Below are positions 1 through 46,466 of a stretch of DNA of 46,466 bases, in pieces. Each line of letters opens with the position of its first letter. Position 1 is the first letter of the stretch. The stretch covers positions 1 to 46,466 of the forward strand of contig JAUXNJ010000002.1 in NCBI GenBank assembly GCA_030682795.1, in the 5' to 3' direction. Position numbers and translations under genes: made by a program. Source of the DNA: Sphingobacteriaceae bacterium. GTDB taxonomy: Bacteria > Bacteroidota > Bacteroidia > UBA7662. The notes under the pieces are model-generated. The model saw only the letters and a list, made by a program, of their open reading frames with translations, had not been told where the DNA came from and made no database searches.

Positions 1-1
1 G

Positions 2-241
2 CGCAAGGTGTATCCAGTGCCGGCCGATCAGTTTGTTAATTTTGACTTTGGTGCCCAGCAGGGTAGTGGTGCGTTGGAGCTCCGTGATAACTTAGGCCGT
101 TTGGTGTATAGCATGCCAATTGACCTGAGCACTGGCTCGAAACACGAAGTGAAAACGGGCAACTTGGCTGCTGGTGTGTACAACTATCGCTTTGTGATGA
201 ACGACAAGGTACAATACGGACAAGTAGTGGTTCGCCGATAG
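2..241 (+). CDS. C-terminal fragment of a T9SS-exported protein (type A sorting domain)
   Basis: The reading frame is open from the left edge, so only the last 79 residues are visible and the true start lies outside the window. The fragment has the layout of a type IX secretion C-terminal sorting domain: a VYPVPADQFVNF strand near its start, a central LRDNLGRLVYS strand, a LAAGVYNYRF strand, and a final basic VVVRR. In this family the domain directs passage through the outer-membrane T9SS and is then removed by PorU. The cargo cannot be told from this piece. It is followed closely by a strong terminator. The PorW/SprE homologue 2.4 kb away is a component of the same secretion system. Confidence 0.85.
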   Translation, partial: RKVYPVPADQFVNFDFGAQQGSGALELRDNLGRLVYSMPIDLSTGSKHEVKTGNLAAGVYNYRFVMNDKVQYGQVVVRR

Positions 242-263
242 GTTTCTTAATAATTTCAATGCT

Positions 264-301
264 AATAAGGGCTGTTTTGTAAAAACAGCCCTTATTTTTT
301 T
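264..301 (+). terminator. Rho-independent terminator after the T9SS cargo gene
   Basis: A perfect 15-bp inverted repeat (264-278 with 282-296) has a 3-nt loop and runs into a T tract at 295-301. It lies 22 bp after the stop codon on the plus strand. It also separates this gene from the convergent PBP gene. Confidence 0.9.
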
Positions 302-399
302 CTATCCAATGAAACAATTATGCCATTAGAATTTATATGGCACAGCGGCAGATATACGTTTGCCAGAACTTCTAACACCTTGTGATGGTGAAAGCTTGT

Positions 400-2601
400 T
401 TAGAAGAGGTCTTGTAACTTTTTAGTTGTGCTGGTGGTTGCCGGTTTCGGCTCTCCACAATTGAGCCTGATGCTCATATTCGCTGGTGCTTCGAAAGGTT
501 GTGGACTTAATTTGAGGCGCGGATCTGCGTAGATGCGTTTGAAAAACTCACCCCAAATTGGTAATGCAGAATTCGCGCCACCACCCAAGGCAGTGGTTCT
601 AAATCGCACTGCACGGTCATCGGCGCCCACCCATGCCCCCGCTGCCAACTCAGGTGTTATGCCAATGAACCAACCATCGGAGTTGTTTTGTGTGGTGCCT
701 GTTTTACCGCCAACCTCATTTGTTAGTCCGTACCGAAAACGAATGCGCCGTCCGGTACCTTTGTCAATTACCCCTTGCAATAGCTTGACCATGGCATAGG
801 CCGTTTCTTCACTTAAAGCTTCTTTTGTTTCGGGGAAAAATTCAGCCAAAATGTTGCCGTTTTTATCTTCAATGCGGGTAATGAATACAGGCTGCGTCCA
901 TACACCTTTGTTGGCATAGGTGGCATAGGCTCCTACCATTTCATAAACGCTCATGTCAAATGAACCCAAGCATAAGCTTGGAAATGGCTGCATATCGCTG
1001 GTGATGCCCATGTTTCTGCTTAGTTCAATCACAGATTCAGGCCCAACTTGTTTCATCAAATAAGCCACAATGTTATTGATAGAGGCCGCCAGGCCTTCAA
1101 ACATATTTAAGGAACCTCCATTTTTGCCATCGTAATTTTTGGGCGTCCAATTTTGGAATTGCTCAAAGGTTACTGGCTGGTTAGGGATTTTTTGACAAGG
1201 GTCAAAGCCATTGTCAATGGCTAAGGTGTACACCAATGGCTTGAAGGTTGACCCCGCTTGACGTTTGGCCGTGGGATTTACGTGGTCGTATTGAGCAAAA
1301 TCGATGTCAATACCGCCAACCCAAGCCTTTACATGCCCCGAACCAGGCTCCATGGCCATAAAGCCAGTATGGAGGAATTGTTTGGCATATTTAATCGAAT
1401 CCATCGGGCTGATTAAAGTATCAATCCAGCCATCCCAACTAAACAACCGAAGGTCCATGGGGGTATTAAAAACCTCTAAAATCTCCTCTTCGCTGTAACC
1501 ATCGAGCTTTAACGCCCGGTAACGGTCGCTACGCTTCATTCCTGAAATCAGAATCTCCTTGTGCTGTCCCCAAGGCTCCTTACCATTCCAGTGCTTGAAA
1601 AAGGTGGCTTGGAGATCTTTCATATGCGTTTTTACAGCGGCTTCGGCATGTTCTTGCATGCGTGAATCCAAGGTGGTATAAACCCTTAATCCATCTTTAT
1701 ACAAGCTGTACTTACTGCCATCGGGTTTAGGATTGGCGGCAATCCACTTGTTGAGTTCCATGCGTAAATATTCGCGGAAATAGGTGGCCAAGCCAGCGGA
1801 ATGAGATTGTGGTCTTAAATTCAATTCAATCGGAATGGCTTTTACACTGTCGCCTGCCTCTTCACTCAAATAGTCGTATTTCACCATTTGATTGATTACG
1901 GTATTGCGACGTTTGATGGCATTTTCGGGGTTTCGAACCGGTGAATAAAGTGTAATTCCTTTTAAAATACCCACTAGCATCGCCGATTCTTGGATGTTTA
2001 ACTTGCTAACATCTTTATTAAAATAGGTGCGCGAAGCTGATTTAATGCCAAAGCTGTTGTAACCAAAATCGACTGTATTGAGGTACATGGCCAATATCTC
2101 GGGTTTGGTATAGCGGCTTTCGAGCTGAATACTGATTACCCATTCTTTGAACTTCTGCATGATGCGCTCAGGCTTTGAAGTGGCCCGTTGGCCGCTGAAT
2201 AGATTAAGTGCCAATTGCTGGGTAATGGTGCTCGCGCCGCCTTTTTTTCCAAGAAAAAGGATGGCACGCATGAGTCCCCGAGGATCAATGCCCGAATGCT
2301 TTTTGAACCTAACATCTTCAGTGGCAATCAATGCATCAATGAGGTATGGAGAAAGCTCCTCGTACTTGGTAAAGGAGCGATTTTGAATGTAATACTTCCC
2401 TAACACAACACCATCCGACGATATCACTTCGGTGGCTAAGGAGCTTTTGGGGTTTTCAAGGTCTTCAAAGGTGGGGAGTTCTCCAAAAACACCAGCGTTG
2501 ATTGCATAAAAAAAACTGATTGCGCCCAAAATGGCCAAGCCAAAAAATGACCACAAAATCAGGATGTATTTTTTGAAAGGGGTAGAAGTGGGGCTGGCCA
2601 T
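400..2601 (-). CDS. Class A penicillin-binding protein 1A (transglycosylase/transpeptidase)
   Basis: Bifunctional peptidoglycan synthase of 733 residues. A short cytoplasmic tail and one membrane segment (about 11-35) anchor it with its catalytic domains in the periplasm. The GT51 glycosyltransferase domain (about 55-230) shows the ATEDVRFKKHSGID motif with catalytic Glu94 and the GGASTITQQ motif at 121-129. The transpeptidase domain (about 410-700) has STFK with nucleophile Ser451, SIN at 507-509 and KTGT at 633-636, so both activities look intact. Length is normal for PBP1a. The start lies 5 bp after the porW/sprE stop, so the two are probably co-transcribed. I leave the symbol blank because mrcA, ponA and pbp1A are all used. 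Confidence 0.95.
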   Translation of the reverse strand: MASPTSTPFKKYILILWSFFGLAILGAISFFYAINAGVFGELPTFEDLENPKSSLATEVISSDGVVLGKYYIQNRSFTKYEELSPYLIDALIATEDVRFKKHSGIDPRGLMRAILFLGKKGGASTITQQLALNLFSGQRATSKPERIMQKFKEWVISIQLESRYTKPEILAMYLNTVDFGYNSFGIKSASRTYFNKDVSKLNIQESAMLVGILKGITLYSPVRNPENAIKRRNTVINQMVKYDYLSEEAGDSVKAIPIELNLRPQSHSAGLATYFREYLRMELNKWIAANPKPDGSKYSLYKDGLRVYTTLDSRMQEHAEAAVKTHMKDLQATFFKHWNGKEPWGQHKEILISGMKRSDRYRALKLDGYSEEEILEVFNTPMDLRLFSWDGWIDTLISPMDSIKYAKQFLHTGFMAMEPGSGHVKAWVGGIDIDFAQYDHVNPTAKRQAGSTFKPLVYTLAIDNGFDPCQKIPNQPVTFEQFQNWTPKNYDGKNGGSLNMFEGLAASINNIVAYLMKQVGPESVIELSRNMGITSDMQPFPSLCLGSFDMSVYEMVGAYATYANKGVWTQPVFITRIEDKNGNILAEFFPETKEALSEETAYAMVKLLQGVIDKGTGRRIRFRYGLTNEVGGKTGTTQNNSDGWFIGITPELAAGAWVGADDRAVRFRTTALGGGANSALPIWGEFFKRIYADPRLKLSPQPFEAPANMSIRLNCGEPKPATTSTTKKLQDLF

Positions 2602-2606
2602 GTCGC

Positions 2607-5198
2607 TTATTTCTTGGTGGTGGCGTATTGTTTGTCAAAAAACAACATGTACTCGCGGAGTTGGTTGTTTTTGTAAAGATCGTTGAAATTGTCTTTTGCC
2701 GCTATAAAGCTGAGGTATTTTCCTTCGGGAAGCTCTTTGAGCAACTCTTTGTTGGCATGAGCTACCGCTAAGTACTCTACCGCTTTGCGTTCATTGGGCA
2801 GTTCGCGAACCACCAGGAGCTGATATTCCTTGCCGTACAGCATATTGGTGATCCGCATTTTGTTGTTTCGGAAATTCGTATCATTAAAATTTGCCAATTT
2901 CAGCTGTATCTCTTTGTTTTGGCTAAATACACGTAAATCAATAGCCAAAATGTAATAATGGGCATCGTCAGGCTTTTTCTTGAAGATTTCTTTCTCCACT
3001 TTGCCCAGGAGCTCATCCCGTTTGCGAGGATCCATCAGGTCGACTAGTTCTTGGGCTAATTTGCTAATATCATGGTCGGGATAACGTGCTACCAAGGCAG
3101 ATAAGGCCGAAACCATGGCTGTAGTGTCGGCTGCTTTGCCCTTGCACATGGCTGCCATAAACTCAAAATTTGGCATTAAGGCATGATTAGGATACTTCGC
3201 CATGGCCAGCTGTGTTTGTGACACCACTTTGGTTAAGTCTCCTTTTTGATAAGCAGCATAGGTTTCGGTGTATAATTGCTCGCAGGCCTTGTTATCGGCG
3301 CTATTTTCGCTAGCATCCCCCAAAGCGGAAGGATTTAGTAAAAGTTTAGTGTAATTCGATTCGGGGTATTGGCTCGTTAAGCGGTTGTGCAGCTGTGTTT
3401 TTTTGTCGGCATTGTTCATTAACTCGTATACCAAGCCTAAACGATACAAGGCCTCATCTTCTTTGCTGTAGCCAGGATAAGATTTGAGTAGTTCTTCGTA
3501 AAAACTAATCGATTTAGGGTAGTCATCAAGTTTTTCCCGATAAATGGCCCCTAAGTTAAACAAGGCGTCTTGAATGAGGGTGCGGGCCTTTTGTTTGCTT
3601 TCTTCGGTTCTTGGGATCCGCGCTAAGTACTTTGAGCGGGGATCGGCCGCATCAAGACTTTCATCCAGGTCAAAATCTCCACCGCCAGCACCACCTGATC
3701 CATTTTCCGACAAGGCCTTTTCTTTTTTGCTGCGCCGCCAGTTATCCGAAAGCTCCCTATTGCCCCACTGCTGCAAAAACTGACCGTAACCCATGCCTGC
3801 CGCTTGTTGGTTGTAGAAATACCAGTCGTTACCACTGCCAGCACCGCCACGGTTGGTGCCCGGTGTTTGGCCAGGAGGCATGAGTGGGTTGGTGTTGGTA
3901 TTTTCTTTCTCAAACCGTTCCTGATCTTTTTTACGACGGTCCTCTTTAATGGCTTTATCGATTATTTTATTGAGCTGACTTTCAGGTAAAGCAGCTAGTT
4001 TTAGTAGGCTGTCTTGTTCGCTGATGGTGTCTAAATTTTTAACCAATTCACCCAAATAATCTTTTTTGCCCTGCACCTCACGGTATTTGGGATGGTCCTT
4101 GGCCAACACACTGTAGGTGCTGTCGTAATAGGCTTGCGAGCTTACGTAGGCGGCTTGCTTAAAATACAACTCGGCAAGTGCCAGGTACGACTTGGCCTTT
4201 TGTTTGGTGTTTTTGGTGCTGCTAGCGGTAGATGCTTTCAGGTAACTTATTCCCAGCGCCGTATTTTTGTCCTTGAAGGCCAACATGGCCAATTCGTAAT
4301 ATATTTCGTCGAAGTAATCTTTGTTCTTTTCGTCTTTGAGTAAACGATTGAGCTGATTTTTGGCTTGTTTTGCCGTTACATTTTTGCCATCATACAAGCG
4401 TGCTAAATTCATTCTGGCTTGAAATTGCATCTCGTAATAGGGTTTACGTTTCAGACTTGCACGATATTCACCACCAGCCAAACGCTGGTTACTGCTGGTG
4501 TAAATTTGTCCTAGTATAAAATGAAACCGGGCTTGTTGGTGTCTTGGGAAATGATATTTCTGAACTTGCAAAAGCGGCTCTACTGCTTGGTCGTAACGTT
4601 TTTGGGTAATGTAAAGCTCTGCACGTAGCGCTTGTAATTCTCCTTTGTATTTTTCAGGGAAGTTCTTGTTGCTGATGATCAAATCAATACCTCCTTGTGC
4701 TTTGGCATATTGTCCGCTGGCAGTGTAGGCCCTAATCAACCACAGCAAAGCTTCATCGGCAATTGGCTCTCTTTTCCAGCGCGTGTACACATACTGGAAG
4801 CTTTCGATGGCCTCAAAGTACTCGCGCTTCATGAAATAGGCTTTGCCTATGAGTAAAAAACAATCGTCGATCCACTTGCTGATATCGTGGTTCTGAATCA
4901 CATTGGAGCACTTCTTAATTACCTCATCAAACTGAGGGTAGAAGTTGGCTGCGGCAGCAGGACTCCCATACACATACACCGGAATGATTTCTAAAAAATC
5001 ATCTTTATGTTGGTTTCGAATGTCTTGAACGGCTTCTTCATATTTGGTAAGTGCATTGAAGTAGCCATTGAAGTGCGCCGTAGTATTGTGGTAGAATTTT
5101 TTAAACGACGTCTCCTTGCTGCAACCCATCAGGCCCAGCCAGGCAATAGTAAACAGAAGCAAACGCGCTTTTAACTTCAAAGGGAGGGCAATCTTCAA
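2607..5198 (-). CDS. porW: PorW/SprE-type T9SS lipoprotein with TPR repeats
   Basis: Lipoprotein of 863 residues with a signal peptide and lipobox LMGC (Cys26). It begins with the NTTAHFNGYFNALTKYEEA-type segment typical of SprE/PorW, followed by many TPR-like helical repeats (about 100-420 and 545-620). A low-complexity Gly/Asn/Pro-rich linker (about 440-525) splits the repeats. In Flavobacterium (SprE) and Porphyromonas (PorW) this protein is needed for type IX secretion, linking the PorK/N ring to the outer-membrane translocon. The sorting domain at the left edge agrees with a working T9SS. It is the first gene of a two-gene minus-strand unit with the PBP gene. Assignment rests on N-terminal resemblance, length and repeats, not a database search. 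Confidence 0.85.
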   Translation of the reverse strand: MKIALPLKLKARLLLFTIAWLGLMGCSKETSFKKFYHNTTAHFNGYFNALTKYEEAVQDIRNQHKDDFLEIIPVYVYGSPAAAANFYPQFDEVIKKCSNVIQNHDISKWIDDCFLLIGKAYFMKREYFEAIESFQYVYTRWKREPIADEALLWLIRAYTASGQYAKAQGGIDLIISNKNFPEKYKGELQALRAELYITQKRYDQAVEPLLQVQKYHFPRHQQARFHFILGQIYTSSNQRLAGGEYRASLKRKPYYEMQFQARMNLARLYDGKNVTAKQAKNQLNRLLKDEKNKDYFDEIYYELAMLAFKDKNTALGISYLKASTASSTKNTKQKAKSYLALAELYFKQAAYVSSQAYYDSTYSVLAKDHPKYREVQGKKDYLGELVKNLDTISEQDSLLKLAALPESQLNKIIDKAIKEDRRKKDQERFEKENTNTNPLMPPGQTPGTNRGGAGSGNDWYFYNQQAAGMGYGQFLQQWGNRELSDNWRRSKKEKALSENGSGGAGGGDFDLDESLDAADPRSKYLARIPRTEESKQKARTLIQDALFNLGAIYREKLDDYPKSISFYEELLKSYPGYSKEDEALYRLGLVYELMNNADKKTQLHNRLTSQYPESNYTKLLLNPSALGDASENSADNKACEQLYTETYAAYQKGDLTKVVSQTQLAMAKYPNHALMPNFEFMAAMCKGKAADTTAMVSALSALVARYPDHDISKLAQELVDLMDPRKRDELLGKVEKEIFKKKPDDAHYYILAIDLRVFSQNKEIQLKLANFNDTNFRNNKMRITNMLYGKEYQLLVVRELPNERKAVEYLAVAHANKELLKELPEGKYLSFIAAKDNFNDLYKNNQLREYMLFFDKQYATTKK

Positions 5199-5474
5199 TT
5201 GATTATAACTGCCAGGCTGTAAAAATATTTCATTTCGGGCTTAGTTGTCGAATTATTCCAATAAATCGCCTGAAACTGCGCTCTAAAATTATCGAAAGGG
5301 AACAAATAATAAGAATTTGATTTACTTGGAAGAAGGTGGAACTGCCTTCTTTGGCTCGACGGTTAAAATGCCCCTTGTCAAGGCAACACGCACCACAGCA
5401 ACGTATCTGAAAATTTTGCATCCTTTTAACGATTTCTTCTTCGGTAATTGGGTAGGCATTCCAAATGCAATGCT

Positions 5475-5482
5475 TACTTTTG
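5475..5482 (+). promoter_or_regulatory. Possible -7 box (TACTTTTG) before the M23 gene
   Basis: TACTTTTG matches the Bacteroidota -7 consensus TAnnTTTG. A TTG lies 24 bp upstream at 5448-5450, slightly further than usual. If it is used, the transcript begins almost at the ATG at 5492, which argues against the longer upstream start at 5465. The rest of the divergent region 5199-5474 shows no other clear signal. Confidence 0.35.
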
Positions 5483-5491
5483 ACATTCCTG

Positions 5492-6364
5492 ATGGCGAAA
5501 GCGAAAGACATCCTTCAAAAACTGCGCGATAAATATCGCTTGGTAATCCTCAACGATAAAACCTTTGAGGAGAAGGCTTCCGTGCGTTTATCCCGGCTGA
5601 ACGTTTTTATATTGTTGAGCGTGGCGATTGTGCTTTTTACCGCAACCATCGGCTCGTTGATTGTGCTCACACCCTTACGCGAATACATTCCTGGTTATGC
5701 CGATGTGAGTATGCGTAGGGATTTGGTTGATCTTTTTCGGATGGTAGATTCTTTAGAAACCTCTGTACGCCAACGGGATGCCCTCTTGGGGAACATACGT
5801 CAGGTAATAGATGGTAAGGTCGGAGAAGCTGCAAGCGAGTCGAAGGACTCTTTTCCTACGCCAGACGTTGGCATGCGTTATGAAGTTGACATTTTAAATA
5901 TGGTGGCGCCATTTGATTCGCTTTTACGTTTGCAGATGGAGCGTGAAAACGTGGAACTTAGGTTGGGTGCCCAAACCGACAACCGCCGATTTGCTGGGGT
6001 AACGTTTTTTAGGCCTGTTGAAGGGCAGCTGGTACGTCGTTACGCACCTCAGCAACGCTATCATGGCGTTGGACTGTTGCTAAGTAGGGAGGAGGGCGTA
6101 AAGGCAACGCTCGATGGAAGTGTAATCTACACGGGCTTCTCTTTTAATGAGCAGCACGTGATTTGCGTTCAGCACGCTAATAATTTGGTAAGCTGGTACA
6201 AGCAAATGAACCAGTCGCTCAAAAACACGGGCGATTACGTAAGGGCAGGAGAGGTGATTGGTATCGGCGGCGGTACTAACAGCGGCACCCGGCCCATTCA
6301 GTTTGAATTTCAACTTTGGTACAACGGATTATCGTTAGATCCAGCCAAATACATTAATTTTTAG
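5492..6364 (+). CDS. Degenerate M23/LytM-domain membrane protein
   Basis: Protein of 290 residues from the MAKAKDILQ start. I prefer this to the start at 5465 because related proteins begin with a short basic cytoplasmic segment. One membrane helix lies at about 40-62, then a coiled region, then a C-terminal LytM fold (about 175-290). Active M23 enzymes bind zinc with HxxxD and HxH. Here the first motif reads YHGVGLLL (Asp replaced by Gly) and the second reads QFEFQLW (both His lost), so it should be inactive and act as a scaffold or activator, as EnvC and NlpD do. It lies 3 bp before a bactofilin gene, a pairing known for M23 proteins that steer local wall synthesis. Confidence 0.8.
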   Translation: MAKAKDILQKLRDKYRLVILNDKTFEEKASVRLSRLNVFILLSVAIVLFTATIGSLIVLTPLREYIPGYADVSMRRDLVDLFRMVDSLETSVRQRDALLGNIRQVIDGKVGEAASESKDSFPTPDVGMRYEVDILNMVAPFDSLLRLQMERENVELRLGAQTDNRRFAGVTFFRPVEGQLVRRYAPQQRYHGVGLLLSREEGVKATLDGSVIYTGFSFNEQHVICVQHANNLVSWYKQMNQSLKNTGDYVRAGEVIGIGGGTNSGTRPIQFEFQLWYNGLSLDPAKYINF

Positions 6365-6367
6365 GCC

Positions 6368-6769
6368 ATGTTAGGTAAACAAAAACGCATCGAAGAAAAC
6401 AACAGCAAGCAGGGCATCAACCTCATTAATGAGGGCACACAGCTAGAAGGCCGCTTGGTGGCTACGGGCGATGTGCGCCTAGACGGACAATTGCAGGGCG
6501 ACATTGTGACGGCAGGCCGCCTGGCCATTGGTGCCAGTGGCAAAATTGAAGGCAAAATACAAAGTGCCCATGCTGATGTAGCCGGCAAGGTCAAGGGCGA
6601 TATGGTGGTGAGTGATACCTTAACCATCCGCAGCACGGCGCAAATTTTGGGGGATATCAAGGTGGGTAAATTGGTGGTTGAAGAAGGCGCTACTTTCAGC
6701 GGCAACTGCACCATGACCGGCAAGCTCAAGAGTGTGCAGCGCGAAGACTTGCTCGAAGCCAGTGCCTAA
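6368..6769 (+). CDS. Bactofilin (polymer-forming cytoskeletal protein)
   Basis: Bactofilin of 133 residues. The core (about 18-115) is a run of short beta-helix strands of the type GRLVATGDVRLDGQLQGDI, KGDMVVSDTLTI and GDIKVGKLVVEEGATF, flanked by disordered tails. Bactofilins self-assemble without nucleotide into membrane-attached filaments that position cell-wall enzymes. Length and repeat pattern are typical. It sits between the degenerate LytM protein (3-bp gap) and AtpZ (8-bp overlap), so the three are probably one transcript. The partner is likely the upstream LytM protein; this is inferred from position only. Confidence 0.93.
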   Translation: MLGKQKRIEENNSKQGINLINEGTQLEGRLVATGDVRLDGQLQGDIVTAGRLAIGASGKIEGKIQSAHADVAGKVKGDMVVSDTLTIRSTAQILGDIKVGKLVVEEGATFSGNCTMTGKLKSVQREDLLEASA

Positions 6770-6959
6770 GCCCGCCAACGACTACCTGCGTTATAGCGGC
6801 ATGGCCTTTCAGCTGCTTACGCTCATTTTTATAGGCGTATGGCTGGGCGGCAAGCTCGATGCCTGGCAGGCCAACGAAAAACCCATCTGGACCGCCGTGT
6901 TGAGTTTGGTATTTGTGTGTTTGGGGATGTATCAGATGTACAAGTCCATTTCCAGGTAG
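6762..6959 (+). CDS. atpZ: AtpZ/AtpI-family protein
   Basis: Small membrane protein of about 65 residues with two helices (YSGMAFQLLTLIFIGVWLGG and a second ending GMYQMYKSI), typical of the AtpZ/AtpI family. Members help assembly of the F-type ATP synthase c-ring or Mg2+ supply. I take the GTG at 6762, giving an 8-bp overlap with the bactofilin stop and the usual PKPANDYLRYSG opening. A GTG at 6732 would add 10 residues. It is separated from the atp operon by about 570 bp of repeat DNA and a fresh promoter. Confidence 0.8.
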   Translation: MPKPANDYLRYSGMAFQLLTLIFIGVWLGGKLDAWQANEKPIWTAVLSLVFVCLGMYQMYKSISR

Positions 6960-6969
6960 ACCGCTCATT

Positions 6970-7069
6970 GGTCACTGAGCGCCGCATCAGCGGCAGTCGA
7001 AGGGCGCTCGCTTTACAGACCGGTCGCGTTGCTCCCTAACAGACCACCCTTCGACAGGGCTCAGGGACC
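6970..7069. repeat. Nested inverted-repeat element around a reverse GGTCTG-type unit
   Basis: GGTCACTGAG at 6970 pairs with CTCAGGGACC ending at 7069 (one mismatch), and GTCGAAGGG pairs perfectly with CCCTTCGAC. The arms enclose reverse-orientation units containing CAGACCGGTCGCG and CAGACCACC. The GGTC(A/C)CTGAG...TCGAAGGG text recurs at about 15952-16013 and 16149-16177, so this is a dispersed element of this genome. Confidence 0.65.
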
Positions 7070-7434
7070 ATCGCTTCGCTCGTTCAGAGACAGAGCAGTC
7101 CCGAGCGTTTTTCAGTCTGCCCTGAATGATCATTTTTCGAAGATGAAATGATGTGGTTCATAGCAAATCCTAAATCGCCAATCGAAATCGCAAATCACCA
7201 ATCAAATGCTTTTTTGAAACCCAGCTGTGCAAACAGCCGTCTGTGTTGCTTCGCGCCAAGCCTATGAACAGGAAAGGCAACATCTATGAACGCTGCCACT
7301 AGCTGCACCCTGAAGCATCAAACCAAGGGTGCTCAACATTTGTGCAGGCACCCCAAGCCTCCAAAGCTCGATATTCTCTGTGTTAAAAAAACTTCATCTC
7401 TTCAAGCCCCTTGCCATTTATCCGTAAGAGCCAA

Positions 7435-7525
7435 GTCTATCTGAAAAGGGAGCATCGCGACCGGTCTGATGTCTGAAAAGCGAGCGCAGCGAACGGTCTG
7501 AAAAGCGAACGAAGTGAGCGGTCTT
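7435..7525 (+). repeat. Tandem GCGAGCG...GGTCTG array, copy 1
   Basis: Three imperfect units of about 25-30 bp, each ending in CGGTCTG or CGGTCTT. The 91-bp block has a near-identical partner of the same length at 13129-13219 (about eight differences by eye). It stops 5 bp before the -7 box of the atp operon. Confidence 0.75.
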
Positions 7526-7530
7526 TTCAC

Positions 7531-7538
7531 TATCTTTG
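7531..7538 (+). promoter_or_regulatory. -7 box (TATCTTTG) of the atp operon
   Basis: Full match to TAnnTTTG, 17 bp before the ATG at 7556. I see no good -33 TTG because a repeat array occupies that position. The box sets the start of the first gene at 7556, since the upstream GTG at 7514 would lie before the promoter. Confidence 0.6.
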
Positions 7539-7555
7539 CACCACTTTTAACCCCC

Positions 7556-7957
7556 ATGCAGCCACTTATTCGTTTTTCGCTCAGAATGTTAGCCTTTGCG
7601 GGTATTTTTGTGGTGGCGGCGGTGGTTTTGCAGCAAATGGCACCAGCTCGGTTGCACGATCACTGGCTGGTTTTGCTGCTTTCAACCTTGGCCATCAACA
7701 TCGGCTGTTATGCAGTGGCGCAAGTCGTGGTAAAAAAGTTCGACAACGATCCCCAAGCCGCTACCTTTGGCCTCTTGGCGGCCCTTTCGGCACACTTCAT
7801 CTTATACCTCTTTTTCCTGCTTACGTACTATTTGGTACAGGGCAAATTCAGTCCACTTTTCGCAGGTTCGCTACTCGTTTTTTACACTTCTTTTTTGGTG
7901 TTTGAAGTTGTGAGTTTATTGAATATCTTGCGCCCACTTTCAAACGAACATAAATAG
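7556..7957 (+). CDS. AtpI-like four-helix membrane protein
   Basis: Protein of 133 residues with four predicted membrane helices (about 8-28, 36-55, 70-92, 100-122) and almost no soluble part. First gene of the atp operon, 8 bp before atpB. Many Bacteroidota operons begin with such an unnamed membrane protein, comparable in place and topology with AtpI (the uncI product), which assists assembly of the c-ring. The family link is by position and topology rather than a motif I can name. Confidence 0.7.
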   Translation: MQPLIRFSLRMLAFAGIFVVAAVVLQQMAPARLHDHWLVLLLSTLAINIGCYAVAQVVVKKFDNDPQAATFGLLAALSAHFILYLFFLLTYYLVQGKFSPLFAGSLLVFYTSFLVFEVVSLLNILRPLSNEHK

Positions 7958-7965
7958 CCGTTTTG

Positions 7966-9048
7966 ATGCAATTTTCGAGCTTTTTCCGTTTTAACACACT
8001 CAGCGCACTGCTTTTTGCCGCCGCTTTTTCAATTTCTTTCACAGCATCAACCTCAGTTTTGGCAGCTTCCGAGCCCGCCGCAGCAGGGGAAGAGGCCGAG
8101 TTCAACGCCGCCGAAGTTATTTTGCATCACATTGCCGATGCACACGACTGGCATTTGTTTGACCTCACCAACGAAGATGGCAGTCTGCACCCGGTAAGCA
8201 TTCCGCTGCCTGTGATTTTGCTCACCAATGGCAACTTAGACGTATTTATGTCGAGCGCCTTCGACCACGGTCATGCCGAGGTTACCAAAGGCGATCGCAC
8301 CTACAAACTCGACCATGGCCATGTTGTAGAAACTTCAGGTGCGTCGGTCCTCGACTTTTCCATTACCAAAAACGCAGCTTCTATGATGCTGTCGATTGTG
8401 ATTTTGCTGCTCATCTTTATAGCTGCAGGTCGTTCTTCAGCCAAAAACATGGGCGGCGCACCAACCGGCATTGCCCGCTTTATGGAGCCGTTGGTGGTGT
8501 ATGTACGCGATGAAATTGCCATCCCCAATATTGGCGAGAAAAAGTATAAAAAATACATGCCTTATTTGTTGACCGTGTTTTTCTTCATCTGGATCAACAA
8601 TTTGCTGGGCTTGATTCCTGCCGGCGCCAACTTCACCGGCAACATCGCCGTTACTCTCACCTTGGCCGCCATCACCATGATCATTACCAACGTAAGCGGA
8701 ACCAAGACTTACTGGGGCCATATTTTTAAGCCACACGTGCCGTTTTGGTTGTATCCCATCATGATTCCCGTAGAATTAATCGGAGTGATTTCGAAGCCAT
8801 TCGCCCTCACCATCCGTTTGTTTGCCAACATCACCGCGGGTCACATCATCATTTTAAGTTTGATTTCGCTTATCTTCATCTTTAAGACGGTGATGATTGC
8901 GCCAGTATCGGTAGGATTTGTGCTCTTTATGAGCGTCCTCGAATTGCTGGTGGCGGCTTTACAGGCTTATGTATTTACCTTGTTGAGTGCACTCTTCATC
9001 GGCCTGGCCCTCGAAGAACCGCATCACGAAACCGAACACGCTCATTAA
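7966..9048 (+). CDS. atpB: ATP synthase F0 subunit a
   Basis: Subunit a (360 residues) forms the proton half-channels against the c-ring. It starts with a cleavable signal peptide (to about residue 34, ending SVLAAS) and a His/Asp/Glu-rich periplasmic extension of about 100 residues, a usual feature of Bacteroidota AtpB. The conserved helix PFALTIRLFANITAGH carries the essential Arg (residue 284 from this start). I use the ATG at 7966; a TTG one codon earlier is unlikely. The His-rich tail EEPHHETEHAH is notable but common in this subunit. Confidence 0.97.
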   Translation: MQFSSFFRFNTLSALLFAAAFSISFTASTSVLAASEPAAAGEEAEFNAAEVILHHIADAHDWHLFDLTNEDGSLHPVSIPLPVILLTNGNLDVFMSSAFDHGHAEVTKGDRTYKLDHGHVVETSGASVLDFSITKNAASMMLSIVILLLIFIAAGRSSAKNMGGAPTGIARFMEPLVVYVRDEIAIPNIGEKKYKKYMPYLLTVFFFIWINNLLGLIPAGANFTGNIAVTLTLAAITMIITNVSGTKTYWGHIFKPHVPFWLYPIMIPVELIGVISKPFALTIRLFANITAGHIIILSLISLIFIFKTVMIAPVSVGFVLFMSVLELLVAALQAYVFTLLSALFIGLALEEPHHETEHAH

Positions 9049-9297
<249 letters not shown>

Positions 9298-9308
9298 GCA
9301 ACCGAAAC

Positions 9309-9351
9309 AAAATGTAGGCTCGTCCAGCGGTTGGCTGGCAGCCTGCATTTT
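9309..9351 (+). promoter_or_regulatory. Strong hairpin between atpE and atpF (attenuator or mRNA 3' end)
   Basis: Outer 12-bp stem (9309-9320 with 9340-9351, one G-U pair) encloses an inner 5-bp stem (CCAGC 9324-9328 with GCTGG 9334-9338). The right arm ends in TTTT. It lies inside the operon, 39 bp before atpF, so it is more likely a partial terminator or an RNA-stabilising structure than a full stop. Confidence 0.65.
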
Positions 9352-9390
9352 AAATCATGATTCACAAACGATCTTAACGACAATAGCAAT

Positions 9391-9885
9391 ATGGATTTGA
9401 TCAAACCGGAAATCGGCTTAATTTTTTGGACAGGCGTATCTTTCCTGCTCCTGTTGGTGCTTTTGCGCAAATTTGCCTGGAAGCCCATCTTAGGTGCTGT
9501 AGAAGCACGCGATGAGAAAATTAATGAGGCCCTCAATGCGGCTGAACAAGCGCGCAGAGAAATTTCAAACCTGGCTGCCGAAAACGAAAAGTTGTTGGCT
9601 GAAGCCCGCAACGAAAAAGACCGCATCATTGCCGACGCCAAAAAAACGCGTGAGCACATGATCAGCGAAGCCAAAAACATCGCCGACAGTGAAGCCAAGC
9701 GCATGATTGAAACGGCGCGGGTGAGCATCGAAAACGAAAAGAACGCTGCCCTCACCGAGGTGAAAAACTTGGTAGCCAATTTATCGATCGAAGTGGCCGA
9801 AAAAATTCTCCGCAAGCGTTTTGAAAATCCTTCAGAGCAGCAAGCCTTCGTTCAAAAGCATTTGGAAGACATCAAACTGAACTAA
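9391..9885 (+). CDS. atpF: ATP synthase F0 subunit b
   Basis: Peripheral stalk subunit of 164 residues: one N-terminal membrane helix (about 8-28, LIFWTGVSFLLLLVLLRKFAW) followed by a long charged helix rich in Ala, Glu, Lys and Arg (about 35-150) that dimerises as a right-handed coiled coil and holds F1 through subunit delta. Only one b-type gene is present, as expected for a homodimer. It is preceded by the atpE hairpin and lies 5 bp before atpH. Confidence 0.97.
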   Translation: MDLIKPEIGLIFWTGVSFLLLLVLLRKFAWKPILGAVEARDEKINEALNAAEQARREISNLAAENEKLLAEARNEKDRIIADAKKTREHMISEAKNIADSEAKRMIETARVSIENEKNAALTEVKNLVANLSIEVAEKILRKRFENPSEQQAFVQKHLEDIKLN

Positions 9886-9890
9886 TCAGC

Positions 9891-10448
9891 ATGTCAGATA
9901 ACCGCATCGCTCACCGCTACGCCGCATCTTTGCTACAATTGGCCATTACACAGGGCAATTTGGAGCAGGTGTATACCGATATGAAGTTCCTGGCGGGCGC
10001 TATCAAGTCGAACCGCGAGCTTTTGACCCTGTTCAAGAGCCCGGTGGTGAAGGCAGAAGCCAAAATCAAAATCCTCAACAACCTCTTCAAAGACGGCAGC
10101 GATCCACTTTCGAGCGCCTTTTTGGGCTTGGTGGTACGCAAACGCCGCGAAGATGTAGTGCCAGCCATGGCCGTAAGCTTCGAGCGCCAGTACAACGAGT
10201 ATAAAGGCATCGTAAAGGCCAAGTTGGAAACAGCCGGTGCCATCGACGAAACCCTGCGTGCACAGATTTTGAAGATCATTTCTTCCGAAACACACAAAGA
10301 GGTGTTGATGGAAACTACCGTAAATCCCGATTTGATTGCCGGTTTTGTACTCACCGTGGGCGACCAACGCTACGAAGCAACTGTAGCACGCGAGCTCAAA
10401 GAACTCAAGAAACTTTTTTCAGATAATCCTTATATCCAAAAATATTAA
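9891..10448 (+). CDS. atpH: ATP synthase F1 subunit delta
   Basis: Subunit delta (185 residues) joins the b-dimer to the top of the alpha3beta3 head. The N-terminal helical bundle begins RIAHRYAASLLQLA, and the C-terminal part carries the family segment TTVNPDLIAGFVLTVGDQ before the final helix. Length and order (F, H, A) are standard. It starts 5 bp after atpF and ends 3 bp before atpA. Confidence 0.97.
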   Translation: MSDNRIAHRYAASLLQLAITQGNLEQVYTDMKFLAGAIKSNRELLTLFKSPVVKAEAKIKILNNLFKDGSDPLSSAFLGLVVRKRREDVVPAMAVSFERQYNEYKGIVKAKLETAGAIDETLRAQILKIISSETHKEVLMETTVNPDLIAGFVLTVGDQRYEATVARELKELKKLFSDNPYIQKY

Positions 10449-10451
10449 GCA

Positions 10452-12032
10452 ATGGCACAAGTTAAACCGGATGAGATATCAGCCATTTTAAGAGAGCAAC
10501 TGTCGGGTTACAAAACCGCAGCGGAGCTCGAAGAAGTAGGTACCGTACTTCAGGTAGGTGACGGTATTGCCCGTCTGTACGGACTGACGAAAGTACAGGC
10601 CGGTGAATTGATCGAATTTGAAGGCGGCACCCGTGCGGTGGTATTGAACCTTGAAGAAGATAACGTAGGTGCGGTAATGCTCGGCGATGCCCAAGGCATC
10701 AAAGAAGGCGATACAGCCCGTCGTACTGGTCTCATTGCCTCTATCAAAGTAGGTGAAGGCATGTTGGGCCGCGTGGTAAACACCCTCGGTCAGCCTATCG
10801 ACGGCAAAGGCGAAATCAAAGGCACTTTATACGAGATGCCGATTGAGCGCAAGGCCCCAGGCGTATTGTTCCGCCAGCCGGTGCACGAGCCAATGCAAAC
10901 AGGTATCAAGTCAATCGACGCCATGATTCCAATCGGACGTGGACAGCGCGAATTGATCATTGGTGACCGTCAAACCGGTAAGACCGCCATCGCGATCGAC
11001 ACCATCCTCAACCAAAAAGAGTTTTACGAAGCTGGCAACCCAGTTTATTGTATTTATGTAGCCGTTGGTCAGAAAGCCTCTACCGTAGCTAACATCGTAA
11101 AGGTGTTAGAAGAGAAGGGCGCCATGGCTTATACCGTGATTGTTGCGGCCTTTGCCTCTGACCCTGCGCCTTTGCAGTTCTTTGCGCCTATGTCGGGTGC
11201 AGCGGTAGGCGAGTACTTCCGCGATACAGGCCGTCCGGCTTTGATCGTATACGATGACTTGTCGAAGCAAGCCGTGGCCTACCGTGAGGTGTCGCTTTTG
11301 TTGCGTCGTCCTCCAGGTCGCGAAGCCTACCCAGGTGACGTATTTTACCTGCACAGCCGCTTGTTAGAGCGTGCGTGTAAGTTGAACTACAACGACGAGA
11401 TTGTAGCCAATATGAACGATTTGCCAGAGTCGCTCAAGGGCATGGTGAAAGGTGGCGGTTCGTTAACGGCCCTCCCGATCATCGAAACCCAAGCGGGCGA
11501 CGTTTCGGCTTACATTCCTACCAACGTAATTTCGATCACCGACGGTCAGATCTTCTTGGAATCGAACCTCTTCAACTCAGGTGTGCGTCCGGCCATTAAC
11601 GTAGGTATCTCGGTATCGCGTGTAGGTGGTAACGCCCAAATCAAGTCGATGAAGAAGGTGGCAGGTACCCTCAAGCTCGACCAGGCTCAGTACCGCGAAC
11701 TCGAGGCTTTCTCGAAGTTCGGTTCTGACCTCGATCCGGTGACCAAGGCCATCCTCGATAAAGGTGCGCGTAACGTAGAAATCCTCAAGCAGCCACAATA
11801 TTCACCTTTCCGGGTAGAAGAGCAGATTGCGATTCTATACCTCGGCACCAAAGGTGCTTTGATGGATGTGCCATTGGATCGTGTGCGTGAGTTTGAGGCT
11901 GATTTCCTCGACGTAATGCGAGGCAGCCACAAAGATGTATTGGATGCCTTCAAAGCCGGCAAGTTCGACGATGCGTTGACAGGCGTGGTATTGAAAGTAG
12001 CCGCTGACCTTAAGTCTAAGTTCAAAGCCTAA
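10452..12032 (+). CDS. atpA: ATP synthase F1 subunit alpha
   Basis: Non-catalytic nucleotide-binding subunit of 526 residues. The P-loop GDRQTGKT is at 171-178 and the conserved [21 protein letters not shown] segment and [25 protein letters not shown] segment are both intact in the translation. Codon use is the most biased in the window, with frequent CTC, GGT and CGT, as expected for a highly expressed gene. The catalytic beta subunit is not in this operon; in many Bacteroidota atpD and atpC sit elsewhere as a pair. Confidence 0.98.
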
Positions 12033-12036
12033 AAAT

Positions 12037-12921
12037 ATGGCTAATTTAAAAGAAGTACGGATTCGGATCAGTTCGGTGATGTCGACCCAGCAGATCACCA
12101 AGGCCATGAAAATGGTTTCGGCGAGCAAGCTGCGGAGGGCTCAGAACGCGATCACGCAAATTCGTCCTTACACCACCAAGCTCAAAGAAATCATCGACAA
12201 CCTGCAGAGTAGCATGGAAGGCGACATTGATTTGGCATTGTCGGAGGTGCGTCCTGCCCAAAATGTGGCGGTGGTACTCATGACTTCCGACAAGGGACTT
12301 TGCGGTGGCTTTAACTCGAACCTCATCAAAACCGCCCGCAGATTGGTGGAGGAGAAGTACGCGGCACAAAAGGCCAACGGTACGCTCACCCTCATTCCCA
12401 TTGGCAAAAAAGGCTTTGAGTTTTTCCGCAAGGCGGGCTACCGCATCGACGACCGGCACCAGCATTTGTTCCAGAGCCTGAGCTTTGAGAACTCCTCGAA
12501 GGTATCGGAAGAGTTGATTGCTGCCTTTTTAGGCAAGCAGTACGATGTGATTGAGGTGGTGTACAGCGAGTTCAAAAACCCAGTGGTGCAGTTCTTCAAG
12601 AGCTACCAGCTGTTGCCCATTGCGCCGATTGAGGCACCTGCAGAAGCCAAGGCTTTGCGCCACGACTATCTGTTAGAGCCTGGCAAGGTGGAGATCATCG
12701 AAAACTTGATTCCGTCGTTCCTCAAGATCGAGTTTCACCGGGCGCTGCTCGACACCAATGCTTCGGAGCACGGTGCGCGCATGACCTCGATGGACAAAGC
12801 CACCGAAAATGCCGGCGATTTGCTCCGCGATTTGCGATTGCAATACAACCGGGCACGGCAAGCGGCCATTACCACAGAAATTACAGAGATTGTGGGTGGC
12901 GCAGCCGCGTTGGAAGGCTAA
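12037..12921 (+). CDS. atpG: ATP synthase F1 subunit gamma
   Basis: Central rotor shaft of 294 residues. The N-terminal helix contains RISSVMSTQQITKAMKMVSA, the Rossmann-like middle contains MTSDKGLCGGFNSN, and the C-terminal helix contains RMTSMDKATENAGDLL and the final YNRARQAAITTEITEIVGGA. All family landmarks are present at normal length. It is the last gene of the operon and is followed by a terminator. Confidence 0.97.
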   Translation: MANLKEVRIRISSVMSTQQITKAMKMVSASKLRRAQNAITQIRPYTTKLKEIIDNLQSSMEGDIDLALSEVRPAQNVAVVLMTSDKGLCGGFNSNLIKTARRLVEEKYAAQKANGTLTLIPIGKKGFEFFRKAGYRIDDRHQHLFQSLSFENSSKVSEELIAAFLGKQYDVIEVVYSEFKNPVVQFFKSYQLLPIAPIEAPAEAKALRHDYLLEPGKVEIIENLIPSFLKIEFHRALLDTNASEHGARMTSMDKATENAGDLLRDLRLQYNRARQAAITTEITEIVGGAAALEG

Positions 12922-12941
12922 TCAAAGTTGTAAATCATTTT

Positions 12942-12976
12942 AAGAGCTCGTTCGAAAGGACGGGCTTTTTTGTTTT
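12942..12976 (+). terminator. Terminator of the atp operon
   Basis: AGCTCGT (12945-12951) pairs with ACGGGCT (12960-12966, one G-U pair), followed by six T residues. It lies 23 bp after the atpG stop. Confidence 0.75.
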
Positions 12977-13019
12977 AAAACACGGAGGTCACGGAGGACA
13001 CGGAGCTTTTTTGAATTTA

Positions 13020-13112
13020 TATTTATGATTTCAGATGTGTCCTTTGTCATTGCCTGATTTAGGTTGTCACATTTTCATAAATCTGAAATCGGACGTCATA
13101 AATCCGAAATCC
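13020..13112. repeat. ATTTTCATAAATC / GACGTCATAA dispersed repeat, copy 1
   Basis: This block contains CCTGATTTAGG, CACATTTTCATAAATC and GGACGTCATAAATCCGAAATC. The same text, with small changes, recurs at 16280-16372. A 10-bp inverted repeat, GATTTCAGAT with ATCTGAAATC, lies inside. Immediately before it (12980-13006) is a short tandem of CACGGAG-like units. The whole stretch 12977-13254 holds no gene. Confidence 0.6.
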
Positions 13113-13128
13113 CCAATCGCTAGGGCCA

Positions 13129-13219
13129 GTCTATCTGAAAAGGGAGCGCAGCGACCGGTCTGATGTCTGAAAAGTGAGCGCAGCGAACGGTCTGTAAAGC
13201 GAACCCAGCGAGCGGTCTT
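13129..13219 (+). repeat. Tandem GCGAGCG...GGTCTG array, copy 2
   Basis: Same 91-bp length and same opening (GTCTATCTGAAAAGGGAGC) as the block at 7435-7525, with about eight substitutions and no gaps by eye. It ends in GGTCTTA about 36 bp before the -7 box of the metalloprotease gene. Confidence 0.75.
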
Positions 13220-13254
13220 AACGTATTTTACCACCAACTTCTCCCGCCCACACT

Positions 13255-13262
13255 TATATTTG
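13255..13262 (+). promoter_or_regulatory. -7 box (TATATTTG) of the metalloprotease gene
   Basis: Full match to TAnnTTTG, 20 bp before the ATG at 13283. No clear -33 TTG is seen. Confidence 0.5.
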
Positions 13263-13282
13263 ACATCTCGAAAATCTGTTAC

Positions 13283-15904
13283 ATGAAAAAGATTTACCTA
13301 CTCGGCTTGTTGGCCATCGGTTTACTCGCTGCTGTTGAGCCAGCTACTGCCCAATCTCGCAAAAAGAAAAAAGCGCCCGAGGCACCTGCCGCAGCCGCTA
13401 AACCGGAGGAACCCAAGGCTGGAAAAAAAGCTACCATTGCCGCCAAAGTAAAATCGGCCAAGGCCAGCGAAGGCCTCATGACCATCTACCAAGATACCAC
13501 AGATGGCAAGACGTATTTGCTGCTCAAAAAAGACCAAATAGGTCAGGAATTTATTTACTGGAGCTATGCCGAGAATGGTTTGGCACGGGTGGGACTCAAC
13601 CGTGGTTCTTTCCGCTACAACCAGGTGTTTAAGGTGAGTCGCTATTACGATCGCATCGATTTTGAGGCGCTCAATACGGGCTTTTTCTTCGACCCTGCCA
13701 GTCCTTTGAGCAAAAGCGCCGATGCCAATGTAAGCACCGCCATCTTGCTCAGCGAAAAAATTGTGGCTGAAGATGAGAAAACAGGTGATGTGTTGATTGA
13801 AGCGGGCAATTTGTTTATGGACGAGAAATTTGACCGCGTGAAGCCGCCGCGACCAGAGGGGCCGATGGCCAGCCAGATTTTCTCGCTTGGCAATCTCAAC
13901 AAGGGCAAGTCGAAGTATGTGAACATTCGTTCGTACCCCGAAAATACCGATGTGATTGTGGATTTGGTGTACGACAATCCTGCGGCCAGCAATGCCGGGG
14001 GCAAAGACGTGACCGATCCGCGGGCAGTGACTGTTCGCATCCAACACAGCATCATTGCCATGCCCAAAAACGACTTTATGCCGCGCCGCGACGACCCACG
14101 GGTGGGTTATTTCGGGCAGCAGGTGGATGTGATGACCAGTCCCGACGCCACCAACTACCAAGACGTGATCAACCGATGGCATCTGGTGAAAAAAGACCCA
14201 ACCGCTGCTGTGAGTGAGCCGGTGGAGCCCATCACCTGGTGGGTAGAAAACACCACGCCGGTAGAATTCCGCGACATCATTGTGGCCGCGGGCCTCAAAT
14301 GGAACGAGTCGTTCGAGAAAGCCGGCTTCAAAAACGCGGTGGTGATGAAAATTCAGCCCGACGATGCCGATTGGGACGCGGGCGACATCCGATACAATGT
14401 GCTGCGCTGGACCTCTTCGCCTTATCCGCCTTTTGGTGGCTACGGACCGAGCTTCGTGAACCCACGCACCGGCCAGATTTTGGGTGCCGACATCATGCTG
14501 GAGTATGTGTTTGTGTCGAACCGCCTCAAGCAGTCGGCCCTCTACAATAATGCCGGCCTCGTAAATTTGAATGAAGTGGATGAAGACGCCGGTGATCACC
14601 TCACGCCGCACGACCACAGTGCTTGCCGGGCAGGGGCTTTCCTCCAGCACAATTATTTGCTGGGCATGCAGTTGCTCGAAACCACGGGTGCCAGTGCCGA
14701 GCGCAAACAGCGCTACCTCGAGGAGTCGCTTTATTATTTGGTGATGCACGAGATGGGGCATACGCTGGGCCTCAATCACAATATGAAAGCCAGTCAGCTG
14801 CACCTGCCCAAAGACCTCCACAACATGGATGTGACTGGGGCGGTGGGTTTGGTGGGCTCGGTGATGGACTATCCAGCGGTGAATTTGAGTCTCGATCCAG
14901 CCAAACAAGGCCATTATTTCACCACGCGTCCTGGTCCTTACGACGACTGGGCCATTGAATATGGCTATTCGCAAGCAGAAGTAGGTGCCGATGCCGAGGA
15001 GTTGCGTTTGCGCAGCATTTTAGCGCGCAGCACCGAGCCACAGCTCACTTTCGGCAACGATGCCGACGATATGCGGGCGCCGGGCAAGGCCATTGACCCA
15101 CGGGTTAATGTGAACGATTTGAGCGGCGATGCCATTGCCAACAGCGTGGACCGCTTTCAGCTCGTGAACAAAATGTATGGCGATTTGCTCGAGAAATACA
15201 GCAAAGAAGGCCAAAGCTATCAGGAATTGCTGCAGGCCTACAGCATTTTGGGCGGAGAGATGATGAATTCGGCCAATACCATCAGTCGTTACATCGGCGG
15301 GGTGTATGTAGACCGCGCCATGGTAGGCCAAGCGGGCGGCACCCAGCCCTTCACCCCCGTGAGCCGCGCCGACCAGCAACGTGCCATGCAGGCACTCAAT
15401 ACCTATGTATTTGCGCCCAATGCCTTTGATGCGGCAGCGCCTTTGTACAATTATTTGCAGATTCAGCGCCGGGGGTTTGGCTTTTTTGCCCAGACTGAAG
15501 ATCCGAAAATCCACCAGCGTGCCATGATGGTGCAGGGGATGGTGCTGGCGCATGTGCTGCACCCAACCACTTTGCAGCGCGTTACCGACAGTCGTTTGTA
15601 CGGCAACCAATACAGCACGGTGGATATTTTCAACGAGCTCACCGATGCTGTGTTCAAGGCCGATATGGGGGGCAAGGTGAACACCTTCCGTCAGAATTTG
15701 CAGGTGATGTATGTGAACCGCTTGATCGACATTGCCGATTTGAATCCGAAGTCGCCAAGCCGTTACGACTATGCCGCCCAGGCCCAAGCCGTGGCGCAGC
15801 TCACCAAGCTCAACGCGCAGCTCAAAGTGGCCGGGGGTGATGCCGAAACCAAGGCGCACCGCGAGCATTTGCGGTTTAGGATTGAGAAGGCGATGCGGGA
15901 TTGA
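13283..15904 (+). CDS. Secreted zinc-dependent metalloprotease (DUF5117/DUF4953 type)
   Basis: Protein of 873 residues with a signal peptide (cleavage probably after PATAQ, about residue 24) and a Lys/Ala/Pro-rich linker. The N-terminal half resembles the DUF5118/DUF5117 regions of large Bacteroidota metalloproteases (AKASEGLMTIYQDTTDGKTYLLL; IYWSYAENGLARVGLNRG). The catalytic half has the zinc site HEMGHTLGLNH at 489-499 and a Met-turn-like SVMDYP about 40 residues later, placing it near the metzincins. The gene stands alone behind its own promoter. I see no T9SS sorting domain at the C-terminus, so it is probably periplasmic. The substrate is unknown. Confidence 0.9.
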   Translation: MKKIYLLGLLAIGLLAAVEPATAQSRKKKKAPEAPAAAAKPEEPKAGKKATIAAKVKSAKASEGLMTIYQDTTDGKTYLLLKKDQIGQEFIYWSYAENGLARVGLNRGSFRYNQVFKVSRYYDRIDFEALNTGFFFDPASPLSKSADANVSTAILLSEKIVAEDEKTGDVLIEAGNLFMDEKFDRVKPPRPEGPMASQIFSLGNLNKGKSKYVNIRSYPENTDVIVDLVYDNPAASNAGGKDVTDPRAVTVRIQHSIIAMPKNDFMPRRDDPRVGYFGQQVDVMTSPDATNYQDVINRWHLVKKDPTAAVSEPVEPITWWVENTTPVEFRDIIVAAGLKWNESFEKAGFKNAVVMKIQPDDADWDAGDIRYNVLRWTSSPYPPFGGYGPSFVNPRTGQILGADIMLEYVFVSNRLKQSALYNNAGLVNLNEVDEDAGDHLTPHDHSACRAGAFLQHNYLLGMQLLETTGASAERKQRYLEESLYYLVMHEMGHTLGLNHNMKASQLHLPKDLHNMDVTGAVGLVGSVMDYPAVNLSLDPAKQGHYFTTRPGPYDDWAIEYGYSQAEVGADAEELRLRSILARSTEPQLTFGNDADDMRAPGKAIDPRVNVNDLSGDAIANSVDRFQLVNKMYGDLLEKYSKEGQSYQELLQAYSILGGEMMNSANTISRYIGGVYVDRAMVGQAGGTQPFTPVSRADQQRAMQALNTYVFAPNAFDAAAPLYNYLQIQRRGFGFFAQTEDPKIHQRAMMVQGMVLAHVLHPTTLQRVTDSRLYGNQYSTVDIFNELTDAVFKADMGGKVNTFRQNLQVMYVNRLIDIADLNPKSPSRYDYAAQAQAVAQLTKLNAQLKVAGGDAETKAHREHLRFRIEKAMRD

Positions 15905-16268
15905 GGATTTGCGATTTCAATTAGCGATTTCCGATTTTTTCCACCGCACCGGCCCCTGAGCGTAGCGGCAGCGGCAGCGGTTGCTGAGTTTATCGAAGCA
16001 TCGAAGGGCGATTTTAGATTTGGGGCGAGGGTGCCAAATCAAATCTTTGAATCATTGAAAAGGCCGTTTTTCGAGAGGAGAGCGGTCTTTTTGATTTAGG
16101 ATTTGCGATTTCGATTAGCGATTTCCGATTTTTTCCATCGCACCGGTCCCTGAGCGTAGCGGCAGCGGCAGACGAAGGGCGATTTTAGATTTGGGGTGAG
16201 GGTGCCAAATCAAATCTTTGAATCATTGAAAAGGCCGTTTTTCGAGAGGAGAGCGGTCTTTTTGATTT
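15904..16268. repeat. Imperfect tandem duplication (194 + 171 bp)
   Basis: Copy 1 is 15904-16097 and copy 2 is 16098-16268. Both run from AGGATTTGCGATTTC through CCGATTTTTTCCA, CCCTGAGCGTAGCGGCAG and ATTGAAAAGGCCG to GAGCGGTCTTTTTGATTT. Copy 2 lacks about 23 bp present in copy 1 after GCGGCAGCGGCAG. Otherwise they differ at only a few positions by eye. Confidence 0.85.
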
Positions 16269-16634
16269 ATGATTTTAGATTTCCGACGTCAGATTTATGA
16301 TTTGTCCTTGCCAGATTTAGGCATCATCACATTTTCATAAATCATAAATCTGACGTCATAATTCCGAAATCTCCAGGGCAGGATCTGTTTCTCAGCGAGC
16401 AACCGGCGAGCGGTTGGGATTTGCGATTTGGGATTTCGATTGGCGATTTAGGATTTTGCTATCAACCACATCGTTGTATCTGCTAAAAATGATTGTACTG
16501 GGCAGTTTGACAAACGCCAGGGCAGGCTCTGTCTCTTAGCGACCGAAGGGAGCGGTCTGTGAACGAGCGGAGCGAGTGGTCTGTTAGCGAACCGTAGGTG
16601 AGCGGTCTGTAAAGCGAGCCGCAGGCGCGCGGTC
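15905..16634. other. 730-bp gene-free repeat region
   Basis: No credible coding sequence. It consists of a tandem duplication (15904-16268), a long hairpin (16285-16357), GATTT-word repeats at 16424-16455 (reverse complement of text at about 7161-7204), and a GGTCTG-type array (about 16515-16637) reaching into the stop codon of the next minus-strand gene. Confidence 0.8.
16285..16357. repeat. Long inverted repeat (19-bp perfect arms), dispersed repeat copy 2
   Basis: GACGTCAGATTTATGATTT (16285-16303) is the exact reverse complement of 16339-16357, with a 35-nt loop. The loop and right arm repeat the text of 13040-13112. The arms are too AT-rich and too far apart for a usual terminator; the structure looks like a palindromic intergenic element. 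Confidence 0.75.
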
Positions 16635-16637
16635 TTA
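16515..16637 (+). repeat. Tandem GCGAGCG...GGTCTG array, copy 3
   Basis: Four or five diverged units with endings GAGCGGTCTG, GAGTGGTCTG, GAGCGGTCTG and GCGCGGTCTTA. The final GGTCTTA contains the stop codon (TTA at 16635-16637) of the minus-strand phosphatase-like gene. Confidence 0.7.
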
Positions 16638-17366
16638 CAGCAGGCTCGCCATGTACAACAGCTCCCGTGCAATCTGCCGGCAGCGCTCGGTGTAGCGAGC
16701 GGCTTCTTCCGGCGTATTATCGGCTTCCTTGGGGTCGCGGTAGGGGAGCGAAAAGCGGTCGTCGGCGCCGAATACAATCGGACAAGCCTCATCGGCATCG
16801 GAGCAGGTCATTACCGCACCAAAGCCGCTTTGCGGATTGGCTGGATGGGCGTAATGCTTCGAAAAACAAGCGCTGCCGATTTGGTTTTCGGCCCATTTAA
16901 CCGTATATATTGGGTTTTCGCTGCCTTCAGCTGTGATGTCGAAACCTGCTTCGCGCATGGCTTTTACGGCACGGGGATTAAAAGCTGTGACTTCGGTTCC
17001 TCCCGAGTAACTCTCGATGCCCGGCTTGATGCCGTAAAAATCGACCGCGGCCGCTGCCCAAAGCTGGGCCATGTGGCTGCGGCGACTGTTGTGGGTGCAG
17101 ATGAAGGTGAGGGCAGCTGCTTCGCCCGCTTGGTTTTTGGCGCGCACAAAAGCGGCCATTTCGGCCAGCACTTCTTTGCGTTCGGCCGAAATTTGGTTGA
17201 ATTCGGTGCTAATCGATTGTAAATATTGCTGAATGGCGGGGTAAAGCATCATAGAAGTTTTTGCCGTGTTGGATATAGAAATACTTGCTGCGGTAGAAGT
17301 GGCGGTTTGGGCTTGCACCGGCTGCATCAGGAGCAAAAAGGCGCAGGAAAGGGCAATTAGCAACAT
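16635..17366 (-). CDS. Low-molecular-weight phosphatase / arsenate-reductase-like protein with signal peptide
   Basis: The start at 17366 overlaps the arsM stop by 10 bp, suggesting coupled translation; the product has 243 residues. The first 20 (MLLIALSCAFLLLMQPVQAQ) look like a signal peptide. The body has the LMW-PTP/ArsC loop C-x5-R as CTHNSRRS (Cys90, Arg96), a second Cys pair at 188 and 195 that could act as resolving thiols, and a late Asp-Pro (Asp211) suited to the general acid. Proteins of this type reduce arsenate or remove phosphate from tyrosine and are normally cytoplasmic. An internal start at 17252 (MMLYPAIQQY) would give a cytoplasmic form. The ArsM neighbour favours an arsenic role; a Tyr-phosphatase role is possible. 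Confidence 0.8.
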   Translation of the reverse strand: MLLIALSCAFLLLMQPVQAQTATSTAASISISNTAKTSMMLYPAIQQYLQSISTEFNQISAERKEVLAEMAAFVRAKNQAGEAAALTFICTHNSRRSHMAQLWAAAAVDFYGIKPGIESYSGGTEVTAFNPRAVKAMREAGFDITAEGSENPIYTVKWAENQIGSACFSKHYAHPANPQSGFGAVMTCSDADEACPIVFGADDRFSLPYRDPKEADNTPEEAARYTERCRQIARELLYMASLL

Positions 17367-18247
17367 CCGGTTTGCGGGTTACAAGCGTTGATACCAGCAG
17401 CCAAGTCGGCCATATTTACCTTGATTTTAGGTTTAGCAGCGCCTGGCTTCTCCCCATAAACCGTAATGCTGAAGATGCCGGTTTCGCCTGCTTTAAAGGC
17501 CGCAATGCCGGGGGCGTCGAGGTAGCGCTCTAAAATATCGTCGGGAATGGTGATGGTTTTGACACGTTGAACCGTGATGTTCTGAAAGCCGGCTTCTTGT
17601 AAGGTTTGCAGGTAATCGACTTTTTGCATGGCGCCGCTTACACAACCGGCGTACATCTGCGCATCGTGTCGCAGTGCCTCGGGTAAATCGCCTTGCAGCA
17701 CTATGTCGGAAACGCTAAAATGGCCACCAGGCTTGAGCACTCGGAACATCTCGCCAATAACTGCGGCTTTGTTGGGCACGAGGTTGAGCACACAATTGCT
17801 CACCACCACATCGGCCGAGTTGTCGCCAACAGGCATTTGGTCGATGTCGCCTTCGCGGAACTCCACATTGTTGTAGCCTAGTTTATCGGCATTTTCGCGG
17901 GCTTTGCGGATCATGGCGGGGGTAAAGTCGATGCCAATCACCTTGCCAGCTGCTCCAGTGAGGTGGCGGGCTACAAAGCAGTCGTTGCCAGCGCCTGAGC
18001 CGAGGTCAATCACCGTATCGCCTTCGTGGATGTGGGCAAATTCGGTAGGCAGACCGCAACCCAGGCCCAAATCGGCTTCTGCGGCATAACCTTGCAAATC
18101 GCTGTAGTCGTCCATCATGATGTTGTACACTTCTTTGGAGCTATTGGTGGCGCCGCAGCAACTCGAGGCATTTACGGCTTTATCTTGGAGGGCAATTTCG
18201 CTGTATTTTTCACGAACGATTTGCTTTTTTTGGTCGGCTGTCAACAT
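17357..18247 (-). CDS. arsM: Arsenite S-adenosylmethionine methyltransferase
   Basis: ArsM (296 residues) methylates As(III) with SAM, giving methylated and volatile arsenicals. The SAM-binding motif VIDLGSGAGNDC is at 79-90, followed by GIDFTPAMI and the GDIDQMPV loop. The conserved arsenic-binding cysteines appear as Cys64 (GLGCG), Cys152 (SNCVLNL) and Cys202 (AGCVSGA), with an extra CC pair at 30-31 and a terminal CC. I choose the start at 18247 (MLTADQKKQI); the 61 codons upstream are not family-like and run through the likely promoter. It overlaps the arsenate-reductase-like gene downstream. No ArsR or arsenite pump lies in the window. Confidence 0.93.
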   Translation of the reverse strand: MLTADQKKQIVREKYSEIALQDKAVNASSCCGATNSSKEVYNIMMDDYSDLQGYAAEADLGLGCGLPTEFAHIHEGDTVIDLGSGAGNDCFVARHLTGAAGKVIGIDFTPAMIRKARENADKLGYNNVEFREGDIDQMPVGDNSADVVVSNCVLNLVPNKAAVIGEMFRVLKPGGHFSVSDIVLQGDLPEALRHDAQMYAGCVSGAMQKVDYLQTLQEAGFQNITVQRVKTITIPDDILERYLDAPGIAAFKAGETGIFSITVYGEKPGAAKPKIKVNMADLAAGINACNPQTGCC

Positions 18248-18261
18248 GATTTTCTTATTTA

Positions 18262-18277
18262 ATTGTAATATTACGAT
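18262..18277 (-). promoter_or_regulatory. Palindrome at the arsM promoter (possible operator)
   Basis: ATTGTAATATTACGAT is a palindrome with one mismatched pair and a perfect 10-bp core GTAATATTAC, 15 bp before the arsM ATG. On the minus strand a TTTG at 18297-18294 lies 20 bp upstream of TAATATTA inside the palindrome, fitting -33/-7 spacing although the -7 match is weak. An ArsR-like repressor could bind here; this is inference. Confidence 0.3.
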
Positions 18278-18602
18278 GAATACTTCAGTCGCGCAAATTT
18301 TCTCTTCTAAAATTTTTAAAAAGCAGCCGAGCGCTTGACCTTTTTGATGGGAGACAAGTCGGTCCAAAGCATCCAACGAAATATTTGCTATACATCCCTG
18401 TGTTGTTGACTGAAAGCGAGCTGCAAACACATCTGTTTTTCGAGTTAGGTAGCATTCGGAAATGATGTTGTTCAGAACATATGAGCTTTCTTTATATAGG
18501 AAGACTGGGTAGCAGGGGAGGCTGGGTAGACTGCTCCCTCTTTAAAACCGTTATAAATTTTTCACAATTGGCTTTTCTGTCGCCCCGAGGTCAATATTTT
18601 TC
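18278..18602. other. Divergent arsM/cox intergenic region
   Basis: AT-rich region between the divergent arsM and cox operons. Short open frames here lack any recognisable product. Apart from the arsM palindrome and the cox -7 box at 18603, I see nothing definite in it. Confidence 0.6.
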
Positions 18603-18610
18603 TATATTTG
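18603..18610 (+). promoter_or_regulatory. -7 box (TATATTTG) of the cox operon
   Basis: Full match to TAnnTTTG, 126 bp before the ATG of the subunit II gene at 18737, leaving a leader of about 115 nt. No convincing -33 TTG at the normal distance. Confidence 0.45.
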
Positions 18611-18736
18611 CGGATGTTTTGCTAGTTAGATTTATTGCTATTAGACCAAACTATCCGCTTTTATGCGTGTTATTAAAGGACAATGGCAATTCGAGTAGCA
18701 TCAACCAATAGAAAAATACAATTGATAACCTATACG

Positions 18737-20158
18737 ATGAAGTTTCAATACTTTTCTGTCGATAAGTGGCTGCCGAAAGTGCTGCTTACGGTTTTACTTG
18801 CACTAAGTGCCACATTCTCAAATGCTCAGCCTACAGGAGCTGAATTGTACAACAACAATTGTGGTGCTTGTCACCGCATCGACCAAGACCTCGTTGGTCC
18901 GGCCCTCGGCGGCATCCTCGAGCGCAGAGACGAAGCTTGGTTGATTAAGTGGATTCGCAATTCACAAGCGGTGATTGCCAGTGGTGATCAGTACGCGGTA
19001 GACCTGTACAATAAGTGGAACAAAGTAGCCATGCCGGCTTACGACTGGACCGACGATGAGATCAAGTCGGTGCTCGCCTACGTAAAAGAGCAAGAAGCTG
19101 TGGTAGCCGCTAAAGCTGCTGACGGTGGTGGTGCTGCGGGAGGCGGTGGTGCAGTGAAGCCCACTGGCTTTGGTAATGGCCCCATCGTAGTTTTGACACT
19201 CATTATGCTTGGGGCTATGTTGCTGTATGCTGGCCGTGTGGTTTCGTCTCGTTACAAACTCAAAGGCATTCGCTTATTTAACTGGAACAGCATTAATGGT
19301 ATACTTTTCATCGTATTTATGGTGGTTGGTTTTGCTCTGGTAGCACTACAGTTCATCAAATACATGAAGTTCACGCTGCCAGTGGCGGCTTCTGAGCATG
19401 GTGCCATCATCGACAGTATGTTGGCCATTACTTTCTGGCTCACTTTTGTGGTTTTTATTGCTACTCACATTTTATTGTTCGGATACGCCTTTTTATACCG
19501 TGACCAAGGGGATGGTAGAAAAGCGCTTTTTTATCCAGATAACCACAAACTAGAGTTCTTCTGGACGGTAATTCCTGCCATTGTATTGACAGTGCTCGTA
19601 TTATACGGTACCAAAGTATGGCGTGAAATCACCCAAGGTGAAATCGAAGAAAATCCGGTTGAGTTGGAATTATTCGCCTATCAGTTTGGCTGGCAGGCCC
19701 GTTTTCCGGGTGCTGACAAAACTTTAGGTGCCCACGACTTCCGCATGATCAGCGCTACCAACAGCATGGGTATCGACGAAAGCGATGCCAACGCACAAGA
19801 CGATTTGTTAGTGCCGGAAGTATATCTCCCCGTAAATCGCCAGGTAATCCTGCGTTTACGCGCTCGTGACGTGATTCACTCTGCTTACCTGCCACACTTC
19901 CGCGTACAAATGAACGTGGTGCCAGGCATGCCAACGCAGTTTGTGTTCACGCCAACCATGACCACCGATCAAATGCGTGTAACCACCAACAATTACAACT
20001 TCAATTACGAATTGGCCTGTAATAAGATTTGTGGTGCTGCCCACTTTAATATGCGGATGAAGTTTGTAGTGGTAACCGAGGCCGAATATGAGGCTTGGTT
20101 GGCTAAACAGCGCACTTACTTCCGCAAGGCCGAAACACAAACGGCTGCCATCAATTAA
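18737..20158 (+). CDS. coxB: Cytochrome c oxidase subunit II fused to an N-terminal cytochrome c
   Basis: Protein of 473 residues with a signal peptide (to about 30). A class I cytochrome c domain follows (about 33-118) with heme site CGACH at 42-46 and probable axial Met99 (AMP). After a Gly-rich linker there are membrane helices at about 148-168, 187-207, 228-252 and 275-292. The C-terminal cupredoxin domain carries the CuA ligands His381, Cys428, Cys432, His436 and Met439 (CNKICGAAHFNM). The usual Glu between the two Cys is Lys. The start at 18737 is chosen because 18683 adds residues before the signal peptide. First gene of the oxidase operon. Confidence 0.95.
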   Translation: MKFQYFSVDKWLPKVLLTVLLALSATFSNAQPTGAELYNNNCGACHRIDQDLVGPALGGILERRDEAWLIKWIRNSQAVIASGDQYAVDLYNKWNKVAMPAYDWTDDEIKSVLAYVKEQEAVVAAKAADGGGAAGGGGAVKPTGFGNGPIVVLTLIMLGAMLLYAGRVVSSRYKLKGIRLFNWNSINGILFIVFMVVGFALVALQFIKYMKFTLPVAASEHGAIIDSMLAITFWLTFVVFIATHILLFGYAFLYRDQGDGRKALFYPDNHKLEFFWTVIPAIVLTVLVLYGTKVWREITQGEIEENPVELELFAYQFGWQARFPGADKTLGAHDFRMISATNSMGIDESDANAQDDLLVPEVYLPVNRQVILRLRARDVIHSAYLPHFRVQMNVVPGMPTQFVFTPTMTTDQMRVTTNNYNFNYELACNKICGAAHFNMRMKFVVVTEAEYEAWLAKQRTYFRKAETQTAAIN

Positions 20159-20183
20159 AAATAAGCTTTAACGGTTCAGAAAT

Positions 20184-22064
20184 ATGTCGCAAAATCACGA
20201 ACACCACCACGACCATCATCAAGAGAGCTTCATTTCGAAGTATATCTTCTCGATGGATCACAAAATGATCGCCAAGCAGTACCTCATTACAGGTATGATC
20301 ATGGCGGTAGTTGCTGCACTCATCTCCTTGTTATTTCGTTTGCAGTTGGGTTGGCCTGACCAAACCTTTCCTTGGCTCGAGAGTTTGCTCGGCGATTGGG
20401 GCAAAGGCGGTCGTTTAGATCCGAATTTCTACCTCGCCCTCGTAACCATGCACGGTACCTTGATGGTATTCTTCGTGCTCACCGCGGGTTTAAGTGGTAC
20501 TTTCTCTAACCTGTTGATTCCATTTCAGATTGGCGCCCGCGACATGGCGTCGCCTTTCATGAATATGTTGAGCTACTGGTTGTTCTTCTTGTCTTCGGTA
20601 ATCATGTTGGTATCGCTCTTTGTTGAGAGTGGTCCTGCTGCTGCTGGCTGGACGATCTACCCGCCATTATCGGCCCTCCCGCAAGCCGTTCCTGGCTCCG
20701 GTTTGGGTATGACGCTCTGGTTGGTATCGATGACCCTCTTTATTGCTTCGTCTTTGATGGGCTCGTTGAACTACATCACCACCATTTTGAATATGCGTAC
20801 GGTGGGTATGAAAATGACCCGCTTACCTTTGACCATCTGGGCCTTCTTAACTACCTCTATTTTGGGTGTGTTGTCGTTCCCAGTATTGTTGGCAGCTGCG
20901 GTATTGTTGATTTTCGACCGCAGTTTCGGCACCAGCTTCTACCTCAGCGACATCTTTATCGCGGGTGAGGCGTTGAACCGTCAGGGTGGATCACCGATTT
21001 TGTTCCAGCATTTATTCTGGTTCCTCGGTCACCCCGAAGTATACATCGTACTCATGCCAGCCTTGGGTATTACCTCGGAAGTAGTAGCCACCAATGCTCG
21101 TAAGCCTATTTTCGGCTACCGTGCCATGATTGGTTCGTTGCTTGGTATTTCGTTTTTATCGTTCATTGTATGGGGTCACCACATGTTCGTAACCGGCATG
21201 AACCCATTCCTGGGCAACGTATTTATGATTTTGACCTTGGTAATTGCCGTGCCATCGGCGGTAAAAACCTTCAACTACTTGGCCACGCTGTGGAAGGGTA
21301 ACCTGAAGTTTACCCCAGCCATGTTGTTCGCCATTGGCTTGGTATCGCTCTTTATCTCAGGTGGATTAACAGGTATTTGGTTGGGTAACGCTGCCCTCGA
21401 CATCAATTTGCACGATACTTACTTCGTAGTAGCTCACTTCCACTTGGTAATGGGTTCGGCTTCGATGTTTGGTATGTTGGCTGGTGTGTATCACTGGTAT
21501 CCTAAGATGTTTGGCAAGATGATGAACGCCAAATTGGGTTACTTACACTTCTGGTTAACTTTCGCTGCGGTGTACCTCGTATTCTTCCCGATGCACTTCA
21601 TGGGCTTAGATGGCGTACCACGTCGTTATTACAACTTCACTGGCTTTGAGTACATGAGCGAGTGGATGGATTTGAATCGCTTTATCTCTGTATCGGCTAT
21701 ACTTGGTAGTGCTGCCCAGTTGATTTTCATTTGGAACTTCTTCTACAGCATCCGTAAAGGCAAAGACGCGCCAGTGAATCCTTGGAATTCGAACACCCTC
21801 GAGTGGACGACCCCAGTGGAGCGCATCCATGGCAACTGGCCGGGCGAAATTCCACACGTACACCGTTGGCCGTATGATTACAGCCGTCCAGGTGCGCCTG
21901 AGGACTTCATCCCACAAACTGTGAAGGATGATGAGCTGCCAGAAGAACTGCGTTCACCTAAGGTGAAGCCAGTGCCTGAGCGTGCTGATGCGCCTGCAGA
22001 GACTGTAGTAGACAAAGTATTATTCAGCCGTTTCTTGAACTTATTTGGCCTGAAAAAAGCCTAA
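20184..22064 (+). CDS. coxA: Cytochrome c oxidase subunit I
   Basis: Catalytic subunit of 626 residues with about 12-13 membrane helices; it holds heme a and the heme a3-CuB centre. Ligands are visible: His90 and His420 (heme a), His418 (heme a3), and His283, His332, His333 (CuB), with Tyr287 for the His-Tyr cross-link. Glu285 in GHPEVY, Asp120 and Lys361 match the D and K proton channels, placing it in the A1 type of heme-copper oxidases. The N-terminus is His-rich (HEHHHDHH). It lies 25 bp after coxB. Confidence 0.97.
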   Translation: MSQNHEHHHDHHQESFISKYIFSMDHKMIAKQYLITGMIMAVVAALISLLFRLQLGWPDQTFPWLESLLGDWGKGGRLDPNFYLALVTMHGTLMVFFVLTAGLSGTFSNLLIPFQIGARDMASPFMNMLSYWLFFLSSVIMLVSLFVESGPAAAGWTIYPPLSALPQAVPGSGLGMTLWLVSMTLFIASSLMGSLNYITTILNMRTVGMKMTRLPLTIWAFLTTSILGVLSFPVLLAAAVLLIFDRSFGTSFYLSDIFIAGEALNRQGGSPILFQHLFWFLGHPEVYIVLMPALGITSEVVATNARKPIFGYRAMIGSLLGISFLSFIVWGHHMFVTGMNPFLGNVFMILTLVIAVPSAVKTFNYLATLWKGNLKFTPAMLFAIGLVSLFISGGLTGIWLGNAALDINLHDTYFVVAHFHLVMGSASMFGMLAGVYHWYPKMFGKMMNAKLGYLHFWLTFAAVYLVFFPMHFMGLDGVPRRYYNFTGFEYMSEWMDLNRFISVSAILGSAAQLIFIWNFFYSIRKGKDAPVNPWNSNTLEWTTPVERIHGNWPGEIPHVHRWPYDYSRPGAPEDFIPQTVKDDELPEELRSPKVKPVPERADAPAETVVDKVLFSRFLNLFGLKKA

Positions 22065-22070
22065 TTGAGC

Positions 22071-23066
22071 ATGACAGAAAAGGTCAGCCACAACAGCGGC
22101 CGTGAGCGCGTTTATCTCTTGGTAAGCGCCATCACGATCGCTGTTGTTTTTTTATTGATTTTGGTCGGAGGCGTGGTGCGCAGTTCGGGGGCGGGTATGG
22201 GTTGTCCCGACTGGCCCAAGTGTTTCGACCAATGGGTGCCGCCCACCGATGTGTCGGAACTTCCGGCCAATTACCAAGAAATTTATGCCCAACGCGGTTA
22301 TGCCGATACCAGCTTTAATGCGGTAAAAACGTGGACTGAATACCTCAATCGGTTGTTGGGCGTGCTCACTGGCTTGTTCATCATTGCCAATTTGGTGACG
22401 GCTTGGCGCGCTTATGCAGGTAAGAACAAAAAGGTAGTAAGGCTTTCTGTGGCAGCGCTCGTAGCAGTTATCATACAAGGTGGCGTAGGTGCCTTTGTGG
22501 TGTTTACCCATTTACATCAAGGCATTATTACCATTCACTTGCTCATTGCTTTGCTCATTGTGTGCTTGTTGATTGCTGCACGCCTCTACAGCAAACCGGT
22601 GTCATTTGGCGAAAGTTTGGCTGTGCTTGTAAAAACGCGCTGGCAAACTTTAGCGGTGTTAGGCCTGCTGTTGGCACAAATCATCATGGGCACCCAAGTG
22701 CGCGAAATGCTCGATACTGTTAGTGCCAGCATGGGTGGGGACGATAAACGCGCGTGGCTCAGGGCACTAGGAACGGTGTATAGCATCCACAAAAGCTTTT
22801 GGATGGTAGTGACTGTGGGAGTGGTTTACCTAACTTATGTACTTCAGCGCGATTTTGAGTCGAAAAGCTTAAAAAACTATGGTATTTTTGCACTGCTTTT
22901 AACCGGTATGCAGGTGTTTACGGGGGTAGCGCTCAACCAATTTGGGTTGCCAGCTGTGCCGCAAGCCTTGCACATTGTGTTTAGCTCGATGGCTTTTGCT
23001 GTATTGTTTGCATTATTGCTGCAATTAGGCAGGGGTCTCCGGCAGGCGAATTTAACTCAGGTGTAA
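22071..23066 (+). CDS. ctaA: Heme A synthase (COX15/CtaA family)
   Basis: Membrane protein of 331 residues that oxidises the C8 methyl of heme O to give heme A for the oxidase. Family marks are VGGVVRSSGAGMGCPDWPKC near the first helix, the NRLLGVLTGL segment, THLHQGIITIHLL in the middle and ALHIVFSSMAFAVLF near the end, giving the paired heme-binding histidines in eight helices. I use the ATG at 22071; a TTG at 22065 would add two residues. The stop overlaps the heme O synthase start (TAATG), so the two enzymes of the heme A pathway are translationally coupled. Confidence 0.95.
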   Translation: MTEKVSHNSGRERVYLLVSAITIAVVFLLILVGGVVRSSGAGMGCPDWPKCFDQWVPPTDVSELPANYQEIYAQRGYADTSFNAVKTWTEYLNRLLGVLTGLFIIANLVTAWRAYAGKNKKVVRLSVAALVAVIIQGGVGAFVVFTHLHQGIITIHLLIALLIVCLLIAARLYSKPVSFGESLAVLVKTRWQTLAVLGLLLAQIIMGTQVREMLDTVSASMGGDDKRAWLRALGTVYSIHKSFWMVVTVGVVYLTYVLQRDFESKSLKNYGIFALLLTGMQVFTGVALNQFGLPAVPQALHIVFSSMAFAVLFALLLQLGRGLRQANLTQV

Positions 23067-23971
23067 TGTCTAACGCAAGCACCACTTTCATAACCCAAAG
23101 GCCAAGCAGCCTCAGCATGCAAAAAGTAAAGGATTACGCGCAATTTTTGAAGTTACGGCTCGCCTCCCTTGTGGTGTTTAGTTCGGGCTTGGGCTATTTG
23201 ATTGCCGCAGGTAGTGCTTGGGATGGCATGCAGTTCGCTTTGCTTTTGCTCGGAGGCTTTTTGATTGTGGGGGCCTCCAACGGCATTAACCAAATTATTG
23301 AGCGCGAAAGCGACCAATTGATGAAGCGCACCAGTAACCGTCCTGTGGCCACCGGCCGAATGAGCGTGCTCGAGGCGGTGATCATAGCCCTGGCTACCGG
23401 CATAGGTGGCGTGGTGATCATTGGCATGAGCACCAACACCCTCAGCGCCATGCTTGGATTGATGGCTTTGCTGAGCTATGGCTTCGTATATACCCCGCTT
23501 AAAAAGATTAGTCCGGTTGCTGTATTCGTAGGTGCTTTCCCTGGTGCCTTGCCCATTTTGATTGGTTATGCAGCCTTTGAAGGGCACCTCAATTTGGAGG
23601 CTGGTCTGTTATTTTTAGTACAGTTTATTTGGCAGTTCCCGCATTTTTGGGCCATTGCTTGGTTGTTGCACGAAGATTACAACAAAGCAGGTTTCAAATT
23701 GCTGCCTACAGCGGCGGCACCCGACAAGCGCACTTCTTTTCAAATTTTGTTTTACACCATTTGTCTCATTCCTGTGAGTTTGAGTCCTTGGTGGTTTGGC
23801 TTTGCCGGCGGCTGGGCGTTTGCGGTGTGTGTGATCAGCGGTTTGGCCTTTTTGTGGCCTGCCATTCAGTTGTACCGCAGCGGAGAAAGTAGCTGGGCGC
23901 GCAAACTCATGTTCGCCAGCTTTGTTTATTTACCAGTAGTGCAACTGGTTTATTTATTTGATAAAATTTAG
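23066..23971 (+). CDS. cyoE: Protoheme IX farnesyltransferase (heme O synthase)
   Basis: UbiA-family prenyltransferase of 301 residues (also called CtaB) that adds a farnesyl group to heme B. The first catalytic Asp-rich motif appears as NGINQIIERESDQLMKRTSN-RP (about 72-93) and the family ATGRMS follows. About eight or nine membrane helices. It overlaps ctaA by one base and lies 6 bp before the first subunit III gene. Confidence 0.95.
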   Translation: MSNASTTFITQRPSSLSMQKVKDYAQFLKLRLASLVVFSSGLGYLIAAGSAWDGMQFALLLLGGFLIVGASNGINQIIERESDQLMKRTSNRPVATGRMSVLEAVIIALATGIGGVVIIGMSTNTLSAMLGLMALLSYGFVYTPLKKISPVAVFVGAFPGALPILIGYAAFEGHLNLEAGLLFLVQFIWQFPHFWAIAWLLHEDYNKAGFKLLPTAAAPDKRTSFQILFYTICLIPVSLSPWWFGFAGGWAFAVCVISGLAFLWPAIQLYRSGESSWARKLMFASFVYLPVVQLVYLFDKI

Positions 23972-23977
23972 AAAGAA

Positions 23978-24559
23978 ATGGAAGCAGCAGTCCCACAACC
24001 CAGCGTTGTTAAGAAGCGTCAGAAGCTTCATCCCAAAGAGTTCCTCATGTGGGCCTTTTTGGTTAGTGTGTTTATGATTTTTGCCGGCTTTACATCAGGT
24101 TACATTGTGCGTCGTGCCGATGGCAACTGGTTAGAGTTTGTGCTGCCAACAGGCTTTTTGTGGTCTACCATTGTGGTGTTGCTTTCGAGCATCAGCATGC
24201 AGTGGGCGGTGAACATGGCGCGCAAGGATAATTTAGACAAAGTCAAAATTGGCGTTGTGCTTACGATTTTACTAGGCATCGGATTTATTTTTGCGCAGTT
24301 TAACGCCTATAACCAATTGGTTAACATGGGGTTGTTCTTGGTAGGTAATCCATCCAGCTCCTTTTTGTACATCATTACCGGTATGCACGCTTTACACATA
24401 GTAAGCGCAATTATCGTCTTGTTCGTTATATTTGCGAACGTATTCCAATACAAAGTCCATTCAAAAAGCATGCTGGGCATCCGGTTGGCCTCCATCTTCT
24501 GGCATTTCCTTGGCGCTTTATGGGTGTATTTGTATGTGTTTTTCTTGATAATGAACTAA
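23978..24559 (+). CDS. Cytochrome c oxidase subunit III-like protein (first of two)
   Basis: Heme-copper oxidase subunit III family, 193 residues, five predicted helices. It lacks the two N-terminal helices of the seven-helix form and ends with the FWHFLGALWVYLYVFFLIMN signature. Bacteroidota oxidase clusters often have two tandem subunit III genes like this. Subunit III stabilises subunit I and may guide oxygen. It lies 20 bp before the second copy. Confidence 0.88.
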   Translation: MEAAVPQPSVVKKRQKLHPKEFLMWAFLVSVFMIFAGFTSGYIVRRADGNWLEFVLPTGFLWSTIVVLLSSISMQWAVNMARKDNLDKVKIGVVLTILLGIGFIFAQFNAYNQLVNMGLFLVGNPSSSFLYIITGMHALHIVSAIIVLFVIFANVFQYKVHSKSMLGIRLASIFWHFLGALWVYLYVFFLIMN

Positions 24560-24579
24560 TTAACACCTGAATAATAACC

Positions 24580-25260
24580 ATGGCATCTACTACTGCACTT
24601 ACTGGTAAGAAGCACATCTGGGACGGTGGCGCGGAGCCTTACGGCGCCAGCTACGGAAAACTCATGATGTGGTTTTTCTTATTGTCCGACGCATTCACCT
24701 TTTCGGCGCTTTTGCTGGCCTATGCGGCCCTGCGCTTCAGTGCTCCAAGCTGGCCTGTGCCGGATGATGTGTTTGCATCCATTCCTTTTGTTCACGGCAA
24801 CCACTATCCTTTGGTGTTTGTGGGCATCATGACCTTCATTCTCATTGCCAGCTCTGTTACCATGGTATTGGCGGTAGAAGCCGGTCACCGTGGCGCTAAA
24901 AATGAAGTGGTGAAGTGGATGATTTGGACCATCGTAGGTGGTATCGCTTTCTTGGGCTGTCAGGCTTGGGAGTGGACGCACCTGCATCACGACGGTGCTT
25001 GGTGGGGTAGCAATCCTTTCCTGAATGCCGATGGCACGCCAGGCATGGTGAACTTTACCAATTTGTTCTTCACCATCACGGGTTTCCACGGCTTCCACGT
25101 ATTCAGCGGGGTGCTCATCAATGTGATTGTGTTGTTCATGACCATGAATGGTGTATTCGACCGTCGCGGTACTTACGAAACCATCGAAAAGGTGGGATTG
25201 TACTGGCACTTTGTAGATTTGGTGTGGGTATTCGTATTTACCTTCTTCTACCTCATTTGA
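24580..25260 (+). CDS. coxC: Cytochrome c oxidase subunit III (second of two)
   Basis: Protein of 226 residues in the same family as its upstream neighbour. It shows the usual LMMWFFLLSDAFTFSALLLAY first helix, the WEWTHLHHDG loop, the TGFHGFHVFSGV segment and the C-terminal LYWHFVDLVWVFVFTFFYLI helix. It resembles the caa3-type subunit III more fully than the first copy does. The two copies probably come from an old duplication and differ strongly. Confidence 0.92.
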   Translation: MASTTALTGKKHIWDGGAEPYGASYGKLMMWFFLLSDAFTFSALLLAYAALRFSAPSWPVPDDVFASIPFVHGNHYPLVFVGIMTFILIASSVTMVLAVEAGHRGAKNEVVKWMIWTIVGGIAFLGCQAWEWTHLHHDGAWWGSNPFLNADGTPGMVNFTNLFFTITGFHGFHVFSGVLINVIVLFMTMNGVFDRRGTYETIEKVGLYWHFVDLVWVFVFTFFYLI

Positions 25261-25279
25261 TCGTTTTAAAGCATTAGAA

Positions 25280-25588
25280 ATGTCACACGAAACAGCATCT
25301 TTCCAGAAAAAAGACATCATGCGGGTGTTTTGGGTCCTCACGGCCATCACCGCAGTGGAGTTTATCATTGCCTTGGCAATTCCGTCATCTTTTATGTCGA
25401 AGGACATCAAAAACTTCATGTACATCGCCCTTACCATTTTGAAGGCCTTCTACATTGTAGCTTATTTCATGCACTTGAAATTCGAAAAAATCAATTTGAT
25501 TTATAGCATTTTATTGCCATTGGTGTTTATCATTGGGGTAATTGCAGCGTTGATGAATGAGAGCAACTATTGGTCTATCGTTCGTTAA
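25280..25588 (+). CDS. coxD: Cytochrome c oxidase subunit IV
   Basis: Small membrane protein of 102 residues with three helices. The central ALTILKAFYIVAYFMHLKFE segment is typical of the bacterial subunit IV (CoxD/CtaF) family. It lies directly after subunit III and 3 bp before the Sco-like gene, as expected for a structural subunit. Confidence 0.9.
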   Translation: MSHETASFQKKDIMRVFWVLTAITAVEFIIALAIPSSFMSKDIKNFMYIALTILKAFYIVAYFMHLKFEKINLIYSILLPLVFIIGVIAALMNESNYWSIVR

Positions 25589-25591
25589 TCG

Positions 25592-26236
25592 ATGTTTAAA
25601 AAATTCGGATTACTCTTTTTGATGCTCGGCTTACCGGTAATTATTTACCTGGTTTATGTGAACATCCAAGAGAATAACTACCAAAAGCTTCCTGTCTACG
25701 GACCTAAGGAAGCTTTTTTTGTAACGGCAGGACAGAAGTATGCCGATACGGCCTATACCCGTCTTACAGTGCTCGAAAAGCAGGTAGAGAGACAAGCCAA
25801 CAAGGTATTGGTGGTGAGTTTTTTCAGACCAGGGGATCTTACCAATAACCGTCTGCGTTATCGTCAATTGGCCCGTGTAGAGGATGTTTTTAAGAACAAT
25901 CCGCTCATTTGGTTGTTGAATTTCCATACACAAACCGACAGTCTTTTACCGACCTACAGCAAGCCTTACGACAAGCGCATTACCTTTGAGGATGCCGCGC
26001 AAGTGAAGCTAATTGGAGAGCTCGAAAAGGCCTTGTTCGTGTACATGCCTGAGTGGAAAGCCCAGCATCCGGAAATGGATATACGCGATTTGAGTGTTTT
26101 GGTTGATAAGCAGCTGCGGGTACGGGGCTTTTATCAAACCAATTTGCGCAAGGAAACCGACCGGTTGATGGAAGACATTCGTACTTTGATTGTAGAGTAT
26201 GCCAATACCGAGCCTAAGCGCCGGGGACGGAAGTAA
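25592..26236 (+). CDS. Sco1-like protein lacking the copper-binding cysteines
   Basis: Protein of 214 residues with an N-terminal membrane anchor (about 5-23) and a thioredoxin-like domain. The framework resembles Sco1/SenC copper chaperones: NKVLVVSFF as the first core strand, a later VDKQLRVRGFYQTN (compare the Sco LxRGxYD segment), and a final RLMEDIRTLIVEY. In Sco proteins the core strand leads into CxxxC, which binds copper for CuA. Here that place reads RPGDLTNNR (about 79-87), and the protein has no cysteine at all. It sits where Sco is expected. I infer a degenerate Sco with a structural or assembly role. Confidence 0.7.
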   Translation: MFKKFGLLFLMLGLPVIIYLVYVNIQENNYQKLPVYGPKEAFFVTAGQKYADTAYTRLTVLEKQVERQANKVLVVSFFRPGDLTNNRLRYRQLARVEDVFKNNPLIWLLNFHTQTDSLLPTYSKPYDKRITFEDAAQVKLIGELEKALFVYMPEWKAQHPEMDIRDLSVLVDKQLRVRGFYQTNLRKETDRLMEDIRTLIVEYANTEPKRRGRK

Positions 26237-26263
26237 AATAACGGCTGTATAGCCAAGCGAGTC

Positions 26264-26788
26264 ATGAAAGAAAAAATTGCCCTCAGAACCATTTATATCG
26301 TTTCGGCCATCGTATTTGTGGCCGTGGTGATTTTGTTTAATCTCCCTAAGCAGGAGACCATCCCCGGTTTTGTACGTTTCTTGCCTAAGTTAAATGCGAT
26401 TATCAACGGTACTTGCAGTGTGTTGTTGGCCATCAGCTGGGTGATGATTGCCCGCAAACAAACGGCTTGGCACAAGCGCTTGAACTTCACAGCTTTTGGC
26501 TTGTCGGCTTTGTTTTTGGTGAGCTACATCATTTTCCACGCTTTTGGGGTGGAAACACGCTTTCCTGCCGACAATCCTAACCGTGGCATTTATCTGTTCA
26601 TTTTAATCAGCCATATCATTTTAGCTGCAACTGTTTTGCCTTTGGTGTTGTTGAGCTTTTATCGGGCACTTACTGGCCAAATAGAAGCGCACAAACGACT
26701 TACCCGTTGGGCCATGCCTATTTGGCTGTATGTGACCACCACTGGCGTGATTGTGTACCTCATGATTTCGCCTTATTATACCTTTTGA
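26264..26788 (+). CDS. DUF420 membrane protein (CtaM/YozB-like)
   Basis: Protein of 174 residues with five predicted helices, matching the DUF420 family. It has an N-terminal INGTCSVLLAISW segment and conserved histidines in AWHKRLN, FHAFG, ISHIILA and AHKRLTRWAMPIWLY. The Staphylococcus aureus homologue CtaM is required for active heme A-containing oxidase, so an assembly role here is reasonable. It lies 27 bp after the Sco-like gene. Confidence 0.88.
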   Translation: MKEKIALRTIYIVSAIVFVAVVILFNLPKQETIPGFVRFLPKLNAIINGTCSVLLAISWVMIARKQTAWHKRLNFTAFGLSALFLVSYIIFHAFGVETRFPADNPNRGIYLFILISHIILAATVLPLVLLSFYRALTGQIEAHKRLTRWAMPIWLYVTTTGVIVYLMISPYYTF

Positions 26789-26789
26789 G

Positions 26790-27020
26790 ATGAAAAAGTG
26801 GATGATGATTTTGGCCGTTGTGGTAGGGTTGACAGTTATTGGGGATGTAGCTTTGGCGCAGTGCCCTATGTGCAAGACTTCTTTGGAGGCCAACCGTAAG
26901 AACGATAAAAACCGCGTAGGCAACGGCATCAATAACGGTATTTTGTATTTGCTGGCCATGCCCTTTATTGCGGTAGGTTCGGTGGGTGCTATTTACGTGT
27001 ACCGTCAGCGGAAGGGTTAA
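26790..27020 (+). CDS. Small membrane protein with CPMC motif
   Basis: Protein of 76 residues: a signal-peptide-like first helix (about 4-23, ending VALAQ), then CPMC at 25-28 (AQCPMCKTSLEANRK), a polar stretch, and a C-terminal membrane helix (about 50-70). The CPMC pair would face the periplasm. It lies one base after the DUF420 stop inside the oxidase operon. The CxxC might handle copper or thiols for CuA loading, which the upstream Sco-like protein appears unable to do. That is inference. Confidence 0.75.
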   Translation: MKKWMMILAVVVGLTVIGDVALAQCPMCKTSLEANRKNDKNRVGNGINNGILYLLAMPFIAVGSVGAIYVYRQRKG

Positions 27021-27021
27021 G

Positions 27022-27396
27022 ATGGCAAAAGTCCCCCTCAAAACCGCCCTGGCCGAGTGCCGCTGTCCGCAGTGCCGCACTGGTGCCATGTTTAAGTACC
27101 CAGCTTTACATCTTCACAAAGCCACGGCCATGCACGAAACTTGTCCCCATTGCGGCTTCAAGTTTGAAATTGAGCCTGGTTTTTTCTGGGGTGCCATGTA
27201 CATCAGCTATGCCTTTGGAGTGGCCATTTCGGTGATTTTTGGCGTTTTGGCCAATTACCTGTTCAACGACCCTGAAATATGGGTGTACATGGTCATGATT
27301 TTTACGCCGCTGTTGTTGGTATCGCCCTTGAGCATGCGCTACAGCAGGGTGTTGATGCTGTACTTCTTCGGAGAGGTGAGCTATCGTCCGGAATAA
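27022..27396 (+). CDS. DUF983 membrane protein with two CxxC pairs
   Basis: Protein of 124 residues. The N-terminus carries two CxxC pairs (CRCPQCRTG and CPHCGF), forming a small zinc-ribbon-like module in the cytoplasm, followed by two membrane helices (about 51-73 and 82-103). This is the DUF983 pattern, often found near oxidase genes. I choose the ATG at 27022, one base after the CPMC gene stop, because the frame upstream runs through that gene. Last gene of the oxidase operon. Confidence 0.85.
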   Translation: MAKVPLKTALAECRCPQCRTGAMFKYPALHLHKATAMHETCPHCGFKFEIEPGFFWGAMYISYAFGVAISVIFGVLANYLFNDPEIWVYMVMIFTPLLLVSPLSMRYSRVLMLYFFGEVSYRPE

Positions 27397-27455
27397 GACA
27401 TTTTCCGGATATCAGCTGTTTTTGCTGGTTGTTTTATTGCCTTAGTTTTATCAGA

Positions 27456-28031
27456 TTACTTTTGGCTTTTCCCGCTGATGATGCGCGAAATGATACCAGG
27501 TGATTTGGTGAAATCGGCTAAAAGCACCCCACCAATGTGCAAAATCATATAGCCCACGAGGTAATAGATGGAGAGTTCATGGATCTCTTCCATGGGAGCT
27601 TTGATGGATTTAGGGCCGAATTCGATGAGCAGACCGGTGGTTAGCGAGACCGCCACGAGCGCGTAAAAAATCAAATAAATGCTGTATTGGATTTTGGTTT
27701 GACGATCGAGTTGGGCGTTAAACGGACTGCTAAAGGGCATCTTGCCAAACAGCGGCAGCAGCATCCGCAAGCTGTACAAGCCAGTGAGGGCATAGCCTAA
27801 GTAGATGTGCCACTGCCACATGGGCTTGCGAATTTTTTTAGCCAGGAGGATGGCATCGTCTTGCGATAGCGCCACCCCTTTTTCGCCTAAGAAGTCCTGA
27901 ATAATGGCCGCCACATGATTTTTCTCGAGCCAGGTGAGGCGTAAAAAAATGGTGAACAGCAACAAAATCATACAAATGGCAATGGACCAGTGTAGGATAC
28001 GATAGAGGGCGGTGTAAGGACGGTATTGCAT
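27456..28031 (-). CDS. Cytochrome b561-family membrane protein
   Basis: Protein of 191 residues with four membrane helices and histidines placed for two b hemes: His14 (RILHW), His75 (WQWHIYLGY), His151 (EIHELSIYY) and His165 (LHIGGV). This fits the bacterial cytochrome b561 / Ni-Fe hydrogenase cytochrome b fold, which moves electrons between quinol and a periplasmic or cytoplasmic partner. No partner gene lies beside it. It faces the oxidase operon tail to tail. Confidence 0.88.
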   Translation of the reverse strand: MQYRPYTALYRILHWSIAICMILLLFTIFLRLTWLEKNHVAAIIQDFLGEKGVALSQDDAILLAKKIRKPMWQWHIYLGYALTGLYSLRMLLPLFGKMPFSSPFNAQLDRQTKIQYSIYLIFYALVAVSLTTGLLIEFGPKSIKAPMEEIHELSIYYLVGYMILHIGGVLLADFTKSPGIISRIISGKSQK

Positions 28032-28123
28032 AGGGCTGTAATCGTATGCAAAGCTAATTAATATGTGTTGCGCTCTTTGGTATGGAGGTTTTTTTATTTG
28101 CTACGTGATTTTAAGCTGCGTCG

Positions 28124-29332
28124 TTAGATTTCGACGGGAAAAGGGTCGTTTATTCCTTTTTGTGCCTCAAAAAGCTTCATTTCATAGCTTTGCAGCAGAC
28201 ATTTCTCTAGCTCGGCTGTGATTTTTGTTTTTTCAAGGTCTTGTCCAATAAACACCAATTCGTTTTGCCGGTCACCCCATTGTTTGCTCCATTTACCTTC
28301 GATATAGGCTTGGTTTTCGACAAAGGCTGGGTACTGAATGCGGTCTTTGTAGGGCATGCTGCACCACCAAACGCCAGCTTTTTCGAGTCGGGAAGAGCCG
28401 CCAGCCTGTGAAAAGTTGAGTGCGTCGTTCGGACGGGAGGCCAGCCAAAACAGTCCTTTAGCCCGCAGGATGTTATTGGGATATTGCGTTTGTAAGTAAT
28501 TCCAGAAGCGTTCAGGATGGAAGGGGCGTTGGTCGCGAAATACGAAGGAGCCAATGCCGTACTCCTCAGTTTCGGGGGTATGGCCATCTGCTTCGAGCTC
28601 TTTTTGCCAACCTGCTGAATTTTGAGCTTCTTCAAAATCGAACAAACCAGTGTTGAGCAGCTCGTGTGGCGCTACTTTGCCAAATTGGGAGGCAATGATT
28701 TTAGCACCGGGATTCAGTTTATGGATGGCGGCTTGCAGCACACCAACCACTTCTGCTGGCACCAAATCGGTTTTGTTGAGGATGATGACGTTGGCAAACT
28801 CAATTTGGTCGGTGAGCAGATTCACAATGGTGCGGTAATCGCCTTCCATATCGGTGAGCTGGCGGTCTACCAAACGTTCGGCACTGCCAAAATCATTGAA
28901 AAAATTGAAGCAATCTACCACCGTTACCATGGTGTCGATGTAACTGAAGCGGGATAGGTCGATGCCTTTTTCTTCATCTACAAAAGAAAAAGTTTGCGCT
29001 ACAGGTACGGGTTCGCTGATGCCGGTGCTTTCGATGAGCAGGTAGTCGAACCGACCTTCGTTCGCTAGTTTTTCGACTTCAATCATGAGGTCTTCGCGCA
29101 AAGTACAGCAAATACAACCGTTACTCATCTCCACCAGCTTTTCTTCGGTGCGGGAGAGGGTGTGTTGCTCGGATACGAGGCGGGCGTCTACATTCACTTC
29201 GCTCATGTCGTTTACAATGACGGCTACTTTGAGCCCTTCTTTGTTGTGTAGGATGTGGTTGAGCAGGGTGGTTTTGCCCGCGCCTAGGAAACCGCTGAGT
29301 ACGGTGACGGGTAGTTTGCTGTTGTTTTTCAT
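28124..29332 (-). CDS. COG0523 G3E GTPase (CobW/ZNG1-type metal chaperone)
   Basis: GTPase of 402 residues. The P-loop GFLGAGKTT is at 14-22, the metal-binding CICC at 73-76 ([11 protein letters not shown]), then ESTGISEP and NKTD for Mg2+ and guanine, and a C-terminal CobW_C domain (about 255-400). Members with CxCC hand zinc or a related metal to client enzymes, often in zinc starvation. The start at 29332 is fixed by a promoter just upstream that overlaps the earlier frame. A Fur-family-like palindrome covers the -33 region, which favours zinc control. It is not near cobalamin genes, so a cobW role is unlikely. Confidence 0.9.
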
Positions 29333-29373
29333 GCCTATGTTAGCCACATGCAGTTTTAGATACTGTGGGCGAA

Positions 29374-29403
29374 CAAAGGTAAAGTAAATTTTCAATTATG
29401 CAA
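29374..29403 (-). promoter_or_regulatory. Promoter of the COG0523 gene
   Basis: On the minus strand TACCTTTG (29381-29374) matches TAnnTTTG, and a TTG (29403-29401) lies exactly 19 bp upstream, the usual Bacteroidota spacing. It is the best full promoter in the window. Confidence 0.7.
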
Positions 29404-29413
29404 CATTGTTGCA
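29399..29413 (-). promoter_or_regulatory. 7-1-7 palindrome on the COG0523 promoter (candidate Zur/Fur-family operator)
   Basis: TGCAACATTGTTGCA is a perfect 7-1-7 inverted repeat, the layout bound by Fur-family regulators. A second, overlapping perfect repeat CAACATTG-TTG-CAATGTTG covers 29401-29419. The site sits on the -33 element, so binding would block transcription. Zur commonly controls COG0523 genes. Confidence 0.5.
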
Positions 29414-29443
29414 ATGTTGGCTTTGAGCTTGAAGGATGTTTGT

Positions 29444-30229
29444 TTATTGCGGCAGCTTTTTGATTTTAGCCTGACTGGCGGCATCGAGCATGGGCCACAG
29501 TTCGGCGTTGTGGTTGTTTACGTAGAGGAAGTGGATGTTTTTGTCGGGATACTGCTTTTGGTAGTTGCGCATGCTCTTGAGGAGCTTGCGAGAAGGACGA
29601 ATCATGAAGTCGTTCCACATAAGAATGGCGTAATAATCGGCTTTGGGTAGGGTTTGTAAGGAGCCGCTAGCCGGAGAAAGGGGCAGCAAATGGGGCAAGA
29701 AGAAGTCCATCGGCAGTAAAAAGTCGTTCAGCTGGGCGATGTCGTTGGCTGGAGGAAATTGGTCGAAACTGCCCGCCACATTCCAGCGCATGGGGATGGG
29801 CGGGTCGAGGTAGCAGTTCACGAGTTTGAAAAGGGGGGTGCCTTTGGCATCGTAAAAACGAATTTGAACAGGCTGCAAATCGTCGTTGAGGCCTTTGCGG
29901 AGGCGCTTTTGCTGTAGACTGTCGGTAGCGGTTTTTGGCAAACTGCCGTAGCCTGTGCGGTAAAAGGCGATGGTTGCTTTATAAAACGAGGCGGTATCGA
30001 GCACATACGACTGTGCGGCAGGTAGCTTTTGACGCTTGAAGTCGCGTTGTACTTGCTCGCTGCTTTTCCAGGAGGGCGTGCTGTCTACCCCCAGTAATAC
30101 GCGATAGGCGATGGAACAGCCGCTGGCGGTGAACAAAATGAAAATGGCAAGTAAGCCTTTTAGTAAGTTGAACCGCTGAAGTTTGGATGGATGCAGATTC
30201 CTTGCCGTTGGTGTGTCGTTCTTATGCAT
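29444..30229 (-). CDS. Predicted lipoprotein, possibly thioredoxin-like
   Basis: Protein of 261 residues with a membrane segment and lipobox TASGC (Cys38), so probably lipid-anchored. The C-terminal part (YYAILMWNDFMIRPSRKL, then a helix and NIHFLYVNNHNAEL) resembles the core of a thioredoxin-like fold (strand, CxxC site, helix, strand), but the cysteine positions hold other residues. I do not recognise the family. It lies 68 bp after the acetolactate decarboxylase gene on the same strand and may share its transcript. Confidence 0.7.
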   Translation of the reverse strand: MHKNDTPTARNLHPSKLQRFNLLKGLLAIFILFTASGCSIAYRVLLGVDSTPSWKSSEQVQRDFKRQKLPAAQSYVLDTASFYKATIAFYRTGYGSLPKTATDSLQQKRLRKGLNDDLQPVQIRFYDAKGTPLFKLVNCYLDPPIPMRWNVAGSFDQFPPANDIAQLNDFLLPMDFFLPHLLPLSPASGSLQTLPKADYYAILMWNDFMIRPSRKLLKSMRNYQKQYPDKNIHFLYVNNHNAELWPMLDAASQAKIKKLPQ

Positions 30230-30297
30230 AGAGCATATTCGTCATTTTTTGGCGCTTATCCAAGAGGAAGTATCTTGGAATGCACAACTAGCCAGGC

Positions 30298-31059
30298 TCA
30301 AAGACTCAGCGGCAAAAACAGCCGTACTGTTCCTGGCGAGAAGCGCACCGCATCTACATGCCCCATTTTTTGGCGGTCTTTGGTGATGAGGTGCAGGTGT
30401 AGGAAGGTGTCGTGGTGGGTAAAGACGGCTTGGTGCTCGGTGGAGAAAAAGCCTAAGATTTCAACTTCTTCTTGCTCTAATGCATAATTGCGCTGACCGC
30501 GGTGGGCTTGCTCGGGCGAGCTTACCTTGCTGCCTTTGGGCAGGTTAACGATGTGGATGGTGGCGCTACTTACGCTGCCTTCAAGTTTAAAAAAGAAAGG
30601 ACGTAGCGGCGACTGTCTTTGTGCTTGCAGCCATCGCTCAAGTTCCTCTAAGGTTACGATGCTGTCGGGCAGCGGCTGCTCCTCCCATTCCGCAATGTGA
30701 CTGTAACCAAAAAAGGGAGCTTCTAGCGCAAACGTTTCTTCTACCAATATGCCACCTTGGCGGGTCACGCTCGCTTTGTACGCCTTACCGTCGAGTACTA
30801 AGATTTCACCAGAAAGGTAAGCCAGCGGCCCTAATCCATACAAATGCATTTGTGGGAAAAGGGTATCGAGCCTGATTTTACCCTGTAGCTGGCCTTTCCA
30901 CATCACATCTTTCATTTGGCCTATGATGTTGACCTGTGGCGTTACGCCCGAGGCTTGAGCCAAGGTATCAATGGGGTTAACCAGGTTGAAGGCAAAGGAC
31001 AAAAGACCGAGGCAAAAGCAACTTAGTTTGCGGTTGAAGTGCAGTTGAGGCATGTACAA
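30298..31059 (-). CDS. Acetolactate decarboxylase with signal peptide
   Basis: AlsD/BudA family, 253 residues; the enzyme turns acetolactate into acetoin. The zinc site is visible as HLH (His221, His223) and His234 in KDRQKMGHVD, with the same 11-residue spacing as in the known enzymes. LSGEILVLDGKAY (Glu85) matches the conserved acidic motif near the active site. Unlike typical cytoplasmic AlsD, residues 1-36 look like a signal peptide (hydrophobic LSCFCLGLLSFAF, cleavage near LAQA). Acetolactate synthase is not beside it. A start two codons later (31053) is equally possible. Confidence 0.85.
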   Translation of the reverse strand: MYMPQLHFNRKLSCFCLGLLSFAFNLVNPIDTLAQASGVTPQVNIIGQMKDVMWKGQLQGKIRLDTLFPQMHLYGLGPLAYLSGEILVLDGKAYKASVTRQGGILVEETFALEAPFFGYSHIAEWEEQPLPDSIVTLEELERWLQAQRQSPLRPFFFKLEGSVSSATIHIVNLPKGSKVSSPEQAHRGQRNYALEQEEVEILGFFSTEHQAVFTHHDTFLHLHLITKDRQKMGHVDAVRFSPGTVRLFLPLSL

Positions 31060-31113
31060 AACTAAAGCATTGGCTCCATAATCGCAATATGAGGGTCAAT
31101 TGGCCGCAATTTG

Positions 31114-31154
31114 AAAAAAAAGCGGCCGCCTGCATGGGAGCTTAGGCGGCCGCT
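31114..31154 (-). terminator. Rho-independent terminator after the 31.2-31.9 kb lipoprotein gene
   Basis: AGCGGCCGCCT (31121-31131) and AGGCGGCCGCT (31144-31154) form a perfect 11-bp GC-rich stem with a 12-nt loop. On the minus strand it is followed by a seven-T tract (31120-31114). It lies 40 bp after the lipoprotein stop. Confidence 0.93.
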
Positions 31155-31194
31155 AGTGGGTTGAGGGTTGAAATAGCCTTGCAGGCTTAGTGCA

Positions 31195-31920
31195 TTAGGG
31201 TTGGATGCTGAGTGTATTGCTGATGTCCTGACTGCGGATCATGAGGGAGGTTGACAGTGCCGCCAGCGCCAAGCGGTGCTCTTCGCTGAGGCCTTTGCGG
31301 ATCCAAACTTTTCCGGCGTTGAACACTTGTACGGCCCCAATCGATTTGTTTTCCTGAATATACTCAAAGCCGAGGTTGTCTAAATTCCACACCTTGCGGT
31401 CGTCGAGTTGGGTGATGCCCTGTATGTCGGCTTCGAGACCAGGCCCTTTGATGAAGCCATGGGTGCGGCGAAAACGGGTGTTGGCTTCGGGGTTATACAC
31501 CACAAAGTCGTAGTGATGGCCCGTGGCGGGGAGATAAATGGTGCCCGCGAAGTAGAATTTATAGTCGATCGGAATGCCGAAAAACTCCCCCAATACGGGT
31601 AGTTCCTTATTGGTGAATTTGCTAATGGCGAAAACCTCTGCGGTAGTACCCTGCTCGTTGAATTGGTTGAAGGAAAGCTTCTCGCTGGCACCTTCAAAAC
31701 GGATGAAGAAGGGGATGTTGTAACGTTTTACCCAGCCACGTTTTACGCGGTCGGTGCGGAACTCGCCATAGCTCACTTTTTGGTTGAGCATATTGCCTTG
31801 ACGACCTTTTACGGGCATTTGTTGGGCCTCGTCCCGCATGTCTTGGTCGATTTTGATGTTGTAGTCTTTGCAAGCCACTGCGCCTAGCGCCAGCAGCAGT
31901 ACTAATAGGGATTTATGCAT
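31195..31920 (-). CDS. Lipoprotein of unknown function
   Basis: Protein of 241 residues with a lipid-type signal (MHKSLLVLLLALGAVACKDYN, Cys17). The rest is mostly predicted beta strands with many aromatic residues and no cysteines or motifs that I recognise. Start at 31920 is preferred because the earlier ATG at 31938 adds six polar residues ahead of the signal. It is a single-gene unit ended by a strong terminator. Confidence 0.75.
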   Translation of the reverse strand: MHKSLLVLLLALGAVACKDYNIKIDQDMRDEAQQMPVKGRQGNMLNQKVSYGEFRTDRVKRGWVKRYNIPFFIRFEGASEKLSFNQFNEQGTTAEVFAISKFTNKELPVLGEFFGIPIDYKFYFAGTIYLPATGHHYDFVVYNPEANTRFRRTHGFIKGPGLEADIQGITQLDDRKVWNLDNLGFEYIQENKSIGAVQVFNAGKVWIRKGLSEEHRLALAALSTSLMIRSQDISNTLSIQP

Positions 31921-32272
31921 GGAATGAGTTGATTTCACACCTGCTTTTAGGTAAATATCGTGCCAAAAAAGTTGGGTTAGGGGTTCTTTTTTTAGACAAA
32001 ACGCGACAATACCTTGCCTTCTAGTAACAACCCAGCCAAGCGAAGCAGACTATTGGCTTGGGTGTCGTTAAACGCTTGTGGTTATTGCAATGGCGTACAG
32101 CGAAATAGTCGATTTCTGTAATTAATAGCCATCATAGTATAACATTAACAATGTGTTTTGCAGCTAGATTTACTTAAACGCTGCGAAAGCGCCCTTATAG
32201 CTAAGCTAGTCAAACCGTGCATTCGCTTTTGAGATGATTCGCAGCTAATATCCCTCAATTAAAAATGTACTC
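31921..32272. other. Divergent intergenic region
   Basis: About 350 bp between the lipoprotein gene and the cupin-fusion gene. No coding frame, clear promoter box or strong hairpin is evident. The AT-rich part at 32120-32180 is the likeliest promoter area. Confidence 0.5.
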
Positions 32273-33013
32273 ATGACCCATACCCCCTTAGCCGAAAGTT
32301 ACGGCACCCTTTCTGAAACCATCAATGCCCTGGTACTATTGGGCTATACGCACGATTTTAATGTGCACCAAGACAGCCTTTTCTGCCACCAATCGAACAG
32401 CGTTTTGCAGCCAGCCGATTTTCAAATCGACAAGGTCTACCGCTTTGAAGGAGCCAGCAATCCCGACGATCAGGCCATTCTCTATGCCATCTCTGCCTCT
32501 AAATCTGATTTCAAGGGCACGCTGGTGAATGGTTACGGTTTATCATCAGATGCCTACACCAATGAACTCATTGAAATGCTGCAGACACAGGATGTAACTG
32601 TTTTATTGGCCGATGCACCGAGCAGCAGTGCCAATGAAATTTTGGCGGGACAAGAACCAGCGGGTGTGCTGCGGCTCGACTTGGGAGAGGCCATTGAGCA
32701 GCTGAAAAGCGACGCCCTTTGGACCAAAGGCAACATCAACACCGCAACCCTGTACAAGAGCGACAGTCTGCGCATTGTGCTCATGGGCATGCAGGCGCAT
32801 GCGCAACTCAAGGCCCATAAATCGGATGGGGTAATCAGCGTGCAGCTCCTCAAAGGCAAAATCAATTTTATCACCGGCGAAAAGCAGGCGTTTTTAGAGA
32901 GCGGACAAATGATTGTGCTGGGCCCTGAGATTTTACACAGCGTGATTGCCCTCACAGAGTGTTTTTTCTTGCTCAGCATGGCCACGAATCCAAGCATTGC
33001 GAGGCTCAACTAA
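32273..33013 (+). CDS. Two-domain protein: PRPP-synthetase-like small domain plus cupin
   Basis: Protein of 246 residues. The first domain (about 8-105: SYGTLSETINALVLLGYTHDF, then DFQIDKVYRFEGASNPDD and AILYAIS) matches small Bacteroidota proteins often labelled phosphoribosylpyrophosphate synthetase without real homology to that enzyme. The C-terminal domain (about 155-240) is a cupin with RIVLMGMQAHAQLKAHKSDG and a late LHSV, giving possible metal ligands His176, His182 and His222. The cupin half recurs in the next gene. No signal peptide. Function unknown; the cupin may sense a small molecule. Confidence 0.75.
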   Translation: MTHTPLAESYGTLSETINALVLLGYTHDFNVHQDSLFCHQSNSVLQPADFQIDKVYRFEGASNPDDQAILYAISASKSDFKGTLVNGYGLSSDAYTNELIEMLQTQDVTVLLADAPSSSANEILAGQEPAGVLRLDLGEAIEQLKSDALWTKGNINTATLYKSDSLRIVLMGMQAHAQLKAHKSDGVISVQLLKGKINFITGEKQAFLESGQMIVLGPEILHSVIALTECFFLLSMATNPSIARLN

Positions 33014-33126
33014 GCTAGCAGTTGCCTGCTTGCCAAGCTCGGCCATTGCCGCGTGCCTACTGCCAATAGCTTGTTGTCAAATCATTTAATACCAATACAA
33101 TTCTTCCATCCTCTTAAACAAAAAAG

Positions 33127-33594
33127 ATGCATCGAATGACCCTATTCAATAGCTTGAGCAGCCGTCCGCCCACCCTCCTCCGTTTGGCAAATTGGATGCG
33201 CCCTGGTGATTACAGTACTTTGCTCGGCCAACTTGATCTGACTGCTGCCATTGGGCGCTATAAAAGCGAGCCGAATTGGTTGGCAGGGAAAAAGGAAGGG
33301 CTAGCCTTGCATGAAGCAGATGGAATACGCATTGTTTTGATGGGTTTACGGGCCAATGCCATGCTGGATGCGGGTCAAGTTGACTGTCCCCAAAGCGTAC
33401 GCGTGCTCGAAGGTAAAATCAGCTTCATCACCAACCAAAAGCAGATGATACTCGAAAAAGCGCAGGCCGTTGAACTAGAGGCCGATGTAAAGCACTATGT
33501 CGTGGCTTTGGAAGATAGTTTTTACCTGCTCATCATGATAATTAACAGTGCTGAAGAGAAGAAGCGCTGCCTACTCACCAAAATCGAGCTATAG
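33127..33594 (+). CDS. Cupin protein, paralogue of the preceding gene
   Basis: Protein of 155 residues whose residues 34-135 line up with the second half of the upstream gene product. GIRIVLMGLRANAML and VRVLEGKISFITNQKQMILEKAQAVEL match it without gaps over the core. Two candidate metal ligands are lost: His176 and His182 of the neighbour are Asn77 and Gly83 here, while the third His is kept (His123). It lacks the small first domain. It lies 113 bp after the neighbour. The start at 33127 is uncertain; ATG 33136 is close. Confidence 0.7.
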   Translation: MHRMTLFNSLSSRPPTLLRLANWMRPGDYSTLLGQLDLTAAIGRYKSEPNWLAGKKEGLALHEADGIRIVLMGLRANAMLDAGQVDCPQSVRVLEGKISFITNQKQMILEKAQAVELEADVKHYVVALEDSFYLLIMIINSAEEKKRCLLTKIEL

Positions 33595-33712
33595 GCAGGA
33601 CAAGGTTTGAGGAAGCTGATCAGTTTTGGCATGCAAAAAGCCCTGAACCAAGGTTAAGCTTTCTTCCTGTTACTGCGAACCGGCTTGAAGGGGGGGGTAA
33701 CGGTTCAGGCAT

Positions 33713-34159
33713 TCATAGTTTTAATAAAAACAAATCCCTATTCAAGGAGCTTCGGTCGTACATAGCTGCTGCCGATACGGCTTTATAAAGCAGCTGTTTT
33801 AAACTACCAAAGTCGTTGGGTTTGGTAATGTACACATTGGCCCCGTGCCGAAAAGTGGCTTCCATGTCTTTTTCGTTATCTGAAGTAGAATAAATGGCGA
33901 TAAAAATATCCTTCATTTTAGCGTTGCTTCTGATTTCCTGGAGGCATTCCAGCCCATTTTTCCGGGGCATGTTGAGGTCTAAAAATATAAATTGAGGAAG
34001 CTTGGTGGTAGCTTCATTGAGCCAATGCATGAGCATCACGCCATCTTCAAAAGTCTCTACCTGGGTTTCCAGCTTGAGTTCTGAAAAGGCATCTAAAAAC
34101 AACATGCGATCACTTTCATCGTCATCGGCTAACAGAATGTTGTAAGGTTGGTTGTTCAT
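33713..34159 (-). CDS. Single-domain response regulator (downstream of the kinase)
   Basis: CheY-like receiver of 148 residues with acidic pair Asp12/Asp13, phosphorylation site Asp61 (FIFLDLNMPRKNG), Ser91-Thr92 and Lys113 (TKP). There is no output domain. It belongs to the Rcp1-like group that pairs with phytochrome-type or CheB/CheR-type kinases. Its ATG overlaps the kinase stop by 4 bp, so it is translated with the kinase and is its most likely partner. Confidence 0.92.
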   Translation of the reverse strand: MNNQPYNILLADDDESDRMLFLDAFSELKLETQVETFEDGVMLMHWLNEATTKLPQFIFLDLNMPRKNGLECLQEIRSNAKMKDIFIAIYSTSDNEKDMEATFRHGANVYITKPNDFGSLKQLLYKAVSAAAMYDRSSLNRDLFLLKL

Positions 34160-37100
34160 TTTGTTTTGGATTTAGAATCGCTGGGAATGTAAATGTTGAA
34201 GGTGGCACCTTTGCCGAGTTCACCGCTGGCCGTGATTTGGCCGTGGTGGTTGTCGATGATTTTTTTGACAATGGCCAGGCCGATGCCAGTGCCGGCGTAC
34301 TTTTGTTTGCCATGTAGTTTTTGAAATACCTCGAATATTTTGTGGCTAAAATGTTGTTCGAAGCCAATGCCATTGTCGCTTACGCTGATGTGGCAATAAT
34401 TGGTATGAGGACTGAGGCCTTCTACTTGCAATGTATCGGAGTTGAGGTTGCTACTGTTGATGGTGATGCGGGGGGCGCGATCGGGGTCCGAAAATTTAAA
34501 GGCGTTGCTCAGCAGGTTGTGCAGGAGTTGCCTGAATTGGAACGGTACCACATATATTTCGCCAGTTGCCAGCACCTCGATTTTTGCCTTTTTTTGGGTA
34601 ATGATGTCGGTAAAATCGGCTGTTACTTCCTTAATCAAAAGTGGAAAGTCGGTTTTTTCAAATTGCCGCTCGGCCACGCTGATGCGCGAAAACGACAGCA
34701 GGTCTTGAATAAGCTGTTGCATGCGCCCTGCCGATTGTTGCATGAGCCTGAAGTATTGCTTGCCTTTGTCCGACAGTTTTTCCTGCTCTGTATCTTGGAT
34801 GATGCCCGCAAACATTTGCAACTTCCGCAGCGGCTCTTGCAAATCGTGGCTCGAAACATAGGCAAAGGCTTCGAGCTCTTTGTTCATATGTACCAAAATG
34901 GTGTTCTTTTCTTTGAGGGAGGCATTGGCTTCTTTGAGCTCCTGGGTGCGCTCGTTTACTGCTTTTTCGAGCTTTAGCTTTTCGGTTTTGCGTTCCCTTA
35001 TTTCTTTGTTGAGCAGCTCCTTTTCAATGTGCTCTTTTTCTACAATCAGTCGCCGCACCTCGGTGATGTCGCTGATAACCAGCAAAATCAATTGCTCACG
35101 GTGGGTTTTTTGGATCACCCTACTTGCGTTGAGCGACATGATTTTTTGGCCGATGTTTAAAAAGGTGTGCTTGACTTCGTAATTGTAAAACTGGGCGTTT
35201 TTAGGGATGATGTCTTCGAGCAGCTTGCGCAAAGCCGGTATGTTCCACTGTTTATTGCCCAAATCGTACAATAGCACGCCCTCGGTTTGTTGTTCGCTTA
35301 CCCCAAATATTTTGTAGAAGGCTTTGTTGGCGGAGCGCACGCGCAGGTCGTTGCCCAGCACCAACATGGGTTCGTGCATGGTGGCGATGATGGCACTGGA
35401 GTATTCATACGATTCGCTCAGCAGATCGTTGCGCGTTTGCAATTCTTGGTTGGTGGTGGTGAGCTCTTCGTTGGCCGACTCGATTTCTTCTTTGGAGGTC
35501 TCTAGTTCTTCATTCAAGGTTTGCAGCTCCTCATTACTCGAAACCACCTCTTCATGGGCGCTCTGTAATTCTTCGGTAATGGCTTCCTGTTCCTGTGAAA
35601 AAGCCAGGGCATCGGTATGGGCCGCCGCTAGCTCTTCCTCTAGCCGTTTAATTTTACGGTCTTTGGCTGAGGCAACCGCGGTACTGATGGGGGCTCCAAT
35701 AGGTGTGGCGAATATTTCGCTGGCTTTTTGTTCGTGAAACAGCACCAAAAGCAAGGGTTCGTTCCATTCAATTTGCAAAGGCACAATCTCAAAACCCACT
35801 ATTTTCTGCACACCTTTCAGGTTGAGCTCGATGTCGCTTTTTTGGAGGCGCTCCTTGCTTTTAATGGCTTTGGCAAGCCCATTGCGCAACTCAAAAATCA
35901 ATTCTGGCCGGGCCATTTTGAGGATGTTGAAGCTCGCCTTGCCTTTGGGATGGGTGAGGAACACATCGGTTGTGCCTCTAAATTGCACGATTTCGAGCTG
36001 GTGGTTCACCACCACGCTGGCTGGCATAAAGTCGGTTACCAGCACATTGTCGATTGCGTTGTCAAGCCATTGTTGATTCATAGGGGTGGTCGGTTGAGAT
36101 TTGAGCGGAAAGGTCAAGGGAAGGTGTTTGTCAGACAGGGAAGGATAGGCCAGTCGGGGCGTTAATTCGGGAAGTCGCTGGCTGCCGGCACTGTGCTTAC
36201 GTGCGAAAATTTTGTGCTTGGTGTTCAATAGACTGAACAAATGGCTTGAGTGACTGATGTTTTCAGATTTGCCGAGCATCAAAAAACCTGCTGGGTGAAT
36301 GGCGTAGTGAAAGGTGTTGACCACCCGTTTTTGCGCTGCCGTATCGAGGTAGATAAACAAGTTGCAACAACTCACAAAATCGAGTCGTGAAAAAGGTGGG
36401 TCACTCAAAATGTTGTGTTGCGCAAATACACAGCAGTCGCGCAGCTCTTTGTTTACCCGGTAGCCATCTTCGGTGCGACTAAAAAAGCGCTGCTGCCGTT
36501 TGGGTGAAACGCCTTCGAGGGCCTCTGCACTGTAAATGCCGAGTCTCGCCTTGCGGATGGCCTGTTCGCTGAGGTCGGTTGCGAATATCTGTACCGAAAG
36601 TTGCTTTCCAAGGCGCTCCTGAATTTCAATCAAAATCATAGCCAACGAATAAGCTTCTTCACCGCTGGCACAGGCAGGTACCCACAACCGCAGCGATTCA
36701 CCTGCTTTTTTAAGCTCGAAAAGCTTGGGAAAGAGGGTAGCGCGCAGGTAACGGTGGGAGTCGGTATCACGGAAAAAACTGGTTACATTGATCAGCAGGT
36801 CTTGGTAAAGGATATCGGTTTCTTCTCGTGCCTCGAGCAATAAATCCGCATATTTTTGAAGGCTGCCGATTTTGTAGAGTGCCATGCGGCGTAAAATGCG
36901 CCGTTTGATGGTGTTTATTTTATACAGACTGAAGTCTACTTTGGTGTTTTTGAACAACAGCTGCAGGATGCTAAGCAAATGCGGGTCGTTGTTCGCAATT
37001 TCATCTTCAGGATGTGTCTTGGGTTTGGCAAGGGTGGTTTTGGGGAAGGGATGCTTGCTCAGTCTGCCCAATTCCAAGGCCATGGCTTTGGGTGACAAAA

Positions 37101-37632
37101 TAAAATCGACCATGCCGGTGGCAATGGCAGATTGCGGCATGCTGATGAATTTGGCGCTGTCGTCCTGGGCAAAGCTGAGTCCCCCGGCTTTTTTGATGGC
37201 ACTGATCCCCGCACTGCCGTCGCTGGCGCTGCCTGACAGGATGATGCCGATGGCTTTTGCCCGTTGATTTAAGGCCAGTGAGTTGAAAAGTACATCGATT
37301 GAAACGGCACTGCTGCTGTGGGACCGTGGCAAAAGTTGTAGGTAGCCCTCTCGTATTTCGATGCCTTTGTTGAAAGGCATTACAAAGAGGGTATTGGGCT
37401 CAATTTTGGTCTTTGGGCCTATTTCCTGCACCTTCATAGAGGTTTTTTGGGAGAGGATGGCGGAGAGCAGGCTTTTGTGGTCGGGACTCAAATGCTGCAC
37501 GTAAATGAAGGCCATGCCCGTGTCGGGAGGCAGGTATTGCAGCAATTCCACCATGGCCTCGAGTCCACCCGCCGAAGCCCCAATGGCAACAATGGGGAAG
37601 GGACTAGCAGTTTTGGGCGGAGGGCGTTGCAT
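34156..37632 (-). CDS. CheB-CheR-PAS-histidine kinase fusion
   Basis: Signalling protein of 1158 residues. Order: CheB methylesterase (about 12-190; triad Ser20, His47, Asp138), CheR methyltransferase (about 215-480; SAM site WVPACASGEEAYSLAM at 317-332), a PAS-like region (about 530-650), a long coiled coil rich in EELQ/NEELQTLNEELE (about 660-745), a second PAS region (about 750-860), another coiled coil, HisKA with His929 (SSHDLQEPLRKL), and HATPase_c with NAFKFSD, DNGIGFEQ and GTGIGLAIV. No membrane segment. No chemoreceptor or cheA/cheW genes are near, so the Che domains may act on the protein itself or on an unknown partner. All catalytic residues look intact. Confidence 0.95.
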   Translation of the reverse strand: MQRPPPKTASPFPIVAIGASAGGLEAMVELLQYLPPDTGMAFIYVQHLSPDHKSLLSAILSQKTSMKVQEIGPKTKIEPNTLFVMPFNKGIEIREGYLQLLPRSHSSSAVSIDVLFNSLALNQRAKAIGIILSGSASDGSAGISAIKKAGGLSFAQDDSAKFISMPQSAIATGMVDFILSPKAMALELGRLSKHPFPKTTLAKPKTHPEDEIANNDPHLLSILQLLFKNTKVDFSLYKINTIKRRILRRMALYKIGSLQKYADLLLEAREETDILYQDLLINVTSFFRDTDSHRYLRATLFPKLFELKKAGESLRLWVPACASGEEAYSLAMILIEIQERLGKQLSVQIFATDLSEQAIRKARLGIYSAEALEGVSPKRQQRFFSRTEDGYRVNKELRDCCVFAQHNILSDPPFSRLDFVSCCNLFIYLDTAAQKRVVNTFHYAIHPAGFLMLGKSENISHSSHLFSLLNTKHKIFARKHSAGSQRLPELTPRLAYPSLSDKHLPLTFPLKSQPTTPMNQQWLDNAIDNVLVTDFMPASVVVNHQLEIVQFRGTTDVFLTHPKGKASFNILKMARPELIFELRNGLAKAIKSKERLQKSDIELNLKGVQKIVGFEIVPLQIEWNEPLLLVLFHEQKASEIFATPIGAPISTAVASAKDRKIKRLEEELAAAHTDALAFSQEQEAITEELQSAHEEVVSSNEELQTLNEELETSKEEIESANEELTTTNQELQTRNDLLSESYEYSSAIIATMHEPMLVLGNDLRVRSANKAFYKIFGVSEQQTEGVLLYDLGNKQWNIPALRKLLEDIIPKNAQFYNYEVKHTFLNIGQKIMSLNASRVIQKTHREQLILLVISDITEVRRLIVEKEHIEKELLNKEIRERKTEKLKLEKAVNERTQELKEANASLKEKNTILVHMNKELEAFAYVSSHDLQEPLRKLQMFAGIIQDTEQEKLSDKGKQYFRLMQQSAGRMQQLIQDLLSFSRISVAERQFEKTDFPLLIKEVTADFTDIITQKKAKIEVLATGEIYVVPFQFRQLLHNLLSNAFKFSDPDRAPRITINSSNLNSDTLQVEGLSPHTNYCHISVSDNGIGFEQHFSHKIFEVFQKLHGKQKYAGTGIGLAIVKKIIDNHHGQITASGELGKGATFNIYIPSDSKSKTK

Positions 37633-37681
37633 GTCAATAAAGGAAAGGTGGCGAAGGTCGCGGGGCGTATGGACGCTAAAA

Positions 37682-38164
37682 TCAGCCTTTGGCCAAAGGG
37701 AGCTCTGGGATTTCGGTATGTAGACCGGTAATCACAAAATTTTCTTGGTTGGGCATCGAGCGGTTGGGCATGCTGATCAGCAGGAGGGCTTCATAAAGCA
37801 CTTTTTTGAGCATGCTGAAGTCTTCTGGCTTGCGGATGTAGTAGTAGGCCGCATCACGAAATACGCTTTTTACGGCTTTTTCATCTGAGGTGGTCGAAAA
37901 GATGATGATGGGCAAGTCCCACAGGCCTGTATTTCGCTTTATTTCTCCCAATGAAGCAAAGCCATTTTTACGTGGCATGTTGAGGTCGAGGAACAGTACA
38001 TCGGGCAGTTTTTTCGATGCCTGAAGGGTTTCCATGAGTTGCTCCCCGTCGTGTACCACGCTGAGTTGCGCAGTGAGCGGCAAGGCCTCGAGGGCGAGCT
38101 TGAAAAGCAGACAGTCGGCCTGATCGTCATCAGCAAGCAAAATGCGGATATTGGCTGGGATCAT
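37682..38164 (-). CDS. Single-domain response regulator (upstream of the kinase)
   Basis: CheY-like receiver of 160 residues from the MIPANIRILLADDD start; the longer frame from 38221 adds 19 residues that do not look like a receiver. Acidic pair Asp12/Asp13, site Asp60 (VLFLDLNMPRKNG), Ser90-Thr91 and Lys112 (RKP) are present. It has a 25-residue tail after the receiver. It lies 49 bp before the kinase gene and clearly shares ancestry with the other receiver, so the kinase has a receiver on each side, probably in one operon. Confidence 0.9.
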   Translation of the reverse strand: MIPANIRILLADDDQADCLLFKLALEALPLTAQLSVVHDGEQLMETLQASKKLPDVLFLDLNMPRKNGFASLGEIKRNTGLWDLPIIIFSTTSDEKAVKSVFRDAAYYYIRKPEDFSMLKKVLYEALLLISMPNRSMPNQENFVITGLHTEIPELPLAKG

Positions 38165-38289
38165 GTGTGAAGCTACGCATTTATAAGGCGAGCGACTGTT
38201 GTTCTCACAATTATCTTTCATCTAAAAGCAAAGTAGGCAGCATGCCGTTGAAAAGGCGCTTTTAGCGGCAAAGCATTTACATAAAACGC

Positions 38290-39507
38290 TTATCGAAGGC
38301 CGTACGTATAAATGTGCATACCATCTGTATCCCAAAAATAGGTATAGAAGTGCGCTTCGGGGGCTTGGTGGGCAGGCAGAAAATACTTCCCCAAAAGATT
38401 AAATACGCCATCATACAGCAGTTTATTGTGTTGGTGGTCGATGATTTGAACGTAATAAGGCTTCTGTTGCAGCAGCTCCATTTGGTCGAGTTTGCGCTGG
38501 GAAGGAGACACGCATGCTTTGTTGTTGGCGGGGACTTCCCTCGGCGGGTAGGTTTTGAAGCGGGTGGAGTCTACGCCGGCATCCCGATAGCCACGGTAGC
38601 ACAGCCTACTGGCGTTCAACGGTTGTAGGTAGGGGTAGTCGTAGGTGGTCAGCACATGGCTGTAGTAGTCTTCCGACTCAAGGTAAGGCTGGGTGGTGAC
38701 GGGGATGTCGGTATTGCTGATGTACTGTCCAGGGAAGGCGAACGTATCGGTAGTGCCGCTGGCGGGGTCGATGAGGCTGAGGGCATGACTCAAGCCTTGG
38801 GTCATCACAATTTTACCTGCGGGGGTAACAAAATGGTTGTAATCGCTGCTGTGGAAGTACAGATTTTGGCGGTAGATGGGCGCAAAACTGCCGAGGGTTT
38901 GGCGGATGCGGCCACGGGTGTCGACTTCGGCAATCAGATTTTGGCGCTCGAAATGCTTTTTGGCAGCCTCGGGTTTGCGTAACATGTTGCGCTCCACGGG
39001 CGTGTTCGGAGCTACATCGAGGTAAAAGGCTTGCCGGGCCTCGCTAAAGTGAAAGTTCCGGAAACCCGACAGCCAAGTTTTTCTAAACATCGGGTTGATT
39101 TTGATGCTCCGCAGCAGCTGTCCTTGTAAATCGTACTCATAAATGTGGCTCATTTGGGCCGTTATCACAAATACCCGGTCGCTGCTCAGCTCAAAATTGT
39201 AAATTTTAAGGGCTTCCTTGGCATCGGACTTGGGCAGCAGCTGGGTCACTTGGCCGGTGCTGAGGTCGAGCCGTTGCAGCTGCCCCGTTTCTGCCACCAA
39301 AAAATACAACTGGTTGCCCGATCGCAGTATTTTGGCAATGGGGGTTTGCTTTTGAAAGAAGGGGGAGTTGCTCAAGGTGTAATGCACACTATCGAGCAGC
39401 ACGAAGCCCTCGGTTGCTTGCGCATTTGCTGGGCCGGTGGCTAGACCAAGGAGCAGGCAAAGGAGGAGTAGGGCTCGGCTGGGAGGCAAGTGGCGGTAGG
39501 AGCGCAT
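38290..39507 (-). CDS. Exported protein of unknown function, beta-propeller-like
   Basis: Protein of 405 residues with a signal peptide (ALLLLCLLLGLATGPANAQA). Repeated short strands with aromatic and charged turns (for example GNQLYFLVAETGQLQRLDLSTGQ and QMSHIYEYDLQGQLLRSIKI) suggest a six-bladed propeller, as in the 6-bladed proteins common in Bacteroidota. No catalytic motif found. The start at 39507 is preferred to 39522 because it places the signal peptide properly. It stands alone on the minus strand. Confidence 0.7.
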   Translation of the reverse strand: MRSYRHLPPSRALLLLCLLLGLATGPANAQATEGFVLLDSVHYTLSNSPFFQKQTPIAKILRSGNQLYFLVAETGQLQRLDLSTGQVTQLLPKSDAKEALKIYNFELSSDRVFVITAQMSHIYEYDLQGQLLRSIKINPMFRKTWLSGFRNFHFSEARQAFYLDVAPNTPVERNMLRKPEAAKKHFERQNLIAEVDTRGRIRQTLGSFAPIYRQNLYFHSSDYNHFVTPAGKIVMTQGLSHALSLIDPASGTTDTFAFPGQYISNTDIPVTTQPYLESEDYYSHVLTTYDYPYLQPLNASRLCYRGYRDAGVDSTRFKTYPPREVPANNKACVSPSQRKLDQMELLQQKPYYVQIIDHQHNKLLYDGVFNLLGKYFLPAHQAPEAHFYTYFWDTDGMHIYTYGLR

Positions 39508-39643
39508 TGCTTTTACTTGCAAAAAGTAGTGAATAATTTGTTACGGTCTGCTTGTGCTAAATTATTAGAATCTTGTAGCTTGATCGAGTGCTTGTCGCGA
39601 AATGAAATCGTACTAATAAGATGCTTCAAAAGCCTATTTTTCG

Positions 39644-40108
39644 TTACGATTTACCATGGATATGAAATGTGATTTTTTCTTGATCTTCCATGCTCAGTAA
39701 ACTTTTGGGGATTCGTAATCTGACCGATTTTGAAACGACCAAAACGAAGTAGTTGGGCCTTTCTTGAATGGTTTTAAAACTACTGAAGTCTATTTTAGAT
39801 TCGTTCAATGCGTCTTTCAGAAGGAGGGAATTGTCTTCGATTTTTATTTCAACAGCTTCTGTTTTGTACTGATCAAGTCGAAACAATATCCACAAATAGG
39901 GTTTTAATAGCATGTAAATGCCGTAGAGGATGCAAAATCCGGCATAAGCCACCGTGGCTTTGTCAAGCCCCTGCTCAAATAAATGGAGTCCAATGAGTAC
40001 TAGTGCCGGACCGCCTAGCAGTCTTAACAGCTTAATTAAGTTGCCATAACCAAAGTAATAATCATGTAAAAACATGCTTATTTTTTCTTTTCGCTGAAGT
40101 GTATGCAT
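39644..40108 (-). CDS. Small membrane protein, possibly YcxB-like
   Basis: Protein of 154 residues (or 143 from the ATG at 40075, MFLHDYYFGYG). Two membrane helices (about 25-45 and 50-70) are followed by a compact beta-rich domain with IEDNSLLLKDALNESKIDFSSFKTIQE and the final LRIPKSLLSMEDQEKI, resembling the PH-like C-terminal domain of YcxB-type proteins. Function unknown. Confidence 0.55.
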   Translation of the reverse strand: MHTLQRKEKISMFLHDYYFGYGNLIKLLRLLGGPALVLIGLHLFEQGLDKATVAYAGFCILYGIYMLLKPYLWILFRLDQYKTEAVEIKIEDNSLLLKDALNESKIDFSSFKTIQERPNYFVLVVSKSVRLRIPKSLLSMEDQEKITFHIHGKS

Positions 40109-40332
40109 GATCAGGTGAAAATAGTAGTTGAACTGTTAGCATGCGCTTTTGGGTTGACTCCGTCGAAAAAAAAGTGGAAATCAAATCCCAATTTACCATG
40201 CTAAAGCGGCATTTAGTTTATGGGTGAGTGTGGTGACGGCAGCGGCAAGGTTTAGCGTATTTTGGCAGACTTAGCTCGGCGAATGCTGGAAGCGTCAGGG
40301 GCAGCGTTTTTGGTGGGTACTTTTAAGGATAT

Positions 40333-40920
40333 TTAGGGCTGGGACGCCTGCTTCCTTTCCTGCTCGTTCTTCTTGTTCAAATAGTACATCGCACCCATGC
40401 TCGCGCCCACGGGAGCAATGGTATCAATGCCGGTCCAAAGGGCCAACAATACTGCAGGAATGCCAGCCACCAGCGCACCCACCAATACCCAGCCCAAGCG
40501 GCGATAGCTGCTCTTTTTGACCGATTTTAGGGAAGCTTCGTTTTTGCTGAGGTGATCTACGCGGCCGTCGTTGACATAGGCCTCAAAATTTTGCAAGAAT
40601 TCATCCCAAAGCGCCTCTTCTTTCACACTCGGCAATTGCGCAAAGGTGTTGATTTTGACCTGCACGCTCACTTCCTGCCCCTGGATGTCGATTTGTATTT
40701 CAGATTTCCACTTGAGCGGATTGAAAGTGTACATATTCGAAAGCAACGACCCGCGCCTAAAGCTGATTTGTTTATCGGCCAACGCACTCACCATCCGGAA
40801 GTTCGACTGGGTAAAATAGTCGATGCTCTTTAACCGCAAATCGCTGGCGCTGCTGGCACTAAAGCGGATCGATTTGTGAATCGTAGCATTGAGCTTGGGC
40901 TGGTAGATGATGGTGGACAT
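40333..40920 (-). CDS. Conserved-looking membrane protein of unknown function
   Basis: Protein of 195 residues from the MSTIIYQPKLNA start; the frame extends 56 codons upstream but that part is AT-rich and not protein-like. A soluble beta-rich N-terminal part (to about 125) precedes two membrane helices near the C-terminus (LGWVLVGALVAGIPAVLLAL and APVGASMGAMYYL), with a basic tail. No known domain seen. It looks like a tail-anchored cytoplasmic domain. Confidence 0.55.
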   Translation of the reverse strand: MSTIIYQPKLNATIHKSIRFSASSASDLRLKSIDYFTQSNFRMVSALADKQISFRRGSLLSNMYTFNPLKWKSEIQIDIQGQEVSVQVKINTFAQLPSVKEEALWDEFLQNFEAYVNDGRVDHLSKNEASLKSVKKSSYRRLGWVLVGALVAGIPAVLLALWTGIDTIAPVGASMGAMYYLNKKNEQERKQASQP

Positions 40921-41230
40921 TGGGACAGTTTTTGGTGGAGGCGGCTTGGATTTTTGAATAGATTTTAATTCTAAATACTGGATGAATTTCAAAAAATGAA
41001 TTTTATTTTCCAAATAATAGAGGATTAAAAGCTCCTTGATAGGAGCACTTGCCCGAGCTATATTAGTTGACTGTTCACCGCGGGCCAATTGTAAAAGATG
41101 CTCTTTTGTAGCAAATGGGTAACAATCGGGTTGAATTTTTTAAGGCTTTTATTCAGGGTTTAAGCCCACAACTGGTTCCGTTGCTGGTTTACTGACTACT
41201 TACAAGAAACTTAAATGCCACATCCACCCA
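40921..41230. other. Intergenic region without recognised features
   Basis: AT-rich DNA between the unknown membrane protein and the beta-barrel gene. The open frame running up to 41088 has no start context or homology that I can see. I see nothing else definite. Confidence 0.5.
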
Positions 41231-41277
41231 AAAAGCCAATGCCCGCACTGCTCGCTTTGAGAAGCCCGGACATTGGC
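41231..41277 (-). terminator. Terminator of the beta-barrel gene
   Basis: On the minus strand CCAATGTCCG pairs with CGGGCATTGG (one G-U pair) and is followed by CTTTTTGGG. It lies 18 bp after the stop at 41295. Confidence 0.7.
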
Positions 41278-41294
41278 ACAGCACCGAAGCGCTT

Positions 41295-41873
41295 TTAAAA
41301 GCGAAAGCCGATATTCAAGGTGCCCACATACACCGCACTTTCGCCGGTGAAGTCGATTATGGGGTGTGGATTGCTTTTGGTCGCCACGTAGTAGAAGCCG
41401 TGTTGGGTACTGAGGTACGGACTAAACCTGGCGCTTTCCCTTCTTTCCTTTTTCAGAAATTCCCAGCGATAGCCGGCTAAAAGCCCAATTTCGTAATCCC
41501 AACTCGTATAATCCTTGCCGTCAACGGCATTGTTGCGATTAAAGCCCGGTCCAAAGGCATTGTAAAGCTCCAAATGCAAGCCTTCCCACACAAATTGGCG
41601 GTAGCCAAAAGTGAGGGCGTAGTTCGCAAAATCGCCTTCCTCAACCCTAAATTCGGATGGACGGATGTGAAAGCCAGCGAAAATATCGCCAGCCAACTGG
41701 TTTTGGCGCCAGGCCTCATAGGTAACCTGACCTTTGTAAATGTTGCCTGGGTAAATAGGCCATAGCAAGTTTACTTCTGCGCCCCACTTACGCGAGGGGG
41801 AGTTTTGGCCTTGAGCAGTGCTAGCCAACAGGGCTACTAAAACCAGGACCGAAAGGGTGATTGTTTTTTTCAT
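41295..41873 (-). CDS. Outer-membrane beta-barrel protein (small porin-like)
   Basis: Protein of 192 residues with a signal peptide (MKKTITLSVLVLVALLASTAQG). The mature part has eight or so alternating amphipathic strands (KWGAEVNLLWPIYPG, ALTFGYRQFVWEGLHLELYN, WDYEIGLLAGYRWEF, AVYVGTLNIGFRF) and ends in Phe, a typical outer-membrane insertion signal. The start at 41873 fits the signal peptide; the longer frame adds unrelated residues. Substrate unknown. Confidence 0.75.
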   Translation of the reverse strand: MKKTITLSVLVLVALLASTAQGQNSPSRKWGAEVNLLWPIYPGNIYKGQVTYEAWRQNQLAGDIFAGFHIRPSEFRVEEGDFANYALTFGYRQFVWEGLHLELYNAFGPGFNRNNAVDGKDYTSWDYEIGLLAGYRWEFLKKERRESARFSPYLSTQHGFYYVATKSNPHPIIDFTGESAVYVGTLNIGFRF

Positions 41874-42057
41874 CTCTTTTGAATTTGATGCTGGCAAAAC
41901 TAAGCCAGGCGCTGGCTGCAATTCGTTGACCAAAGTCAATAAAGGAGGAGGGGACTTGAATCGATTTTCTTTTCAAACACACTTCCATGCCTTGGGCGAC
42001 AACTCCCTTGCAAAAAAGACGTACGCTTTCCCGAAGCCAAACCCTAGGCGGCTGCAC

Positions 42058-42621
42058 CTATTTCCGCGCCCGGATGCGACTCAAGGTTTCGGGCTTGATG
42101 CCCAAATAGGAGGCCACCATGTACTGCGGAATTTCCGACAGCAGCTTCGAGCCGCGCTTCACCAGCTGCTCATACCTTTCGGTTGGGGTTTCAAACATAA
42201 AGGCATCGAGCCGGTTGGCCACCACCAAATACAAGTTCTCGGCAATGAGCCGGCCCAATCTTTCGATGGTTTTGTGCTTGTTGTACAGTTGTTGCAGCTG
42301 CTGCAAATTGATCTTCAAAATCACCGCATCTTGCAAAGCTTCAATGTAGTGGTTCGAAGGTTTGTTGGTTAAAAAGCTGCGGTAATTGGTCACAAAGTCG
42401 CCCGCAAAGAAAAAGGCGGTAATGCTTTCTTCGCCCTTTTTCACCGTATAAAAGCGAAAGGCTCCTTCCTGAATGAAGGCAATAAAGTTGCATTTTTCGC
42501 CTTCCTCGAGCAGGAGTCCCTTTTTCGGGACCGTTTCTTTGCTCATACAGGCTTTAAAATCGTCCCATTCGGCATCGCTGAGTTGCACAAATTGGTTGAA
42601 GTAGGTTCGTAATGCTTCCAT
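42058..42621 (-). CDS. Crp/Fnr-family transcription regulator
   Basis: Protein of 187 residues. The cyclic-nucleotide-binding-like beta-roll (about 20-115: GLLLEEGEKCNFIAFIQEGAFRFYTVKKGEE, FAGDFVTNYRSF) is followed by the dimer helix and a short helix-turn-helix (about 160-187: IPQYMVASYLGIKPETLSRIRARK). This short form is common in Bacteroidota and usually lacks a known ligand. Cys25 and Cys44 are too few for an Fnr Fe-S cluster. Its target may be the neighbouring beta-barrel gene; this is a guess. Confidence 0.88.
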   Translation of the reverse strand: MEALRTYFNQFVQLSDAEWDDFKACMSKETVPKKGLLLEEGEKCNFIAFIQEGAFRFYTVKKGEESITAFFFAGDFVTNYRSFLTNKPSNHYIEALQDAVILKINLQQLQQLYNKHKTIERLGRLIAENLYLVVANRLDAFMFETPTERYEQLVKRGSKLLSEIPQYMVASYLGIKPETLSRIRARK

Positions 42622-42831
42622 TTTGCTTGCTGGGATGGTTGGGGCTTTGATGGGAGGGATTTGTAGAATTGCTCACGGTTGATTGACCGCTTTAAGGAGT
42701 ATTTGCTGATTCGTTCGTCTTGTACTTGTAGAGTGAACTAGTCGCATTTCAAATATAGCTCAATTGAAGATGTTAGTGCCCAAAAGCCTTGTGTGTTTCA
42801 AAATTTCGAATTTTCATACGTTTGCTCTAGT

Positions 42832-45117
42832 TCATTTTTGCTTTTTAAGGTTGTTATGAAAACTCTTATTTGGATAAACTGGCGCAGTAGGAATGTCCCT
42901 GGGTTCTTCCGCTATTTTTTTCTTTAAGAATTGAATGGCTGCTTCCAATTGTGCATCTTTTCCATTGAAAGTTTCGTAGGGTAGGTTATCTACTTCAATA
43001 TCTGGCACATGTCCTATGCCTTCTACTAGCCATTTTCCCTCAAAGTCAAAACCGCCATGCATGGGTGAGGTGGCAATTCCATTATCTGTAAGCTGATTTC
43101 CTGTGTGTAGCGCTATAAATCCACCCCAAGTGCGCATACCAATTGTAATGCCCAAACCAAGTCTCCTAAAACCTTCTGCAAATACTTCTCCATCAGATCC
43201 CGTTCTTTCATTCACGAGCACTACCATATGGGGTATTCTTTCAATGGGCTGGCCAGTTCTGTCAATTCTGTGCATCCAAATTTGCCTCATTAGCATTTGA
43301 AGCATGATTTCACTGATATAGCCTCCTTCGTTGGAGCGCATGTCGATAATGAGCCCTTTTTTATTGGCAACAGGAAAGTACTCCCTGTAGAAGTGAGCAA
43401 TGTCCCGATCATCATTGGCACTTTGATGAAGGTAACCTATTTCGTTTTCGCTATCTTTTTCAACTTTTAGTCTGTTTTTGTATTGCCAGTCACGGTAAAT
43501 CAACCAATATGGATCGGCCGATGTTTGAATTATAAAATCCTTAATTACTGTACCCCTTTTGATGGATAGCCTTACTTGTTTTCCGGCTTGATTAACCAGC
43601 AACTCGCCAATATCCATCGCTAGTAAAGCATCTTTACCATTTACTTTGGTAATGATATCGCCCTCTTTGATGTCGAGGTGAGGATCATCTAATGGCGATT
43701 TTCTCTCAGGAAAATCAGGGTCGGGCCTGTAGATGTAGTCAATTTTAAATCCTCCGTTCTTTTCATCCCTGCTGGTTTTAGCGCCTAAATTGCCAACGCC
43801 AATGCTTTTATCATCACTAGGCACATCACCCCCATATACATAAGCGTGAAGCACCGATAACTCTCCGATTAATTGAGCCAACACGTCATTTAACTCACTT
43901 CTGGTAGTAATGCGGTCAATAAAGGGCAGGTACTTCTGGTACATTGCCTCCCAATCTACACCATGCATGTTTTTGTCATAAAAATAATCGCGCTCCATAC
44001 GCCAAGCATCTTTGTAAAGCTGTTTCCAATCCGCTCGTGGGTTGAAAGCAAACTGACAGCTACTTAAATCAATTTCATCAGTTAGCGTTAGGATGTTTGT
44101 TACAGCATCGACCATGTAGTAGGATGGACCTTTTTTGATGAACAACTTTTTGCCATTTGGCGTGATGTCAAAATTATCAATCTCAGAAGCGATCGTAGCT
44201 AGTTCCATTTTGTTGCGTGAAATTTGTGCCGCTTTTAGATGAGGGTTGGCCATTGAGCCATTTTCGTTGGCTAATAGATAAATGGCCTGTTCGGTTACTT
44301 CAAGTTGATAGTAATTTCCAGAAGCAATAGGCACGGCCATCGTTCGGGCTTGAATGTTTGCGCTGTCAATGCGAACTACTACTTTACTTGCAGGTTGATC
44401 GTTGGTGGCATGCTCCTGGTTTAGCTCGTCTAATGCCCTGAATGGAGATAAAACCCCTTTTGTTAAGGCAACATGATACAATTTATGCACTTTATCCCAT
44501 CCCACCCCGCCAAGTCTTTGATTACGAGGACTGCCAGTTAAAGTGTTAAAACCCCTGTCAGATAAGAAATAAATAAATTTACCGTCAGGACTCCACTTCA
44601 CATTTGAATTGTTGGATCGGTCGCTGGTTAAGTCAAAAACAGCGCCATCGTTAACATTGTAAACTTTAATTTGTGTAAATCCAGTGAAGGCCTTTTGCAC
44701 AAAAGCCAGCCACTGACTGTCTGGCGACCACGCAAAATCTCGGATGCCTTGTTCGTTGGTGGATATTTTTTTTCGTTCTCCTGTTTGTACATTGAGCACG
44801 TACATATGTTTATCAATGTCATCAAAAGCTATCCATTTACCATCAAACGATGGGATACCTTCATAGCTCAGGGGCTTTAAGGCCTTGGATATGGGTTTTA
44901 CGCTGCTGGAGCCATCTGCCGCAAAGTGTACAAATTCGAATTCTCCACTTGCATCTGAAAGGGCGATGATGTTTCGGCCATCCGCTGAAAAAGTCGCATC
45001 TCGATAGCGAACAACGGCGTTGCTGGGGTCTGAAAATGCAATCGTTCTGCCTTTTTGAACAGGCACTACAAATACGCGTCCCCTTACGGTTACTGCCACT
45101 TTTTCGGGAGTGTTCAC
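42832..45117 (-). CDS. Tricorn-like S41 protease, 5'-truncated by an IS256 element
   Basis: The open frame gives 761 residues, but full tricorn-like proteases of this group have about 1,050-1,100 and begin with a signal peptide and a first propeller, both missing here. What remains: second beta-propeller (about 1-350, TolB-like FSADGRN, SPDSQW, WSPDGK repeats), the tricorn core (about 360-430), a PDZ domain (about 435-530, EGDIITKVNGKD) and the S41 domain with His424 (VLHAYVYGG), Ser641 (RTGSDGE) and a late EGIGHVPDIEV segment. The catalytic part is intact. The GTG start codon and next three codons lie in the IS inverted repeat, and an in-frame TGA stands four codons upstream, so this is probably a disabled gene fragment. 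Confidence 0.85.
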   Translation of the reverse strand: MNTPEKVAVTVRGRVFVVPVQKGRTIAFSDPSNAVVRYRDATFSADGRNIIALSDASGEFEFVHFAADGSSSVKPISKALKPLSYEGIPSFDGKWIAFDDIDKHMYVLNVQTGERKKISTNEQGIRDFAWSPDSQWLAFVQKAFTGFTQIKVYNVNDGAVFDLTSDRSNNSNVKWSPDGKFIYFLSDRGFNTLTGSPRNQRLGGVGWDKVHKLYHVALTKGVLSPFRALDELNQEHATNDQPASKVVVRIDSANIQARTMAVPIASGNYYQLEVTEQAIYLLANENGSMANPHLKAAQISRNKMELATIASEIDNFDITPNGKKLFIKKGPSYYMVDAVTNILTLTDEIDLSSCQFAFNPRADWKQLYKDAWRMERDYFYDKNMHGVDWEAMYQKYLPFIDRITTRSELNDVLAQLIGELSVLHAYVYGGDVPSDDKSIGVGNLGAKTSRDEKNGGFKIDYIYRPDPDFPERKSPLDDPHLDIKEGDIITKVNGKDALLAMDIGELLVNQAGKQVRLSIKRGTVIKDFIIQTSADPYWLIYRDWQYKNRLKVEKDSENEIGYLHQSANDDRDIAHFYREYFPVANKKGLIIDMRSNEGGYISEIMLQMLMRQIWMHRIDRTGQPIERIPHMVVLVNERTGSDGEVFAEGFRRLGLGITIGMRTWGGFIALHTGNQLTDNGIATSPMHGGFDFEGKWLVEGIGHVPDIEVDNLPYETFNGKDAQLEAAIQFLKKKIAEEPRDIPTAPVYPNKSFHNNLKKQK

Positions 45118-45137
45118 TAAACTGTGTCAAAGGTAAT

Positions 45138-45181
45138 GAGCGGTAGCCTTCCGGGGGGTACCCCCCGGAAGGCTACCGCTC
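45138..45181. repeat. Perfect 44-bp palindrome at the transposase 3' end
   Basis: The 22 bases 45138-45159 are the exact reverse complement of 45160-45181, with no loop (centre GGTACC). The arms contain GGTAGCCTTCCGGGGGG. The transposase stop codon (45173-45175) lies inside it. No T tract follows. Confidence 0.9.
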
Positions 45182-46405
45182 AAATTTATGGATTTGTAGC
45201 CGCTCCCCAAATATTATGTTAAGCTGGGTCAAGGTTTGCCCCCAGTTTCTTAACGGCATGGTCCATTTTTCTTGGATGCGCTGAACTACCAAGTACACCA
45301 ATTTCATCAATGCCGTATCAGAGGTAAATGCCCCTTTGGTCTTAGTCACTTTTCTTACTTGACGATGAAAGCCTTCGATTGGGTTGGTGGTGTAAATGAG
45401 TTTCCTGATTTCACCATCGTATTCGAAAAAGCTCGATAAGTTCTCCCAGTTTTTGAACCATGACTCAATAGCAACGCCGTATTTGGTGCCCCATTTGGTC
45501 TCTAATAGCTCCAGCTGCCGATATCCTTCCTCTTTTGTGCTTGCGGTGTATACAGGTTTTAAATCGGCCATAAACGCCTTCTTATCCTTATGAGCAATGT
45601 ACTTTAGGCTGTTGCGGATTTGATGCACTATACACAGCTGTATTTGAGTCTTGGGAAAAATACTGGCGATGGCCTCTGGGAAGCCCTTTAAACCATCAAT
45701 ACACGCAATTAAGATGTCTTGTAATCCGCGATTCTTGAGGTCAGTGAGCACCGACAACCAAAACTTAGCCCCTTCAGTCTCTGCTGAATACATGCCAATT
45801 AGCTCTTTTTTCCCTTCTATATCAATACCCAATAGGTTATAAACAGCCCTTGTAACTACGCGTCCATCCTCTTTTACTTTGTAATGGATGCAATCCATAA
45901 AAACAATCGGATAAACGGCATCTATGGGCCTTGAACGCCACTCCTGCATCGCGGGTATTACCTTGTCTGTAATGGCTGATAATTGCGCCGCAGATATATC
46001 CATCAAATACATCTCTTTGATGTACGCTGATATCTCACGTGTTGATACACCCATGCCATACAAGGTGATTATCTTCTCTTCTAGCGCATCATTGATGATC
46101 ACCTGGCGTTTGGGTAAGATCATAGGCTCAAAGCTTCCCAGACGGTCACGGCCACTCTCTAGCTCAAACTCGCCAGCCAAGCTCTTGACTCTTTTTTTGG
46201 CTTTACCGTTACGCCTATTATCCTCTCCCTGGGCCTTTGATTCCTGTAAATGCGCGTCCATCTCTCCAGCTAAGGCAGCCTCTAAAAAGTGCTTTAGCAA
46301 AGGAGCTATGATCCCTTTTTCTCCACCGAAGGTCTTGCCTTCATACATCTCTTTGATAGCTTGTTTTTTGAAAGCTTCAAAGTCAAACTTCTCTGTTGTG
46401 TCCAT
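45173..46405 (-). CDS. IS256-family transposase
   Basis: Mutator-like DDE transposase of 410 residues that cuts and pastes the element by copy-out through a circle. The catalytic residues are Asp171 (VFMDCIHYKV), Asp237 (IDGLKGFPEAI) and Glu344 (TTNPIEGFHRQVRK), with the family C/H motif CIVHQIRNS between the second and third. The N-terminal part carries the DNA-binding region. The frame is complete and looks active. It ends within the 44-bp palindrome. Confidence 0.97.
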   Translation of the reverse strand: MDTTEKFDFEAFKKQAIKEMYEGKTFGGEKGIIAPLLKHFLEAALAGEMDAHLQESKAQGEDNRRNGKAKKRVKSLAGEFELESGRDRLGSFEPMILPKRQVIINDALEEKIITLYGMGVSTREISAYIKEMYLMDISAAQLSAITDKVIPAMQEWRSRPIDAVYPIVFMDCIHYKVKEDGRVVTRAVYNLLGIDIEGKKELIGMYSAETEGAKFWLSVLTDLKNRGLQDILIACIDGLKGFPEAIASIFPKTQIQLCIVHQIRNSLKYIAHKDKKAFMADLKPVYTASTKEEGYRQLELLETKWGTKYGVAIESWFKNWENLSSFFEYDGEIRKLIYTTNPIEGFHRQVRKVTKTKGAFTSDTALMKLVYLVVQRIQEKWTMPLRNWGQTLTQLNIIFGERLQIHKFER

Positions 46406-46466
46406 TTTTTAACTGATAATCAAGTTTACGAAAATTTAAACTTGACACAGTTTAATTTACACCCTC

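Follow-up and report, generated by a model that had tools for sequence, protein, structure and literature searches.

A Zur motif, ATGCAACnnnGTTGCAT, has been predicted in Desulfovibrio at two znuABC-zur operons (Genome Biol 2004, PMC545781, excerpted text), and COG0523 GTPase genes (yciC) stand under predicted Zur sites in Firmicutes, Proteobacteria, and Cyanobacteria (BMC Genomics 2009, PMC2770081), the section on these systems in the latter article naming no Bacteroidota. The Zur boxes of enterobacteria, Bacillales, actinobacteria, and cyanobacteria are palindromic sites of a Fur-family zinc repressor (PMC6103462), and Bacteroid-, Flavobac-, and Desulfovibrio are absent from the excerpted text of that review. 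As far as the excerpts of three further papers go, ZntR, not Zur, is described in Riemerella (PMC11960050), PgFur is the protein dealt with (PMC6613475), and Zur is mentioned for other bacteria only (PMC9976891). Our literature search, which covered open-licence papers, turned up no published Zur motif for Bacteroidota. The yciC-type operators of Firmicutes, Proteobacteria, and Cyanobacteria have other sequences, and the enterobacterial, Bacillales, actinobacterial, and cyanobacterial Zur boxes differ in bases from the site reported here. Bacteroidota promoters follow a consensus of −33 and −7 elements.

The site that we describe lies in a 46,466-nucleotide stretch of DNA from a Sphingobacteriaceae bacterium, referred to below as the window. 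It precedes a minus-strand gene (28124..29332, start ATG at 29332) encoding a protein of 402 aa with cobW and CobW_C domains and a GCICC stretch, i.e. a COG0523 GTPase with the CxCC motif, as the initial annotation had proposed. The protein matches the NCBIfam ZigA equivalog (NF038288) over its full length with 555.9 bits, short of the cut-off of 600; it is ZigA-like and is not filed as ZigA. Upstream of the gene, TGCAACATTGTTGCA (29399-29413, minus strand; TGCAACAATGTTGCA in the sense of the gene), a predicted Zur site, is the perfect 7-1-7 palindrome that had been claimed, the arms TGCAACA (29399-29405) and TGTTGCA (29407-29413) being 100% complementary and 1 nt apart. Read along the minus strand toward the gene, TGCAACAATGTTGCA is followed by 17 bp, then by TACCTTTG (29374-29381), a full match to the TAnnTTTG pattern of the −7 box, and then by the ATG, which lies 66 bp from the operator. 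The −33 TTG (29401-29403, minus strand) falls within the right half-site of the operator, and its spacing of 19 bp from the full −7 box was confirmed on the minus strand; both elements are assigned from sequence. Counted from the first operator base, the offset of the box is +32. The upstream gene (29444-30229) has the same orientation and ends at 29444, so that the COG0523 gene is the only one that the operator could serve.

In placing a CxCC COG0523 GTPase gene behind a predicted Zur site, this locus is like the yciC systems of PMC2770081. With the Desulfovibrio system, as excerpted in PMC545781, it shares the same 15-bp core, TGCAACnnnGTTGCA, a Fur-family regulator, and zinc genes downstream. 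Unlike in Desulfovibrio, which belongs to another phylum and has its sites at znuABC-zur, the motif here stands before COG0523, TonB receptor, MerC, and DUF4625 genes. It resembles the Zur boxes reviewed in PMC6103462 in being a palindrome of a probable Fur-family zinc repressor, whereas its TTGCA half-site, unlike theirs, falls on the −33 TTG of Bacteroidota and on the end of the −7 box.

A palindrome by itself is no evidence. Indeed, bare perfect 7-1-7 palindromes are not rare in the window (seven versus 2.9 expected, ∼2.4 times expectation), and the significance of this one comes from the recurrence of its sequence. In the 3.1-Mb genome, TGCAACNNNGTTGCA occurs exactly five times, as compared with 0.19 expected from base composition and none for the reversed control, and all five sites stand shortly upstream of start codons. 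Besides the COG0523 gene of the window, they precede genes for an ABC ATPase accompanied by two permeases of the DUF3526 type (C9), for a PD40 protein (C32), for an exported protein (C9:22493) that contains HETGHTWG and has no Pfam match, and for a DUF4625 lipoprotein (C40), the last having a second, one-mismatch site in tandem, 31 bp off. The target genes on C32 and at C9:22493 have no known zinc role, which counts against a Zur reading. Two of the genome's six one-mismatch sites overlap a perfect TAnnTTTG at −6 and precede genes for a TonB receptor and for a DUF4397 protein (C35). Another (C21:63295) lies inside a long ORF, and two (C15:66285 and C35:111326) were left out of the inspection. 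Matches with two mismatches or fewer number 135 in the genome, versus 64 for the reversed pattern. Unlike the Desulfovibrio operons, the only ZnuA gene of this genome has no convincing site, with just a 10/12 match at its start, which leaves its promoter unsupported as a target. As a separate observation, the PD40 protein is encoded by an independent 328-aa ORF (G000:C32:131-1117) and is perhaps a tricorn N terminus; a tricorn-protease-like protein (Tricorn_C1, PDZ, and S41) is encoded at 42832-45117 of the window.

The sequence also recurs in relatives. We analyzed 80 COG0523 loci, the best 80 of 590 confirmed relatives, all from named records and nearly all from Bacteroidota. Among these best 80, a site scoring at least 11/12 lies within 300 bp upstream of the COG0523 gene in 34, the best upstream scores being bimodal with 42/80 at 7-8. 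Anywhere in the locus, such a site is present in 65/80 (1/80 for the reversed motif) and absent from 15/80, and the 812,627 bases of these loci contain 101 matches of at least 11/12 versus one reversed. In a genome of the same genus (G005), the COG0523 orthologue has a site 28 bp upstream, and DUF4625-like lipoproteins with the site are kept in G001, G003, G005, and G006, the Pfam scan of these genus copies having covered that of G006. DUF4625-type lipoproteins, which are possible zinc-binding lipoproteins, recur behind the site in genus and family (G000:C40:21352-21397, L178, L185, L187, and L188).

The downstream families, each verified with Pfam on one or two of its members, comprise COG0523, MerC, ZIP, DUF1826, GTP cyclohydrolase I (FolE), phosphoribosyl-AMP cyclohydrolase (HisI), ABC ATPase, DUF4625, TonB receptor, NicO, P-type ATPase, SCO1, and pyridine-nucleotide oxidoreductase; five of the 20 downstream proteins of relatives that were scanned had no Pfam match over the cut-off. 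Several of these families (ZIP, FolE, HisI, and DUF1826, with COG0523) resemble the usual Zur target set. The site therefore recurs before zinc-related genes, whose lack of it had been named in advance as the outcome that would speak against zinc control. The proposed scan of zinc genes was borne out for ZIP, DUF1826, FolE, HisI, MerC, TonB receptor, COG0523, and the regulator gene, but not for the genome's own ZnuA gene or for zinc-free ribosomal proteins, no paralogue of which was found among the annotated downstream genes. A pyridine-nucleotide/FAD oxidoreductase (IIGGSYAGLSAAMALGR), grouped by a shared N terminus read by eye, was also seen behind the site at seven loci (L190, L196, L201, L203, L208, L216, and L220). 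At L142:613-2379, a single 588-aa ORF, adjoining a superoxide-dismutase-like gene, combines a ZnuA-type binding protein with an ABC ATPase (as judged by eye) and is without a convincing site.

The genome encodes two Fur-family proteins, one of 159 aa (C36) adjoining purA, which was recognized by eye, and one of 139 aa, rich in His and Cys (G000:C15:51471-51854). The latter, hereafter the C15 protein, matches PF01475 (8.9e-13), and its predicted structure (pLDDT 88.9) matches Fur/Zur/PerR. When a profile of 20 such regulators was compared with solved structures, the closest were Escherichia coli Zur (4mtd, 2.7e-11) and Mycobacterium tuberculosis FurB/Zur (2o03, 1.1e-10). Two CxxC pairs, C98/C101 and C134/C137, which we take to be structural zinc pairs, are invariant in the 20 aligned regulators. 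Cys80, nearly invariant in the 20 rows, is aligned to the Cys of YVLC in 4mtd and of YRRC in 2o03, presumably the regulatory-site ligand of those two Zur proteins; no Cys occurs at this position in the Fur row displayed (9ire). Structure comparison gave a tie between the two Zur proteins (Z 13.9, rmsd 2.8, 132 aligned; Z 13.6, rmsd 2.5, 132 aligned) and Fur (Z 13.0, rmsd 3.6, 133 aligned), and the first Foldseek rows for the model were PerR, so that structure search was set aside as a means of splitting Zur from Fur. With 28.2 bits against a cut-off of 167 for the E. coli-type Zur equivalog (NF008646), the C15 protein is not filed under that family.

The motif tracks this regulator. Of the best 80 of 590 COG0523 loci, 25 contain a Fur-family ORF that matches the C15 protein; in 14 of these 25, a site of at least 10/12, in many cases common to a divergent MerC gene, lies within 300 bp of the regulator start. 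In relatives, therefore, several zinc-related genes have the motif upstream, as does the regulator gene itself, which is expected of a Zur operator. The genome's own zur gene (C15) has no site of at least 8/12 in the upstream stretch checked, which speaks against autoregulation through the motif in this genome. Of 296 genomes of the class, 125 are regulator-positive (E < 1e-20) and 171 regulator-negative. Exact sites are present in 89/125 of the former, leaving 36/125 with none, versus 26/171 of the latter, which include seven genomes with Fur-family matches of E ∼1e-13 to 1e-14 that were set as negative after a gap in scores was seen. Regulator-positive genomes hold 170 exact sites (1.36 per genome; six reversed), and regulator-negative genomes hold 28 (0.16 per genome; 14 reversed). 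The association, uncorrected for relatedness, has an odds ratio of 13.8, with a Fisher p of 4e-23 that is exaggerated by the non-independence of related genomes. The expectation that this lineage has a Zur motif thus gained support on three counts, i.e. the motif exists, it tracks the regulator, and it has the same core as the Desulfovibrio motif. We also noted that some COG0523 loci hold another, divergent type of Fur-family protein, whose His region is shorter (L067:7846-8304, L069:2327-2758, and L052:6197-6601); at L069, a site lies 61 bp upstream of the gene.

The position of the motif relative to promoter elements was assessed at 120 sites with exactly one gene of at least 90 aa within 130 bp (three of 123 having been dropped as duplicates or cut off), in loci that had been chosen for COG0523 or the motif and with counts that ignore relatedness. 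A TAnnTTTG box is found at −6 in 35/120 sites (1.8 with shuffled flanks) and at +31 to +34, the class to which the window site belongs, in 29/120 (0.35 with shuffled flanks); 16/120 have a box elsewhere and 40/120 have none. These two offsets mean that TTGCA, as a half-site, supplies the −33 TTG or that the TG at the operator's left end also belongs to the −7 box. Close pairs of sites in the best 80 of 590 COG0523 loci are 36-40 bp apart in 22/24 cases, and a spacing of about 38 bp is just what puts an operator over each of the two boxes.

Could the palindrome have arisen by chance, or form a hairpin or terminator of the upstream gene? Perfect palindromes are common enough in the window, as noted above, and RNA at the operator can form a short stem, but the sequence-specific recurrence across the phylum, without an excess of the reversed motif, makes this extremely improbable. 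No terminator pattern is present, and the fold is unremarkable (z −1.45), which led us to reject the terminator/hairpin reading. Iron control by the 159-aa C36 protein would be in keeping with its Fur-family membership and its Pfam score, which is higher than that of the C15 protein, and Fur proteins bind similar short palindromes. However, the regulators that neighbor COG0523 genes with sites match the C15 protein (25 ORFs are retrieved by the C15 query, one of which is also weakly matched by the C36 query), and the annotated downstream genes are zinc-type and not Feo or siderophore genes. Iron control is therefore very unlikely.

We likewise give little credence to the idea that the C15 protein is the regulator but senses another metal in this phylum, such as nickel, manganese, or copper. 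The presence of NicO, SCO1, and P-type ATPase genes behind some sites is in its favor, NicO and P-type ATPase fitting nickel, cobalt, or efflux equally, and MerC is named for mercury. On the other hand, ZIP, FolE, HisI, DUF1826, and COG0523 occur together as in Zur regulons, and the solved relatives nearest by profile are Zur proteins.

Taken together, the recurrence, the co-occurrence with the regulator, and the site at the regulator's own gene in relatives strongly suggest that a zinc-sensing Fur-family repressor of the Zur type, in all likelihood the 139-aa C15 protein, uses the motif as its operator, with zinc-controlled repression of the COG0523 gene. Weighing against this are the 15/80 loci without a site of at least 11/12, the 36/125 regulator-positive genomes without an exact one, the missing sites at this genome's own zur and ZnuA genes, the structural tie between Zur and Fur, and the NF008646 score below its cut-off. 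The Fur-family-like (Zur) operator put forward by the initial annotation is supported as far as sequence can show, and the motif is most likely the zinc-starvation control site of Bacteroidota. In the mechanism that we infer, a zinc-bound Zur dimer would sit on TGCAACnnnGTTGCA and, because the right half-site TTGCA contains the −33 TTG, would prevent recognition of the promoter by RNA polymerase, keeping the predicted COG0523 metallochaperone off. When zinc drops, Zur would depart and the GTPase would be expressed along with the other targets, which in this genome may include the TonB receptor, the ABC system with DUF3526 permeases, and the DUF4625 lipoprotein. The GTPase might then hand scarce zinc to client proteins.

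With less assurance, we favor a wider reading, in which these sites would define a phylum-wide Bacteroidota Zur regulon whose operator is fitted to the phylum's own promoter code. TTGCA would act as the −33 TTG or complete the −7 box, one dimer would block one box, and pairs 36-40 bp apart would cover both. Such a regulon would define a group of proteins for capturing zinc at the envelope (TonB receptor, DUF4625 lipoprotein, MerC, DUF3526 ABC system, and FAD oxidoreductase) not previously assigned to zinc. Bacteroidota would thereby gain a testable zinc-limitation regulon and a binding motif, and both core elements of their unusual promoter would incorporate a predicted repressor site. It would also offer a handle on widespread uncharacterized families behind the site, i.e. 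DUF4625, the DUF3526 ABC systems, chromosomal MerC, and one family of FAD oxidoreductases.
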